IMG/VR virus record: IMGVR_UViG_3300021600_000007
Coordinates: 1 to 52,801 of that record
Origin: a virus
DNA: 52,801 nt
Strand: one strand, 5' to 3'
Made by a program: the position numbers and the translations under genes. Positions 1 to 52,801 of the stretch are shown here, piece after piece. Below the pieces are notes generated by a model. It had not been told where the DNA came from, ran no database searches, and saw only the letters and a program-made list of their open reading frames with translations. Every line of letters starts with the position of its first letter. Position 1 is the first letter of the stretch.

Positions 1-19
1 TGGTATTAAGATATTTTTG

Positions 20-27
20 TATCTTTG
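20..27 (+). promoter_or_regulatory. Bacteroidota-type -7 element (TATCTTTG)
   Basis: TATCTTTG matches the Bacteroidota -7 consensus TAnnTTTG and ends seven bases before the ATG at 35. The -33 TTTG would fall off the window edge, so only half of the promoter can be seen. An in-frame ATG at 17 overlaps this element and is unlikely to be used. Confidence 0.6.
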
Positions 28-34
28 CTTTATT

Positions 35-544
35 ATGACGAAAGAGGAATTTAAGATAGAGAAACTTGTTGAGATGCGAAATGAGCTTGATGAACGCATT
101 CAGAACTATAGAGACGGTTATTTCTATATCTGTGAAGTTCGTTCCTATGGTCGTAGTTGGAAGGATAAATATACCTTTAATACCCATACTCTTCAGGAGT
201 TGTGTTACCAATATAATGGTGATGATGGGATTGTTGATGTTTATTCTAATAACCCCAACCTTCATAAGATTACTAACTACGGTAATGTTATGTTTGTTCC
301 AACAGTTGAGGACCATAAGAAATGGGTGGAGTATACCTCATTATCTAATAGCATCCCTAAAGCTGAGGAAGAATTGGATGCTTGGGATAACCGTGACAAT
401 GTACCTTTTATGTATAGACCTACGTTTGCACCTTTCTATACTCGCAAAGACCTTGAGGATATGAAGTCTCAAGTCAACAATTTTGATATGTCATTTGTTG
501 CACCTGTTCGTGTTAATTACATCGAACCTGACGAGGAAGAATAA
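35..544 (+). CDS. hypothetical phage protein, 169 aa
   Basis: Unrecognised acidic soluble protein. The start at 35 (MTKEEFKIEKL) is preferred over an in-frame ATG at 17 because the latter overlaps the -7 promoter element. The N-terminal third is charged and probably helical, the middle is rich in aromatic residues, and the C-terminus is acidic (EPDEEE). No signal peptide or membrane segment is visible. It is convergent with the small minus-strand gene that ends at 593; the 48 bases between them contain no clear terminator hairpin. Confidence 0.75.
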   Translation: MTKEEFKIEKLVEMRNELDERIQNYRDGYFYICEVRSYGRSWKDKYTFNTHTLQELCYQYNGDDGIVDVYSNNPNLHKITNYGNVMFVPTVEDHKKWVEYTSLSNSIPKAEEELDAWDNRDNVPFMYRPTFAPFYTRKDLEDMKSQVNNFDMSFVAPVRVNYIEPDEEE

Positions 545-592
545 ATCTGTCGTTGTGTGGCTGGCTTCAAATCCCCCAACCCCCTTTTTTAT

Positions 593-871
593 TTATACGG
601 ACTTAAGAACAACCTCCAACATCTGAATCTTTTCTCGGTCAGCCTTGGTCTTTGTTTCTTTATTCTTGAGGAACTGAATGGCGTCCAAAACTTCTTGTCT
701 TTTGTTGTTCGGTGGTGTCATAACATTTTTAGTCTCACCTTTCATCACAACAACCTTATTGTCCTTAGATATTGTAGGAGTTTGGTCGTATAGGATATCG
801 ATAATCATCTGAGCCTTTCTCTCATTTCTAACGATTGCAAGTATGATTATGTGTTTAAGTAGTTTCTTCAT
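593..871 (-). CDS. small hypothetical protein, 92 aa
   Basis: Unrecognised. The start at 871 (MKKLLKHIIILAIV) is chosen because TATATTTG at 876-883 ends four bases upstream, a leaderless arrangement; a longer reading frame to 898 would run through the promoter and the upstream terminator. The first 14 residues are hydrophobic, possibly a short membrane or export segment. The rest is charged and probably coiled-coil (KNKETKTKADREKIQMLE). Confidence 0.65.
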   Translation of the reverse strand: MKKLLKHIIILAIVRNERKAQMIIDILYDQTPTISKDNKVVVMKGETKNVMTPPNNKRQEVLDAIQFLKNKETKTKADREKIQMLEVVLKSV

Positions 872-875
872 ACCA

Positions 876-883
876 CAAATATA
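876..883 (-). promoter_or_regulatory. -7 promoter element TATATTTG
   Basis: TATATTTG on the minus strand ends four bases before the ATG at 871. It sits directly after the terminator of the preceding gene, so termination and re-initiation share about 30 bases. No TTTG was found at the expected -33 distance. Confidence 0.5.
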
Positions 884-911
884 CAAAAAAACCCCCACTT
901 TATGTGAGGGT
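884..911 (-). terminator. intrinsic terminator, CCCTCAC/GTGGGGG stem
   Basis: On the minus strand CCCTCAC pairs with GTGGGGG (one G-U pair) around a five-base loop and is followed by seven T. It lies just after the stop of the 583-residue gene. The same hairpin, with minor changes, recurs at 4884, 14954, 24124 and 25042. Confidence 0.8.
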
Positions 912-915
912 TTGG

Positions 916-2667
916 TTAATAAAAAGTTTTCACATTCATGTATTTTGATAAATCGTATTTGTCAATTATCTGTTTGAAGATTTGTTGCCTATATCTTACA
1001 CCTAATATGTTTTTTTTATTAATAAAACTATAACCAAATCCTGAATCACCACTTGTTCCAACAACTCTATAATAGTTTTGGTTATGAAGTCTTGTTGGAG
1101 CTAATGTAGCGTTGAATGCGTATCTCAGACCATTCTTGGAACCATATGCGAATTTACCTAATTCTTTTTCATTACGACCAGCCCACCCTATGTCTTTTAG
1201 TCCAAGTTCATCAACTAACGCCTTATGTATATATAAATTCATTCTGTCTGTAGACATATAAGCAAGTGGAGTAGTTGTGTCTTCACTGAACTTAATTATG
1301 TCGCCATCATAAGCAATTTTAATTATATTTTCAATACCCATTACTTTAACCATTGTTTCAAATTGGTTAGGGTCTTTTATTAATTGTCTGATGTTTTCAA
1401 TTTTGGATTCTCTATCTTCACTAATAAATTTAAAATTAGTTTCTATTGGTCGTTTCCCGTGTTTCTTCTCCATCAGTTTCCTGTGAAGTTCCCAATCAAT
1501 AATCGATTCTGTCATTTCTGTATCGTCTTTTGCCATTGCATATAGTTTACTTATTCTTTTCATTGCTTGGTCTGAAACTCTATGGAATCGGTCTATTTCA
1601 CTCTTAAAGAATTGTATTGGATTATCTCTATATTTTAAAACGTGATTTTGAAATTTTGATTTAATCTTGTTAAGTTTAATCTCTTCTTCATCATCGGCAA
1701 TACCTGATTGTCCCATCGCTCTAAGAAATTGTGCGAACATATTTTCACTACTACCAACATAATCTTCAAATGTACCCAATTTCATATTGGAAAGATTGAC
1801 ATAAATTATTTTTAAGAACTTTTCCACCTTATCTTTATCAGACATTCCCTCAGTATCCACATCAATAGCGTCAAAGATTTCATTAACGGTATCAAGATTA
1901 TCGTAAATCCCTTTAATTAATTTTTCAAAGGTAAAGTTTTTAATATCAACCAAAGTTTTAAAGGTTTTATTGTTTTGTAAGAATTCTCTAAATTGAGATT
2001 TACTAATACCTTCACTCCTCATGTTGGAAGCAACCTCTGTTGTTCTAACTAAATCCTCAGTTCCATCTGTAAAATACAAATAACGAACAAATTGTTCATC
2101 AACCTCAGGGACATGAAACGATGGTAGTTTATCTACCGCAAGATATTCAGCGTCTTTACCAATTAAATCAATTCGTTTGGCTTGTTTATCGTATTTGTGT
2201 TTTAATTCATGAGCCAAAGAACCAATACTTTTACTTTTCTCTCTAATGAATTCATCATACAAATCTTGAGGTTCCCATTCAGGTGAAGCATAATAAACAA
2301 TATTAAATTCAGCACTTGTTGATGGTTGTATTTCTTTCATCATGGTGTCACGGTTAAATCTAAATTGTTGTGACATACCCATTGAAGATATTGTTACGTT
2401 TCTATCAGGAGTAACTCTTTTGTGGAAATCATCAACTTCTTCAATTTCAACCTCTAAAGTATATTCATCAATTGTAATCTTCTTCTTGTCACCCAATACC
2501 ACATCAATATCATCTCTAAATTCATAAGACGATTCTTTATCTGTAATACTTTTTAAGTTATCTGCGAACATATCATATAACTCTTCAGCAGCATCTAAAA
2601 TTGAATCAGGAACACCTAACGCCTCCTTAATAATCATATGCTGTCCTTTGGTAACAATAATCTTCAT
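916..2667 (-). CDS. large hypothetical protein with HExxH motif, 583 aa
   Basis: The sequence SLAHELKHKYD (residues 150-160) contains HELKH, the HExxH zinc-binding signature of metallopeptidases. A conserved-looking TTEVASNMR follows some 60 residues later and could supply a third ligand. The N-terminus (MKIIVTKGQHMIIKEAL) is a variant of the short hydrophobic tag shared by many proteins in this window. The C-terminal half is charged and helical, ending in an aromatic-rich segment. It follows a small gene 13 bases upstream and ends in a strong terminator. Peptidase activity is inferred from one motif only; it may be a virion-associated structural protein. Confidence 0.6.
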   Translation of the reverse strand: MKIIVTKGQHMIIKEALGVPDSILDAAEELYDMFADNLKSITDKESSYEFRDDIDVVLGDKKKITIDEYTLEVEIEEVDDFHKRVTPDRNVTISSMGMSQQFRFNRDTMMKEIQPSTSAEFNIVYYASPEWEPQDLYDEFIREKSKSIGSLAHELKHKYDKQAKRIDLIGKDAEYLAVDKLPSFHVPEVDEQFVRYLYFTDGTEDLVRTTEVASNMRSEGISKSQFREFLQNNKTFKTLVDIKNFTFEKLIKGIYDNLDTVNEIFDAIDVDTEGMSDKDKVEKFLKIIYVNLSNMKLGTFEDYVGSSENMFAQFLRAMGQSGIADDEEEIKLNKIKSKFQNHVLKYRDNPIQFFKSEIDRFHRVSDQAMKRISKLYAMAKDDTEMTESIIDWELHRKLMEKKHGKRPIETNFKFISEDRESKIENIRQLIKDPNQFETMVKVMGIENIIKIAYDGDIIKFSEDTTTPLAYMSTDRMNLYIHKALVDELGLKDIGWAGRNEKELGKFAYGSKNGLRYAFNATLAPTRLHNQNYYRVVGTSGDSGFGYSFINKKNILGVRYRQQIFKQIIDKYDLSKYMNVKTFY

Positions 2668-2680
2668 ACTATTAAATACT

Positions 2681-2926
2681 TTAATCTTCTAAATCAAGAT
2701 TGGCTTCGTTTAAAATCTTTCTCATTTCTTCCCTGATTTTCACACACACTTTGTATTCTTCATTAGATGCTTCATAATTTCCGAATAAACTAACATCGTT
2801 CCTTTCAACAGAACGTAAAACTTGGTCAAGGTCCCACATGGCGATTTTCCATTTTGACCCATCAAGTGCATTTCTTGCTTCAACAGATTCCTCAATTGAA
2901 TCAAATTCTAATATTATCTTTCCCAT
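2681..2926 (-). CDS. small conserved-looking phage protein, 81 aa
   Basis: Unnamed. It contains KIAMWDLDQVLRS, a W-D-L-D-x-x-L-R motif I associate with a widespread family of small phage proteins of unknown function. The start is fixed by a full Bacteroidota promoter ending five bases upstream, so the mRNA is probably leaderless. It is followed after 13 bases by the HExxH gene, which is likely co-transcribed. Confidence 0.7.
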   Translation of the reverse strand: MGKIILEFDSIEESVEARNALDGSKWKIAMWDLDQVLRSVERNDVSLFGNYEASNEEYKVCVKIREEMRKILNEANLDLED

Positions 2927-2931
2927 AGATA

Positions 2932-2963
2932 CAAAGTTAAGTATAAATTATATAAAATACAAA
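2932..2963 (-). promoter_or_regulatory. Bacteroidota promoter, TTTG-N20-TAACTTTG
   Basis: The -33 TTTG (2960-2963) and -7 TAACTTTG (2932-2939) are separated by 20 bases on the minus strand. The ATG at 2926 begins five bases after the -7 element, at or within two or three bases of the predicted transcription start. Confidence 0.75.
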
Positions 2964-2971
2964 TAATTTTT

Positions 2972-3025
2972 AATGTGTCATATAAGGGACAAACTCATAT
3001 TATTTTGTGTCTTTTATGACACATT
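2972..3025 (-). terminator. long imperfect hairpin after the PAP2 gene
   Basis: AATGTGTCATA (2972-2982) pairs perfectly with TATGACACATT (3015-3025). An inner pairing of AGGGACAAA with TTTGTGTCT has one mismatch, giving roughly 20 base pairs. It lies between the stop of the PAP2 gene and the next promoter. There is no strong T-run, so it may be a terminator, an mRNA-stabilising hairpin or a protein-binding site. Confidence 0.45.
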
Positions 3026-3050
3026 ATCTTTAAGGTCGAAATTTTCTACC

Positions 3051-4211
3051 TTAAACATCTTTACTACTACAACGTTCTCTATAATAATCTTTGAGCTCTT
3101 CTTCTTTGAAATTTGATATGTAATCATAGATGTCTAACCATTCAACATCATCCACACCAAAGTCTTCATTTTTAACTAACCAACTGAGTTCATCAATAAC
3201 TCCCTGATAAAACTCTTCTTCATCATCGTAATCACATGGGTACATTGAATTTTCAATCAGACTATCTATTAGTCTGTCGACAATACTCATTTTTCTTTTG
3301 AACCTATTTGAAACTTCAATCTTTTTGGATTCATACAAATCGTGATTATTACAATTTTCATAATAAAACTCTTTCAATCCATTAATCATATGTTCCTCAA
3401 CATATTTAACACCTTCATCATAAGTTAACCAATCTGACACAGGTGTCCCATCTTCATTTTCACCTTCAGAAATTATATCTCTAATTTCGTTATGAACTCC
3501 TAACATAAATTCCGTGAAATTATCAAACTCACAAGGGTATTGAAAAGCGAAAGATTGTTTAATTAAACTTTTAAACCAATAATTTCTTCTTTTAAACTTA
3601 TTGGAATATTCGGTTTCTTCTTTCAATACTCTTCTAATAGATTCCTTTAAAGAATTCTTAATAAGATTATTGTCTTTCAAATATTCAAACATGGATTTGG
3701 CCAATTTTTCACCGAACTTAATGTCAGAAGGATAATGAGCCTTTGCCATTAGTCGAGAGTATTCAATGTCTTTAACTATCTTATCAAAATCTTTTTTATA
3801 ATTCGGATATAAATCATTTAAAACTAAACCTAATAGATTTGATTGTGTTGAATGACCTGATGGGTAAGAATACCCTTTTGTGGATTTTATTGATGGGTCT
3901 TTAAAATCATGGTCTAACTTAAATGGTCTTGGTCTTTTAAAATAATCTTTTAATTCTAATATAACGTCAACCGCATCAAGTACTATTTTTCTTAATAGTT
4001 TCTTATCATACTTAACTTTTTTACTGTCCAAAAAATGAAAGAAGTTACCAATTAAATCATCTTTTTCTTGAAAAAATTGTTTATCTAAATCAATTGTACT
4101 TAAGTATTTTAATTCTTTCTTTGTTTTCTCACTATCATTTTTTGGTGGTAGTTCTTTTTTAAAAGGTGAGACATTAAAATCCTTATATAAATTAGTATCT
4201 TTTGATGCCAT
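3051..4211 (-). CDS. PAP2-superfamily phosphatase with duplicated C-terminal domain, 386 aa
   Basis: The N-terminal half carries the three PAP2 (class A acid phosphatase/lipid phosphatase) motifs in order: KDYFKRPRP (88-96), PSGH (117-120) and SRLMAKAHYPSD (152-163), which include the phosphate-binding Arg and Lys and the catalytic His. There is no signal peptide and no obvious set of membrane helices, so a soluble phosphomonoesterase is more likely than a lipid phosphatase. From about residue 190 a KESIRRVLKEE tag-like linker is followed by two similar 80-90 residue units, each starting N-[KR]-F-K-R and ending in a KE-[FL]-x-x-Y-Y/YRE-x-C pattern. Its ATG overlaps the stop of the upstream gene, so the two are translationally coupled. 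The substrate is unknown. Confidence 0.75.
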   Translation of the reverse strand: MASKDTNLYKDFNVSPFKKELPPKNDSEKTKKELKYLSTIDLDKQFFQEKDDLIGNFFHFLDSKKVKYDKKLLRKIVLDAVDVILELKDYFKRPRPFKLDHDFKDPSIKSTKGYSYPSGHSTQSNLLGLVLNDLYPNYKKDFDKIVKDIEYSRLMAKAHYPSDIKFGEKLAKSMFEYLKDNNLIKNSLKESIRRVLKEETEYSNKFKRRNYWFKSLIKQSFAFQYPCEFDNFTEFMLGVHNEIRDIISEGENEDGTPVSDWLTYDEGVKYVEEHMINGLKEFYYENCNNHDLYESKKIEVSNRFKRKMSIVDRLIDSLIENSMYPCDYDDEEEFYQGVIDELSWLVKNEDFGVDDVEWLDIYDYISNFKEEELKDYYRERCSSKDV

Positions 4212-4855
4212 TATATCGTATGTGTGACAAAATATTCAGTTATTTTACCAAAAGGAGCTTGAAGAATATTTTTAACAGGTCCAAAACATTTTCCACCTTT
4301 TGATTTTATGTCGTTACATTTACCCGTCATTTTTGATGCGCCTGGGTCATGTCCCCAACCACCACGTCTATCTAATTGATATGTCTCATCACTTTTCTCG
4401 ATTGGTACTGTGATTGACAATGTCGAATCTTTCCCATTTTTACCTCCTTCAGTTCTAATACCATCAATATTTGGTTTCATTTTACCTTGAGATAAGAATG
4501 GATTGATTTCACATATCAAAACGTTATATAATTGATGTATTGTGTCTCCGCCGTTTGCAGCATGAGCTATACTTAAACCTGATGAAGGTCCTTTATAAGA
4601 TATTTTAAATTGGTTTGGAGTTTTATTAATACTAATCTTATCACTCCATCCACTTACACCACCTTTAGATTTCCACGCACGACATGATTTCCATGATGAA
4701 CCAACAACACTTTTTGAACTACTTGATACATCAGTTTTTTGAGTATCAATTTGTTTACCCATATCTGTTTTAAAATTTGTACCTTTAACCATATCAAAAA
4801 GACCACTAAGTAGTCCCGTTAATTCTTGTTCCGTAAGTCTCACTATTCTTGCCAT
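4211..4855 (-). CDS. tagged hypothetical protein, 214 aa
   Basis: Unrecognised. It begins MARIVRLTEQELTGLL, a clear copy of the N-terminal tag shared across the window. The body is rich in Ser, Gly and Lys and has no transmembrane segment. It overlaps the PAP2 gene by one base (operon). A TATTTATT motif lies a few bases before the ATG. Confidence 0.65.
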   Translation of the reverse strand: MARIVRLTEQELTGLLSGLFDMVKGTNFKTDMGKQIDTQKTDVSSSSKSVVGSSWKSCRAWKSKGGVSGWSDKISINKTPNQFKISYKGPSSGLSIAHAANGGDTIHQLYNVLICEINPFLSQGKMKPNIDGIRTEGGKNGKDSTLSITVPIEKSDETYQLDRRGGWGHDPGASKMTGKCNDIKSKGGKCFGPVKNILQAPFGKITEYFVTHTI

Positions 4856-4883
4856 ACAAATAAATATAATAATATATTAAATA

Positions 4884-4909
4884 AAAACCCCCACATTTCT
4901 GTGAGGGTT
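4884..4909 (-). terminator. intrinsic terminator
   Basis: CCCTCAC and GTGGGGG pair around an AGAAAT loop and are followed by five T on the minus strand, just after the stop of the T9SS-sorted gene. It is one of the near-identical terminators repeated in the window. Confidence 0.85.
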
Positions 4910-4913
4910 AATT

Positions 4914-7133
4914 TTATTTTAAAACATTCAAACTACCTGATAATACTTTTCGATAGTCAGTCTTTAATGCTTTGAGTTCTACATTCCATGTATAAATTCC
5001 GATTGGTACCATTCGATTATTAAACGTTCCATCCCATCCCTCTTCAATATCATGAGATTCCCATATAATTTCACCCCATCTATTAAATAATGTCATCTTG
5101 TATCCGTAAATGTCAAACCCTGAAGTTACTATAGGTAACCATGTATTGTTATGTTCATCACCATCAGGAGTAAACGAGTTTGGAATATATAAAATGTCTT
5201 GAGGACATTGGATTATGGTTATTACTGTTTCTTGTTGTGGTGATGCACATTCATTAACATAATTCACAACAGATAATGTAAACATTCCAAATTCATTCCA
5301 ACTTGTATTAAATGTTTCAGTTTGTGTTGTATTGTTTAATAATGTCCATTCGTTATATCCACCAGGAACTGTTGAAACAATACTATATATACTTGGTATT
5401 GAATCTCCATCACATAGTTCAAAGAAATCGTTGTATGGAGTTATTTGAGAGATTGTTGGTCTTTCATAAACAATGATGTTTGTTGTTGTATCAAAGATAC
5501 ATCCACTTTGAATATATGTGTATGTAATATTATTGTTTAATGTATCCGCATTGGATGGGTAGAAATCATTTCCTGTAATTCCTGTACCATTAAACACTCC
5601 TCCGATTGGTGTTGCGCTTAATGTGGTAAATTCATCGTTGGAACAAAATGGTCCAATAGGTGTTATAACGGGAATTACATTAAAGATTGTAATGTCGAAC
5701 GATACAGGTACACTTATACATCCATTTGGACTTACGGCAACCATGTCAACCGCATTTGGAATGAACCCTGCAGGAAACCCTGACCAATCAACAACGATTG
5801 AATCTGTTCCTTGACCTGAAACAATATTACCAACTGACATCCATTGATATGTGTATCCAATACCTAAATCAGTTGTGGTATATACTATATTTGTTGATTC
5901 ATAACATACCGTATCTGAAGCGATGATTGGGTTTGCAATTACAGGTAATGGATTAACTAATGTTGCTCCACCTGAAACGGTACATCCTGCGGCATCGACA
6001 ACGGTGAATGAATATGCTCCCGCACATAAATTATTTATTGTGAACGATGGTAATTGACCATTCCAAGAAATGGTGATAACACCTGTTCCTCCAATTGATA
6101 TTACATTAATTGCGCCATCACAACTACCTGTACAATTTGGATTGAATGTTGTTACAATTGGTGGTGGTAAATTTGGTGGACCTGGTGCAACAAAAACCGT
6201 ATCAGGTCCTAAGTTACCCGTATTTAAATTACAGGATGTCCATCCCGCATTACATGTTGGGTATACAAAATGACAAGTATAGTTTGTTCCTCCTGCAGGT
6301 GGTGTAACCGTAATGGTTGGTCCCGTTCCTATTGGAGTTGAGTTACCTACCTGATACCAAGTTAACGTTGGAGTAACTACAGGACCGCTTGGTGTCCATC
6401 TGTAAGCATCATTGTTTGCCGTCCAAGCAGTTGAGTTTCTACCTGCAACAGCAATACCAATAGTTCCACCTAAATTATGTATCCCTTGTGTTGATGTACC
6501 TCCTTGCCATTGTAAACACGCAGGTTTACTTTGAATGTAACTCTCAATATTGTTGGATGATTCGTATATTACAATATGAAAAGTTCCTTGATTACCTGTA
6601 CAAGAAAACATAGGAACTCCAATCCAACTAACAACAAGTTTTCTACATGGTGCAACTCCTTGAACTTGATATTTGATTTGACCTCCAATACCAGGATGCC
6701 AATCTTGCCAAGGTCCCATGATACAATTCTTAGGCACTAACGGATTAGCCGTTGGGATTGGTTGAGATGTAAACGTTACGGGTTGTCCTCCACTGAATGA
6801 AATCCAACCATTAGACCCAACATAAAATTGAGTATAGGTTGTACCAAAGAAACAGAAGTTAAACCCAATACTAAATGGTCCTTGTTGGGAATCATCTGTC
6901 ATAAACAAACTTGTCCCTGTGTTGGTTTGAGCAACGTACGGTATGTTAGTAACACCGTAGTTTGTTGTTTGATTTGGGTTTACACCACCTCCACCACATT
7001 GGGATAGGTTAGCGGTTAATGTTGTCGTACCAATACCACATGGAAGTAATTGGTCAGGTCCTAAATCAGGACAATACTGCGTATACCCCATAGACGTTAA
7101 TAGGGTTAAAAATAAAATAGTTAGTAATCTCAT
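4914..7133 (-). CDS. secreted adhesin-like protein with T9SS type B sorting domain, 739 aa
   Basis: Start 7133 gives a classic signal peptide (MRLLTILFLTLLTSMGYTQ); an upstream in-frame ATG at 7226 would bury it. The mature protein is Cys-, Gly-, Thr- and Pro-rich with beta-rich repeats, including a SprB-like unit near the middle (CTGSCDGAINV, then GAYSFTVVDAAGCTV). The last 95 residues match the gliding-motility C-terminal (CHU_C) T9SS type B signal: IPNSFTPDGDEHNN, FNRWGEIIWES, GWDGTFNN and GIYTWNVELKA. In Bacteroidota this domain directs export through the type IX system and surface attachment. Here it is flanked by phage genes, which is unusual. A possible role is a host-surface adhesin, receptor decoy or modifier. 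Composition matches its neighbours. Confidence 0.85.
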   Translation of the reverse strand: MRLLTILFLTLLTSMGYTQYCPDLGPDQLLPCGIGTTTLTANLSQCGGGGVNPNQTTNYGVTNIPYVAQTNTGTSLFMTDDSQQGPFSIGFNFCFFGTTYTQFYVGSNGWISFSGGQPVTFTSQPIPTANPLVPKNCIMGPWQDWHPGIGGQIKYQVQGVAPCRKLVVSWIGVPMFSCTGNQGTFHIVIYESSNNIESYIQSKPACLQWQGGTSTQGIHNLGGTIGIAVAGRNSTAWTANNDAYRWTPSGPVVTPTLTWYQVGNSTPIGTGPTITVTPPAGGTNYTCHFVYPTCNAGWTSCNLNTGNLGPDTVFVAPGPPNLPPPIVTTFNPNCTGSCDGAINVISIGGTGVITISWNGQLPSFTINNLCAGAYSFTVVDAAGCTVSGGATLVNPLPVIANPIIASDTVCYESTNIVYTTTDLGIGYTYQWMSVGNIVSGQGTDSIVVDWSGFPAGFIPNAVDMVAVSPNGCISVPVSFDITIFNVIPVITPIGPFCSNDEFTTLSATPIGGVFNGTGITGNDFYPSNADTLNNNITYTYIQSGCIFDTTTNIIVYERPTISQITPYNDFFELCDGDSIPSIYSIVSTVPGGYNEWTLLNNTTQTETFNTSWNEFGMFTLSVVNYVNECASPQQETVITIIQCPQDILYIPNSFTPDGDEHNNTWLPIVTSGFDIYGYKMTLFNRWGEIIWESHDIEEGWDGTFNNRMVPIGIYTWNVELKALKTDYRKVLSGSLNVLK

Positions 7134-7250
7134 ATTGATAATTAGTTTAGTGTCCAATATATTAGACGTTAGTTCAACGTTAAAGTACGATGAATGAATA
7201 ATAATACTTATATTTTTATTATTCAACTATTTTCAACAATTAATAATTAC

Positions 7251-7258
7251 TATCTTTA
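7251..7258 (+). promoter_or_regulatory. -7-like element TATCTTTA
   Basis: TATCTTTA differs from the consensus TAnnTTTG at the last base and ends six bases before the ATG at 7265. No convincing -33 TTTG is present at 19-20 bases, so this is a weak call. Confidence 0.35.
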
Positions 7259-7264
7259 TAACAT

Positions 7265-7528
7265 ATGACAGCTCTTGAAAAACACATTATTAATTTTATT
7301 GAGGACAAATTTAGTTTTCCTTATTTATACTACAATAAGGCCGAACAAACGTGGTCAAACGAATTCTTCCTTTACGACATAAAAACAAGTGTGATGTATG
7401 TTAGTGACGAAGCCAAATCAATTTTAGGTAAAAAATACGGTGAACCATTTATGACTAACCTTATGTTAAAAGTTGTAAACTATTGGTTCAATAGAACCTA
7501 TAAGTTAACAGTAAAAGAAATTGGATAA
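7265..7528 (+). CDS. hypothetical protein, 87 aa
   Basis: Unrecognised small soluble protein, rich in aromatic residues (FSFPYLYYNK). It is transcribed divergently from the T9SS-sorted gene, and a similarly small gene follows 21 bases downstream in the same direction. Confidence 0.65.
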   Translation: MTALEKHIINFIEDKFSFPYLYYNKAEQTWSNEFFLYDIKTSVMYVSDEAKSILGKKYGEPFMTNLMLKVVNYWFNRTYKLTVKEIG

Positions 7529-7549
7529 TTTAAAAGTATTTATTATAAC

Positions 7550-7897
7550 ATGAGTAATACCACCAAAATAGAAAAAGTTATTAGTAAAATTATTGTACCT
7601 CAGCATCCTGAGTTGTTAGAATTTGAAGTTAAAGATTTATTTGAAGATATGTATGACTCAGGAACTACATTAGGTCAACAAATGTTGGGTCGTCAATATG
7701 TTATAGAGTTTATCACATCGGAATGTTTAGATACAAAGAAACAAATGGAAATCGATACTGAGGTAAAATCATTATTTGTGATGTTATCTCCTGATGTCAA
7801 CAATCTCCATCAGAAAACACCAAAAATATCATGTTTCTTTGATTGTGAAGATGGTGAAGGATTTGTATTTAACTCAGAATATGGGTACAATCATTAA
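7550..7897 (+). CDS. hypothetical protein, 115 aa
   Basis: Unrecognised, acidic. AGTATTTATTATAAC directly upstream contains the TATTTATW motif proposed here as a phage promoter. The last four bases overlap the convergent phosphoesterase gene. Confidence 0.65.
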   Translation: MSNTTKIEKVISKIIVPQHPELLEFEVKDLFEDMYDSGTTLGQQMLGRQYVIEFITSECLDTKKQMEIDTEVKSLFVMLSPDVNNLHQKTPKISCFFDCEDGEGFVFNSEYGYNH

Positions 7898-8610
7898 CCC
7901 ATATTAATTATTGACCATTTACCGTCAAAATCCTCAACCAAACAAGTCGCATTCTCACAGAAATCACCTGAATTCATATAGTCCTCAGTTAATTTTGGTT
8001 GGTGGATATGTCCACATACCGCAACATCACAACCTTTACTCTTTGTCAATCCTTTAGCGTTTTCTTCAAAGTCAGATACAAAATTGATTGCTCCCTTAAC
8101 ACTTTGTTTAATATCATTTGCTAATGAATGATAAGGTAAGTTAAACTTTCTCCTGAAAAAATTATATGTGGTATTCAATCTTATTACCAAGTCATAAGAT
8201 ATACCACCAATTATTGCTAACCATCTTACTTTCATAATAACAAAGTCAAGAACGTCTCCGTGAAAACAATAGTACTTTCTACCATCGGCTCCAATGTGAG
8301 TATATTTCCTGACAATTTGAATGTTATTCATAAAGAATGGTACAAATGGTTTTAGAAAATCATCGTGATTACCTCTAATGTAAACCACTTTTGTTCCTGT
8401 CTCACTTCTCTTCATAAATCTTCGGAATATTTTGGAACATTCTTTTTTCCATTTTCCTCCACTTTTAAGTGCCCATCCATCAATGATGTCACCATTTAAA
8501 ATTAATGTCTCAGACTGATTATTTTCCAAGAATTTAATAATCTTGTCTGTTTGTGATTGTCGCGCACCAAGATGCAAATCACTCATTATTATTGTTCTCC
8601 ATGTGTTCAT
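7894..8610 (-). CDS. calcineurin-like phosphoesterase, LpxH/UDP-diacylglucosamine pyrophosphatase type, 238 aa
   Basis: All metallophosphoesterase motifs are present in order: SDLHLG (D-x-H), NGDIIDGW (GD), RGNHDD (GNHD), CFHGD and GHIHQP (GHxH). Overall order and length match UDP-2,3-diacylglucosamine diphosphatases (LpxH/YbbF-like), which cut a pyrophosphate in lipid A synthesis. The start at 8610 (MNTWRTII) makes an ATGA overlap with the stop of the glycosyltransferase gene, so translation is coupled. In this operon it probably acts on a lipid-linked or nucleotide-linked sugar intermediate; a general phosphodiesterase cannot be excluded. Confidence 0.85.
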   Translation of the reverse strand: MNTWRTIIMSDLHLGARQSQTDKIIKFLENNQSETLILNGDIIDGWALKSGGKWKKECSKIFRRFMKRSETGTKVVYIRGNHDDFLKPFVPFFMNNIQIVRKYTHIGADGRKYYCFHGDVLDFVIMKVRWLAIIGGISYDLVIRLNTTYNFFRRKFNLPYHSLANDIKQSVKGAINFVSDFEENAKGLTKSKGCDVAVCGHIHQPKLTEDYMNSGDFCENATCLVEDFDGKWSIINMG

Positions 8611-9338
8611 GACCAATAACTCTTACTGTCTTTAAAATATTCTTTATTGTTTTTATTTAGGACCGACCCAATCATTAATTTGGTCATGTACCACAAACCT
8701 TTATTATGGAATCTTCTTGGTGGTGTGTATACAAAAGCATTATGTATTTTAAACATATTACTTTTTATTTGTTTAGAGTAAACATAATCTTCAGCAACTT
8801 TAGCTTCTTCATCAAACCCACCAATTTCTTTGAATTTTGATGTCTTTGTTAACATGAATCCACCTAAGCAGAATGGCGATATTAACATTGAAAGTTTTTG
8901 TAGGATGTCAAAAATCTTATAAACATAATTGTAGTTTCCGTTGTCAGTTCTGAACCTAACACTAACTAAGTCTAAGTTTTCATTTTTTATCTTTGATACA
9001 ACGTTATTTAACAATTCACTATCCAATAAGAATATGTCAGCATCCATGAATAAAACATATGGTGTTGAAACTAATTTAAAACCGTTATTTCTTGCGGTAG
9101 CAGGTAACCCACCTTCCATCAAATTTAAATTGAAGTTATCTGTAATCGAATCGTATTCCAATCTGTCTAATAATGATGGTTTTGTTATTCCATCATTTGA
9201 TGAATCACACACAACAACTTTAACTCCATAAATATTTGTTTGATGGTTTAATAAATCTAATGTCTTAAATATAATATCTTTCTCGTTCTTACAAGGAATG
9301 ACAATAGTTAATAAATCACTTAATTTCATATTACTCAT
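8607..9338 (-). CDS. family 2 glycosyltransferase, 243 aa
   Basis: A GT-A fold is indicated by TIVIPCKNEKD at the N-terminus, VVVCDSSND, GGLPATARNNG, the D-x-D-type metal site MDADIF, GGFDEEAKVAEDY containing the likely catalytic acidic residues, and a C-terminal cluster of basic and aromatic residues. No strong transmembrane helix is evident, though LSMLISPFCLGGFML is hydrophobic. It is the middle gene of a three-gene operon, overlapping the phosphoesterase by four bases and following the cytidylyltransferase-like gene by six. The likely role is transfer of a sugar to an envelope, virion or lipid acceptor. Confidence 0.85.
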   Translation of the reverse strand: MSNMKLSDLLTIVIPCKNEKDIIFKTLDLLNHQTNIYGVKVVVCDSSNDGITKPSLLDRLEYDSITDNFNLNLMEGGLPATARNNGFKLVSTPYVLFMDADIFLLDSELLNNVVSKIKNENLDLVSVRFRTDNGNYNYVYKIFDILQKLSMLISPFCLGGFMLTKTSKFKEIGGFDEEAKVAEDYVYSKQIKSNMFKIHNAFVYTPPRRFHNKGLWYMTKLMIGSVLNKNNKEYFKDSKSYWS

Positions 9339-9344
9339 TTATAA

Positions 9345-9740
9345 TTAAATACTACCAAGACGTTTTCGTAATTCCGTTGAACTATATTTGTGAGTTCTTT
9401 TGTTAAAATGATATTCCATTTCTAAATTGCATCCCGTGAAAACTTTGTTTCGATATTCATCACCTAATATTCGAATACCAATGTTATTATTTTGAAGGAT
9501 TGTCATTAGTTCTTTTTCAGTTTCATATGGTATAATCTCATCAACATATTTTACTGCAGATAATTGAGTCCATCTCTCATAAAAAGATTGAATTGGTTTA
9601 TTCTTATCAGGTCTATCCAATGTTGGATTTACTTGTAAAGCAACAATCAGATGGTCGCATGCCGATTTTGCTTCTTTTAACATTAAAACGTGTCCCGCAT
9701 GTAATAAATCAAACGCACTGGCAGTTATTCCTATTTTCAT
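9345..9740 (-). CDS. cytidylyltransferase-like nucleotidyltransferase, 131 aa
   Basis: The HxGH nucleotidyltransferase signature is at residues 14-17 (FDLLHAGH). ERWTQLSAVKYVDEII and the C-terminal YSSTELRKR (equivalent of the ISTTxxxxR motif) match glycerol-3-phosphate/ethanolamine-phosphate cytidylyltransferases (TagD/RfaE C-terminal-like), and 131 residues is the usual length. It would use CTP or ATP to activate a phosphorylated alcohol or sugar. It is first in the operon with the glycosyltransferase and the pyrophosphatase-like protein, which fits making and using an activated surface-glycan precursor. Confidence 0.85.
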   Translation of the reverse strand: MKIGITASAFDLLHAGHVLMLKEAKSACDHLIVALQVNPTLDRPDKNKPIQSFYERWTQLSAVKYVDEIIPYETEKELMTILQNNNIGIRILGDEYRNKVFTGCNLEMEYHFNKRTHKYSSTELRKRLGSI

Positions 9741-9742
9741 AT

Positions 9743-10822
9743 TTAAATTTTTTCACCTTTTTTAATAACACCGTCAATTCTATTTTTGTGGTGATAATCT
9801 TCACCGATGGTTTCTTTGATACTCTCTTTTATTGTTTGAACTACTTCTCGTCGTCTATGGTGAGGGTCGTTAAGAGTTGCTTTTACTCCATTTTGAATGA
9901 TATCATCCAATCTCTCATCACCATCCTCCCAATCACCATATTCGGTATGTTTCACACCATTATCAATAACCTCTTCAACATCAAATTGGTCTGACCAATC
10001 ATATTCTTTAGGTAGAATATCAGAATAAGTGTTTTTAATACCCTTTTGAATGATTTTTTCAACTGATTTGGTTAACTTCATATCATGACAACAGGTCTCT
10101 TTGATACCATTTTCGATAACATCTTCAATAACACAAGAACCATCAATTTGTAGAGAGCCGTTGGTTAATTTTACCCCATTTTCAATGGTGTTTTCAATAA
10201 AATAATCACGATTATTAGGTGCACCAAGTTTAGTATCTTTTACACCATTCTCTATGGCATCTTCAACCTTTGTACCTAAAAGTTGCGGTTCGTGCCAACT
10301 TGTGTACTTCACCCCATTTTGTATTATGTTTTCAACATCTTGCACGGGCATGTTTCCGAATTTGTTGATTTCCTTCACCCCATTTTGAATGGTGTCTTCA
10401 ACCCTTTCCTGAGAATTAAGACTTTTTGAATCCTCGGTGTGTTTCACCCCATTTTTAATGGTGTCTTCAACATCCTCCGACGACAAATATGGACCACTAC
10501 TGGTGTGCTTCACCCCATTTATAATGGTATCTTCAACAATGCCACCATATCTCCGGTGTAGGAGGTTGGTGTGTTTCACCTTATTTATAACATTATCCTC
10601 AACCCATTTGGTAATGTAGTGTTGATTTTCAACAACATCCATTGAAAGGTACATCATTAAGTCTTTAAAGAAATTATAGTTATACCATAGGGTACCGTCT
10701 TTTGTGAGTTCGATTACCCATTTTTTACTTTCCGTAAATATAAGCCATGTGGAGTCTTTGGTTTTATATGTATCGACTCCTTCGACGGCATCATTAATCA
10801 TTCTATTAACAACCTTCTCCAT
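9743..10822 (-). CDS. tandem-repeat protein of VEDTIxNGVKHT units, copy A, 359 aa
   Basis: An N-terminal domain of about 75 residues (WLIFTESKKWVIELTK, TLWYNYNFFKD) is followed by about 13 units of 22-23 residues. Each starts with a 12-residue core close to VEDTIQNGVKHT and continues with about 10 variable residues. Core codons are strongly conserved near the middle and degenerate toward the C-terminus. A paralogue of identical design lies in inverted orientation at 12826. One whole unit (SSGPYLSSEDVE) is nearly identical between the two copies at DNA level, implying recent exchange. Function unknown. The regular helix-like period with variable linkers suggests a solenoid or binding array; this is inference. 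Confidence 0.75.
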   Translation of the reverse strand: MEKVVNRMINDAVEGVDTYKTKDSTWLIFTESKKWVIELTKDGTLWYNYNFFKDLMMYLSMDVVENQHYITKWVEDNVINKVKHTNLLHRRYGGIVEDTIINGVKHTSSGPYLSSEDVEDTIKNGVKHTEDSKSLNSQERVEDTIQNGVKEINKFGNMPVQDVENIIQNGVKYTSWHEPQLLGTKVEDAIENGVKDTKLGAPNNRDYFIENTIENGVKLTNGSLQIDGSCVIEDVIENGIKETCCHDMKLTKSVEKIIQKGIKNTYSDILPKEYDWSDQFDVEEVIDNGVKHTEYGDWEDGDERLDDIIQNGVKATLNDPHHRRREVVQTIKESIKETIGEDYHHKNRIDGVIKKGEKI

Positions 10823-10864
10823 TTTACAATTATAGAGAATAATATCATAACAAACAATACCTTA

Positions 10865-11050
10865 TTATTTTTTTCCTTTGGGAATGATTCTAAATGCGAG
10901 AACTCTCTTACCATTAACGGTTGGCATTCCGTATTCGTCTTTACCAATACTCTTAACGGTTGTTTTTTTGTTTTTAAATCTACCTGTATAGATGGTGTCC
11001 CCAATCTTTAATGGGACATATATTCCGTCAATTCTATTATTGTCTTCCAT
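10865..11050 (-). CDS. small conserved-looking phage protein, 61 aa
   Basis: Basic protein with a compact beta-rich pattern (KIGDTIYTGRFKNKK, then DEYGMPTVNGKR) that I recognise as recurring in large-phage genomes without known function. Its ATG directly abuts the stop of the upstream gene, so it is the last member of the 12236-10865 operon. Confidence 0.7.
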   Translation of the reverse strand: MEDNNRIDGIYVPLKIGDTIYTGRFKNKKTTVKSIGKDEYGMPTVNGKRVLAFRIIPKGKK

Positions 11051-11371
11051 TTATTCTATAGTTTCTTCTTCCATACAGTTGTCGGATTGGTTAAGTAAAA
11101 CCGTTGGTCTAACCCCAATGAAGTTTTCAATATAGTTGGCAAGTCTATGTTCGGTTTGATTACCATGATAAGTTGGTGTTATGACTAGCACAATATATTC
11201 GTCTGTTTTATCTATTGGCATTTTAACTGCCACAACATCACAAATAGGACCTTTAATAAAATTAAAAACAAGTTCTTCCATCATTTGACCTAACTGACCT
11301 CTATCAATATTTTCTTTATTGAATTTTTTGGTCATGGTCCTTAATTGTTGTTCAGTTATAATATATTTCAT
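11051..11371 (-). CDS. tagged hypothetical protein, 106 aa
   Basis: Starts MKYIITEQQLRTM, a canonical copy of the shared N-terminal tag. The ATG at 11371 overlaps the upstream stop (TGATG); a TTG three bases earlier is less likely. The rest is a mixed alpha/beta sequence without recognised motif. Confidence 0.7.
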   Translation of the reverse strand: MKYIITEQQLRTMTKKFNKENIDRGQLGQMMEELVFNFIKGPICDVVAVKMPIDKTDEYIVLVITPTYHGNQTEHRLANYIENFIGVRPTVLLNQSDNCMEEETIE

Positions 11372-11943
11372 CAATTGTTTTCCCTGTCTTTAATATCAAA
11401 ATAGAAAACATCAAGGTCTCTACCATTTTCAAGTTGTCGTATCACATCTTGTCTTTTAAATAAAGTGTGAGCCACAATATAATCAATCATTTCATCATCT
11501 GTTATTCCCTCAGGTCTAACAGGTTCATCTTTGCAACGGGATTCTCTTTCAACAGAGCCAATTTCATCAATATTTAATCCTGATTCATTAACCAACTCTT
11601 CAAATTTTGGAACCATAAATTCATCATACCATTCTTCAATAACATGAAGAGCATACGATTCTTTAACACTGAATATGTTTTTGATTTTATTAACAAAATT
11701 GTTAGTCACAATTAAATGTCCCGATTCAAACTTACCGTCTTCAAAGTAATAAATTGCGGTTATTGAATTAACATTATCAATACACCAATCTTCACTAAGA
11801 TTTCCAAAATTGTTGTTTTTTGTTCTGAAAGTTCTTTTACCCTCCGAAATAAGAAGATTTAAATATTTAACAATCCCATTCTGTAAAGCAAGACTACTTC
11901 TATTGAATCGATTGAATTGTTCTTCTGTAATTATTATTCTCAT
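11371..11943 (-). CDS. tagged hypothetical protein, 190 aa
   Basis: Starts MRIIITEEQFNRF, the shared tag. The remainder is acidic and unrecognised. The start overlaps the stop of the upstream gene by ATGA and its own stop overlaps the next start, so three tagged proteins are translated in a coupled series. Confidence 0.7.
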   Translation of the reverse strand: MRIIITEEQFNRFNRSSLALQNGIVKYLNLLISEGKRTFRTKNNNFGNLSEDWCIDNVNSITAIYYFEDGKFESGHLIVTNNFVNKIKNIFSVKESYALHVIEEWYDEFMVPKFEELVNESGLNIDEIGSVERESRCKDEPVRPEGITDDEMIDYIVAHTLFKRQDVIRQLENGRDLDVFYFDIKDRENN

Positions 11944-12236
11944 TTTTTCTTGTTAACTTTATTAAAACCTTTTCTAATTTTATTATTAAATTGTCCCGAT
12001 ATTAACATCATAAATTTGTGACTTGGGACTTCAATATTTGGATTATTATCTTCAAAATCACCTTCAATTCTATTTATTAACCATCTTTCATAAACACCAA
12101 AATTATCAGGTCTATTACCTGGCCCACCACCTTTTATATCATCATTTAATTCTTTAATATTAGTGTCAAGAATTTGTTCTAACTCACTTAATCTTCTTAA
12201 TAAGGCCATTTGAGATTCCGATAATATTATTCTCAT
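11940..12236 (-). CDS. tagged hypothetical protein, 98 aa
   Basis: Starts MRIILSESQMALLRRLSEL, the shared tag. The C-terminus is very basic (RKGFNKVNKKK). It is the first gene of the operon; TATTTATA lies seven bases upstream of the ATG, within the divergent promoter region shared with the gene at 12285. Confidence 0.7.
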   Translation of the reverse strand: MRIILSESQMALLRRLSELEQILDTNIKELNDDIKGGGPGNRPDNFGVYERWLINRIEGDFEDNNPNIEVPSHKFMMLISGQFNNKIRKGFNKVNKKK

Positions 12237-12249
12237 AACTTATAAATAC

Positions 12250-12280
12250 TTTGGTAGTATAAAGATTTTATGTATCTTTG
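12250..12280 (+). promoter_or_regulatory. Bacteroidota promoter, TTTG-N19-TATCTTTG
   Basis: TTTG (12250-12253) and TATCTTTG (12273-12280) are 19 bases apart. The ATG at 12285 begins four bases after the -7 element, so the transcript should start at or next to the start codon. Confidence 0.8.
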
Positions 12281-12284
12281 TAAA

Positions 12285-12815
12285 ATGATACACCCTAAAC
12301 AAGTTTTGAAATTATTTGATGAGTTGAAGCCATTCCTTTATGGTCAGTCAATCAACGATAAAAATAATTTAATGGACGTAACATTGACATATACCAATCG
12401 TGGTCAATATGAGCTTAGGTATTTGATTCATCATCAATATAATAATAACATTATATTATATGAGGCAATTGTTGATTCCACCGAAAACTTAAACGAATGG
12501 TACGATTTTTCTCAACATGGTGATGATTTCAGGGTTATCATAGATTTTCATGAGGGTAATAGTAAAACTCATTTCAATTATAATTTCTTTGAGTTGATTT
12601 GGGAGATTGAAGAAACCAAGTATTCTCATATTGTTGGTTATGGTAATGACTCTAAACAATTATTGAGTCGAGACAAATCAAGATATAAAAGATACCGTGA
12701 ATGGAGAGTCGAACATCAGGAAAAGTTATCTCGTTTAATTGAACAAAAAAAACAAGAGTCAAATAAATTCCAAAAAAGTTTTTTGACAAGATTTAAAGAA
12801 AAATTATTCCACTAA
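12285..12815 (+). CDS. hypothetical protein, 176 aa
   Basis: Unrecognised. The start at 12285 (MIHPKQVLKLF) is chosen because an upstream in-frame ATG at 12270 lies upstream of the -7 element. The middle is aromatic- and Asn-rich, the C-terminus basic and helical (RYREWRVEHQEKLSRL). It precedes repeat-protein copy B by ten bases and is probably co-transcribed with it. Confidence 0.7.
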   Translation: MIHPKQVLKLFDELKPFLYGQSINDKNNLMDVTLTYTNRGQYELRYLIHHQYNNNIILYEAIVDSTENLNEWYDFSQHGDDFRVIIDFHEGNSKTHFNYNFFELIWEIEETKYSHIVGYGNDSKQLLSRDKSRYKRYREWRVEHQEKLSRLIEQKKQESNKFQKSFLTRFKEKLFH

Positions 12816-12825
12816 TAAATAAATT

Positions 12826-13887
12826 ATGAATGACAGATTAGAAAAAATATTGTTTATCATGTTTGATGAGTTAATCGAAGGTGTTGACCAATACAACCAT
12901 CAAGGTAGTTTATGGTTGATATTAACCGATGAAAGAAAATGGATTCTTGAGTTCACGAAAACGAAAACTTTATGGTACAACTATACCATATTCAAAGAAA
13001 GGATGAGTTTTGCAGCCATGGATTGTGTTGAAAATAAAGAGTATATAACCAAATGGTTTGAAAGTAGATTTTTGAATAAACCAAAGGCTCAGGACACTTG
13101 GTTTAAACGTAGTGATACGTCAAATCAAATTGAAGACACCATTCAAAATGGGGTGAAACACACCAACCAAGGAATTTTAAACATCATGGAGGCTGTTGAA
13201 GACACCATTCAAAATGGGGTGAGACACACCAGTAGTGGTCCATATTTGTCGTCGGAGGATGTTGAATACACCATTCAAAATGGGGTGAAACATACCGTTC
13301 CAGATGCATCAACAATCGGATATGCGGTTGAAGACGCCATTCAAAATGGGGTAAAACACACTCAACAACAACATAAACGTTCGAAGTTCACGATTGAAGA
13401 CACCATTCAAAATGGGGTAAAGAAAACCGATTTTAATATGTATCGTGACAACAATGCCGTTGAAGACACCATTCAAAATGGAGTGAAGGACACCCTCCTT
13501 TGGTTGAATACCAGAACTACTGTAGTTGAAGGAGCGATTCAAAATGGTGTGAAACAAACAAAACGTAGTTATGAAGGTTCAAGAAAACAGAGAACAAATT
13601 ACGTCATTGAAAATGGGGTAAGACATACAATGTGGAGTAACGATGATGACGATGTTGAAGATGCCATTGAAAATGGGGTGAAACTCACCTCTTGTGCAAA
13701 TTCAAACACAGATTCAAAAATTGAAGAAACAATTGAGAATGGTGTGAAACTAACCTTAGGTGAACGGATGAATCGGGATTATTCTGTTAAAGATATCGTT
13801 GAAAATGGGGTAAAGGATATTCGAAGTTATTGTGATAGGGATAAAAAAATAATTGAGGGTATCACTAAAAATGGAGTTAAGAACTAA
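12826..13887 (+). CDS. tandem-repeat protein of VEDTIQNGVKHT units, copy B, 353 aa
   Basis: Paralogue of the minus-strand gene at 9743. The N-terminal domain (WLILTDERKWILEFTK, TLWYNYTIFKE) is shared. From about residue 102 there are roughly 12 units of 22-23 residues with core I/VEDTIQNGVKHT. At DNA level the 36-base cores around 13127-13480 are almost identical while the intervening 30 or so bases differ, so the array superficially resembles a CRISPR but stays in frame. One later unit has lost three core residues. The function is not known; repeat-number variation by recombination is expected. Confidence 0.8.
   Translation: MNDRLEKILFIMFDELIEGVDQYNHQGSLWLILTDERKWILEFTKTKTLWYNYTIFKERMSFAAMDCVENKEYITKWFESRFLNKPKAQDTWFKRSDTSNQIEDTIQNGVKHTNQGILNIMEAVEDTIQNGVRHTSSGPYLSSEDVEYTIQNGVKHTVPDASTIGYAVEDAIQNGVKHTQQQHKRSKFTIEDTIQNGVKKTDFNMYRDNNAVEDTIQNGVKDTLLWLNTRTTVVEGAIQNGVKQTKRSYEGSRKQRTNYVIENGVRHTMWSNDDDDVEDAIENGVKLTSCANSNTDSKIEETIENGVKLTLGERMNRDYSVKDIVENGVKDIRSYCDRDKKIIEGITKNGVKN
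13120..13560 (+). repeat. in-frame DNA repeats, 36-base core, about 66-base period
   Basis: Seven consecutive copies of a GTTGAAGACACCATTCAA-type core followed by AATGGGGTGAAACACACC, spaced by about 30 variable bases, all inside the coding frame of repeat-protein copy B. The minus-strand copy A contains the same cores between about 10,160 and 10,590. Degenerate units continue to 13,880. Confidence 0.85.
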
Positions 13888-13898
13888 TAAATTTTTAT

Positions 13899-13906
13899 TA
13901 TCTTTG
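13899..13906 (+). promoter_or_regulatory. -7 element TATCTTTG
   Basis: The element ends four bases before the ATG at 13911. There is no clear TTTG at -33, so promoter strength is uncertain, but the start-site geometry matches the other leaderless genes. Confidence 0.55.
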
Positions 13907-13910
13907 TAAA

Positions 13911-14588
13911 ATGATAGACAATTTAGAAATAATCAAACCACTTTTGAACTTCACTGATGCAGGTGACTTCTACATGCTTTATGTGTTCAAAAGAAAGAAA
14001 GACCAACCTGAAGATGAAAAAGACAATCATCAATCTGTAAGGACTATTAAGACCTATTGTATTGAAAGTATTGACCACCTTGAACGTAGATATGATGAGA
14101 TTAAACAACTTTGTGAGATGTTTAAGGCTCGTGCTTATATCCATGTCCAAAAACAAAATCACTTTGATGTTTCATTAAATATGATGGTTGAGTTGGCACA
14201 AAGAATTCAAAGCGGACAACACAATCAAAAAGGTTTATTTGATTCAGTTGTTGGTCAAATAAAAACCACAGAGAAAAGATGGATTGTTGATGTTGACATG
14301 AAAGATGAGGACGCATTAATGAAAATTATGAAACTCATTAATAATGGTTGCAAACCGTTGGATGTAGTGAATGAAACTCATTTACATAAGTCTGATGGTT
14401 CTGTGGAAGTGACTTATGATTATGACCCAAAAGTAATTGAGGTTATTCCAACTAAAAGTGGATATCATTTAATCACTAAACGATTTGATGTTATGACCTT
14501 TAACAAGATTATGTCTTTACAAGGTGATGTACCAGAAATACAAAAGAAGAACCCAACTTTATTATTTTACCCCAACTCTTTAGATTAA
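13911..14588 (+). CDS. hypothetical protein, 225 aa, possibly primase-polymerase-like
   Basis: KRWIVDVDMKD (around residue 122) resembles the hydrophobic-D-x-D first motif of archaeo-eukaryotic primases. IPTKSGYHLITKRFD near the C-terminus could be the second (x-x-H) motif. The length would be small for a full PrimPol. The N-terminal half (DFYMLYVFKRK, then ARAYIHV) looks alpha/beta. It is followed after three bases by an HNH nuclease gene. The functional suggestion is weak; an uncharacterised phage nucleic-acid protein is the safe description. Confidence 0.55.
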   Translation: MIDNLEIIKPLLNFTDAGDFYMLYVFKRKKDQPEDEKDNHQSVRTIKTYCIESIDHLERRYDEIKQLCEMFKARAYIHVQKQNHFDVSLNMMVELAQRIQSGQHNQKGLFDSVVGQIKTTEKRWIVDVDMKDEDALMKIMKLINNGCKPLDVVNETHLHKSDGSVEVTYDYDPKVIEVIPTKSGYHLITKRFDVMTFNKIMSLQGDVPEIQKKNPTLLFYPNSLD

Positions 14589-14591
14589 GAT

Positions 14592-14951
14592 ATGAAAATT
14601 AATAGAGAAGAGGTTTATAATAAATGTGTCGGACATTGTGCGTATTGTGGTAATGATATTACAATAAAACAAATGCAAATCGACCATAAAGAACCTTTAT
14701 TTAGAAATCATACAGATAAACAATTGGAACACTATAAAAGGGAAAGAGGTACCAATGATATGGATAACCTCTTACCTTCTTGTGGAAGATGTAATAAATG
14801 GAAGAGTACATTCACTGTTGAGGCATTCAGAAAGATTGTAGGAACGTCTTTAGTTAGGTTAGAACGAGACACACCAAACTATAGGTTGGCTCGAGATTTT
14901 GGATTACTAACTGAAAATAATATTGATGTTGTATTTTATTTCGAGAGATAA
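14592..14951 (+). CDS. HNH endonuclease, 119 aa
   Basis: CAYCGND, then IDHKEPL, then DNLLPSCGRCNKWKS form an HNH/treble-clef nuclease: two C-x-x-C zinc knuckles around a catalytic D-H, and a distal N and N-K. It is stand-alone, as in phage homing or packaging-associated HNH proteins; no intron or intein surrounds it. It shares a transcription unit with the gene ending at 14588 and ends in a bidirectional terminator. Confidence 0.85.
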   Translation: MKINREEVYNKCVGHCAYCGNDITIKQMQIDHKEPLFRNHTDKQLEHYKRERGTNDMDNLLPSCGRCNKWKSTFTVEAFRKIVGTSLVRLERDTPNYRLARDFGLLTENNIDVVFYFER

Positions 14952-14953
14952 TT

Positions 14954-14986
14954 AAAAACCCCCACATTTCTGTGAGGGTTTCTTTT
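14954..14986. terminator. bidirectional terminator between convergent genes
   Basis: A CCCCCAC/GTGAGGG hairpin flanked by an A-run on the left and a T-rich tract on the right lies between the stop of the HNH gene (14951) and that of the endolysin gene (14988). It is nearly identical to the hairpins at 4884 and 24124. Confidence 0.85.
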
Positions 14987-14987
14987 C

Positions 14988-15809
14988 TTATTTAAGTAAG
15001 TTGTAATACTCTTTGAAGTGTTTGATTCTATCTACCAATCCAATAGTTCCACCATTCACTCGTTTTGTAACCGCAGTTACCGTAATATCATCCGCTCCTT
15101 TATCACAGATTTCCCATAACTTATTTGAGTTAAAGAAAAATGCTGCAGAAGCTAATGGGTATTTTGTTGCAACCAAATCAGGATTAGCAACAGTATCTTC
15201 ACCAATGAACTTAGCGAAGTTTGTGTAGTTTGCTTTACCTGTCAATTGGATGTAACCTCTACCTCTAAATTTAAAACCTTCTTTAGTTGCTTCATCACCG
15301 TTACCCATTCTACCACCATATACTTTGGAAGCGATTTTCTCAGGGTTTCTTGCGTATGACTCAGCAAGATTACCAGGGAAATACTTAGGAAAGATTTTCT
15401 TCAATCCATCTGCAGAATAACTTAAGTTTTCTGACACAGCTTTAAATCCACCTGACTCATGACTGCATTGAGCCAAGAAGTGAGCCAATCTTAAATTGTT
15501 TGTAATATTGAACTTTGCAGCAGTTTCAGGAATTTGAGCAATAACCAAATCAGGAACATGTCCTTTTAATTTCTCTATGTTTAATGTACCTGTCTTAGGA
15601 ATTACCACATCTTCTTTAATTGGTTGAACTGAAAACATTTTTTCCCAAGTTATATCACCAACAATACCGTCATCCTTTAAACCATTTTCTTTTTGCCATT
15701 TTTTAACCACAATATCGGTTTTGTCTCCAAAGTCACCATCATCTTTTAATCCTAAGAACTTCTGTAGTTTTTTAACATCTTCACCTGTTGAACCTTTTTT
15801 TAATAACAT
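14988..15809 (-). CDS. endolysin: peptidoglycan-binding domain plus GH19 chitinase-like muramidase, 273 aa
   Basis: Residues 1-60 form a PG_binding_1 domain (GSTGEDVKKLQKFLGL, then DGIVGDITWEKMF). Residues 85-273 are a glycoside hydrolase 19 domain with AQCSHESGGF (catalytic Glu), FRGRGYIQLTGKANY and a C-terminal RVNGGTIGLVDR. This architecture is common in phage lysins that cut the glycan strand of peptidoglycan. There is no signal peptide, so it would need a holin or pinholin for release. TATTTATA is present in the leader, consistent with phage-class expression. Confidence 0.92.
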   Translation of the reverse strand: MLLKKGSTGEDVKKLQKFLGLKDDGDFGDKTDIVVKKWQKENGLKDDGIVGDITWEKMFSVQPIKEDVVIPKTGTLNIEKLKGHVPDLVIAQIPETAAKFNITNNLRLAHFLAQCSHESGGFKAVSENLSYSADGLKKIFPKYFPGNLAESYARNPEKIASKVYGGRMGNGDEATKEGFKFRGRGYIQLTGKANYTNFAKFIGEDTVANPDLVATKYPLASAAFFFNSNKLWEICDKGADDITVTAVTKRVNGGTIGLVDRIKHFKEYYNLLK

Positions 15810-15849
15810 AATTTAATTTTTATTTTAATTTATTTAACTATAAATACTC

Positions 15850-15880
15850 TTTGATTAAGAGATTTTTTTAATTACCTTTG
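15850..15880 (+). promoter_or_regulatory. Bacteroidota promoter, TTTG-N19-TACCTTTG
   Basis: TTTG at 15850-15853 and TACCTTTG at 15873-15880 have 19-base spacing. The ATG at 15886 follows after five bases, a leaderless arrangement. Confidence 0.8.
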
Positions 15881-15885
15881 TTATT

Positions 15886-16092
15886 ATGACAGAAGAAGAA
15901 TTTGACAATTGGAAGGCGGTTGATTACCGAATGAGAGAAGAAGGGATTGGCTATTGTTTTGAACATTACAGTTCATTCAAGGAAATTGAAGATGAAGAAT
16001 TCCACAAATTGAGATTGGAGTTCTTAGAGAGTATGAAAAAAATACGTGAATACGTTAAAGATAAAGTTGAAAGTTATGAAGAAGAGTATTAA
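15886..16092 (+). CDS. small acidic hypothetical protein, 68 aa
   Basis: Unrecognised, highly charged and helical (EEFHKLRLEFLESMKKIREYV). It is driven by the promoter at 15850. Its 3' end overlaps the start of a lipoprotein gene by 17 bases in another frame. Confidence 0.7.
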   Translation: MTEEEFDNWKAVDYRMREEGIGYCFEHYSSFKEIEDEEFHKLRLEFLESMKKIREYVKDKVESYEEEY

Positions 16093-16330
16093 TATATTAT
16101 TGGTTTTAGGTTTAATCTCGTCTTGTACCATCAAACCTGATGTCCTTGAAACCAAAATAAAATTTGTGATTGATTCTGTTGAGTATCATGGAATTGGTCA
16201 GGACAATTCATTGCAGACAACTCCTTATTGGAATATACATTTAAAAGAAAAGAATTTGTGGACGAGAGTTATTAAACGTCAGGAGGTTGGAGATACTGTA
16301 GAATTTACAATTTATAAATCACAATATTAA
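16076..16330 (+). CDS. small lipoprotein, 84 aa
   Basis: Start 16076 gives MKKSINILLVLGLISSC, a textbook lipoprotein signal peptide with lipobox G-L-I-S-S-C followed by TIKPD. The mature part (about 67 residues) is beta-rich without a recognised domain. Phage lipoproteins often act in superinfection exclusion or as outer-membrane spanins; either is possible. It overlaps the upstream gene, and its stop region overlaps the convergent metallopeptidase by four bases. Confidence 0.75.
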   Translation: MKKSINILLVLGLISSCTIKPDVLETKIKFVIDSVEYHGIGQDNSLQTTPYWNIHLKEKNLWTRVIKRQEVGDTVEFTIYKSQY

Positions 16331-16731
16331 TCCTGTTCGTAAATTACATTACTGTATTGGGGATTTTCTTTATCAAATTTTTTAACGAGAATTCCCGATA
16401 AAGTATTTGCCATGTTTTCTTCAGGACCACCAATGTCCTGTATTTTATCGGTATCTTTAAGTCCCATCTTTTGATGCTGGTATTCATGAACCCATTCGTG
16501 TGCAATGGTTCTAAAAATATCAATTAATAATCTTTTGTGTGCTAAAACAAATATCTTGTGACCAGGCATTCTAACACCTGTAGTCATCTTTATATCTCTA
16601 TTACCTGTGAACGTAATGTAGACATCATCTGTAAGTGGTAATTCAGTCTGCAAGAACTTGACAAACTCTTTCGTAACTTCGATTTGTTCGGGTGTTGAGA
16701 ATTTATTAATATCTTTGAAACATGCTTTCAT
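16327..16731 (-). CDS. putative zinc metallopeptidase, 134 aa
   Basis: RTIAHEWVHEYQHQK contains HEWVH (HExxH, residues 78-82), and GPEENMANTLSG some 25 residues later offers a third Glu ligand, the gluzincin-like spacing seen in small SprT/ImmA-type proteases. The start at 16731 (MKACFKDINKF) follows a TATTTATT motif; an ATG at 16746 is also in frame. No signal peptide is seen. The target protein is unknown. Confidence 0.75.
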   Translation of the reverse strand: MKACFKDINKFSTPEQIEVTKEFVKFLQTELPLTDDVYITFTGNRDIKMTTGVRMPGHKIFVLAHKRLLIDIFRTIAHEWVHEYQHQKMGLKDTDKIQDIGGPEENMANTLSGILVKKFDKENPQYSNVIYEQD

Positions 16732-16925
16732 TATTAATAAATACAATAAAAAGGGTTAAGTGAAAAAAGTTGAATAAAATGTTTAAAAGAATTTTAACAT
16801 TTGAGGTATCGAAAGGTTTGACAATTTGAATACTGAAATTTGAGTACGTATCAGTTCAGGTATCAAGTTTCTAGAATGTATGTAGATAACGTATTATCCT
16901 TCCTCTTCCAACTTAACCCAATATC

Positions 16926-17366
16926 TTAAATGGATGTTGTAGCGTTATGCTCATCCAACTCCTCTTGGAGTCTTTCAATTTCTTCTTCGATTTTTAAAAC
17001 CATTTGGTCTTTTTCCAATACGCTAATTTTTGCGGTTTTGATGATTGGAGTCTCTCCACCCATTCTACTATAACGGTCAGAATATTTACCTTCAACACAA
17101 TCCAATGATTTTAAATTTGACAATTGAGATTTCAACTCAGACATACGGAAAATCTTACCGTATACAGGTCCATTTGCCAAGTGTAATTTGGTTTTTAATT
17201 CAACCAATTCTTCACTCATGGTCAACCAATTTCTCATTGATTCTACAACATCGTAAACTCGTGCTGAACCTTCCTCAACAGAATTATACATTTGAACTTT
17301 ACTGAACTCTTGGTTCATTTTTGAAGCTAATTTCTTCTTGTACTTTAATGCTTGTTTTACTTTCAT
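16926..17366 (-). CDS. coiled-coil protein, possibly DIP1984/DUF6847-like, 146 aa
   Basis: An almost entirely helical protein: MKVKQALKYKKKLASKM at the start, a central LTMSEELVELKTKLHLANGP, and EEEIERLQEELDEHN at the end. The general layout (MK-x-x-EAL-like start, N-x-x-N-like centre, terminal coiled coil) resembles the DIP1984/septicolysin family, but the match is only by eye. The 16747-16925 stretch downstream contains only an imperfect hairpin at 16777-16802. Confidence 0.55.
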   Translation of the reverse strand: MKVKQALKYKKKLASKMNQEFSKVQMYNSVEEGSARVYDVVESMRNWLTMSEELVELKTKLHLANGPVYGKIFRMSELKSQLSNLKSLDCVEGKYSDRYSRMGGETPIIKTAKISVLEKDQMVLKIEEEIERLQEELDEHNATTSI

Positions 17367-17417
17367 AATCTTGTTTCTTGTTTGTATAATATAAATGTTT
17401 TATTTTAAAAGTCAAAT

Positions 17418-17756
17418 TTAATCATCTCCAGCATCCCATTCAGTCAATATAAATTCCAATTTAATGAATGTTATTTGATTGTAACGGTTCTTATATACTG
17501 CCGCCTTCAAACCACCACTTGATGACCCGTAGGCCTCGTTTAAACCCATTCTACCCGCTTCTTTAATCCCTTCAATAGCAGATTGAATTCTATCTTTAGC
17601 CGCCTCGATTAAATCGTACTTTGTTGGGATTCTATATCCTTCATATGTCATCCATCTCCAACCCATATATTCCATCATTAGTTGGCACTTATAGAAGTCG
17701 AAGTTTTGGATTACCTCATCAATTAATTCTTGTTCTTTTCTGTTAATGGTTGTCAT
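17418..17756 (-). CDS. hypothetical phage protein, 112 aa
   Basis: It contains LMMEYMGWRWMTYEGYRIPTK followed by an alpha-helix and a central SSSGGLKA, a pattern I associate with a common phage family of unknown function. It overlaps the upstream 67-residue gene by 14 bases. Confidence 0.6.
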   Translation of the reverse strand: MTTINRKEQELIDEVIQNFDFYKCQLMMEYMGWRWMTYEGYRIPTKYDLIEAAKDRIQSAIEGIKEAGRMGLNEAYGSSSGGLKAAVYKNRYNQITFIKLEFILTEWDAGDD

Positions 17757-17946
17757 GTGGGTCTCCTATTTTTTTAACTCTATACTTGTATCCTGAATCA
17801 GAGTTGATTTCAAATCGAAGTCTCATCTCATCAGCCTCTTCTTTAGTGTTGAATTCTAACACGTGGTCTTCACTGTCCAAAATAATGACAGGTAATTCTT
17901 TTTCTCTGTTGGCGTCTTTCACCATCTTTATAATAATGTAACTCAT
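17743..17946 (-). CDS. small hypothetical protein, 67 aa
   Basis: Starts MSYIIIKMVKDANREKELP, loosely like the shared tag. It is preceded by TATATTTG ending four bases before the ATG, so it is probably leaderless. It is the first gene of a short operon with the 112-residue gene. Confidence 0.65.
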   Translation of the reverse strand: MSYIIIKMVKDANREKELPVIILDSEDHVLEFNTKEEADEMRLRFEINSDSGYKYRVKKIGDPHDNH

Positions 17947-17950
17947 TTCC

Positions 17951-17958
17951 CAAATATA
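17951..17958 (-). promoter_or_regulatory. -7 element TATATTTG
   Basis: Ends four bases upstream of the ATG at 17946 and sits immediately after the terminator of the zinc-binding protein gene, with overlap of the terminator T-tract region. Confidence 0.55.
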
Positions 17959-17965
17959 AGAAAAG

Positions 17966-17993
17966 AATCCCCACCTTTCAAGGGTGAGGATTT
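17966..17993 (-). terminator. intrinsic terminator
   Basis: On the minus strand AATCCTCACC pairs with GGTGGGGATT around a short loop (one G-U pair) and is followed by TTCTTTTCTT, just after the stop at 18000. Confidence 0.75.
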
Positions 17994-17999
17994 ACTTTT

Positions 18000-18578
18000 T
18001 TACATTGATTTTACGATAACTTCTGTCATTCCGTTCCACTTTTTGATTTGTGATTTTGGAACCCAAAAATCCATTTCCCCAATTTCCTCAACTCGTTTCA
18101 AGTAATCGTTACGGAAACGTTCAACCTCAGACTTGTCCTTGATGTACTCCACTTTCATGTGTTTAGAACATGTCTTACCCATTTTAGTCAACATTGAGAA
18201 CTCATCACTTAAATCACGACCACAACACATACAGATATTTCCACGTTTTACGGTCATCTTACCTGAGAACTTCACCGCTTTAGGACTAACCGCCAACAAA
18301 CGAGTGATGTCAATCAAGGTTGGGTTAAACTCCAAACCATAGGTCTCTTTCAATTGTTGTCCGATTTTACGAGCCAAGATGATAGATTCACCTTCGGTTG
18401 GCCAGTTCATCTGAATGGTTCTTTCATTGTGTTCTTTTTGAAAGATACCAATAACAACTTCCTCTTGTTTTGGTGATAATCTGTTATACTTGCTGATAGT
18501 ATCTTTCATTTTGATGATGAAAGAGTTTGTACCTTTGTAGTTCTGTACTTTTTCGATGGTGGTGTTTGTAGTTGTCAT
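18000..18578 (-). CDS. zinc-binding hypothetical protein, 192 aa
   Basis: A four-cysteine site is formed by GNICMCCGRDLS and KMGKTCSKHM, suggesting a structural zinc ribbon. The N-terminal half is helical and ends before a KFSGKMTVKRG strand. The function is unknown. It is expressed from a strong-looking promoter (18603-18633) nearly identical to that of the gene at 20069, with a 24-base leader rather than a leaderless start. Confidence 0.7.
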   Translation of the reverse strand: MTTTNTTIEKVQNYKGTNSFIIKMKDTISKYNRLSPKQEEVVIGIFQKEHNERTIQMNWPTEGESIILARKIGQQLKETYGLEFNPTLIDITRLLAVSPKAVKFSGKMTVKRGNICMCCGRDLSDEFSMLTKMGKTCSKHMKVEYIKDKSEVERFRNDYLKRVEEIGEMDFWVPKSQIKKWNGMTEVIVKSM

Positions 18579-18602
18579 ATGTCTTATCCTTATTTGTTAA
18601 TA

Positions 18603-18633
18603 CAAAGATACAACAATAATTGACTCCCACAAA
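18603..18633 (-). promoter_or_regulatory. Bacteroidota promoter, TTTG-N19-TATCTTTG, duplicated
   Basis: TTTG (18630-18633) and TATCTTTG (18603-18610) are 19 bases apart. About 35 bases including the spacer (GTCAATTATTGTTG) match the promoter at 20091-20121 almost exactly. Confidence 0.85.
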
Positions 18634-18639
18634 TCTTTT

Positions 18640-19182
18640 TTAATACTTTACCCAATTATTTTTATAATTTTTGTTGGTTGCCGCAAAAACCGCATATGAG
18701 TTTCTAACAGGTGAACCAGTATTATATCCCCCACAAGCCAACATCCAATCACGAGTCATGTCATATCGAGTTCTCAACATCTTCATACTAATCTTAACAT
18801 TTAAGTCAATGTTATTACGTAGTTCTTTTTCACCAACTCTTCGTTGAGCGTAACTGTGAGCCCATCTTGTAATGATTTGCATTGGTCCCTGTGCTCCTGC
18901 AGAAGATACCTTCCTGTGGTCATATCTCCAATGGAATGGACCCTGATATCGAGTTTCAAGATATGCGACGTTATATGCAATGTATTTGGGTACATTGTAC
19001 ATCTCACTGTACTTTTCAATTGAGGTGTACATCTGTAAACAGAAGGGTGAGTTTGGTTGTCCACCCAACTCTGATAGTTCATATTCGTCTTGACGAATAT
19101 ATTTGTTTGTTAAACTCATGGAGGCTAAAATCACCCCCATGAGACACATGACATAAAAGAACTTCATCCCTTGCTTTAACAT
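18640..19182 (-). CDS. exported lytic transglycosylase (SLT-like), 180 aa
   Basis: Signal or anchor peptide at the N-terminus (FFYVMCLMGVILASMSL). The domain has SLT features: AYLETRYQG with the catalytic Glu, SSAGAQGPMQII and ACGGYNTGSPVRNSY. It would cleave the MurNAc-GlcNAc bond during entry or lysis. The ATG at 19182 overlaps the upstream stop (TGATG) and is preferred over a GTG one codon earlier. The upstream gene encodes an inner-membrane protein, so the two may form a lysis or entry pair. Confidence 0.85.
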   Translation of the reverse strand: MLKQGMKFFYVMCLMGVILASMSLTNKYIRQDEYELSELGGQPNSPFCLQMYTSIEKYSEMYNVPKYIAYNVAYLETRYQGPFHWRYDHRKVSSAGAQGPMQIITRWAHSYAQRRVGEKELRNNIDLNVKISMKMLRTRYDMTRDWMLACGGYNTGSPVRNSYAVFAATNKNYKNNWVKY

Positions 19183-19511
19183 CACTTCTCGATTTTAGGA
19201 GTTGATGGTGCCGCTGCTTGTCCCCAGATATTCTTAGCGTATAGGTTGAAGATTAAGTATCCGATTGAATCCTGATACACAGTATAAGACCCGTCGGTTT
19301 GTCTGATGATTAATAGGTTGTTGTTCTCATCAACCGCCAATTTGATTTCCGATTTCTTAACCGAAGTAAATTGTGGTTCTTTGTGGTAACTCTTCTTGAT
19401 GAAGTCGTAGTAATATCCAATTGATGTTCCAGCTACAAAGCTGATTAAGATTACTGTGTACAACGAAATTTGTTTTAACACTTGTTTGATTTTTTCTTTG
19501 ATGTTTTCCAT
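19182..19511 (-). CDS. single-pass membrane protein, 109 aa
   Basis: A basic amphipathic N-terminus (ENIKEKIKQVLKQ) is followed by one membrane helix (YTVILISFVAGTSIGYYY) and then a soluble domain ending in a Pro/Ala-rich tail. Topology is probably N-in with a periplasmic C-domain. It is coupled to the transglycosylase gene; a holin-like or anchor role is possible but unproven. Confidence 0.65.
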   Translation of the reverse strand: MENIKEKIKQVLKQISLYTVILISFVAGTSIGYYYDFIKKSYHKEPQFTSVKKSEIKLAVDENNNLLIIRQTDGSYTVYQDSIGYLIFNLYAKNIWGQAAAPSTPKIEK

Positions 19512-19553
19512 AGTTTTTAGTTTTAAATGGTTTGACTTATATTTTAAAGGTAC

Positions 19554-19580
19554 AAAAAACCCCTTGTATTATCAAGGGGT
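19554..19580 (-). terminator. intrinsic terminator ACCCCTTG/CAAGGGGT
   Basis: A perfect eight-base-pair stem with a six-base loop is followed on the minus strand by six T, 13 bases after the stop at 19593. Confidence 0.85.
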
Positions 19581-19592
19581 ATCGATTGTTTT

Positions 19593-20069
19593 TTAATTTT
19601 GGGTGAAGGACTTGTCAGCCCAAGTCTTCGCTCCCATTCGTCCCCAAAGATTCATGTCACACATGTCAGGGAATGAACTTCTCATATCACCAACGGTCAA
19701 CACATCCAAGAAACTTTTATCGATTCCGTGCCACTTATTTCCTTTAGTAGTGAAAACATTGTGCCAGTATTCAACTCCGTTATCGTAAGAAACCTTAACT
19801 TGGATGTTTACCAAAGTGTTTTTCTTGTATCCTGCGATGACAGAATGAGCAGTACCTTTCTTGTCGTGGATACTAAGAAAACCTGCTCGGCATTTTCCTG
19901 CGATACGGAATTCATATTCTTTATTAAGGTCTTTGATGTGGTTGGAAACCATCACAGAGATAGTTTTACCCTTGATTTGAGTATCGAATGAGCCGTAGAA
20001 TACGTCTCCTGACATTGTTCCTTCGGTTACTTTGATGATGCTGTTGGTGTTGGTGGTTGTGTTTGTCAT
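19593..20069 (-). CDS. hypothetical protein, 158 aa
   Basis: Unrecognised, beta-rich and Lys/Thr-rich; TNTTTNTNS low-complexity start, the same kind of N-terminus as the zinc-binding gene driven by the twin promoter. Start 20069 lies 21 bases after the -7 element; an ATG at 20093 overlaps the promoter and is rejected. Confidence 0.7.
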   Translation of the reverse strand: MTNTTTNTNSIIKVTEGTMSGDVFYGSFDTQIKGKTISVMVSNHIKDLNKEYEFRIAGKCRAGFLSIHDKKGTAHSVIAGYKKNTLVNIQVKVSYDNGVEYWHNVFTTKGNKWHGIDKSFLDVLTVGDMRSSFPDMCDMNLWGRMGAKTWADKSFTQN

Positions 20070-20090
20070 AGTTATATCGTTTTGTGAATA

Positions 20091-20121
20091 CAAAGATACA
20101 ACAATAATTGACTTCTACAAA
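20091..20121 (-). promoter_or_regulatory. Bacteroidota promoter, twin of 18603
   Basis: TTTG (20118-20121), 19 bases, TATCTTTG (20091-20098). The spacer GTCAATTATTGTTG is identical to the promoter at 18603. The -33 region overlaps the stop codon of the small gene at 20115-20291. Confidence 0.85.
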
Positions 20122-20291
20122 TCTTTTTTACAATTTTCTTCTTCAGGAGTGCATTTTTTTTCTGCCCCACATATTGGACATTCATGCGGTTCCTTCGATT
20201 TGAGGTATTTCATTCTAACAAGTTTACCCAATTCAAAATCATTTGGGGTATCTGAAATTTCTTTTTCTGTGATGATTATATATGTTGACAT
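20115..20291 (-). CDS. small tagged Cys-containing protein, 58 aa
   Basis: An ORF too short for routine calling: MSTYIIITEKEISD is the shared N-terminal tag, followed by EPHECPICGAEKKC, a C-x-x-C...C knuckle that could bind zinc. TATTTATA lies about 18 bases upstream (20310-20317). Its stop codon is embedded in the downstream promoter. Confidence 0.65.
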   Translation of the reverse strand: MSTYIIITEKEISDTPNDFELGKLVRMKYLKSKEPHECPICGAEKKCTPEEENCKKDL

Positions 20292-20355
20292 AATTGATAT
20301 TGTTTACATTATAAATATAATAGTTCATTTTTAGAAAATAAATCTATTTATAGTT

Positions 20356-20763
20356 ATGGGATTAGATAATGATAAATTAAAACGTCTTGAAGATAAATTA
20401 AAATATTTATATAAGATGGAACTTCAACAAAAAAGGTTTGTTGTTAGTGCTATAGACATTGATTTTGAATCAGACCAACTTGAAAATGGTGAGTGGATTC
20501 TTGATAGGGCTGTTATTCAAGTGGATTTTGAATACGATGGAGCACTTGATGGTGATGAAGTATATTACTTTACCCGTGACTTAAAAATTATGTCAACCGC
20601 CTTTACTTCCGCAATTTCACAATATACCCCAACCCAAGAAGGTAAAATTGTCAGTGGTACTTCAGATAGTCTTGTTTCAGACCCAATGGTTATCAGAGTC
20701 GATTACAAATATGAGGACACCCACAATTTTACATTAGCAACTTATATTACATTCCCAAGATAA
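20356..20763 (+). CDS. hypothetical protein, 135 aa
   Basis: Unrecognised, acidic and beta-rich. CTATTTATAGTTATG places the TATTTATA motif directly before the ATG. Its stop overlaps the next start (TAATG), beginning a three-gene plus-strand operon. Confidence 0.7.
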   Translation: MGLDNDKLKRLEDKLKYLYKMELQQKRFVVSAIDIDFESDQLENGEWILDRAVIQVDFEYDGALDGDEVYYFTRDLKIMSTAFTSAISQYTPTQEGKIVSGTSDSLVSDPMVIRVDYKYEDTHNFTLATYITFPR

Positions 20764-21551
20764 TGAACGATAAATTAAAAAGATTGGCCAAGAACATATC
20801 TGAGTTGTTACCAGATACTTCGAAAAGTCCTCAACAGATATTTGATTTATTTGCTGGACGTATATATGATTCCCAAGATGATTATTTTAGAGCTCTTGGT
20901 GGTGATGCAATAGTCAAAATAGTTCTATACATCTATTCTCTTAAAGAGACAGGTGATTTTAAAATGGGTGACAATATGATAAATAAATTGTCATTCATAT
21001 CTGTATTCTACACCAGTGGGAATTACGCAGATGAGGAATGTTCTGAATGTGATAGTTCGGGCACGGTACGTTGCGATAATTGCGATTATGAGGGTAGGGT
21101 AAAATGTGTCCAATGTGGTGGTGATGGTGAGGATTCATCGGGTGAAACATGTGATGACTGTCAAGGTGGTGGTGACGTATATTGTGACCAATGTGGTGGT
21201 GATGGTGACATCAGCTGTGATACTTGTGATGGCACAGGTGAAATTGAAACTAATAATTTAGAGTATATGTACAGTTACATTTGTACTTGGGACAGTAACG
21301 TAGAGAATCAGTGTTATTTAAATGAAAGAACAGGTGAACCAGCCATGTCAGAATATGACTTTGACCGTTTAAGTGATAAATTTATTACTTTATTTTATAC
21401 TGAAGAAAATGCCGAATTAAGAAATTTTGTTGAGATAAATCAAGTCTATTGTGTTTCTTATTGGGATGAACCAAAATTATTAATAGGTTCTGGTAAATTT
21501 TTACAAATAAAATGGGACGATTTAGGAGAATTTGATTATTATAGAAATTAA
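20763..21551 (+). CDS. DnaJ-type Cys-rich zinc-finger protein without J domain, 262 aa
   Basis: Residues 90-155 contain successive C-x-x-C-x-G-x-G-like knuckles: CSECDSSG, CDNCDYEG, CVQCGGDG, CDDCQGGG, CDQCGGDG and CDTCDGTG. This is the zinc-binding cradle of DnaJ/Hsp40, but here it sits in the middle of unrelated acidic flanks with no HPD-containing J domain. It may bind unfolded protein or act as a scaffold independent of DnaK. A complete DnaJ is encoded separately at 44562. Confidence 0.8.
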   Translation: MNDKLKRLAKNISELLPDTSKSPQQIFDLFAGRIYDSQDDYFRALGGDAIVKIVLYIYSLKETGDFKMGDNMINKLSFISVFYTSGNYADEECSECDSSGTVRCDNCDYEGRVKCVQCGGDGEDSSGETCDDCQGGGDVYCDQCGGDGDISCDTCDGTGEIETNNLEYMYSYICTWDSNVENQCYLNERTGEPAMSEYDFDRLSDKFITLFYTEENAELRNFVEINQVYCVSYWDEPKLLIGSGKFLQIKWDDLGEFDYYRN

Positions 21552-21553
21552 TT

Positions 21554-22060
21554 ATGAACATTACATCTTACCTTAAATTGTTATCTAAAATTGATTATCC
21601 AAATCAAACAGAGAGTTTAGCCAGTATATCTAAAGCGGTAGATTATACCCCATACCTATTTAATGAAAATTTATTAGAGACTCTTGGTGTAGAAGGTGTT
21701 ACCGACTTTGTTGGAAAGACCTTCTCAAAAATGGGCGCCATGTCCAAACCTGGATTTAAAGTTGATTTAGATGATTTTGGAGAAGATGGTTCTTACATTT
21801 ACCTGATTATTGATTCATACGAAATAATTCAAAATAACGAAGACGGTTACTTTCCATTTGAAGTTTGGATAAATTATAGTTGGGGTAATAATCAACTTAT
21901 TCATGATGGTACTGCGTTAACTTTAGATGAAATATATGACGAAGTTGGATTGGGTGAAGTTGGTGATTATGATGAACTTTTAGATGATATTAGGGATAAT
22001 GTGTCGTACAAAGTATATACCCAAACAGGATTTCATATACACTTTGACGGTCAAATATAA
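21554..22060 (+). CDS. hypothetical protein, 168 aa
   Basis: Unrecognised, very acidic (DYDELLDDIRDNV). Third gene of the 20356 operon. It ends in a UUCG-loop terminator. Confidence 0.65.
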   Translation: MNITSYLKLLSKIDYPNQTESLASISKAVDYTPYLFNENLLETLGVEGVTDFVGKTFSKMGAMSKPGFKVDLDDFGEDGSYIYLIIDSYEIIQNNEDGYFPFEVWINYSWGNNQLIHDGTALTLDEIYDEVGLGEVGDYDELLDDIRDNVSYKVYTQTGFHIHFDGQI

Positions 22061-22088
22061 AAAAAGAGAGACCGAAGCCTCTCTTTTT
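22061..22088. terminator. bidirectional terminator with UUCG loop
   Basis: AAAAAGAGAG pairs with CTCTCTTTTT; the minus-strand reading closes on a C(TTCG)G tetraloop. A-run and T-run on opposite sides let it serve both the plus gene ending at 22060 and the minus gene ending at 22143. Confidence 0.85.
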
Positions 22089-22142
22089 GGGACCGACAGG
22101 ATGTGTCAGACTTCCACCACCTTGTTTTTCTAAACAAGGAAA
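22089..22142 (-). other. two small hairpins in the convergent intergenic region
   Basis: On the minus strand CCTTGTTT-AGAA-AAACAAGG is a perfect eight-pair hairpin, followed by a short GACA/TGTC hairpin and then the UUCG terminator. It may be a structured 3' UTR or a small RNA; nothing else is seen here. Confidence 0.4.
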
Positions 22143-22457
22143 CTATACCTCAATACTTAGGTCTTCTCGTTTAACCACAAAGTTTACAAGTTTTTCAACT
22201 TCTTCACTCGTCATCCACCCAATTACATCATCGGTTGCTTCAGGATAAAAAAATCGAGTAATGAAATCTCTCGATTGAACATCAAAAATTGCAACCTCAA
22301 AGGTATCCACAAAATCACCATACAATCCAGTATCTCCACCTACAATAGAAAACTCAACCTTGTGGTTACCAAATCGAGCTTGTTTACCACCTCTACCCGT
22401 AAACTTAGTCGTAGGGTGTGGTTTCGCCCATTTCTTTACGTCATCAATTGTTATCAT
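22143..22457 (-). CDS. hypothetical protein, 104 aa
   Basis: Unrecognised (KWAKPHPTTKFTGRGGKQARF, then FEVAIFDVQSRDFITRFF). Its start overlaps the stop of the upstream gene by four bases, so they are coupled. Confidence 0.65.
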   Translation of the reverse strand: MITIDDVKKWAKPHPTTKFTGRGGKQARFGNHKVEFSIVGGDTGLYGDFVDTFEVAIFDVQSRDFITRFFYPEATDDVIGWMTSEEVEKLVNFVVKREDLSIEV

Positions 22458-22735
22458 TTTGTCTCTAATGCCTCCATTTTAGATTTGGCAACCAAATGCT
22501 CTGCCAATGTATAAGCGTCCACGTTAGTCATGATAATTGAACTCACCAAGTGTTTGTGAGGGATATGAACAAGGAAATCCACACCGTTGAAGAATGTCAA
22601 ATCATTCTTTAACTCAATACAACCTTGTACCATCTTCAAGAACAACTTGAATTGGGTATTGTTAACGAATGTCTCATTCAATAATACTCCGAATGTCTCG
22701 TGTTGAATCTTGATGTTATGTGATGCCATGTTCAT
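22454..22735 (-). CDS. hypothetical protein, 93 aa
   Basis: Unrecognised. A full promoter (22754-22784) and a 19-25 base leader containing AAAGGAT precede two possible starts, 22735 or 22729 (MASHNIKIQ). A purine-rich Shine-Dalgarno-like leader is unusual in this window, where most starts lack one. Confidence 0.65.
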   Translation of the reverse strand: MNMASHNIKIQHETFGVLLNETFVNNTQFKLFLKMVQGCIELKNDLTFFNGVDFLVHIPHKHLVSSIIMTNVDAYTLAEHLVAKSKMEALETK

Positions 22736-22753
22736 ATCCTTTAATTTAGATTA

Positions 22754-22784
22754 CAAAGATAGTGTTTAATTCCGAACTAACAAA
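22754..22784 (-). promoter_or_regulatory. Bacteroidota promoter, TTTG-N19-TATCTTTG
   Basis: TTTG (22781-22784) and TATCTTTG (22754-22761) separated by 19 bases. It drives the 22735-22143 gene pair. Confidence 0.8.
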
Positions 22785-23657
22785 TTAATTATTGAATTTA
22801 TCCAAACTTTTTTCAACTGTACTTACAAAAGTATTTACCAAATTGTCAACATTTTTGAACTCACTCTCACCTCGTTTTTCAAGGTATTTTAAATTTGAAT
22901 GAAGTTCATCAAGGTTGATGTTTTTCATCGCATCAATTAGAGATTCGACTTTACTCTTCGCTCGTTTAATCGCCTCTCTATCCACATGGTAAGCTCGAAA
23001 CCTTAACATCAACTCAGCCAATTTCTCATGTTTCCAACCTTTTTCAACTAAACGTGATTCATTCGTTTCGTTATCGTTTTGACTGTAGATACTGATTTCA
23101 CCAGAAAGAGAATGTCCCGAATTGTTATAAAAAGCAATCTTTTGAAAGTTTTTTGTTTTGGACTCAGTCTTATCAATCAGATATACTAAACATCCGTTTT
23201 TACAGTATCTTTGGAAAGTATCAGGATTACTTTTAGAAGCAGTACACCAAGTAGTACCTGCCCCATACTTTAGAGACCCCCTGTGAGTTTTAGGTGAAAC
23301 CATAATCAATTCATCGTCCTCATAAAGTACATTGGCATGTTCTTCCCTTACAAATGTCTTATCATCTTTCATAATTTGAGCATTATCATTCATTTCAACC
23401 AACTTCGGATAAGAATTAAATTCTTGTGAGTAGATGTCTTTAGTTACATGATATGGTAATAATCCATCAAATCTTTTAACCTCATTAAAGAGTTGAGTGA
23501 TACTATGATTCATACCGTATCCATTACGTGATATCCAACTTTTTAACATATACTCCAGATATTTGTGAGTACCTGTGAAATCAAATTCAACCATCTTGAT
23601 GAATGTAACATTAGTTACTTTAGGAAATTTTGCTCTTAGTTCTACTACTTTTGACAT
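22785..23657 (-). CDS. WCT-motif phage protein, 290 aa
   Basis: The central segment KYGAGTTWCTAS, followed by FQRYCKNGCLVYLIDK, defines a domain that recurs in the products at 34328 and 41982 (Y-G-x-G-T-x-W-C-T, about 15 residues, F-x-x-Y-x-x-x-G-x-L). The C-terminus is a long coiled coil. I recognise this motif as recurrent in large phages but know no function; the invariant W-C-T and following Tyr suggest a catalytic or binding pocket. Confidence 0.65.
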   Translation of the reverse strand: MSKVVELRAKFPKVTNVTFIKMVEFDFTGTHKYLEYMLKSWISRNGYGMNHSITQLFNEVKRFDGLLPYHVTKDIYSQEFNSYPKLVEMNDNAQIMKDDKTFVREEHANVLYEDDELIMVSPKTHRGSLKYGAGTTWCTASKSNPDTFQRYCKNGCLVYLIDKTESKTKNFQKIAFYNNSGHSLSGEISIYSQNDNETNESRLVEKGWKHEKLAELMLRFRAYHVDREAIKRAKSKVESLIDAMKNINLDELHSNLKYLEKRGESEFKNVDNLVNTFVSTVEKSLDKFNN

Positions 23658-23662
23658 AATTT

Positions 23663-24088
23663 TTATTTTAATGTTCTACTTATTTCTTTTTGAATATCTT
23701 TCTCCTTCATGGTCTGTCTCTTGTCGTGTAGTTTTTTACCACGAGCGAGTACGATGTCAACCTTGAGGGTGTGTTTTACTTGGTAAATTTTGTAAGGGAT
23801 AATACTTAAACCTTTGTCTAAACTCTTTTGAAGTTTAATCAACTCACGTTTTCTAAGTAATAACTTACGGTCTCTTTTGATGTTATCAGTACCGATGCCT
23901 GAGATGGATACGTTTTTCATGAATAACTCTCCATCTTGGAACATACAATAAGAATCAACAAAAGATAACTTACCATCACGAATGAATTTAACCTCAACAC
24001 CAGTCAAGACAATACCCGCTTGATACGTGTCCAAGAACTCGTATTCGTGCTTTGCTCTCCTGTTTACTATGTTGACTCCCTCTTTCAT
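23663..24088 (-). CDS. smpB: SmpB, tmRNA-binding protein, 141 aa
   Basis: NRRAKHEYEFLDTYQAGIVL, TGVEVKFIRDGK, DSYCMFQDGELFM, RKLLLRKREL, ARGKKLHDKR and KEKDIQKEIS reproduce the SmpB family from start to C-terminal helix at normal length. SmpB with tmRNA rescues stalled ribosomes. Start 24088 (MKEGVNIVNRR) is fixed by a promoter ending five bases upstream; a longer frame to 24136 begins inside the terminator and promoter. No tmRNA gene is visible in the window, so it must use host tmRNA or act otherwise. Confidence 0.93.
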   Translation of the reverse strand: MKEGVNIVNRRAKHEYEFLDTYQAGIVLTGVEVKFIRDGKLSFVDSYCMFQDGELFMKNVSISGIGTDNIKRDRKLLLRKRELIKLQKSLDKGLSIIPYKIYQVKHTLKVDIVLARGKKLHDKRQTMKEKDIQKEISRTLK

Positions 24089-24093
24089 GGGAA

Positions 24094-24124
24094 CAAAGAT
24101 AATACAAATTATGATATAAACAAA
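24094..24124 (-). promoter_or_regulatory. Bacteroidota promoter of smpB, TTTG-N19-TATCTTTG
   Basis: TTTG (24121-24124) and TATCTTTG (24094-24101), 19 bases apart. The -33 box lies in the T-tract of the terminator of the upstream gene. The ATG follows the -7 box by five bases. Confidence 0.85.
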
Positions 24125-24152
24125 AATCCCCCACATTTCTGTGAGGGTCTCA
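24124..24152 (-). terminator. intrinsic terminator
   Basis: CCCTCAC/GTGGGGG stem with AGAAAT loop and T-tract on the minus strand; same sequence as at 4884 and 14954. Confidence 0.85.
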
Positions 24153-24168
24153 TAAATATTTTGGATGG

Positions 24169-25014
24169 TTATTTACCTAACGATTTATCATCAACCATTT
24201 TCTTTTCAATTGCACCTAACTTATCGTAAGCCGATTTATAATCTAACGGTTGATTCTTTTTCATAATAGACAATTCAATCGAACTCATATCAGTTAATTT
24301 TTTTGGTGCGGTAGGTGTTTCTGTCGTTGCTGGTGTTGTTGTTGCCGCTACTGAGGTAGTTCCCGCTGTTTGAGATTTAATCGCTCTTGATGCCAAGTTC
24401 TTAGCGTTTGCGGGATAATTCTTACTTATGTTATAAACTTTATTAGTTGTTGAGTTTTTACCATACCAAGTTCCATTTTGGTTAGCATATACAAATTTAG
24501 TATCACCAGGATATGTATAGTCAAAAGTTAAACCATTAATAATGTTTTGGTCAATTACTGATGTCTGTGTTTTAGTTTGAACAGTTTTTACAGGTTCTTT
24601 AGCTGCAGGTTTATTGTAAGCAGCATCTTTAACTGTAACCATTTTATTTCCCTCTAATTTCCAAGAACCTTTAATTGTTGGTTCTCCTGTAGTTACACCT
24701 TTAGGATATTGATACCATCTGTTTTGAGTGTAAATTATTGTTGAATTTGGATTGTAGTCATACTTCAATGCGGATTTACCTGAATATGTAGTTCTTTCCA
24801 GTCTATAACTATTACTTACTTTTGGGTATAGTTGGTCAATCCAATTATCATCATTTGGAGCCAATTCAGGTGCCTGAGCCAATTGTTGTTGGTTTACACG
24901 GTCCATATTAATATCGGCACTACCTTGTTCGTTCAAAGTTTTTGACTTGTCATAAGTGACAAGTTCTTTCATTCTATTAATTTCTTCTTGAAGAATAAAT
25001 TTTTTTTTGTTCAT
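24169..25014 (-). CDS. tagged repetitive hypothetical protein, 281 aa
   Basis: N-terminus MNKKKFILQEEINRMKELV, then KSKTLNEQGS, carries the tag with I/L-x-E sites. Two related segments (YSGKSALKYDYNPNSTIIYTQNRWYQYPKG and GLTFDYTYPGDTKFVYANQNGTWYGKN in outline) suggest a duplicated small beta domain, joined by a Thr/Ala/Pro-rich linker. Likely virion-associated, by analogy with other tagged proteins. GGATATTTATA precedes the start. Confidence 0.65.
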   Translation of the reverse strand: MNKKKFILQEEINRMKELVTYDKSKTLNEQGSADINMDRVNQQQLAQAPELAPNDDNWIDQLYPKVSNSYRLERTTYSGKSALKYDYNPNSTIIYTQNRWYQYPKGVTTGEPTIKGSWKLEGNKMVTVKDAAYNKPAAKEPVKTVQTKTQTSVIDQNIINGLTFDYTYPGDTKFVYANQNGTWYGKNSTTNKVYNISKNYPANAKNLASRAIKSQTAGTTSVAATTTPATTETPTAPKKLTDMSSIELSIMKKNQPLDYKSAYDKLGAIEKKMVDDKSLGK

Positions 25015-25041
25015 GATTTTTTATTTATAAATATCCAATAA

Positions 25042-25069
25042 AACAAAAACCCCCACATTTCTGTTAGGG
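25042..25069 (-). terminator. degenerate copy of the common terminator
   Basis: CCCTAAC/GTGGGGG has one internal mismatch but keeps the AGAAAT loop and a T5 tract on the minus strand, after the stop at 25077. Confidence 0.7.
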
Positions 25070-25076
25070 ATTATTA

Positions 25077-25643
25077 TTACCAACTTTTACAAGCCCAATA
25101 ACGGGGTTTCCATCTTGGTCCTGGTGTATCACAATTCATTCTTGCTCTAAAGTTCTTTCTACGTTCAGGATTATTTTTTTTAATTACCATCCTTTTCCCA
25201 TGTGCAGATTTTCCACCAAAACCAAAGTTTACCTTAACAACCTTTCCCTTATCATTTTTAACATATACCTTGAATTTCTTAACGTCACCTTGCATTCTTT
25301 TTCCCAATTGAACTTTTCTACCTTGATATTCTGCTTCGGTTATTAAATCACCAATAATAAAATTGGTTTCTTCTACTGAGCCAAATTCATCTTCATATAA
25401 AGATTCATTTTTAGGTTTAATACCCCTCTTCTTCATATTAATAGCAATTGCCGCTTGTTGCGCAGGACTTGAAGCTTCATTTGTTTCTTCAGATTCATTC
25501 TTAACACAATTTGGATATTTTTTTCCAAACATTGTTTTCATCCCTTTCTGCTTATAACCACTCCAACATTTTTCCGTTAGTTGTTCTTTTGAATCATTTT
25601 CAAATATGGTTTTAAATTGTTGTTCAGTTATTATTATTTTCAT
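25077..25643 (-). CDS. tagged structural-like protein with terminal Arg/Cys domain, 188 aa
   Basis: Start 25643 gives MKIIITEQQFKTIFEN, the best example of the tag. CWSGYKQKGMKTMFGKKYPNC follows, then ASSPAQQAAIAINMKKRGIK, and a basic C-terminus (NPERRKNFRARMNCDTPG, RYWACKSW). I recognise these modules from predicted structural or packaging proteins of marine and other large phages, function unestablished. ATATTTATT lies 13 bases upstream. It is the gene immediately downstream of the giant RNA. Confidence 0.7.
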   Translation of the reverse strand: MKIIITEQQFKTIFENDSKEQLTEKCWSGYKQKGMKTMFGKKYPNCVKNESEETNEASSPAQQAAIAINMKKRGIKPKNESLYEDEFGSVEETNFIIGDLITEAEYQGRKVQLGKRMQGDVKKFKVYVKNDKGKVVKVNFGFGGKSAHGKRMVIKKNNPERRKNFRARMNCDTPGPRWKPRYWACKSW

Positions 25644-25660
25644 ACTAATAAATATATCGT

Positions 25661-25693
25661 AAAACAAAAAACCCCAACAATTTCTTGTCGGGG
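25661..25693 (-). terminator. terminator of the giant RNA
   Basis: On the minus strand CCCCGACAA-GAAA-TTGTTGGGG (nine pairs, one G-U, GNRA loop) is followed by six T, G, four T. It ends the untranslated transcript before the tagged gene at 25643. Confidence 0.9.
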
Positions 25694-26602
25694 TTCTTGG
25701 CTTCAGGTTGAGAATACACCTTCTTACGAGAGACTTTACAGGAGATTATTGTTTACTCCGATTTCCACTTCCTTTTGAGAAGTACCTCTCAGTCACGGTC
25801 AATTAGATTAACCAATCCTTGAGTCGTAATCTACTCTGTTTTTACTCGTTGCTCTTCAAGGTTGCCACCCTGATTATGTCTTGCGGACTTAGAGAACTTT
25901 CACAACAATCGTATTAGGCTTGGGACCTTTTACGGCCATGAACATCTCATGACTATGTAGTGACCTGTCAATCACGACTGGCGAACGCTTTTCCTTGTAT
26001 CTTTTAGTTGTTAAACCTTAATTAACAAAGTTTGCGGTTGTGGATGATGAAAGTAGCGGTTCGCCGACCAAGCCATGTTATCTTTTGAACAACACGATAC
26101 TTAACTACTCTCTGAAATGTCCCCATCTCCATACTTCAAGTTTGTTTCATCTTAAATCTCTTGGTAGAGATTTTAAGAAGGAATCACCAGCACCACCTGT
26201 ATGACCTCTTACCTTTCGGTTTTAAACCCACTCTTGTAATGAATCACGCAATAGTATGGTAGGATAACCATATGTCTTACAATAATTCTACGAGTTATTC
26301 TTATTGATGTTCCCACCTCAACCAAACGACCCACATCGCTTGGTCATCAAACCAGTTTCCCTACAGTGTCACCCTCGGTACTCAAGGTCTAACGATATCT
26401 CGCTTGTCTACTCGAGCTCCCTTTCGGAAGCCGCAAACCACTTAACCAAATGATTCACTTTATACCACTTTCATGGTTTATTTTATGGACTATAGACCGC
26501 CCAATATCTTTATCAGATTAAATGTCTCATAATCAACCCGAAGGTCTTATAATCAACTACTGAACGGATAATATCTTTAATTCAAAGAACGTTTTCTTAA
26601 TT
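25661..26602 (-). ncRNA. candidate giant structured RNA, GOLLD/ROOL-like, about 940 nt
   Basis: About 940 bases with no credible reading frame on either strand, higher GC than the surroundings, bounded by a full Bacteroidota promoter (26609-26640) and a strong terminator (25661-25693). Hairpins visible on the minus strand include ACC-UUCG-GGU (26536-26545), ACCAU-GAAA-GUGGU (26464-26477), CUUCC-GAAA-GGGAG (26417-26430), ACC-GAAA-GGU (26211-26220) and an eight-pair AAAUCUCU stem (26154-26173); three GNRA loops and one UUCG loop in one transcript is characteristic of ornate RNAs. Size, phage context and the tRNA immediately upstream match the GOLLD class; family membership was not verified. RNase P, tmRNA and 6S hallmarks are absent. 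Confidence 0.75.
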
Positions 26603-26652
26603 GTTTTACAAAGATAAGTATACTTTTTTGATTTTCCAAATCTTTTGTAAAC
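26603..26652 (-). promoter_or_regulatory. promoter P1 of the giant RNA, within an inverted repeat
   Basis: TTTG (26637-26640), 20 bases, TATCTTTG (26609-26616) on the minus strand. The core is bracketed by GTTTACAAAAGAT and ATCTTTGTAAAAC, which are inverted repeats apart from a one-base shift. Predicted transcription starts near 26602. Confidence 0.8.
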
Positions 26653-26667
26653 TTTTTTTTTGTTTAG

Positions 26668-26739
26668 TTGCGGGGGAAGGATTCGAACCTCCGACCTACG
26701 GGTTATGAGCCCGTCAAGCTACCACTGCTCTACCCCACG
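26668..26739 (-). tRNA. initiator tRNA-fMet (CAT), 72 nt
   Basis: Cloverleaf on the minus strand: acceptor CGTGGGG/CCCCGCA, D-arm GAGC...GCTT, anticodon arm ACGGG-CTCATAA-CCCGT, T-arm with TTCGAAT. Two initiator hallmarks are present: an unpaired C1-A72 at the end of the acceptor and three G-C pairs at the base of the anticodon loop. Discriminator A73 is followed by CTA, so CCA is not fully encoded. It lies upstream of the giant RNA promoter and downstream of two further promoters. Confidence 0.93.
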
Positions 26740-26769
26740 ATATATTTTATGTTAAAAAACTTTAATATT

Positions 26770-26825
26770 AATGTCTCACAAAGATAAAACTATTTTTTCA
26801 AATAACCAAATGTTTGTGAGACATT
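26770..26825 (-). promoter_or_regulatory. promoter P2 upstream of the tRNA, within a perfect 13-bp inverted repeat
   Basis: TTTG (26807-26810), 20 bases, TATCTTTG (26779-26786). AATGTCTCACAAA (26770-26782) and TTTGTGAGACATT (26813-26825) form a perfect inverted repeat whose 30-base loop holds most of the core promoter. A plus-strand T-run follows the repeat, so it could also act as a terminator in that direction. Confidence 0.8.
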
Positions 26826-26848
26826 TTTTTGAGACTCTCATCTCAATT

Positions 26849-26898
26849 GTTTCACAAAGATAAACAAAATTCTCATTCTGTCAAATTTTTTATGAAAC
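26849..26898 (-). promoter_or_regulatory. promoter P3, within a shorter inverted repeat
   Basis: TTTG (26882-26885), 19 bases, TATCTTTG (26855-26862). GTTTCA (26849-26854) and TGAAAC (26893-26898) bracket it, with further AAA/TTT pairing. The arms differ from P2 but remain complementary. The rest of 26740-27044 is AT-rich and shows no gene. Confidence 0.75.
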
Positions 26899-27044
26899 TT
26901 TTTTGGGGATGTCCGTCATTTCTGACTGAAACAATAAATATACCCAACAATTTCAAAAGTACTACTTTTTTATAGATAAGTCAAATTTTTCCTATAAAAA
27001 AGTTAAAATTAACATATCTTCCAACATTCTTTGTATTTATTGAT

Positions 27045-27392
27045 ATGAAAGTTAAAATCAACGACAACATCTTTAAAGTTAAAACACTGATAGATAGCAA
27101 ATCTAAATCTATTGGAATGATGGGTAAGAAATTTGATAAAACTTTTAACGGATTGTTATTCTTAACAGGTGGTGACAAGCAATCTTTTTGGATGAAGAAT
27201 TGTATCATACCGTTAGACATCATCATTATTAAAAATAATGTGATTGTTAATATACACCACAATTGCCCTCCATGTCGTGGAAATGAATGTCCAAGTTACG
27301 GTGGAAACGGAAATATTGTATTAGAAGTTAAGGGTGGAACTTGTGAATATTTGGATATTGAAGCTGGAGATACCGTTGATTACTTACTTTGA
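27045..27392 (+). CDS. DUF192 (COG1430) protein, 115 aa
   Basis: KSIGMMGKKF, NGLLFLTGGD, FWMKNCIIPLDIIII and IVLEVKGGTCEYLDIEAGDTV are the conserved DUF192 features at the normal domain length. Cellular members are often exported; here there is no signal peptide. A CPPCRGNEC insertion adds extra cysteines. Function of the family is unknown. TGTATTTATTGAT precedes the ATG. Confidence 0.88.
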   Translation: MKVKINDNIFKVKTLIDSKSKSIGMMGKKFDKTFNGLLFLTGGDKQSFWMKNCIIPLDIIIIKNNVIVNIHHNCPPCRGNECPSYGGNGNIVLEVKGGTCEYLDIEAGDTVDYLL

Positions 27393-28781
27393 TTCGGCAA
27401 TCTTTTCTTTAAGTTTCTTTTCAAACTCAGTCGCAATCATCTTTGTAAACTTAACTGAAGGTGAATCATCTTTTTCAGAATCATATTTATATTGTCCTTG
27501 AGGTGGTCTTTTACCTCTTCCCAAATAATTTAAACCTGAAATGTTTGTGATACATTTGTGTCCACCTGAATTTGATTGAATTAAATCCCAAGCGTTAATT
27601 CCTATTTTATCTAACATAGCTCTATGTTCTTCAGTCAAATCTTTGAATGGTGTTTCCATCATTTCATGAATATGGTCTAAAGCCTTTTCACCACCGTCAA
27701 TTGTGGTAAACTTATCACCATATAAAGCTTCAAAATCTTTAAATGTAAATCCAATACTTTCAGGACCTACAGAAGTTTCACTAACCCACTTAATAGTTGA
27801 TAAAGGAATTGTTCTTTGTTTTAGTTGGTCTTCCCATTTACCTACAACTTCTTGAGCAATCTCGCCTAAGTTAACACCTTTTAACTCTCTTTCTTTTTTG
27901 AATGGATTACAAGACGCTTGAACTAATCCCATTGGCCACGCCATAATTAAAAAGTCAGCATCAGGATTATTTCTGAATGGAGTATATCTATCATAAGAGC
28001 CAGGTTTAAACATACTACCACCACCATATTGGAAAATAATACTATCACTAACTCTTGGATAACCTTTCATTTTTGTTTTATAATCTTCAGCGTTTTTTTG
28101 TAGTTCTTCTGGTTTTGCAGCATTTGTTCTCTTCATCCATTCTTTAATGTTTGTTAAAATAGACATTAAAGATGGTTCAGAATCCATAACTAATGATTCT
28201 AAAAACCCTGGTTTGTTTTTAAACGCCAATAATAACTTATTAATAACCAAACCTAATAACATTTTGTTTTTTTGAAGTGGTTTCTCTTTATCTAATCGGT
28301 AGATATAGTTTACAACCTCATCAGGTGTAATATCATGTTTAGCATAATCTGCAGAGTCAACCGTATTAATTAATAAAATATCTGAAGATGGAAACAAATC
28401 TTTTGGTGATACCACTTGAGATATTGTTTCTACATTTGAACGAGCTCCTCTAAATTGTTTTGAAGTTCCCTTTTCAACACCAACTTGTTTGTCGTGGTGG
28501 TCCGTATGAATTACGAACATTGGCTTACCGTGAGCAAAGTCTACAAGAACTGGCATCACATCTCCCTGAGCATCATTCTTTTTAACTGCAAATTCTTTGT
28601 CACCGTATTGGATTATGTGAGCACCCACTACATCAATACCATTGTCTTCAAGGTATCTTTTCATTGCGATTGCAGTCGTCACGCCATCCAAATCTTGGTG
28701 GAAGTATATCTCTGCTTTAGAATATCTTTTCTTTAACTCAGAAATATCTCTTATTCCTGTTTCTTTAATTAGTTTTCTCAT
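27384..28781 (-). CDS. DHH-family phosphoesterase, 465 aa
   Basis: FHQDLDGVTTA (motif I), VDFAHG, HTDHHDK (the DHH triad) and NTVDSADY place this in the DHH superfamily; NSGGHKCITNISG near the C-terminus corresponds to the DHHA1 G-G-H motif. Such enzymes include RecJ exonucleases and NrnA nanoRNases. About 465 residues with a long insertion between the domains is unlike NrnA (about 320). The start at 28781 forms a TAATG overlap with the upstream tagged gene. Its stop region overlaps DUF192 by nine bases. Confidence 0.85.
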   Translation of the reverse strand: MRKLIKETGIRDISELKKRYSKAEIYFHQDLDGVTTAIAMKRYLEDNGIDVVGAHIIQYGDKEFAVKKNDAQGDVMPVLVDFAHGKPMFVIHTDHHDKQVGVEKGTSKQFRGARSNVETISQVVSPKDLFPSSDILLINTVDSADYAKHDITPDEVVNYIYRLDKEKPLQKNKMLLGLVINKLLLAFKNKPGFLESLVMDSEPSLMSILTNIKEWMKRTNAAKPEELQKNAEDYKTKMKGYPRVSDSIIFQYGGGSMFKPGSYDRYTPFRNNPDADFLIMAWPMGLVQASCNPFKKERELKGVNLGEIAQEVVGKWEDQLKQRTIPLSTIKWVSETSVGPESIGFTFKDFEALYGDKFTTIDGGEKALDHIHEMMETPFKDLTEEHRAMLDKIGINAWDLIQSNSGGHKCITNISGLNYLGRGKRPPQGQYKYDSEKDDSPSVKFTKMIATEFEKKLKEKIAESK

Positions 28782-29188
28782 TAATCCCAAGATGCTGTCA
28801 CTTTAATACCATTATTACCCAATTCAACACCAAACATAACTCCCATATCACCTTTTTTAATTTTAGCTAATTCACCTTTTGGTACAAAAGTTAACTCACC
28901 ATCTTCATTAGTAATTTCAATAAAATCTTTAGATTTAAATTGTTTACCCGTAGGATTTGATACACCTCCAACTTTAACTCCACGAGAATTTACAATCTCC
29001 CAAACGTACTCAGGATTTTGCATCCATTTATATTCTGTTGGAAATTCAGACCTATGTGCAAAGTTTTTCTTTGCAATATCACTAAGAGAACCTTTCATTG
29101 ATGGAGTCATACTTTCTTCTTCTTGAATCACTCTTTTAACTATTCGAGCTAAATCAGATTCAGTTAATCTTATAATTTTTTGTCCCAT
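28781..29188 (-). CDS. tagged hypothetical protein, 135 aa
   Basis: Starts MGQKIIRLTESDLARIVKR followed by VIQEEE: the longest form of the tag, ending in a V/I-x-E site. The C-terminal half looks like a small beta-barrel (KKGDMGVMFGVELGNNG). It lies two bases downstream of the DUF5856 gene and overlaps the DHH gene. Confidence 0.7.
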   Translation of the reverse strand: MGQKIIRLTESDLARIVKRVIQEEESMTPSMKGSLSDIAKKNFAHRSEFPTEYKWMQNPEYVWEIVNSRGVKVGGVSNPTGKQFKSKDFIEITNEDGELTFVPKGELAKIKKGDMGVMFGVELGNNGIKVTASWD

Positions 29189-29189
29189 G

Positions 29190-29561
29190 TTAGAATTTTA
29201 AAGTTAATAAGTATTTTAATTGATTAATATCACCTAACATCTCATCTCTAAGGTTAAGTAAATCAGTATCATATCTTGGGTCTAATTGGTCTGTCATTGA
29301 AACTAAAAATTCAGTGATTCCGTCCATAAAGTCTTGTACACTTAATGACTTAATGTCTTGAAACATAATGGAAAACTCACCATCAAAGTCAGGTCTACCG
29401 TATTTACCCATCATAGCCTCAGTAAATTTATCTATAAGTTCACCTAAACTATCATATATCCCACCATAGGCTCTGTGTTTAGCGTCACCAAATGTTTGCC
29501 AATGCAAAAATCTAAATTGATTTTGTATTTGGACTAGTTTTAAAATTAATTCTTCTTTCAT
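29190..29561 (-). CDS. DUF5856-like, Dps/ferritin-like helical protein, 123 aa
   Basis: FRFLHWQTFGDAKHRAYGGI, then YDSLGELIDKFTEAMMGKYG, resembles phage DUF5856 and the Dps helix pattern (L-H-W...H...Y). The protein is four-helical by appearance. Iron binding is not demonstrated: the conserved H-W and acidic positions are suggestive only. Middle gene of the 30606-27384 operon. Confidence 0.7.
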   Translation of the reverse strand: MKEELILKLVQIQNQFRFLHWQTFGDAKHRAYGGIYDSLGELIDKFTEAMMGKYGRPDFDGEFSIMFQDIKSLSVQDFMDGITEFLVSMTDQLDPRYDTDLLNLRDEMLGDINQLKYLLTLKF

Positions 29562-29571
29562 ATATTATGTA

Positions 29572-30606
29572 TTATAGTGCCGCCATGGCAATGTTTTTTA
29601 ATTGTCCTCCAAATATATCTGACATAAACCCTTGAATTGGGTCAGAACCTGAAGATGATGTTGAACTTGATGGAGGTGTTTGCGATGTATTTTGTGTATT
29701 TTGATTTGTGTTAGCACTTCCAAAGTCAGCTTCAGCATTTCTTTTACCTTCCTGAGTTTGTGAATATTGTTCCATTTTTTTAGTTAAATTTCCTTCACCC
29801 ATTTTTTTTGCCAATTCATCAGGTCCAACAAAATTGGCAACACCAATAAAATCTAAAAATCCTAACCAAAACTTTGTTCGTCTCATTAAAACTCTCATTT
29901 CTCTATTACCAAATAATCTTGGCGCACCACCTAAAAATATTTTAGCCATAGGACCTTTTTTAGTTAAACCTGTGAATATTTTTTCATTTTTTAACATTTT
30001 TTGTAAAGCAGCAATATTTTCTGCAGGTTTGGCCGCATTTCCAATATATTTTGAAAGGTTTCCAGCGGCTTTTTGAAATTTAGCACTTTTAGCTCCAGCG
30101 TTTTCTAATAATTTCAAATAATCTAATATAGTATTTCTTAAACCTTTGAGTGGTCCTCCAGGAAGTTTTTCAACATATGATGCAACTTTTGGTGACCATG
30201 ATTTTGCACTCTGTAAAAATTTACCAACAACACCAGGTTCTTTTGCTAATTTTGCTAAACTAGCACTTGCTTCAGCAGTTTTACCTACCTTAGCTAAATC
30301 CATAGCAATTTTTAATTCTTTAGTTGCCGTACCCCCTATTTTTAATGCTCCGACTACAGGTTTTGAAATAATGTCACCAACATATGGTACAGCGGAAATA
30401 ATACTAAGTATTCCAAATAAAGTATCTCCTTGTGAAAAATAAGATATTCCATTAATTATATCGATTGTTGGTGTGGGGTCAAAAATACCTGCAATATCAC
30501 CAACAGTGTTATACCATTCAGACTCATTAATATCCTGATTCTCCTTTAATACCTGTTCTTTAGTTATTAAAGCCAATTGTCGTTCTGTGATTATAATATT
30601 AGACAT
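29572..30606 (-). CDS. tagged protein with hydrophobic pre-toxin-like region, 344 aa
   Basis: MSNIIITERQLALITKEQV, then LKEN, is the tag. Residues 28-85 (VGDIAGIFDPTPTIDIINGI, SQGDTLFGILSIIS, VPYVGDIISKPV) resemble the hydrophobic pre-toxin region that precedes polymorphic-toxin domains. The rest is Lys/Ala-rich amphipathic helices and a Ser/Thr/Asn-rich tail. It may be an injected or membrane-active virion protein; this is inference from composition. GGATATTTATT is upstream. Confidence 0.6.
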   Translation of the reverse strand: MSNIIITERQLALITKEQVLKENQDINESEWYNTVGDIAGIFDPTPTIDIINGISYFSQGDTLFGILSIISAVPYVGDIISKPVVGALKIGGTATKELKIAMDLAKVGKTAEASASLAKLAKEPGVVGKFLQSAKSWSPKVASYVEKLPGGPLKGLRNTILDYLKLLENAGAKSAKFQKAAGNLSKYIGNAAKPAENIAALQKMLKNEKIFTGLTKKGPMAKIFLGGAPRLFGNREMRVLMRRTKFWLGFLDFIGVANFVGPDELAKKMGEGNLTKKMEQYSQTQEGKRNAEADFGSANTNQNTQNTSQTPPSSSTSSSGSDPIQGFMSDIFGGQLKNIAMAAL

Positions 30607-30635
30607 TCAATTTTTATTAATAAATATCCATAAAA

Positions 30636-30659
30636 CAAAAAAAAGGGTTATTAAACCCT
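30636..30659 (-). terminator. intrinsic terminator AAAAGGGTT/AACCCTTTT
   Basis: Nine-base-pair stem with four-base loop and an eight-T tract on the minus strand, directly after the methyltransferase stop at 30661. Confidence 0.85.
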
Positions 30660-30660
30660 T

Positions 30661-31512
30661 TTATTTAAATTCCATTTCAATTTGTTTATTCTTATCTATA
30701 AAATGTTGGACTCTTTCTTGAGCAACTTTATTATAATTTTCACTTAATTCTATTCCAATCCATCTTCTACCACTAATCTCTGCAGCAACCATACTTGTTC
30801 CACTACCACAGAATGGGTCAAGGACAACATCATTCTTATATGTAAGAATCTTAATAGCTTTCATTGGAATATCCATTGAGAAAGTTGCTTTAGTTTGTTG
30901 TCTTGTATCGGCAAAATATTCCCACTGACCATAAACCAAAGACATAAATTCTTTTTTGTCCTCATCTTGATAAACGGCTTTAGTTTTTACGGTACCATCT
31001 TCTTGTTCTAAGTCAACCATCTCAGATTTCCATTGTGGTTCACCTTTAATTTTTTTGATACGGTCTTTCTTGTAAGCCAAGATAACACATTCCTTTGGGT
31101 TGTATATGTAAGGACTTGATGGACTCATCCATGAACCCCAAGCTGTGGTCTTACTTCTGTGTGGTGAATTCTCATCAAGGTCAACAAGACCATAAAACTT
31201 AAACCCGACCTCTTTCATGATGGTCCAAAACTCTGACATGAACAATACTCGTCCACCTCTGTCCTGTACGTTTACTTCGTAAGGAATGTTTACCGCAATC
31301 CTTCCATCATCTTTTAATGTGTTGTAGGCTTCGGTTAACCATTGTCGTGAAAACTCCCAATAGTCCTCCATACTCATTCTGTCGTCATGACTATCGTAGT
31401 CAATTCCAACATTATATGGTGGTGATGTCACAACCAAATCAACACAACCCTCAGGTAATGTTTTCATTACCTCAATACAATCACCTTGTAATATTTTTCC
31501 CGTTTCTATCAT
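30661..31512 (-). CDS. DNA methyltransferase, N4-cytosine/N6-adenine, beta class, 283 aa
   Basis: The catalytic motif VVTSPPYNVG (S-P-P-Y) precedes the SAM-binding DPFCGSGTSMVAA, the beta-class order. RRWIGIELSENY follows as motif II. TSPPY is more frequent in N4-cytosine enzymes, but N6-adenine is possible. No cognate restriction gene is adjacent, so it is likely an orphan protecting phage DNA. It overlaps the DUF3310 gene by four bases. Confidence 0.9.
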   Translation of the reverse strand: MIETGKILQGDCIEVMKTLPEGCVDLVVTSPPYNVGIDYDSHDDRMSMEDYWEFSRQWLTEAYNTLKDDGRIAVNIPYEVNVQDRGGRVLFMSEFWTIMKEVGFKFYGLVDLDENSPHRSKTTAWGSWMSPSSPYIYNPKECVILAYKKDRIKKIKGEPQWKSEMVDLEQEDGTVKTKAVYQDEDKKEFMSLVYGQWEYFADTRQQTKATFSMDIPMKAIKILTYKNDVVLDPFCGSGTSMVAAEISGRRWIGIELSENYNKVAQERVQHFIDKNKQIEMEFK

Positions 31513-31733
31513 ATCTTATTTTTCTTTAAATTTTCTATTCTCCTTTGAAGATACCATAGAGCCTTATTAAGGTCTTGTAATTCTTTATCTGTTTCTTTTT
31601 TTCCCGCCCTTGAAATATACTTAACGGTATTTCCAAGATGGAAATTTAACTCCCATGCTTCAATCACTTTAATTGCTTCATATGGATTATCTTCCCCTCC
31701 GTAATGTTGGGGGTGATTAACTTGTTCACTCAT
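31509..31733 (-). CDS. DUF3310 protein, 74 aa
   Basis: VNHPQHYGGEDNPYEAIKVI, then LGNTVKYISRAGKK and DLNKALWYLQRRIE, is the complete DUF3310 signature (sometimes annotated nucleotide kinase-like), found almost only in phages. Biochemical role unproven. It overlaps both neighbours, so it is translated in a coupled series from the glutamine synthetase transcript. Confidence 0.9.
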   Translation of the reverse strand: MSEQVNHPQHYGGEDNPYEAIKVIEAWELNFHLGNTVKYISRAGKKETDKELQDLNKALWYLQRRIENLKKNKI

Positions 31734-31899
31734 TTTCTTTTTCTATATAAAAACCAATTTTTGGTTGTTGATGGATAATCTCTTTCAACTTTTCATTTTC
31801 TTGATTAAGTGGTTTAATTGCCATTAAATACATCATCATTGCACCTACCCACATTCCAACACAACCTGCAATTATTAATTCAACTATTGTACTTTTCAT
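31726..31899 (-). CDS. small membrane protein, 57 aa
   Basis: MKSTIVELIIAGCVGMWVGA and then MMMYLMAIKPL form one transmembrane helix with a Lys/Glu-rich soluble tail. Start 31899 lies one base after the glutamine synthetase stop; an ATG at 31911 within that gene is the alternative. Function unknown. Confidence 0.6.
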   Translation of the reverse strand: MKSTIVELIIAGCVGMWVGAMMMYLMAIKPLNQENEKLKEIIHQQPKIGFYIEKENE

Positions 31900-31900
31900 T

Positions 31901-33106
31901 TTATTTCCCATTTAAATTAAACTTTATTTCCTCAGGTTTTGTATTCGCCTTGGACTCCATCATCTCAGATGTTAATTCATATTCTTCATCATTTTGATAC
32001 TCATTGAGTAATTCTTCATTTGAAAGTGTGCCAAACTTTTCATTTAAATCACTAGTATTATAATCACTCATATTATTTTTCATGGTCATAAGTTCTTCCG
32101 CAAATTTTAAACTATCCAAAATTACTTTTGTAACTCTATATGGGTCAGCGTTTGAACCTGGTCTTCTATCTTCCAAATATCCTGTCCAAGATGATGCCGT
32201 AGATATAGGAACTCTAATTGACGCTCCTCTGTCAGCAATACCCCAAGAGAATTTATCCATTGATTGTGTTTCGTTTTTACCAGTCAATCTGTATTCATTA
32301 CCAGAACCATAATTTTTAATATGAACATCATGTCTTGATTCAAATGCATTGAAAATAGATTTGAAGTACTCTTCACCACCTTCAGTTCTCATTCTTTCAT
32401 TGGAGAAGTTGCAGTGCATTCCTGAACCATTCCAATCGCCATGTCTTATTGGTTTTGGATTCAAATCAATATTTAAATTATAATACTCAGCAACTTTGTA
32501 TAACAAATAACGAGACATCCACAAATCATCAGATGCTTTAATCGCTCCTTTAGAGAATAGTTGGTATTCCCATTGACCTAACAAAACTTCAGCATTTACA
32601 CCAGTAATGTCTAATCCAGCATTTAAACATAGTTGTAAGTGCATGTCAACAAATTCTCTTTCTGACACATTTTTTGTACCTACACCACAATAATATTCTC
32701 CTTGATGTTTAGGAAATCCTTTTTCAGGAAATCCAGCGATATTACCGTCTTTGGTTTTTAGAACATATTCTTGTTCAAATCCAAACCATATAGAATCATC
32801 ATCTAAACCTATTTCAGCTCTTAAATTAGATTTGTGTTCATTCCCAGTCATTGGGTCCATTACCTCGCACAAAACATAGTTAGTTGCATATTGACTAATA
32901 TCAAATGACGGATAAAGTCTTACAGGTCGGAGAATACAATCTGAAAAATTACCTTCAGCTTGTTTAGTAGATGAACCATCAAACGACCATAATGGTAAGT
33001 CATCCAATCCAAATTCCATTGGTAAATCAAGGATTTTAATTTTACTTCTTAAATTTGGTTCGGGACTGTATCCATCTAACCAAATATATTCTAATTTAGT
33101 TTTCAT
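31901..33106 (-). CDS. glutamine synthetase, type II (eukaryotic-like), 401 aa
   Basis: LPLWSFDGSSTKQAEG, WFGFEQEYVL, EYYCGVG, INGEV-like VNAEVLLGQWEYQ, GDWNGSGMHCN, GSGNEYRLTG, FSWGIADRGASIRVP and LEDRRPGSNADPY are the GSII core, including metal-binding Glu and the adenine and glutamate site residues. The enzyme makes glutamine from glutamate, ammonia and ATP. The core ends near residue 350; an acidic tail of about 45 residues is extra. Bacteroidota hosts have GSII genes, so host acquisition is plausible. No regulator or transporter is adjacent. Active-site motifs look intact. Confidence 0.93.
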   Translation of the reverse strand: MKTKLEYIWLDGYSPEPNLRSKIKILDLPMEFGLDDLPLWSFDGSSTKQAEGNFSDCILRPVRLYPSFDISQYATNYVLCEVMDPMTGNEHKSNLRAEIGLDDDSIWFGFEQEYVLKTKDGNIAGFPEKGFPKHQGEYYCGVGTKNVSEREFVDMHLQLCLNAGLDITGVNAEVLLGQWEYQLFSKGAIKASDDLWMSRYLLYKVAEYYNLNIDLNPKPIRHGDWNGSGMHCNFSNERMRTEGGEEYFKSIFNAFESRHDVHIKNYGSGNEYRLTGKNETQSMDKFSWGIADRGASIRVPISTASSWTGYLEDRRPGSNADPYRVTKVILDSLKFAEELMTMKNNMSDYNTSDLNEKFGTLSNEELLNEYQNDEEYELTSEMMESKANTKPEEIKFNLNGK

Positions 33107-33128
33107 TTTATTATAATTGTTGTTTTAT

Positions 33129-33317
33129 TTACACGGTTTTAATTACATAATAATCTTTTGCATATTTAGATTCTTCGATTACATTTTCATCAATAAGATT
33201 ATTTAATATAACTCTTGTATCATCTTCGGAAACTCTGAGAATATATTTTGAAATATAATCTATGTGAATCGGTTGTCTTAATTTAGACAATAATGTTTTA
33301 GTTGTTTTACTATCCAT
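33129..33317 (-). CDS. small winged-helix-like protein, 62 aa
   Basis: The pattern TKTLLSKLRQPIHIDYIS, then SEDDTRVILNNLIDENVIEE and YYVIKTV, reads as three helices plus a wing, like a minimal winged helix. DNA binding is inferred only from secondary-structure appearance. It directly abuts the gene at 33318. Confidence 0.5.
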   Translation of the reverse strand: MDSKTTKTLLSKLRQPIHIDYISKYILRVSEDDTRVILNNLIDENVIEESKYAKDYYVIKTV

Positions 33318-33503
33318 CTATTTAATTATTAATTCTAAAATTTCTTTATCCGTCTTACCTTCCTCGTGAAGTTTAAATATATCACGACTTTTTTGGTCCA
33401 TAAAAAAAAGAGAATCACTTTTACCGTAATACTCTTTCAGTCTATTATTCTCAAGTGCCGACAAGCTTCTGTCGTAATTAATAAGTCGTTTATTGAATCC
33501 CAC
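33318..33503 (-). CDS. small hypothetical protein, GTG start, 61 aa
   Basis: Starts with GTG (GFNKRLINYDRSLSALE) four bases after TATATTTG of a full promoter, the only leaderless-type gene here with GTG. The C-terminus is helical (EEGKTDKEILELIIK). Confidence 0.55.
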   Translation of the reverse strand: MGFNKRLINYDRSLSALENNRLKEYYGKSDSLFFMDQKSRDIFKLHEEGKTDKEILELIIK

Positions 33504-33507
33504 GACA

Positions 33508-33539
33508 CAAATATAGGTAAATTATATTTTAGAGTCAAA
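33508..33539 (-). promoter_or_regulatory. Bacteroidota promoter, TTTG-N20-TATATTTG
   Basis: TTTG (33536-33539) and TATATTTG (33508-33515), 20 bases apart. The -33 box is inside the 3' end of the upstream gene. Confidence 0.7.
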
Positions 33540-34301
33540 GTTTTTTACCTTAACCATGTTAACTATTTGAAAAATATATGCGGTCACTTTTCTTTTCATG
33601 ATTGGTACCATGGCTTGTTCCATTGGAAAATCTTGATTACTGGACATTTCAAACACTGGTAGTCCTTTATAATTAGTGGTTTTGTTGAACTTGGAGTAAT
33701 TTTCAATAATTGAAACTAATGTTGTGTTTTCAGGATGACTCTCATATATCTTAGTTATATATGTCTGAGTTAAACCTTTCCCTCCTCGTTTCCTTTTTAT
33801 TTCATATTCCCAAACATAGATTTTATTCTCAGTCTTTCTATAATAAAAAACATACCCAGAACCTGATGCCAAATTTTCTTTATTTCTTTTAATTGAAATA
33901 TCAACACTATCAAAAACAATATTCCAAATAGATTTTGCAACATTGAATGTGTCAAATAATTTATCGTTTGAATATCTGATTGTTTTATTTAATTCACCCT
34001 CTTCTTCTTTTGATAATTCTCTTGGTTTCTTTGGATATAAATCTTTTAACATGATTTCATCATCACACGAATTAAATTTCTTATCTGTTAAAAGAAGGGT
34101 ATTTTCTTTGGATAGGGATTGAAGGTTTGCCAAATGTAATGATAACTCAACAAAATCAGGATAAATCTCAAACTTATCCAACCTTTGTTCGCACTTTTGA
34201 ATGTAATCCAACAAAGTATATTTGTTGTATTCAAAATCCAAAGGTTCTTTTAACATCCACTCAGGATTTAGCTTGAATGCTAATTTCTTTCTTCTCCCCA
34301 T
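33522..34301 (-). CDS. hypothetical protein, 259 aa
   Basis: Unrecognised; basic N-terminus (GRRKKLAFKLNPEW), mixed alpha/beta body with GSGYVFYYRK and KIYVWEYEIKRKRGG. Transcribed with the larger WCT gene upstream (26-base gap). Confidence 0.65.
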   Translation of the reverse strand: MGRRKKLAFKLNPEWMLKEPLDFEYNKYTLLDYIQKCEQRLDKFEIYPDFVELSLHLANLQSLSKENTLLLTDKKFNSCDDEIMLKDLYPKKPRELSKEEEGELNKTIRYSNDKLFDTFNVAKSIWNIVFDSVDISIKRNKENLASGSGYVFYYRKTENKIYVWEYEIKRKRGGKGLTQTYITKIYESHPENTTLVSIIENYSKFNKTTNYKGLPVFEMSSNQDFPMEQAMVPIMKRKVTAYIFQIVNMVKVKNFDSKI

Positions 34302-34327
34302 ATAATAATTATAACCAAATAAAATTC

Positions 34328-36088
34328 TTAATCAATCCTCATTACGTAATAGGTCTCACCTTTAACGTTAATTTCATCGGCACTTCCATCATAACCATTT
34401 AATGTGGTACCATATCCATCTTCGTCAACAACCGCCCTAATGAATGCATCTTTGTCTATATACTCATTCATTTCTAATCCCCACTCATTCATAAAACCTT
34501 CTACGTCATTTTTTACGTCTTCAACTCTATTTTCAATTATCTCTTCAAGTAGTTCATTAGGGAAATCACCTTCAGGGTCATCTTTAATATCTTCAATCTC
34601 TGTGTCCATCTCAGTAATCTCATCATTCAACTCATCAATCCTTTCTTCAATATCCTCATCATCCTCACCATCCATACTACCTTCCAATTTGGTTATTAAC
34701 TCTCTATATTTTTCTATTTTATCTTGTAAGATTAAAATCTTTTCTTCTTGTTTTGGAGATAAATTTCTTTGCTCATCATCCAAATAAGAGTCAGGACTCT
34801 CATAAACATCTTGGTTGAATAAATCTTCGGCATATGAAATAACCGCATCCTCATCAATATGTTGTTTCACAAAATTAGAATTGAATCCTTCAAACCCTAT
34901 GTCATCAATTAATTGTTCAACATATTCATAAGCACTTGTTTCCATCTCATTCTCATCACCAACAACATATCTACGGTCTTCTACCTCAGGAGCTCCAATC
35001 ACTTCAAACTCCGACGCATCATAATAAGTTCCCGTTGGGATAATATTATATACATCTATCTTGTTATTTAATTCAGTTAACTCATCTTCCAACTCACTTA
35101 TTTCATCTAACAAATCACCTCTTACTTCATCGTCATTATCATATTCCGCTTGAAGTCGGTCAATTTCATTTTGAATTCTTGCAATCTCGCCTCGGTCTTG
35201 GTTGGTCATTACTTCAATATCACCTTCTATCTCAAGTAATTTCAATAACGCATGAGCCTTCAATCCAATTTCAGGACAAGCAGGGTCATCTAAAGACCAC
35301 CAATTATCCAATCTTCTTTCTTGGGCTTCAGTTTCTCGTTGTCTTAATATTTGAGATTGTCTTGCTTTTTCCAATCGGTCTCTTTCTTTTCGAGCCAATT
35401 CTATATCACTATAAATCTTAACTTGGTCAGGATAAGTTGATTTAATATAATCATCAACCGAACTTAAAATCTCGTTTAACTTATTTGTTCCAAAAATCCA
35501 GCCACCATTAACTGTTGCGTCCAAAGCATCATAATAGGTTTTATCCCCATCAAATTTTTGAAGTAATGCGACCTTATAAAACTTATTGTCAGATGGTGCA
35601 GTTCGGTCCAAGATATAAAATAATTTACCGTCTTGATTATATCTGTTGAACTGGTGGTCTGAATCCGCAGTGGTACACCATTTAGTACCTTTACCATAAT
35701 AACATGATGAATCATGGGTTAAGGGATTTACAACAAAGAATCTACCATCATCATAAACAACATTTCCACCTTCAACTTTTTTAATTACTCGTCTTTGTTT
35801 CCCCTCATACTCTGAAAGAGCAGACAATAGTTGTCCTAAATTTTTGTATTGAAATAAATCTGTGATTGGAAGGTTAGTAGATATTTTTTGAAACTTGTCT
35901 AAGGCTTGACTAATCTTTGAAAAGTTGTCCTCAAAATTAACCATGTCCAAGTTTTTACCAACCCAATCCAAATATTTTTGTGGGACTGCCCCAAGAATTT
36001 TATTTACATTCTCTGTACCAAACTTTTGTGAGTACTTGGCTTTGAAGTCATCAACTCGTCCTTCTTGTATTAATTTTAAAAAATCCAT
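34328..36088 (-). CDS. WCT-motif protein with long acidic coiled coil, 586 aa
   Basis: N-terminal MDFLKLIQEGRVDDFKAKYS and KYLDWVGKNL form a helical domain I recognise from other large phages, followed by the WCT domain (CYYGKGTKWCTTADS, then FNRYNQDGKLFYILD). The remaining two thirds are acidic coiled coil (ELEDELTELNNKI, ERIDELNDEITEMD). Start 36088 is preferred because the promoter -7 element (36132-36139) lies inside the longer frame starting at 36160. Function unknown. Confidence 0.7.
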   Translation of the reverse strand: MDFLKLIQEGRVDDFKAKYSQKFGTENVNKILGAVPQKYLDWVGKNLDMVNFEDNFSKISQALDKFQKISTNLPITDLFQYKNLGQLLSALSEYEGKQRRVIKKVEGGNVVYDDGRFFVVNPLTHDSSCYYGKGTKWCTTADSDHQFNRYNQDGKLFYILDRTAPSDNKFYKVALLQKFDGDKTYYDALDATVNGGWIFGTNKLNEILSSVDDYIKSTYPDQVKIYSDIELARKERDRLEKARQSQILRQRETEAQERRLDNWWSLDDPACPEIGLKAHALLKLLEIEGDIEVMTNQDRGEIARIQNEIDRLQAEYDNDDEVRGDLLDEISELEDELTELNNKIDVYNIIPTGTYYDASEFEVIGAPEVEDRRYVVGDENEMETSAYEYVEQLIDDIGFEGFNSNFVKQHIDEDAVISYAEDLFNQDVYESPDSYLDDEQRNLSPKQEEKILILQDKIEKYRELITKLEGSMDGEDDEDIEERIDELNDEITEMDTEIEDIKDDPEGDFPNELLEEIIENRVEDVKNDVEGFMNEWGLEMNEYIDKDAFIRAVVDEDGYGTTLNGYDGSADEINVKGETYYVMRID

Positions 36089-36131
36089 TGTATCTTTAAT
36101 TGATAAATATTCTTTTACTCTTATATTTCCA

Positions 36132-36161
36132 CAAAGATAGTATTTATTATCAAGAAACAAA
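36132..36161 (-). promoter_or_regulatory. Bacteroidota promoter, TTTG-N18-TATCTTTG
   Basis: TTTG (36158-36161) and TATCTTTG (36132-36139) with 18-base spacing, slightly short. It drives the 586-residue WCT gene with a leader of about 40 bases. Confidence 0.65.
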
Positions 36162-36184
36162 TAAACAATCTAAATTACAATATC

Positions 36185-36346
36185 ATGGGATGCGGATGCA
36201 AAAATAACGGAAACCAATCACAACAGCCTTCACCTCAACAGGTTCAACAGGCTGCGGCTCAGAAACAACAAACTAACGAAAGTGTTAAAGCGGCTATCAA
36301 AAAAACAGTTGAGAAGTACTACAACGTAAACAAAACGAGTAAGTAA
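36185..36346 (+). CDS. small MGCGC protein, 53 aa
   Basis: Reads MGCGCKNNGNQSQQPSPQQ, a Gln-rich middle, and a helical tail VKAAIKKTVEKYY. A G-C-G-C-K start in a 50-residue protein is a pattern I have seen in other large phages. The clustered cysteines could bind metal or be lipidated; unproven. It is followed by its own terminator. Confidence 0.75.
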   Translation: MGCGCKNNGNQSQQPSPQQVQQAAAQKQQTNESVKAAIKKTVEKYYNVNKTSK

Positions 36347-36373
36347 TGTTACACATTTGAGAAAATTAAGGAG

Positions 36374-36399
36374 GGGGCAATGAGAATTGTCCCTTTTTT
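36374..36399 (+). terminator. intrinsic terminator GGGGCAAT/ATTGTCCC
   Basis: Eight-pair stem (one G-U) with a four-base loop followed by six T on the plus strand. An ATG at 36387 falls inside it, which argues for the downstream start (36414) of the next gene. Confidence 0.88.
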
Positions 36400-36413
36400 C
36401 ATATTTATATTAT

Positions 36414-37403
36414 ATGGATATTAATGATTTAATAGAAAAGTTTAATGAGGGAGAATTAGATGTTGAATCATATTTCAATGACTACGAAACTTTTTTCAAC
36501 ATTTTAAAGAAAAGAGGTGTTATGTCTCAAGTAGACCCCGAAGCTCCTAACTCTGAAGAATGGCAGAACGAATACTTTATTTGGTTATATTCTAATGACA
36601 AAGAAAAATTTGATGCATATATTGAAAAATTATTAGGTGATGTTGAGATTGTTAATGATACACCATATTTAATTCTTGATTCAAGAGGTGAACTTGCCAA
36701 ATTATTTTGTAGTGGCAATAGAAACGATATGAGTCAAGATACTATTGAATCAATTTTATATGGTGAATATGACAGAGATTTTTATTACGATTCAACCGAT
36801 GATGTTTATAGAGATGTTATTCAAGAACTTACCAAAGAAAATTTAAAGAGATTAAAAGAATATATCATTCAAACTTTAGATGGTCAACAATTATCCACAG
36901 ATACGGAAGTTCTTGAATCTATCTCCAAATCTCAAGGTAATGATTATGTAACCGTTGATGAAACAAACATTGATGAAATTGTTGATGATGAAGAAACTAT
37001 GAATGAATTAATGAAAGATGAATTAGGTGAGTTGAAATCTGAATTATATAGTGTGCATGGTGGTGCGTACAATACAGCTTATGAAGATGATTTGTATGAT
37101 TCTATTTGGAGTAAGCTTGAAGAGTTTTTTCAAGGTCCTGGTGAATGGTTAAACAGACCTCACACATATAAAAAAGATACTCAAGTCCAAAAATTTAAAG
37201 TACCTATCAACAATTTCTACAGTAACATTTTAGATTATCTACAAGATAATAAGGGTTATAGTAATGGTAATTTAGAATATCATGGTTCTTATGTAGACAT
37301 ATTAGATGAGGGACAGGAATGTTTAAGTGTTTATGCCCCTGATTATCCTGACTCAAGAAAAGTAGATAAATATATCAACGAATTCTTTAACGATTACATT
37401 TAA
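36414..37403 (+). CDS. acidic hypothetical protein, 329 aa
   Basis: Unrecognised; strongly acidic and helical (MDINDLIEKFNEGELDVESY start). CATATTTATATTAT lies just before the ATG. Its composition (Asp/Glu-rich, EDDLYDSIWSKLEEFFQG) resembles the acidic tail of the WCT protein on the opposite strand. Nothing is seen in the 64-base gap after it. Confidence 0.65.
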   Translation: MDINDLIEKFNEGELDVESYFNDYETFFNILKKRGVMSQVDPEAPNSEEWQNEYFIWLYSNDKEKFDAYIEKLLGDVEIVNDTPYLILDSRGELAKLFCSGNRNDMSQDTIESILYGEYDRDFYYDSTDDVYRDVIQELTKENLKRLKEYIIQTLDGQQLSTDTEVLESISKSQGNDYVTVDETNIDEIVDDEETMNELMKDELGELKSELYSVHGGAYNTAYEDDLYDSIWSKLEEFFQGPGEWLNRPHTYKKDTQVQKFKVPINNFYSNILDYLQDNKGYSNGNLEYHGSYVDILDEGQECLSVYAPDYPDSRKVDKYINEFFNDYI

Positions 37404-37467
37404 TATTCTTTTTACGAATTAAATTGTTTATACTTAAACAAGAATAAATTCTTTTAAAGAAATACCA

Positions 37468-38229
37468 ATGATATTAAAATCACCAACAAGCAAACTATCA
37501 ATAGTTAATTTACTCGCAGATTACATTTTAAATAAAATTCCAAAGGACGAAGAAAGTATTATACAAGTCGTTGACTGCATGAACTTTTACGTAATCAAAG
37601 GTAAAACAACCTATAAAGAAACTTTGGATATTGCAAAGATAAAAGATGAATTCACATCAAAGTTCAAAGAACAATTAGTTGACCTGAAATTAACTCACAC
37701 AATTGATTTAATCGATTATAATTCCAAATTGAGCCCGTTAGATGAAATAACTTTTTCATATCATAACAACTCAAGTAATTGTTCGTACCATAAACATCAA
37801 TGTGATGAATATTTAATTGACGACACAAAGTCTTACGACCATAACTTCCACGTAAAACCAATCTTGGAAGATAATAATTTAATTTTCTGTTCTGAGTTTC
37901 CTCATGGGTATTCTCTAAAACAGGGAAGGTTGATGTATTACTATGGAAAACATATTTTCTACAACATACCATACAACTATCCATACTCAACCTTGACATT
38001 CACAATGTCAACAAACAAAGATGAATCAGGTGATAACCAATTTTCTGTTAAGAACTCACGCCAAAAAGAAGATGAAACATTAAAGTCTGCAATTTTGGAT
38101 GTATTTGATTTTGACATGTCTTGGTTGGATACAGAAATGAAAAAAGTGGATTGGTCTATTGAATTAACCAACCCACTTCAGGATTATGATTTTCTTAAAA
38201 AGAAAGTAAAAGATTTTGTAATTTTTTAA
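37468..38229 (+). CDS. hypothetical protein, 253 aa
   Basis: Unrecognised; several His/Cys residues in the centre (NNSSNCSYHKHQCDEYL) could bind metal. Mixed alpha/beta. The stop overlaps the convergent glutaredoxin gene by four bases. Confidence 0.65.
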   Translation: MILKSPTSKLSIVNLLADYILNKIPKDEESIIQVVDCMNFYVIKGKTTYKETLDIAKIKDEFTSKFKEQLVDLKLTHTIDLIDYNSKLSPLDEITFSYHNNSSNCSYHKHQCDEYLIDDTKSYDHNFHVKPILEDNNLIFCSEFPHGYSLKQGRLMYYYGKHIFYNIPYNYPYSTLTFTMSTNKDESGDNQFSVKNSRQKEDETLKSAILDVFDFDMSWLDTEMKKVDWSIELTNPLQDYDFLKKKVKDFVIF

Positions 38230-38525
38230 ATCAGACCAAGTTTTTGTCTGTGTCCTTGAATGATGGTGACCGCCTCACTTAATTCGTTATAGTTTCTTTC
38301 AGGTGCATATAAAAAAGATTCATGTTTCTCATCATTACCTTCAATAATTAACATCGCTGGTATCATGTCATTGTCTGTAACCTCAACAAAGATATCATAC
38401 TCGTCTTTATAATCATCGATATCTCGGTCAAAAAATTCGATTCCTTCTTTAGTTAACATTTCTTTAAAGTCAGTACAAAAAGGACATCCCTCCATTGTAT
38501 AGACAACAACACTTAAATCATTCAT
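38226..38525 (-). CDS. glutaredoxin, 99 aa
   Basis: VVYTMEGCPFCTDFKEML carries the C-P-F-C active site, and NDMIPAMLI supplies the cis-Pro loop. It would reduce disulfides, typically donating electrons to ribonucleotide reductase in phages, although no such gene is in the window. It follows the thioredoxin gene by four bases. Confidence 0.88.
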   Translation of the reverse strand: MNDLSVVVYTMEGCPFCTDFKEMLTKEGIEFFDRDIDDYKDEYDIFVEVTDNDMIPAMLIIEGNDEKHESFLYAPERNYNELSEAVTIIQGHRQKLGLI

Positions 38526-38529
38526 AATC

Positions 38530-38850
38530 TTAATTTAATAACCCAAGAACTTCTGTTGGTGACAGAACACCAGCTTTTGAATAAACTTCAGAACCTCCCT
38601 TGAAAATTTTTATTGTTGGCACACTTCTAATTCCCAACTCTTGCATAAACGTCATGTCGGTATCGACATCAAATTTATAAATATTATATTTAGGTCTATC
38701 AGTTGATTCACTAATTAGTGTTTCATTTACTTTACCCAAATTACTTAACATAACTTTACATGGTCCACACCAGGTGGCATATAAATCTAATACGAAGTTC
38801 TCTCCGTTGCTAATCTTTTCTCTTAATTCAATTGTTGTTAGTTGTTCCAT
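38530..38850 (-). CDS. thioredoxin, 106 aa
   Basis: LDLYATWCGPCKVML contains the canonical W-C-G-P-C site, and IRSVPTIKIFKGG the cis-Pro segment; full length and fold are normal. Its start overlaps the upstream 111-residue gene by 23 bases. Paired with glutaredoxin in one operon. Confidence 0.92.
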   Translation of the reverse strand: MEQLTTIELREKISNGENFVLDLYATWCGPCKVMLSNLGKVNETLISESTDRPKYNIYKFDVDTDMTFMQELGIRSVPTIKIFKGGSEVYSKAGVLSPTEVLGLLN

Positions 38851-39163
38851 TCTTATATGTTTTTAATAGTTGTCCTATAAATAATTTTAATTCATTTAAT
38901 TGTTCTTCTCGATAATAAATAGCCAAGCTTTTGTAATCCATAGCACTTTTAAATAAATATAAATAAAACGATTGTTTGGTTGAATATATTTTACTTCTTA
39001 CTTTAACTTCACCTGTCTTAAACTCCATCCAATTATCACTATAAACTGTGGTGAATGCACGACCATCCAAGAACTTTGGAAAGTCATCAGGAACCTCAAG
39101 TTCCAACGTTGAGAATGGTACTCCATTTTCAACTCCTATTATATATTCAGGTTTACTTACCAT
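38828..39163 (-). CDS. hypothetical protein, 111 aa
   Basis: Unrecognised (KPEYIIGVENGVPFSTLEL, then SFYLYLFKSAMDYKS). Start overlaps the stop of the PcfJ-like gene; its end overlaps thioredoxin. Confidence 0.65.
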   Translation of the reverse strand: MVSKPEYIIGVENGVPFSTLELEVPDDFPKFLDGRAFTTVYSDNWMEFKTGEVKVRSKIYSTKQSFYLYLFKSAMDYKSLAIYYREEQLNELKLFIGQLLKTYKNGTTNNN

Positions 39164-40812
39164 ATATTCCCAATTTCGTCTTTATCCCATGCCAAACGGC
39201 CATCATCCCTCCAATGAGAAGTAGAATCAAGTTCCAAACCAGACTTGTGAACTTTTTTAATTTTGACTGTATCAAAGTTTTCATCTTTAACATAATATAA
39301 CATACGCTTATCCAATTTAAATAGAACGTCATTCCATTCTTCAGTTAATTTTTTATTAAATCTTCCCAAAGATTGTACTCGGTCAACATAAATAATTTTT
39401 TTAGCAACCAATGATTTATTTAATCTATATTCAATTGTCGCTCTAACCTCTGAATCAATTCCACCCTGACGCAAAGACACAATCATCGACCCACAATTAC
39501 CAATGTATGTCTTAACACAATTAGATTGAGTTGCACTCTCCTCATTATAATTCCTACTGTTATCCAATAACACAGGATAATAAACCTCGCCACCATGTTC
39601 AATTGGCTCACTTATAACCTTATAACTATACTCAGGGTACTTACGATAATAGGTACCTTCTCTGTATGATTGGAGTTTATCCGTCCAATCCAAATGTTCG
39701 TCCCTAAAATCACTTTTATTGTCATCAGATGACATCCATTTAATATTTGGTTCGTACAACTTCAAATCACAATAAAATCTCATATGGTCATAGAATGTAT
39801 GAGCATCCAACGTACCATGTATAACAACATGTCTAAACAATTTATACACACGTTTCAATTCTTCATTGGTGACAAATTGTTTAAAGTCCACAGGTAACGG
39901 ATAATAACTAATATTTGAATTTAAACATCCCAAAATTAATTCGTAGTCTTGATTAACCCAATCATCATTAAACATATTACGAGCCAAAGTAAGCATTGCA
40001 AGATTTAAACTTTCACAATTATGTAAAGCTTTCTTAATCTGTTTACCTGATAACTCATTACGTTCCATAACAGCATCAACCATTCGATTACCACTCCATT
40101 TAAGAATTTTTTTAATCTCAGGTCCAAACCACTCATTTGTATAAACATAAAAATTGTTAGGAAACTTAACACCTCGTTTATTCAAATAGAACTTGAATAA
40201 CCTTTGATTGTGGGTTAACTTACCAAAATTATCAATCGGGTCAATTGTTTGAATGAAAACATCCAAAGCATCATGAGCACAATCCACATCAAGATTAGAA
40301 TCCACACGTCTTATACAATTCCTAATTGACAAACTCAAATTATTCAAAGGTTCACCAATAAAGTAATTTCTTCTAATTTTTTTTCTTGATTTTCTTTTTA
40401 AGTGGTAATTATCAATACCTCCAACATACACATCACCAGTCTTGGTATTTACACTAATGAATTCAACATGTTTAATTGTCTTGAACCAAACAACACCAGC
40501 TCTTCTGTGTTTATAACCCCAAAATAATTTAATTGCAACTTTGTCCCCATCTCTTTCAACTACAATAGTGGTATTATTTCTAGTAACAGCACACATTTGG
40601 TCTGCAAATCTGGTAACAAACTCTTCCTCTGTTTTATTAGTTTTTTTATAAATAAATAATGGATGTTTTTCTGTTGGTTCAGGTCCAACTTCAACTTCAA
40701 GATTTAGAAAATCATTTGTAAATATCTTCCTTTTAAGTGGGAAGTCACTACAAGATTCGTGCTCAATAGTTTCATAACTCACGAACTCTTTTTTAAATAA
40801 CACCTCCTTCAT
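39157..40812 (-). CDS. PcfJ-like protein, 551 aa
   Basis: The C-terminal third has the PcfJ signature: YYPVLLDNSRNYNEESATQS, then NCVKTYIGNCGSMIVSLR, with the conserved N-C-V...Y...S-I-V-S-L-R core. PcfJ-like proteins occur in conjugative elements and phages; activity unknown. Start 40812 (MKEVLFKKEF) follows TATATTTG by four bases; the frame extending to 40860 runs through the terminator. N-terminal two thirds are basic. Confidence 0.72.
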   Translation of the reverse strand: MKEVLFKKEFVSYETIEHESCSDFPLKRKIFTNDFLNLEVEVGPEPTEKHPLFIYKKTNKTEEEFVTRFADQMCAVTRNNTTIVVERDGDKVAIKLFWGYKHRRAGVVWFKTIKHVEFISVNTKTGDVYVGGIDNYHLKRKSRKKIRRNYFIGEPLNNLSLSIRNCIRRVDSNLDVDCAHDALDVFIQTIDPIDNFGKLTHNQRLFKFYLNKRGVKFPNNFYVYTNEWFGPEIKKILKWSGNRMVDAVMERNELSGKQIKKALHNCESLNLAMLTLARNMFNDDWVNQDYELILGCLNSNISYYPLPVDFKQFVTNEELKRVYKLFRHVVIHGTLDAHTFYDHMRFYCDLKLYEPNIKWMSSDDNKSDFRDEHLDWTDKLQSYREGTYYRKYPEYSYKVISEPIEHGGEVYYPVLLDNSRNYNEESATQSNCVKTYIGNCGSMIVSLRQGGIDSEVRATIEYRLNKSLVAKKIIYVDRVQSLGRFNKKLTEEWNDVLFKLDKRMLYYVKDENFDTVKIKKVHKSGLELDSTSHWRDDGRLAWDKDEIGNIW

Positions 40813-40816
40813 ATTA

Positions 40817-40824
40817 CAAATATA
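40817..40824 (-). promoter_or_regulatory. -7 element TATATTTG
   Basis: Four bases before the ATG at 40812, directly downstream of the terminator of the DUF932 gene. No -33 TTTG at the standard distance. Confidence 0.5.
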
Positions 40825-40825
40825 A

Positions 40826-40856
40826 TAAAAAAAGAATGGGGGACAAAATATCCCCC
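40826..40856 (-). terminator. intrinsic terminator GGGGGA/TCCCCC
   Basis: A six-pair GC-rich stem with a seven-base loop, then ATTC and a T7 run on the minus strand, following the stop at 40864. Confidence 0.85.
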
Positions 40857-40863
40857 ACACTTT

Positions 40864-41613
40864 TTAACAATAAGACTCGGCTAGTTCCCAAAGGTTAGTG
40901 TTAATCTTGTTGATGTTATGGAAGTTCTTCAACTCTCTCATAGTCATCACACGACCCTTCTTACTCTGATACTTCATACCACCACGTATGAACTTTTCCT
41001 GGATTACATTAAAGGTCTTCCAAACACTATTCCCTACGTCACCTTCTCTTTCGGGGTGAAGGAAAGATTCGATGTCAATTTTTGGGATTGAACCTTTTTC
41101 CCAACGGAGCATCGCTGCTCGGTCTACAAAGTCAACTAACTTGGATTCATCCAAGAAAGTATTCTCCATCATACTAACTGAACGTTGAATGATTGGTAAT
41201 CTTTCAGCGAACTGGTCAGTGATTTCACGTACCGTACCCAAATCAACTTTCATGTGTTTAACTGCAATTGAGTCAGACACTGAAGTCGGAACTGTCAATC
41301 CATTGGAACACACTAAACGGTGTAGTCCTGAACTGATTGACAAGGTACTAAGACCATTGTGTGAGTTACGGATAATCGCCTCAATCAAAGAGTCCCCAAC
41401 ATTTGGTAGTTCTCCATTACGAAGACGTAGTTCGTGTTGAGCATACAATCCTTTACCTACTTGACGAGCGGAAGCTACGTTCCATCCTTCTCGTTCAAAG
41501 TTTTCAAGGATATCAATTGTTGGTACAAAAGTGTACTTGTCAGACATCTTTGGAGATGGGGCTGTCGCGAAAACAGATGGGGTAATTTTTTTTAGGTCAT
41601 CTAATAATATCAT
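40864..41613 (-). CDS. DUF932 (phage/plasmid-like TIGR03299) protein, 249 aa
   Basis: The pattern KYTFVPTIDILENFEREGW, then HELRLRNGELPNVGDSLIEA, SGLHRLVCSNGLTV and the C-terminal helical part matches DUF932 proteins of phages and plasmids. Often strongly expressed; function unknown. Unlike its neighbours the DNA here is less AT-rich with more varied codons, possibly reflecting high expression or separate origin. Confidence 0.82.
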   Translation of the reverse strand: MILLDDLKKITPSVFATAPSPKMSDKYTFVPTIDILENFEREGWNVASARQVGKGLYAQHELRLRNGELPNVGDSLIEAIIRNSHNGLSTLSISSGLHRLVCSNGLTVPTSVSDSIAVKHMKVDLGTVREITDQFAERLPIIQRSVSMMENTFLDESKLVDFVDRAAMLRWEKGSIPKIDIESFLHPEREGDVGNSVWKTFNVIQEKFIRGGMKYQSKKGRVMTMRELKNFHNINKINTNLWELAESYC

Positions 41614-41667
41614 GTCTTATTGTTTTAGGTTGATATAATGATAACACTTTTTATTTAAAGAACCAAC

Positions 41668-41955
41668 TTAATTCAAAAAGATTGTCCCAAATTTTGTGCT
41701 CATCATATAACTTTCGAGCTTCTCAGGTTTGGGGTCATTAGGATTCTTACCATTTAGTATAACACATATGTCAAGAATTTGTTTTTGAGTTAAAGAAACG
41801 TCTTCACCTTTACCAATATTTTTAAGCGATGCATCTCTAATCTTATCATAAAATTCATCTTCTTTCCCTTTTGGTATTAGCGTAAAAAGGTCATCAGGAT
41901 TATTCTTGAAAAATTTGATAATGCCATTCATGTATATTTCAACATCAACATTCAT
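41668..41955 (-). CDS. hypothetical protein, 95 aa
   Basis: Unrecognised; helical with GKEDEFYDKIRDASLKNIGK. It lies 26 bases downstream of the LRR/WCT gene and is probably co-transcribed. Confidence 0.65.
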   Translation of the reverse strand: MNVDVEIYMNGIIKFFKNNPDDLFTLIPKGKEDEFYDKIRDASLKNIGKGEDVSLTQKQILDICVILNGKNPNDPKPEKLESYMMSTKFGTIFLN

Positions 41956-41981
41956 TGTAATAAGTTTTAAAAGTTAAACAA

Positions 41982-43301
41982 TTAATCTTGAAGGTCCCAC
42001 ATTCCTCCACCCATATCAGTTCCTTTGGATTGAATTGATTCTGGTACTTGAACGTTTGCACTACCTTTAAGATTCAAGAAGTATAAGTTAGGTAAATCAG
42101 CAATACACTCAGGAATACTTCTAAGTTTGTCATTGTTAATTAACGCCAAGAATCTTAATTTAGGTAAAGTACAGATTGATTCAGGAACACTTGCAACACA
42201 GTTGTCAAATAATACCATTGTCAATTCTTTGAATCTTCCAATCTCTTCAGGGATTTGGATGATTAATCCAGTCTTATCTTTGTTTTGAATTTGGAACTCT
42301 TTTAATGTATCAGGTAAACTACCAATTAAATCGTCTAATCCGTATAATCCAATGAATTTACCAATTGCACCATGACTGAAACTGTCAATAACTAATTTCT
42401 CACCACCAACAGTTAATCCTTTTGCGAATTCAGGTTTAAAGAATCCTTTCAACTCTTTCATTGGTCCGTTTAATAATTGAACCAAGTCTTGTTGACGGTC
42501 ATCTTTATCCATAAACTGATTCGATGGGAAGTGGAACTGATATCTATTTTTTGGTAGTCCTGTTTCAGCCGCAACATCAGTATCGTTTGGATTAAATACA
42601 ACATATAAAGGACCATCCTTAATATAACGATTGAACCATTGGTCAGTACCAGGTGTTGAAGTACACCATCTTGTTTCTCTATTGTGTCCTCCGTAAAAAC
42701 AAGCGGCTTCTTTACCTACAGTTCCTTTATTTTCAATTTCAATAACTCTCCATGTTGGTCCGTCAAATACCAATTTAGCTCCAGGGTGAACAGGTGCCGA
42801 TTGTCTTTCAGCTTTAGTAGTTGTTGCCAAAGTCAAATCAAAATCCTTAACCGCATCATATAATACCTCAGGAGTTAACTTATTAATATCTCTCATCTCT
42901 TGAGGAAGTTTACCTTTAAACTTCTCATATTTAGCAAGGTCTTCTTTAACCTTATATAAATCCTCCATGAAAGTATCCTTAACGTTTTGAACTTCACGCT
43001 CGTAACCATTATCACCAGGTTGTCTTTCGGTTTTTGGCATTAAATATTGTTTAATTAACCACTGAACGTATTTACCCGCCTTAACCTTTTCAAGTTGTTT
43101 GGAGTCAGCGTTAGTTAAATCAATGTTATTTAACCTTGTTGTTGGGTCAGCCTCGACTAACTTATTAAACTCTTCTCTGCTCATCTTAGGCTTTACCTTA
43201 TTACCTTCTTTATCTTTAGATGGCTTAGTAAGTGCGTCCGACAACAATTCAAATCTTGATTGTTCTAAAATGACCCTTTTTAATATTGACGTGAATTTCA
43301 T
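41982..43301 (-). CDS. tagged WCT-motif protein with leucine-rich repeats, 439 aa
   Basis: Start 43301 gives MKFTSILKRVILEQSRFELL, a KRVI-x-E form of the tag. The WCT domain follows in the centre (ACFYGGHNRETRWCTSTPG, then FNRYIKDGPLYVVFN). The C-terminus holds about three leucine-rich repeats (FKELTMVLFDNCVASVPESI, LPKLRFLALINN, LPNLYFLNLKGS), typical of protein interaction. TATTTATA is in the leader. One of three WCT proteins in the window. Confidence 0.7.
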   Translation of the reverse strand: MKFTSILKRVILEQSRFELLSDALTKPSKDKEGNKVKPKMSREEFNKLVEADPTTRLNNIDLTNADSKQLEKVKAGKYVQWLIKQYLMPKTERQPGDNGYEREVQNVKDTFMEDLYKVKEDLAKYEKFKGKLPQEMRDINKLTPEVLYDAVKDFDLTLATTTKAERQSAPVHPGAKLVFDGPTWRVIEIENKGTVGKEAACFYGGHNRETRWCTSTPGTDQWFNRYIKDGPLYVVFNPNDTDVAAETGLPKNRYQFHFPSNQFMDKDDRQQDLVQLLNGPMKELKGFFKPEFAKGLTVGGEKLVIDSFSHGAIGKFIGLYGLDDLIGSLPDTLKEFQIQNKDKTGLIIQIPEEIGRFKELTMVLFDNCVASVPESICTLPKLRFLALINNDKLRSIPECIADLPNLYFLNLKGSANVQVPESIQSKGTDMGGGMWDLQD

Positions 43302-43347
43302 CTTTGTTATTTTATTACTATAAATATATTGACGATACAAAAATAAC

Positions 43348-44187
43348 TCAATAATTCAAGATTAACAACTCTTCCCCCATATTTTGTTTTGTTCCCTTCT
43401 TAGCTGCAGCCGCTTTAGCAAACTCTTTCTTCTCCCAACGGTACTGTCCTTCAGGAAACCACTCGTGTAATAACTCAAAATCGTAATAGGATAAACTGAA
43501 TTTACCTTGAACATTATGTAAGACATTTGCAAGTCTTTCATGGTCTTTTCTGTCAAAGTCATGGTTACTATAATAGTTTTCAGTTTTCCAGTATGGTGGG
43601 TCTAAATAGATGTAGGTTGTTGGAGAATCATACTTTTTAATAACATCAGCAAAATCCATATTCTCAACCTCAGTGATTTTTAGGAAATGTTCTACCCAAT
43701 CAGGTTTAGATAACTTATCTCTAAATGTAAGGTACTTTGATTTGTATTTACCTTTTAAGTCAATAAATGAACTTGTTTCAGGTTTACTACCACTGAATAC
43801 CTGTGTTAAGACATAGGCATATTTGGCGGCGATTTCATAATTTTCAGGTTTTAAGCTTAAATCTTTATCAAAAATTTCAGCCTGAAAGCTTATAAACTGT
43901 TCTTTATATATAGATGGTGTAATTTCTTCACCAAATTGTTGACATGGGATTGCATTGATTGATTCTAATAATCTTTCAGGATTCTTAATACATTGAAATA
44001 AATTGTAGTTAAGTGGGTTGAAGTCATTATAAACAACTTTCTTAAGATTTGGGAATTGTTTTAAGTCCATGTTGAAGAAACACCAAAACATCCCTCCAAA
44101 TGTTTCGACATATGTTTCAATGTCTTTATCATAGAAAGGGACAATCCACTTTCCAATTTTACTTTTACCTCCAATGTATGATAGCAT
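43348..44187 (-). CDS. Dam-like adenine-N6 DNA methyltransferase, 279 aa
   Basis: MLSYIGGKSKIGKWIVPF is the N-terminal SAM-binding F-x-G-x-K-type motif, with YVETFGGMF next, and YIYLDPPYWKTENYY the catalytic D-P-P-Y: the alpha-class order of D12 (Dam) methylases. Start 44187 is the natural family N-terminus; an ATG at 44232 adds a basic extension without support. Target probably a short adenine-containing site; no restriction partner adjacent. Confidence 0.9.
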   Translation of the reverse strand: MLSYIGGKSKIGKWIVPFYDKDIETYVETFGGMFWCFFNMDLKQFPNLKKVVYNDFNPLNYNLFQCIKNPERLLESINAIPCQQFGEEITPSIYKEQFISFQAEIFDKDLSLKPENYEIAAKYAYVLTQVFSGSKPETSSFIDLKGKYKSKYLTFRDKLSKPDWVEHFLKITEVENMDFADVIKKYDSPTTYIYLDPPYWKTENYYSNHDFDRKDHERLANVLHNVQGKFSLSYYDFELLHEWFPEGQYRWEKKEFAKAAAAKKGTKQNMGEELLILNY

Positions 44188-44235
44188 ATTTTTACTTTTA
44201 TAAAAGTATAAGTAAAAAATACGAAAAGGCAAATT

Positions 44236-44412
44236 TTATTTGTAACAATTTTTGTACGGTCGACAAGATGCCTTCTGAGTAAATCCCATATTTTTACACG
44301 AAGTACTTTCACAATATGATTTACTATACTTGCGAGGTTTCTTATATTCCTCTTGTTCTTTCTCATCAAGATATTGATAAAGAACTCTTTTAATAATTTG
44401 CTCAATTAACAT
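44236..44412 (-). CDS. small Cys-rich tagged protein, 58 aa
   Basis: Reads MLIEQIIKRVLYQYLDEKEQ, then SYCESTSCKNMGFTQKASCR and PYKNCYK. The start resembles the IIKRVL form of the tag. Four cysteines in a compact basic domain, C-x5-C...C-x5-C-like, suggest zinc or disulfide stabilisation. I associate the QKASCRPYKNC tail with other phage genomes. TATTTATA (44416-44423) is directly upstream. Confidence 0.72.
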   Translation of the reverse strand: MLIEQIIKRVLYQYLDEKEQEEYKKPRKYSKSYCESTSCKNMGFTQKASCRPYKNCYK

Positions 44413-44422
44413 AATTATAAAT

Positions 44423-44569
44423 ATGTCAGAAACTGGTTGTAAAAAATGTAAACAAAAAGGTCCTAGTAATTTTCAAATAGGTTCAATAATTTTAGGTGTC
44501 TATATTATAGTGACATCAATATACGGAACGATTGAATTTGTTAAAGATATTGTAGGATATTTTAAATAG
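44423..44569 (+). CDS. small membrane protein, 48 aa
   Basis: Reads MSETGCKKCKQKGPSNFQIG, then SIILGVYIIVTSIYGTIEFV. A C-x-x-C knuckle precedes a single membrane helix. Divergent from the Cys-rich gene with a ten-base gap, and its stop overlaps the convergent dnaJ by eight bases. Possibly a membrane-anchored zinc protein; function unknown. Confidence 0.65.
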   Translation: MSETGCKKCKQKGPSNFQIGSIILGVYIIVTSIYGTIEFVKDIVGYFK

Positions 44570-45491
44570 GTCTGTTAAATTTAACATTTAATTTAACATA
44601 CATATCTCCGCTATTATATCCCTTACCCTTTAATCTTAAAGGTTTAGAGCTATCAAATATTGGTAAAGCGTTCATTACCAAATCACCATTTGGATGTGGA
44701 ATATTAAATTTATCCTGTTGGATTTGTTCTAAATCTAAGAATAGATTATAAATCAAATCATTATTAATTTTTTCATAACCATCTTGGTTAACCATTTCAA
44801 TTTGAATAACTAAATCACCGTATTCACCGTTTCTAAAATCACCTAAATTACCAACTTTAAGGTATTGTCCATTGTCAACCCCAATTGGTAGTTTAACTGT
44901 AACCTCATGATTTTGTGGTTTAACCCCTTTACCATCACAATGATAACATCTATGTGTTAAAGTATGTCCTCGACCTGCACAAGTGCCACAAGCGGTTCTA
45001 ATTTGTTGAACCATGAATCCTGTACCAAATGTTTTTATTTGGAATCCAGCTCCTCCACAAGTCCCACAAGGTTGTTGTTCTCCACCACTACCAGAACAAA
45101 TGTTACAATGATTGTCTTTTATATAGTTAATCACCTTATCAACTCCTTTAAACGATTCAATCGGATTAACCTGAACTTTGATTATTTTATCGGGTGCAGA
45201 TTTTCTTCTTTGATTGAATGGATTTTGTTGTTGTCCAAACATTTGATTAAAAATCTCCTCATAAGACATTCCGCCATTACCAGCAAATGGATTGTTTAAG
45301 TTGTTATTGTATTGAGCTCGTTTTGCCTCATCACCGATTATACCATATGCAACCGTAATCTCTTTAAATTTCTCAGCACCTTCAGGATTTACATCAGGAT
45401 GGTACTGTTTACTTAATTTTCTGTAAGCCTTTTTGATTTCATCTTGTGTAGCATCTTTACTTACACCTAAAATTTCGTAATAATTATTCAT
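44562..45491 (-). CDS. dnaJ: DnaJ-family co-chaperone, 309 aa
   Basis: J domain at the start (YYEILGVSKDATQDEIKKAY, then QYHPDVNPE with the HPD that stimulates DnaK ATPase). A short Gly/Phe/Asn-rich linker is followed by a zinc cradle (CNICSGSGG, CGTCGGAG, CGTCAGRG, CYHCDGKG) and C-terminal substrate-binding beta domains. About 60 residues shorter than cellular DnaJ, with no dimerisation tail. It would recruit host DnaK to phage proteins. The ATG is two bases from the divergent gene at 45494. Confidence 0.93.
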   Translation of the reverse strand: MNNYYEILGVSKDATQDEIKKAYRKLSKQYHPDVNPEGAEKFKEITVAYGIIGDEAKRAQYNNNLNNPFAGNGGMSYEEIFNQMFGQQQNPFNQRRKSAPDKIIKVQVNPIESFKGVDKVINYIKDNHCNICSGSGGEQQPCGTCGGAGFQIKTFGTGFMVQQIRTACGTCAGRGHTLTHRCYHCDGKGVKPQNHEVTVKLPIGVDNGQYLKVGNLGDFRNGEYGDLVIQIEMVNQDGYEKINNDLIYNLFLDLEQIQQDKFNIPHPNGDLVMNALPIFDSSKPLRLKGKGYNSGDMYVKLNVKFNRPI

Positions 45492-45493
45492 AT

Positions 45494-46141
45494 ATGGAAA
45501 ACTATTTGGTAGTCTTATTCAAAAATAAAAAAAGAAAACGAATAATAAAGAAGTTTGTCACTTTATCTCGCTCAAAATTGTTTTTTAATAAATTAATTAA
45601 TGAATCGGATGAGGTAATATTCGATGTTCTCATTGAAAATACAAAAGATTGTAAGTTTGAATTAGGTTTAATTGAGATGACAACCAACCAATCCGCACCA
45701 GTTTATATTACAGACGAATACGGGAGGAATGTTAAGGTTAAATTGGAAGATGATGGTATGTCAATTTTACAAATCAAACCTTACCGTGAAGAAGAATTAA
45801 TTTTTGACGTTCATAAAAAAAAGAAAATAACCACAAAGGACTTAATAAAAACTTATCTTAAGACTGATGGATTAAAAATGATTTCAGTCTTAAATAATAA
45901 AATTGTAGTTCAAAAAGATGAGGACATTAAACTTTTCTCATTGAAGAATGAAAAAGAATCATCAAGATTTATTGATTGTTTGTCGTCGTATTTCTTTAAA
46001 ATAAAAAGAGGTGACTGTCTTTTTATTAAAGACTATTCGTCACCTCAAAGAAAATACTTGTATAGTTTGTTAGAATCTAACGGGTTTGATAAGAAAGTTC
46101 TTTACAGAAAATTTACAACTTATCCTTCTCGTCCAAAATAA
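45494..46141 (+). CDS. hypothetical basic protein, 215 aa
   Basis: Unrecognised; Lys-rich N-terminus (VVLFKNKKRKRIIKKFVTL) with alternating strand/helix pattern and a C-terminal basic tail. Divergent from dnaJ with start codons almost touching, so both must be translated from longer or leaderless transcripts. The 3' end overlaps the convergent minus operon. Confidence 0.7.
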   Translation: MENYLVVLFKNKKRKRIIKKFVTLSRSKLFFNKLINESDEVIFDVLIENTKDCKFELGLIEMTTNQSAPVYITDEYGRNVKVKLEDDGMSILQIKPYREEELIFDVHKKKKITTKDLIKTYLKTDGLKMISVLNNKIVVQKDEDIKLFSLKNEKESSRFIDCLSSYFFKIKRGDCLFIKDYSSPQRKYLYSLLESNGFDKKVLYRKFTTYPSRPK

Positions 46142-46346
46142 AATGGAACTCAGTTCCTGATATGTCCATTGAAAATTGTTTGTGGTGTCTGTCGACCTCT
46201 CTAAAGTGGCTAATCACACTATTGTACTCACCTTTAGGTAATTCAAATATAATTGTACCCTTACCACTAAATAAGGTTTGAACTGATTCTGCAATCAACG
46301 CCAACTTTTCTATTGTCCTAAGAGAATTATCTTTATTTTCTTCCAT
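46113..46346 (-). CDS. hypothetical protein, 77 aa
   Basis: Unrecognised (KGTIIFELPKGEYNSVISHF, then FHFILDEKDKL). Last gene of the overlapping operon that begins near 47276. Confidence 0.65.
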   Translation of the reverse strand: MEENKDNSLRTIEKLALIAESVQTLFSGKGTIIFELPKGEYNSVISHFREVDRHHKQFSMDISGTEFHFILDEKDKL

Positions 46347-46504
46347 ATACTTAATTTTTTTGGTTTAGGGAATAAGGCTTCTTTATTAAGCCCTTTAATT
46401 TCTTTAATTATTTTTTCTTTACCCTTATCAAGTTCCCTTTTGTCCTTCAGTTTTTCACTGTTGAACCAATTCATTAATTGTTGGCTTCTGTCCGTATTGC
46501 TCAT
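46310..46504 (-). CDS. small basic protein, 64 aa
   Basis: Ends PKPKKLSIWKKIKIILLGQ, an amphipathic/hydrophobic tail I have seen in small proteins of related large phages. Overlaps both neighbours (37 and 50 bases) in other frames. Function unknown; membrane association is plausible. Confidence 0.65.
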   Translation of the reverse strand: MSNTDRSQQLMNWFNSEKLKDKRELDKGKEKIIKEIKGLNKEALFPKPKKLSIWKKIKIILLGQ

Positions 46505-46916
46505 CTTCTAAATTTATTTCAGTTTCTAAATCAGTATCTAATTCATCTTCCACTTCAAAATCAAAATAAAGATTTTGTAGTTTATCTAAATCAGTTTTTT
46601 CAAAAGTTTGTTTTAACTGTTCGACAGTTTGTTTAAACAATCTTTCTTTTAATTCTCGTTCCTTATTTAATTTAATAATCTTACCAATTTTAACTATGAT
46701 TGAAGAAACTTCTTTTTCTCCTATTGGACTAATAAAGGTAATCCCTTTCATGTTTGGGTCCTCAACTTCAAATCCAATGACTTGACCCTCGTCAATAATA
46801 TTTTTTGGTATTGACCACTTTGTTTGGAATTTCATATCAAAACTTAGATATGTTTCCAATTTTCTAATTGAATGGATATATTCAACGAATGGTGCTATTT
46901 CTTTATAAAAACTCAT
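46455..46916 (-). CDS. hypothetical protein, 153 aa
   Basis: Unrecognised; N-terminal beta-rich half (IGFEVEDPNMKGITFISPIG) then coiled coil (RLFKQTVEQLKQTFEKTDLD) and an acidic end. Overlaps the membrane-protein gene upstream by four bases. Confidence 0.65.
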   Translation of the reverse strand: MSFYKEIAPFVEYIHSIRKLETYLSFDMKFQTKWSIPKNIIDEGQVIGFEVEDPNMKGITFISPIGEKEVSSIIVKIGKIIKLNKERELKERLFKQTVEQLKQTFEKTDLDKLQNLYFDFEVEDELDTDLETEINLEDEQYGQKPTINELVQQ

Positions 46917-47101
46917 TTTTGTAATAGATATGTTATTAAATAACTAATTGATGCTCCTAAGAGAAAAAGTTCCCTGTTACTAAGAACCAATGGTGTTGGT
47001 TCTTTTTGTAACAGGGCTCTTAAAAATTTTAAGACATTCAAAGATGCCACTAATATTGTGAAAACAAATATAAAAAGATATATTGTGTCAATATTATGCA
47101 T
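46913..47101 (-). CDS. two-helix membrane protein, 62 aa
   Basis: Two hydrophobic helices (TIYLFIFVFTILVASLNVL and LFLLGASISYLITYLL) separated by a basic hairpin loop. Size and topology suit a pinholin-like holin, but lysis genes lie 4 kb away, so this is only a possibility. Confidence 0.6.
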   Translation of the reverse strand: MHNIDTIYLFIFVFTILVASLNVLKFLRALLQKEPTPLVLSNRELFLLGASISYLITYLLQK

Positions 47102-47276
47102 TCTTGTCTGACTTGTTGTGTTCTAAAATTTCTCCTCTTAATTGTTGAAGTAATGCTTTCAACTCTTGTGCGGATTTTCTTGCTCTAGTACCAGCACTTT
47201 TGTTTCCTCCGAAAAATTTTGTTGTATCTACCGATAATAACTCAGCCAATACTTTGATTTGTTCTAATGTTTCCAT
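47094..47276 (-). CDS. histone-H1-like (Hc1-type) protein, 60 aa
   Basis: Start 47276 (METLEQIKVLAELL). KFFGGNKSAGTRARKSAQEL, then KALLQQLRGEIL, matches the G-N-K-x-A-G-T-R-A-R-K-S core of Bacteroidota histone-H1-like nucleoid proteins. It lacks their long Lys-rich tail. It may bind phage or host DNA. First gene of the 47276-46113 operon. Confidence 0.7.
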   Translation of the reverse strand: METLEQIKVLAELLSVDTTKFFGGNKSAGTRARKSAQELKALLQQLRGEILEHNKSDKNA

Positions 47277-47350
47277 TTTTTTAATATCTAATAGTTTATT
47301 TATAGTCAAAATAATAGGTTTTTCCCTTCTGGTGTAAATAGAATCGACAT

Positions 47351-47809
47351 TTATTCTGAATTTTTTTCAATTAATTTGTAAAGTTCTGTAAGTAAATCTA
47401 AATCAGATTTAGAATAAGTCATTCCAACTTCAAATATTTCATTTAAAAATTTTGAGATTGATTTTTTGAGATTACTTTCAGTTTGATTATAAAAAGTATC
47501 AATAAAAAAAGATTGGAAATACTCTTTATGGTCTCCGTCAGACTTAATTATAATGTTTTCCCTTTTAAAATTTTTAATTACTTTGTTCCAACACCATTCA
47601 AAATGAGAAAGATTATCTTCGTTGGATAGAGATATTTTGGTTTCAGATGTATTGTCACCTAAATAAGTGTCCATAATAATTTGATTCAATGACTTGAAAA
47701 AATCACCATATAGGTCAATTTTTTCATAAGTCATATTATGAATATTAAACCAAATTATTATTTCATCTTTAGGCAAGGGCTTGGTCATCCAATTAAAAAA
47801 ATTCTCCAT
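47351..47809 (-). CDS. hypothetical protein, 152 aa
   Basis: MENFFNWMTKPLPKDEIIIW, then a helical acidic body; the N-terminal part resembles an unnamed phage family. The start codon lies in the 3' arm of a perfect hairpin followed by seven T that encode residues 3-5 (see 47801), so expression may be attenuated. MTKPLPK at residue 8 is an alternative start. Confidence 0.6.
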   Translation of the reverse strand: MENFFNWMTKPLPKDEIIIWFNIHNMTYEKIDLYGDFFKSLNQIIMDTYLGDNTSETKISLSNEDNLSHFEWCWNKVIKNFKRENIIIKSDGDHKEYFQSFFIDTFYNQTESNLKKSISKFLNEIFEVGMTYSKSDLDLLTELYKLIEKNSE

Positions 47810-47831
47810 AGAGTATGAGTCTATGGAGAAT
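47801..47831 (-). terminator. perfect 12-bp hairpin overlapping a start codon
   Basis: On the minus strand ATTCTCCATAGA, seven-base loop, TCTATGGAGAAT, then six further T after the stem. It is a textbook intrinsic terminator for the upstream gene ending at 47860, but its 3' arm contains the ATG of the next gene. Confidence 0.8.
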
Positions 47832-47859
47832 GTAATACAATTTTAATAAATGTGAATTT

Positions 47860-49449
47860 TTATTGAGTTTTTCTGTTGTATGAAATTAAATTTTTCATTT
47901 TTTGTAAATCCTCGTTAATGATTTTTGTCGCTTTAGCTTCAGTAGATTCTAATTGATTCATTATTTTTTCTGCTTTACCTGTTGAGTTTGACTTAATACT
48001 TTTAAGAGAACCATTTTGTTTTTTAGAACCCGCAACATCAACTGGTTGTGGTTGTCTTTTATAAGAAACATTCATTTGTTCTGCCCCATATAAGTTTTCA
48101 TCAAAATTTTTCTTAAATCTATCTCCCACTTTTTCACTTCTTTTTGAAACGTTTCCTAACGCTTTGCCATCTTTACTTGTAATAGCATTACCATTTTTAG
48201 AATCACCTTTAATTTGTTTTGTAATCATTTCATCATCAGGTTTAATTTCATCATAAACAAGATTAGTCATACCAGGATAAGAAAACGCCTCAATATACTC
48301 TTCAACAGCATCAGATGGATGATATTTCATTTCATTGTGTTCTTTTTCCATATCATAATTACTTTGAGGGAAATCATCTGGATTCTCTTCATATCCTTTA
48401 CCACCCATATACATATCCTTCATGTAATCTTTCATTTTCTTGACAACTTCTTTACTGTAGTTGTCATTTTCTTTTTTACTTTCACCTTGAGCTTTTTCAG
48501 TTTTCTTTAAACCTTGAGGCTTATTTAAACTGAAATTATTTTTTTCTGATGGGTCTTTAACAATTTGTTCTTTTACAATTTTTTCAATCATGTTAATTAA
48601 CTCGTCCTCACTGAAAGACAAAGTATTTTTACTCTCATTAAGACCACCTAAAGTTAATGCCATATTAACTTGTTTTAATAACTTAGAATCTGCATCAGAC
48701 AATTTCTTATCACCTTTAGCCTTTAACATTAAATCTTTTTTAATTGAATTTAATTTTGATTTTGGTATTTTATTACCTTCAGGGATTCCTAAAGCTTTAT
48801 GTAATCCACCTTTTTTCATGTTAGCCTTTTGAATAAATTTGTCTTCAGATTCATCCATTCTTTTCTCACCTTTAACGTGATATGTTTCACCGTCAACTTC
48901 AAAAGTATCTTCACCATCTTCTATTGCCTGAGCTCTTGCTCCTGAAAAAGCGTTACCTTCAGTTGCTTCATCTTCTTCTAATTGAGACCAGTCAGTTTCA
49001 ACGTCCAATTCTTCTTCGTCTTCATCACCGTTAAATCTATTTCTTATAGCATCTTTAACTTTACTGATAATTTTATTATCTTTTAATCCTCTACCAACAT
49101 AAGTTGGTTCGTTCTGAGACATTTCTTCAGCCTCTTCATCTTCTTCCTCATCACCATGATACTGACCATAATTATCGTCTTCATCATCCTCTAAATCAAG
49201 TTCCATAAAATATTCTTCAACTTGCCCTTTATGAGTTTTTGCATCTCTTAATTTTTTGAAGTCGGCTGCAGTAATCTTACCTTTAGGTTCTGCAACGTCA
49301 ATTTTAGATTGACCACCTGTAAGTTCTTCATCCATTTCAATTTCTTCCCACTCACCTTTATTTTCCATTATTTTTCTAACTTTAGAGTCAATTTCTTCAC
49401 TAAGAATTTTTGAAACTAATTTATCGATATCATTTTGAAAGTCTTTCAT
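47860..49449 (-). CDS. large acidic tagged protein, possibly scaffold or prohead core, 529 aa
   Basis: MKDFQNDIDKLVSKILSEEI opens with I-L-x-E, and an internal FSEDELINMIEKIVKEQIV repeats the same pattern; C-terminal INEDLQKMKNLISY is a third. Composition is extremely acidic and Lys-rich, with EDDEDDNYGQYHGDEEEDEE near residue 90 and little hydrophobic core: typical of disordered scaffold or core proteins that are processed by a prohead protease. The assignment is from composition and motif spacing only. Confidence 0.6.
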   Translation of the reverse strand: MKDFQNDIDKLVSKILSEEIDSKVRKIMENKGEWEEIEMDEELTGGQSKIDVAEPKGKITAADFKKLRDAKTHKGQVEEYFMELDLEDDEDDNYGQYHGDEEEDEEAEEMSQNEPTYVGRGLKDNKIISKVKDAIRNRFNGDEDEEELDVETDWSQLEEDEATEGNAFSGARAQAIEDGEDTFEVDGETYHVKGEKRMDESEDKFIQKANMKKGGLHKALGIPEGNKIPKSKLNSIKKDLMLKAKGDKKLSDADSKLLKQVNMALTLGGLNESKNTLSFSEDELINMIEKIVKEQIVKDPSEKNNFSLNKPQGLKKTEKAQGESKKENDNYSKEVVKKMKDYMKDMYMGGKGYEENPDDFPQSNYDMEKEHNEMKYHPSDAVEEYIEAFSYPGMTNLVYDEIKPDDEMITKQIKGDSKNGNAITSKDGKALGNVSKRSEKVGDRFKKNFDENLYGAEQMNVSYKRQPQPVDVAGSKKQNGSLKSIKSNSTGKAEKIMNQLESTEAKATKIINEDLQKMKNLISYNRKTQ

Positions 49450-49472
49450 TTTGTATTTTTATTATAAATATC

Positions 49473-50123
49473 TTATTTTATTCTTTTGTTTAGTATTTCA
49501 TACTCATGTTCCAAAATTGTCTTTACGACATTAGGACTGACACCCATTTTTTTAGCAACAATATTAATTGCTTCTTTAACAGATTCGTTTTTACTAATTT
49601 TTAAATTATTAATATCACCCTGATTACAGTATGGAAATTTAGTACACTTCTTTTTAATTTTTACAAACCCACCTCCAGGATATTGTGTTTTTCTACTTGG
49701 TCCCCAATCTTTCTTACTTGTTGATTTAGCCCACATTGATGGTGATTCATATCCACCCACAGAACCTGATGTCGTGGCTTCTTTAGCTTCAACTTTCTCA
49801 ACATCACTTTCTTTCAATCCTGGTGTTTCAGACCTACTTTTTTCCCAAAATTCATCATTGTCACCTCCACCAAATACAGGTCCTGAATAAGCTCCTGATG
49901 AACCTGAGCCTGTAGCCTCTTTAGTTTCTGATTTATTCTTCTTTAATTTTTTACTTTTATTTAAAAAAGTTTCATATTTATTTCCATCTTCGTCAACTTC
50001 TTCAGTAAAACTTGATTTGTATTTTAATGCATCTCCCATAGTAGTTAGATTTAATTTAACATTTGGTTGAGTTGTATATGCTTTATCTATAGCATTTTTA
50101 AATTGATTTGCCGAACTTTCCAT
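49473..50123 (-). CDS. probable virion structural protein, 216 aa
   Basis: Two EAT-x-SGS-x-G-x-Y segments (KEATGSGSSGAYSGPVFGGG, then KEATTSGSVGGYESPSMWAK), and FVKIKKKCTKFPYCNQGDI, with a final helix. I recognise this combination from many uncultured tailed-phage genomes close to structural genes. Role not known. Follows the 81-residue gene by two bases. Confidence 0.68.
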   Translation of the reverse strand: MESSANQFKNAIDKAYTTQPNVKLNLTTMGDALKYKSSFTEEVDEDGNKYETFLNKSKKLKKNKSETKEATGSGSSGAYSGPVFGGGDNDEFWEKSRSETPGLKESDVEKVEAKEATTSGSVGGYESPSMWAKSTSKKDWGPSRKTQYPGGGFVKIKKKCTKFPYCNQGDINNLKISKNESVKEAINIVAKKMGVSPNVVKTILEHEYEILNKRIK

Positions 50124-50125
50124 GA

Positions 50126-50371
50126 TTAAGCGTTTTTAAGTCTTGGCTCCCAATAACTACGGTTCATCCACATAAATTGGTAAAATTCACGGAACATTCT
50201 TAGGGTTATTTCTTTTACTTCACCAGTAAGTTTTCCCTTTTTAATCTCTTTTGTGATTCTATCCATCAATTTGTCTTCAAATTGTTTAAGGGTACTATTA
50301 TCCATAAAGCTTCTAATTTCTTTACGAATCATTGTTTCGATTTCTTTTTTATCAGTTGTAGTAAGTGCCAT
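50126..50371 (-). CDS. small helical phage protein, 81 aa
   Basis: IETMIRKEIRSFMDNSTLKQ, then EITLRMFREFYQFMWMNRSY, matches an unnamed helical family common in large phages. Start overlaps the stop of the upstream gene by one base. Confidence 0.7.
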   Translation of the reverse strand: MALTTTDKKEIETMIRKEIRSFMDNSTLKQFEDKLMDRITKEIKKGKLTGEVKEITLRMFREFYQFMWMNRSYWEPRLKNA

Positions 50372-50784
50372 TATTTTACAATTAAAAGTGCCGTTAATAG
50401 TGCAATCACACTACCTGACAAGATAGATGTGAATTTATGTTTTACTTTTTGTTTTTTTAAATCTTTTTCAAGTTTTTTTGAGTAGTCTTCCAAAATCACA
50501 TATTTTTGATTTTGAATCTCAATGTCTTTAAGATAATTGTCTTCTTTATGTTTCATATTACCAATGATACTATCTTGTATTTGAACTTTTTGTTCCGTTA
50601 AAACTAATAAAGAATCACTCAATTTTAATTGAGCTTTGGCTTCATCTCCAATTAACAAATCTTTCATGATTTGTTTTACAACAGGAACAGGAAAACATTT
50701 AACCTGATTATCGGTACCTGTTTGTGAAAAAGCTGTCAAGTTGAGCATCATTAAGCCCATCAACACGATTAATTTTTTCATCAT
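50371..50784 (-). CDS. exported coiled-coil protein with C-terminal membrane anchor, 137 aa
   Basis: Signal peptide (KKLIVLMGLMMLNLTAFSQ), a periplasmic coiled coil (LVLTEQKVQIQDSIIGNMKH) and a C-terminal helix (SILSGSVIALLTALLIV). It overlaps the upstream membrane coiled-coil gene by 77 bases out of frame, the layout of Rz/Rz1 spanin pairs. No lipobox, so not a classic o-spanin. Confidence 0.62.
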   Translation of the reverse strand: MMKKLIVLMGLMMLNLTAFSQTGTDNQVKCFPVPVVKQIMKDLLIGDEAKAQLKLSDSLLVLTEQKVQIQDSIIGNMKHKEDNYLKDIEIQNQKYVILEDYSKKLEKDLKKQKVKHKFTSILSGSVIALLTALLIVK

Positions 50785-51070
50785 ATACTTTCTTAACTAT
50801 GAGTTTTTCTTTCTTTATCGTTGATATGTTTTTATTTAAACCAATCAATTCTTTATTTAATACATTAATACAACTATCTAATTTTTTTTGTGATTTGATA
50901 ATCTCATCAAGTTTGTTATCAATTAACTCAATTTTGTATTTGTCTACTTCAGGCATTTTATTTTTTGGTGTTGTAAAATAAATTACCCAATATAAAACAA
51001 AGAGACAAATCAAAAATATGATTATCTCTTTATAATACTTAACCAAAAAATTTTTAACTGTTGTAAACAT
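50708..51070 (-). CDS. i-spanin-like membrane coiled-coil protein, 120 aa
   Basis: One N-terminal membrane helix (EIIIFLICLFVLYWVIYF), then a long coiled coil (LDEIIKSQKKLDSCINVLNK) and terminal LDSFFTNRYR. Topology N-in with periplasmic coiled coil, as in Rz-type i-spanins. Overlap with the exported protein downstream supports a two-component spanin. The amidase gene lies one gene upstream, completing a lysis-like group. Confidence 0.62.
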   Translation of the reverse strand: MFTTVKNFLVKYYKEIIIFLICLFVLYWVIYFTTPKNKMPEVDKYKIELIDNKLDEIIKSQKKLDSCINVLNKELIGLNKNISTIKKEKLIVKKVYDEKINRVDGLNDAQLDSFFTNRYR

Positions 51071-51657
51071 TATTCAGGGGATTCTTTTGTTTTCTTTCTA
51101 CTTGCAAGAACTTTACCCCATTTGGATTTGAACTTTTGGTAGAACTTTTGTAATTTATTAATCATAGTTAAAAAGTCTTCGTCAACTTTAACCATAGTAC
51201 CATTAATATAGATTCCACTATCTTCACCAATTGTAAATGTAAAATCAATATCTTGGTCTATAACTTTACCTGACCAATCTACATTGTTTGGATAAACATT
51301 TAATGTATCAAAATCAACTAAATCAGAAACCTCCTCAACAAACTCGTCCATACTTTCTTGGAACGCTACTTTTTCATCAGTTGTAATATCTAAGTCATTT
51401 TTATTTTTACCATGTAATGCTAAGATACCACCAGAAATTCTATACTTCTGTGTCTTATCATTTGACGTTCTTTGACCATCTTCAATATCGTCACCATCTT
51501 CTCTATCACTAACTGCAGTTTCATATTCTTGGTCTTGACCAATTCTTTGTTCAATGCTCGCAGCAACATTATCCTGAGCATCTTGCTCAAGTAACATTCT
51601 TGATTTCTTTAATAACGACTTAATCTCGTCGTACCTGTCATTGTGTGTGTTCGCCAT
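51070..51657 (-). CDS. tagged hypothetical protein, probably structural, 195 aa
   Basis: MANTHNDRYDEIKSLLKKSR, then MLLEQDAQDN, is the L-x-E version of the tag. Acidic linker, then a folded alpha/beta domain (VIDQDIDFTFTIGEDSGIYI). Overlaps the amidase by 20 bases and the i-spanin-like gene by one. Confidence 0.65.
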   Translation of the reverse strand: MANTHNDRYDEIKSLLKKSRMLLEQDAQDNVAASIEQRIGQDQEYETAVSDREDGDDIEDGQRTSNDKTQKYRISGGILALHGKNKNDLDITTDEKVAFQESMDEFVEEVSDLVDFDTLNVYPNNVDWSGKVIDQDIDFTFTIGEDSGIYINGTMVKVDEDFLTMINKLQKFYQKFKSKWGKVLASRKKTKESPE

Positions 51658-52246
51658 TTTCTATTAATTTAATAAAGTTTTGAAAATTAAAAGATGGATT
51701 TAAATCTGTGTATTTTCCGTCAAAATTGCTCTTTGAGACAATCCCTTCAAAATGTTCAACACCTTCAAATCTGGTGTTATGACCTATACACTTCTTTTTA
51801 ATCTTAAGTATTTCTGTTAAGTGCAAACACAATTCTGCGGTAGATTTAACTTGTTCCTCAGAATATGGTTCCCAAAAAAAGAAATCTCTCCATTTTTTTT
51901 CGTAAACCTCTTGATTATAAATACTTCCTTTCCAGTTAATGTGATAATTAGTTAATGGTTTCTTTTCTAACCATCCCAAATTTTCTAAACATACAATAAC
52001 AGAGTTTCGATTGATGTTATCTTCCACAAAAAAATTTGTGTGACCCTCATCAGGAAGTAGTTGAAGGACTTTACCATTTTTGGTAATGATATAATTAGGA
52101 ATTCTGTCATACTTGGAATTGTATCTAAAATTAAGGGAGGTCAAGTATTCCTCAACCTCCCTTGATGTATGACATAAAATTATTTGTTTTTTCTTTTTTT
52201 GTTTACCCGTTGTTTTGAAATTTCCGTAACTTTCAATATTAAGCAT
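51638..52246 (-). CDS. amidase_2-type peptidoglycan amidase, 202 aa
   Basis: IILCHTSREVEEY (first zinc His), IPNYIITKNGKVLQLLPDEG, VIVCLENLGWL, YSEEQVKSTAELCLHL, CIGHNTRFEG (second His) and DGKYTDLNPSFNF (third ligand region, Asp in place of the usual Cys or His) follow the T7-lysozyme/PGRP amidase fold. It would cut the MurNAc-L-Ala bond. No signal peptide. A second cell-wall enzyme besides the GH19 endolysin and SLT. Confidence 0.82.
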   Translation of the reverse strand: MLNIESYGNFKTTGKQKKKKQIILCHTSREVEEYLTSLNFRYNSKYDRIPNYIITKNGKVLQLLPDEGHTNFFVEDNINRNSVIVCLENLGWLEKKPLTNYHINWKGSIYNQEVYEKKWRDFFFWEPYSEEQVKSTAELCLHLTEILKIKKKCIGHNTRFEGVEHFEGIVSKSNFDGKYTDLNPSFNFQNFIKLIENGEHTQ

Positions 52247-52801
52247 CTCGTCTACTGTAATTTAACCTTCTTACTTGGTCTTCATTTATTGGGTTAGAAG
52301 TTTCCTCAGTTAAGTTACCAAATTTTTGTTCGTTAACTCGTCTTAATTCTTCCTCAAGTCTTTGTAAATCGTCTTGAGTTGGAGTGTACTTTTCTTTTTC
52401 AACTTCAGCTTCTTTCTTTCCTGCTTCGGTACTCAATGCTTCGATATCAATATCAGGTTTAGGAGATTCGGTTTTTCCCTCTTCCTCAAATTTAACTAAC
52501 ATGTGTAAAAAGGACAGAGAAATTATTGGTAACATACCTCCTGCAAATAATGCCAAGAATCTTTTGTGTCCAATAGGGTCTCCTGATTCAACACCAAGAT
52601 AACTAACCACTGGGTCAACCAAATCAACCCAATCTTTAAACGCTTTTGCATCAACATCAATATATTGATAAGCAAAGAAAATATTACCGATAAATTGAAT
52701 AAAGGTTACGATACCAAATGGGATATAAACTTTTTTACCCATATTTGCAGATATTGCGGCAACCGCAGATAATGCTGCAATCTCAATACCAATTGATAGA
52801 T
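52239..52801 (-). CDS. membrane protein, 5' end cut by the window
   Basis: The frame stays open to the window edge: an ATG at 52742 is preceded in frame by SIGIEIAALSAVAAISAN, which looks like an extra membrane helix, so the true start is outside. Visible: three hydrophobic segments (IPFGIVTFIQFIGNIFFAY, LALFAGGMLPIISLSFLH) then a long Glu/Lys coiled tail. Overlaps the amidase gene by eight bases. Function unknown. Confidence 0.7.
   Translation of the reverse strand, partial: LSIGIEIAALSAVAAISANMGKKVYIPFGIVTFIQFIGNIFFAYQYIDVDAKAFKDWVDLVDPVVSYLGVESGDPIGHKRFLALFAGGMLPIISLSFLHMLVKFEEEGKTESPKPDIDIEALSTEAGKKEAEVEKEKYTPTQDDLQRLEEELRRVNEQKFGNLTEETSNPINEDQVRRLNYSRRDA

Follow-up and report, generated by a model that had tools for sequence, protein, structure and literature searches.

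A conserved and mobile family of phage proteins with a type B T9SS sorting domain, very probably displayed on the host cell surface

The window analysed here is the whole 52,801-nucleotide stretch of the IMG/VR virus record IMGVR_UViG_3300021600_000007. It encodes on the minus strand a type B cargo protein of the type IX secretion system (T9SS) of 739 aa (4914-7133, stop codon included), whose coding status is supported by the open frame, purifying selection and at least 165 viral relatives. The mechanical open reading frame is longer (4914-7226 (-), 770 aa, TTG start), but its true start is almost surely Met32, at 7133, where a normal signal peptide begins, in agreement with the gene end given in an earlier note on this DNA. 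In brief, the protein comprises, all on the minus strand: a signal peptide (residues 1-18; 7080-7133) with a predicted cut before Gln19 following the Q-rule, the pattern being found in the 80 phage copies placed by context; a conserved Cys-rich N-terminal module (residues 19-315; 6189-7079), recognized by its 76% mean pairwise identity, a structural model and bacterial homologues; an SprB-like repeat unit (residues ~322-396; 5946-6170), seen by alignment and matched by PF13573 in other members; a PKD-like (PKD_6) domain (residues 399-451; 5781-5939; PF19408, 22.9 bits against a cut-off of 25); and a type B T9SS sorting domain (CHU_C / Bac_Flav_CTERM; residues about 650-722; 4968-5186), matched by PF13585 and TIGR04131. 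A terminator-like hairpin of 10 pairs with a T tract (4886-4909 (-)), found by pattern scan, lies right after the stop codon; the region holds about as many terminator-like sites as shuffled sequences, and only the position of this one is telling.

The mature protein contains 12.1% Thr and 3.1% Cys (22 Cys), as expected from the Cys/Thr-rich composition reported before. The SprB-like unit proposed at the same time is matched by PF13573 in 22 of the 38 aligned relatives, but falls below Pfam significance in the window copy, where Pfam reports only PKD_6, slightly under its cut-off. Among these 38 relatives, PKD_6 is found in 31 and CHU_C in all, and the alignment indicates from none to about three copies of the SprB-like unit.

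The export signals are conserved. Starting from Met32, the signal peptide reads MRLLTILFLTLLTSMGYT and is followed by the mature N-terminus QYCP (Gln-Tyr-Cys-Pro). The peptides were judged by pattern and by eye (a charged start, then a hydrophobic stretch, and a small residue ahead of Gln), and in each of the 80 placed phage copies the predicted cut falls between Gly, Ser, Ala or Thr and a Gln; the sequence of the peptide drifts, with identities as low as 35%, yet these features are kept. A Gln straight after the signal peptidase I cut is the Bacteroidetes Q-rule, found on average in 71% of substrates in the phylum (PMC5837995), so that the signal peptide recognized earlier is of the Bacteroidetes type. 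At the other end of the protein, the C-terminal gliding-associated sorting domain is intact, scoring about 46 bits with TIGR04131 (45.9; cut-off 35) and about 46.7 with PF13585 (cut-off 27); the check with these two models that had been suggested thus gave two matches and no refutation. The type B domain was found in 38 of 38 aligned relatives, TIGR04131 matched in none of 14 control genomes, and dN/dS over the last 90 residues is 0.04-0.14. Judged by these signals, the product is very probably a T9SS protein displayed on the host surface.

The phage origin of the gene was examined with regard to the chimera worry raised in the earlier note, which found no support: a cargo gene with 84% identity and the same neighbours is present in the independent contigs L006 and L056. 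The cargo gene could be host DNA joined by assembly, or the window something other than phage, given that it holds no terminase, head or sheath gene and that homologues occur in bacteria; this has only a negligible probability, since the same gene and neighbours recur in independent contigs, the phage sequences form one clade apart from the bacterial ones, a 634-kb phage record holds a 53% full-length homologue and the window glutamine synthetase matches, among phage records, huge phages only. An assembly chimera or host contamination was accordingly ruled out by the independent contigs, the recurrence of the family, the phage clade and the glutamine synthetase. The phage record in question (LR745206, 634,780 bp) encodes, besides the 53%-identical full-length cargo protein, three further matches to the type B domain, of which one falls short of the curated cut-off. 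In a nucleotide search of phages with the first 8 kb of the window, it alone was matched, over the cargo gene only.

Terminase, head and sheath models gave no match in the window or in its nearest relative of 137 kb, so that phage identity rests on the IMG/VR assignment, an endolysin and a glutamine synthetase. The latter, of the GlnII kind (31901-33106 (-); NF041605, 354.7 bits, below its cut-off of 500), matched among 50,697 phage records only LR756501, LR756503 (735 kb), LR756502 (642 kb) and LR745206 (634 kb), and the endolysin is closest to that of LR745206 (67%); these matches make it most likely that the window belongs to a huge phage. Across gene-bearing records, TerL was detected in 13 of 31 (11 strong), a T4-type major head protein in 21 of 35 (some weak) and a tail sheath in 11 of 31. 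For five terminase genes (G007, G008, G025, G014 and G022), the large terminase match crosses several in-frame stops, as if an intron or insert were present. The window also encodes a calcineurin-like phosphoesterase, a family 2 glycosyltransferase and a PAP2 phosphatase near the cargo gene (7894-9338 (-) and 3051-4211 (-)), which are possible envelope-modifying genes, as well as a DnaJ-like protein (44562-45491 (-)), two DNA methyltransferases (30661-31512 (-); 43348-44232 (-)) and a tRNA-Met (26667-26739 (-)).

The family comprises at least 165 IMG/VR stretches, 137 relatives being retrieved with the window protein as query and 165 with the alignment; a search of a plasmid collection for cargo relatives returned none. 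From these, 80 fetched copies were placed by context and 38 members were aligned. The cargo gene is under purifying selection (dN/dS 0.07-0.25 over the whole gene, ten pairs). Mean pairwise identity is highest in residues 19-315 (76%), compared with 44% in the middle part and 50% in the C-terminal domain; between the two ends of the protein, identities correlate only weakly (r = 0.19, 703 pairs), as expected if the modules have been exchanged or tuned apart. In the protein tree, whose root is the midpoint and whose bacterial sampling was driven by the phage query, the phage copies form one clade (support 100/98) separate from 27 bacterial homologues, a topology that fits a single capture from Bacteroidota; the previous identification of a phage gene is borne out by this clade and by the number of viral stretches. 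Homologues of the N-terminal module are Bacteroidota surface-type proteins, which are larger, carry the module at their N-terminus and have the same domain order. Public databases also include proteins of uncultured phages that are named only after a gliding-motility C-terminal domain or an SprB repeat. A metagenome-assembled genome labelled Candidatus Competibacteraceae (L086, JACSSC010000022.1) contains a full SprA gene and the cargo family; because both are present, the bin is probably Bacteroidota or contaminated.

The cargo gene occupies more than one genomic context. In 35 of the 80 placed loci, it is flanked by the tail-tube gene (phrog_4542) on one side and, on the other, by either a 123-aa gene or the baseplate hub (phrog_150) and tape measure, all on one strand and following the gp23-like head and sheath genes of T4-like phages; the spacer before it measures 73-110 bp and the one after it, in most cases, 18 bp; in the window and in the 634-kb phage, the context differs from this tail operon. 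The cultured Flavobacterium phage immuto has sheath and tube proteins that are ~50% identical, and its tube-hub gap of 108 bp is empty. Among 68 informative tube relatives in viral contigs, 61 have no cargo at the tube-hub site (56 with the hub at most 700 bp away, 5 with other inserts) and 7 have it, a ratio that is not a census, these relatives being the best-scoring matches. Since most relatives lack an insert at the tube-hub junction, the tail can do without the cargo, which is a moron-like accessory insert and not a tail part; a tail structural protein was ruled out by the empty sites and the signal peptide. Mapped on the protein tree, the tail-operon label has to change 8 times, and well-supported branches enforce 6 of these changes; the gene has thus moved between T4-like tail operons and other contexts, at least 6 times according to the tree. 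At one of the seven occupied tube-hub sites (L187, 3841-5627), three consecutive small ORFs each have a predicted Q-rule signal peptide, the first two ending in HN and carrying no sorting domain and the third having one, which looks like a cargo split into separately exported parts.

Putative regulatory signals also vary with context. A terminator-like hairpin precedes the cargo gene in tail operons and follows it in the window; in one locus (L016), a hairpin of 12 pairs lies in the spacer before the cargo gene, and in other tail-operon loci it is visible by eye. A TATTTATA-type motif, which is the reverse complement of the T4 late promoter, is present shortly before many phage genes (in L016, L047, L009, L066, L043 and others), both in the tail-operon loci (54 of 110 upstream regions vs 8 of 575 internal control windows) and outside tail operons (113 of 283 upstream regions vs 4 of 1410 internal windows), and is a candidate phage promoter. 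The form TATTTAT occurs before the cargo gene in 22 of 33 different upstream regions from non-tail contexts (background 2.5%); in tail operons the exact form precedes 2 of 24 copies, and it is absent from the window copy. These motifs suggest that late expression is likely in many cargo copies. A scan for sigma-70 sites found them no more frequent than in shuffles.

The N-terminal module was modelled as nearly all-beta (pLDDT 90, pTM 0.86). Sequence and fold searches of the module against the PDB returned nothing at E 0.001, and 4 of the 53 members showed a weak nidogen-like Pfam signal, with E 0.0019 at best. With the whole model, the best fold matches were generic Ig-like chains and Aureispira grappling hook fragments, with TM-scores to the query of at most 0.22. 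Catalytic or toxin domains were sought in the cargo with Pfam, NCBIfam and PHROGs and none was found. The N-terminal module is probably the effector or binding part.

The earlier view that few phage genes carry a T9SS signal did not hold, as this family alone counts at least 165 stretches, many related records, one of them a cultured Flavobacterium phage, encode type A or B domains, and a report had already appeared in 2020 (PMC7468147). Indeed, type A sorting domains score over the cut-off in 10 of 26 phage records searched, so that phage T9SS cargo is broader than the type B family. The published case, Cryophage, was described as unique, with type A cargo among variable genes (PMC7468147). 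Its cargo resembles the present one in being phage-encoded, in bearing a T9SS sorting domain, in presumably using the host system and in having hosts in the same superphylum, but the domain is of type A, is attached to an endoglucanase, a glycoside hydrolase and a PA14 protein, and is found in variable genes of one phage, whereas the present family is conserved, non-enzymatic, of type B and spread across T4-like and huge phages. Furthermore, sorting-domain proteins have been noted near crAss-BACON genes (PMC6949934), and Porphyromonas gingivalis phages have been noted to encode Q-rule proteins (PMC10367356). The cultured Flavobacterium phage immuto encodes gp015 (YP_010114427.1), which likewise has a T9SS domain and a signal peptide ending in LYS before the Gln; unlike the window protein, it has 243 aa, carries a type A domain on a cohesin-like module and is encoded elsewhere in the genome. 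It is annotated only as a cohesin domain-containing protein, the type A T9SS domain being unmentioned, and the adjacent proteins gp014 and gp015 (NC_055915.1, 11598-13422) both have predicted Q-rule signal peptides. In the literature searched, which takes in only a minority of subscription journals, no report was found of a conserved type B phage family, of its insertion in a T4-like tail operon or of its movement to huge phages. The conserved, mobile type B family is a new form of phage T9SS cargo, which was already known with type A domains.

Among cellular proteins, the Flavobacterium type B adhesins including SprB share with the phage cargo a Sec signal, SprB/PKD-like beta units (in many phage members), a type B C-terminal domain and an expected need for PorP/SprF (PMC9143113, PMC12618676). 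In F. johnsoniae, 9 of 12 type B genes adjoin their own shuttle gene, whereas the phage cargo is without its own shuttle and has a distinct N-terminal module. SprB is also far longer than the phage cargo. The Bacteroidota chromosomal homologues (L085-L092) share an N-terminal module 46-60% identical and a C-terminal type B domain, but mostly have 1000-1430 aa and another middle part, are often encoded beside other type B proteins and fall outside the phage clade.

Type B cargo depends on a PorP/SprF-like shuttle both to be secreted and to be anchored, and the pairing is highly specific (PMC12618676, PMC9143113). Such a shuttle was sought in 23 phage records and none was found, so that a host shuttle would have to serve. 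SprA is present in all 16 searched genomes holding bacterial homologues, and three Bacteroidota genomes with homologues, which may not be those of the phage's host, each encode 17-20 PorP/SprF proteins. Export and the use of a host shuttle are inferred here from the established biology of the pathway. The missing shuttle, the tail-operon placement and the empty site go beyond the reading of the earlier note. During infection, the cargo would cross the inner membrane by Sec, and removal of its signal peptide would expose Gln19; the C-terminal domain would then direct passage through the SprA translocon, after which the protein would be kept on the cell surface by a host PorP/SprF-like shuttle and where the N-terminal module, borne on Ig-like spacers, may coat or bind a surface structure. 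The likeliest benefit would be that further phage are kept from adsorbing to the infected cell and, after lysis, to its debris.

What the cargo does at the surface is the less certain part. In Flavobacterium columnare, phage resistance arises through gld and spr mutations (PMC9233685), so that T9SS-made surface structures govern adsorption in this species. Phage T5 makes the envelope protein Llp, which blocks adsorption (PMC9586334); the likeness is in the proposed role only, Llp being a small periplasmic lipoprotein that acts on FhuA, with no relation in sequence or pathway. T9SS-governed adsorption and the Llp precedent together make adsorption blocking the first choice, with a change of adhesion or gliding close behind. 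By analogy, blocking is tentatively proposed as the role of the cargo, at somewhat short of an even chance, and the best explanation as a whole, namely a type B cargo of the host T9SS that is held by a shuttle and blocks further phage adsorption, may be correct but is itself rather more doubtful than probable. Many classical exclusion proteins are small and early-acting, but this cargo has 739 aa and is found among late genes in many copies; its N-terminal module has no functionally known relative, and the TATTTAT motif that precedes many other copies is missing from the window copy. Alternatively, the surface cargo could alter host behaviour by competing with or imitating adhesins such as SprB on PorP/SprF, changing gliding, aggregation or attachment in a way that brings progeny to new hosts. 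An architecture like that of type B adhesins (SprB and PKD units with a type B domain), larger bacterial homologues of surface type that share its domain order, and the need to obtain the shuttle from the host all speak for it; however, the T4-like copies lie among late tail genes, which leaves little time for such a change to act, and it is considered unlikely, though a serious contender.

Ig-like domains mediate surface binding in many proteins, and the cargo might instead act outside the infected cell as a released or surface adhesin or a toxin-like protein, against competitors or by holding debris and phage together. Inter-strain competition has been proposed for the Cryophage cargo (PMC7468147), but the absence of a catalytic or toxin domain in Pfam, NCBIfam and PHROGs searches and a signal of type B, not type A, which suggests anchoring, make action outside the infected cell improbable. 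It is more improbable still that the cargo is a virion component, such as a tail or head decoration or a host-binding fibre, with a C-terminal domain derived from the host. The tube-hub position in 35 of 80 loci and weak similarity to a Hoc-like family of head decorations (E 0.00014) would agree with this; the conserved Sec signal peptide is nevertheless wrong for a part assembled in the cytoplasm, relatives including immuto build a tail without the cargo, and other lineages carry it away from structural genes. A search of the literature naming phage immuto found no virion proteome. In a bolder reading, a mobile phage family might borrow the PorP/SprF shuttles of the host and thereby mask or displace host adhesins, as a T9SS-borne exclusion passed between T4-like and huge phages with a sorting domain tuned, separately from the effector, to the shuttle of each host; this is a speculative proposal, with perhaps one chance in several of being right.

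If the favoured reading is true, viruses of a major bacterial phylum would routinely exploit the secretion pathway of that phylum to remodel the surface of infected cells. The family offers a set of cases for testing, the empty site has been mapped in relatives of a cultured phage, and each phage sorting domain should, as a prediction, fit a shuttle of the real host. Shuttle fit could thereby link uncultured huge phages to their hosts, and superinfection control in Bacteroidota would be made testable.
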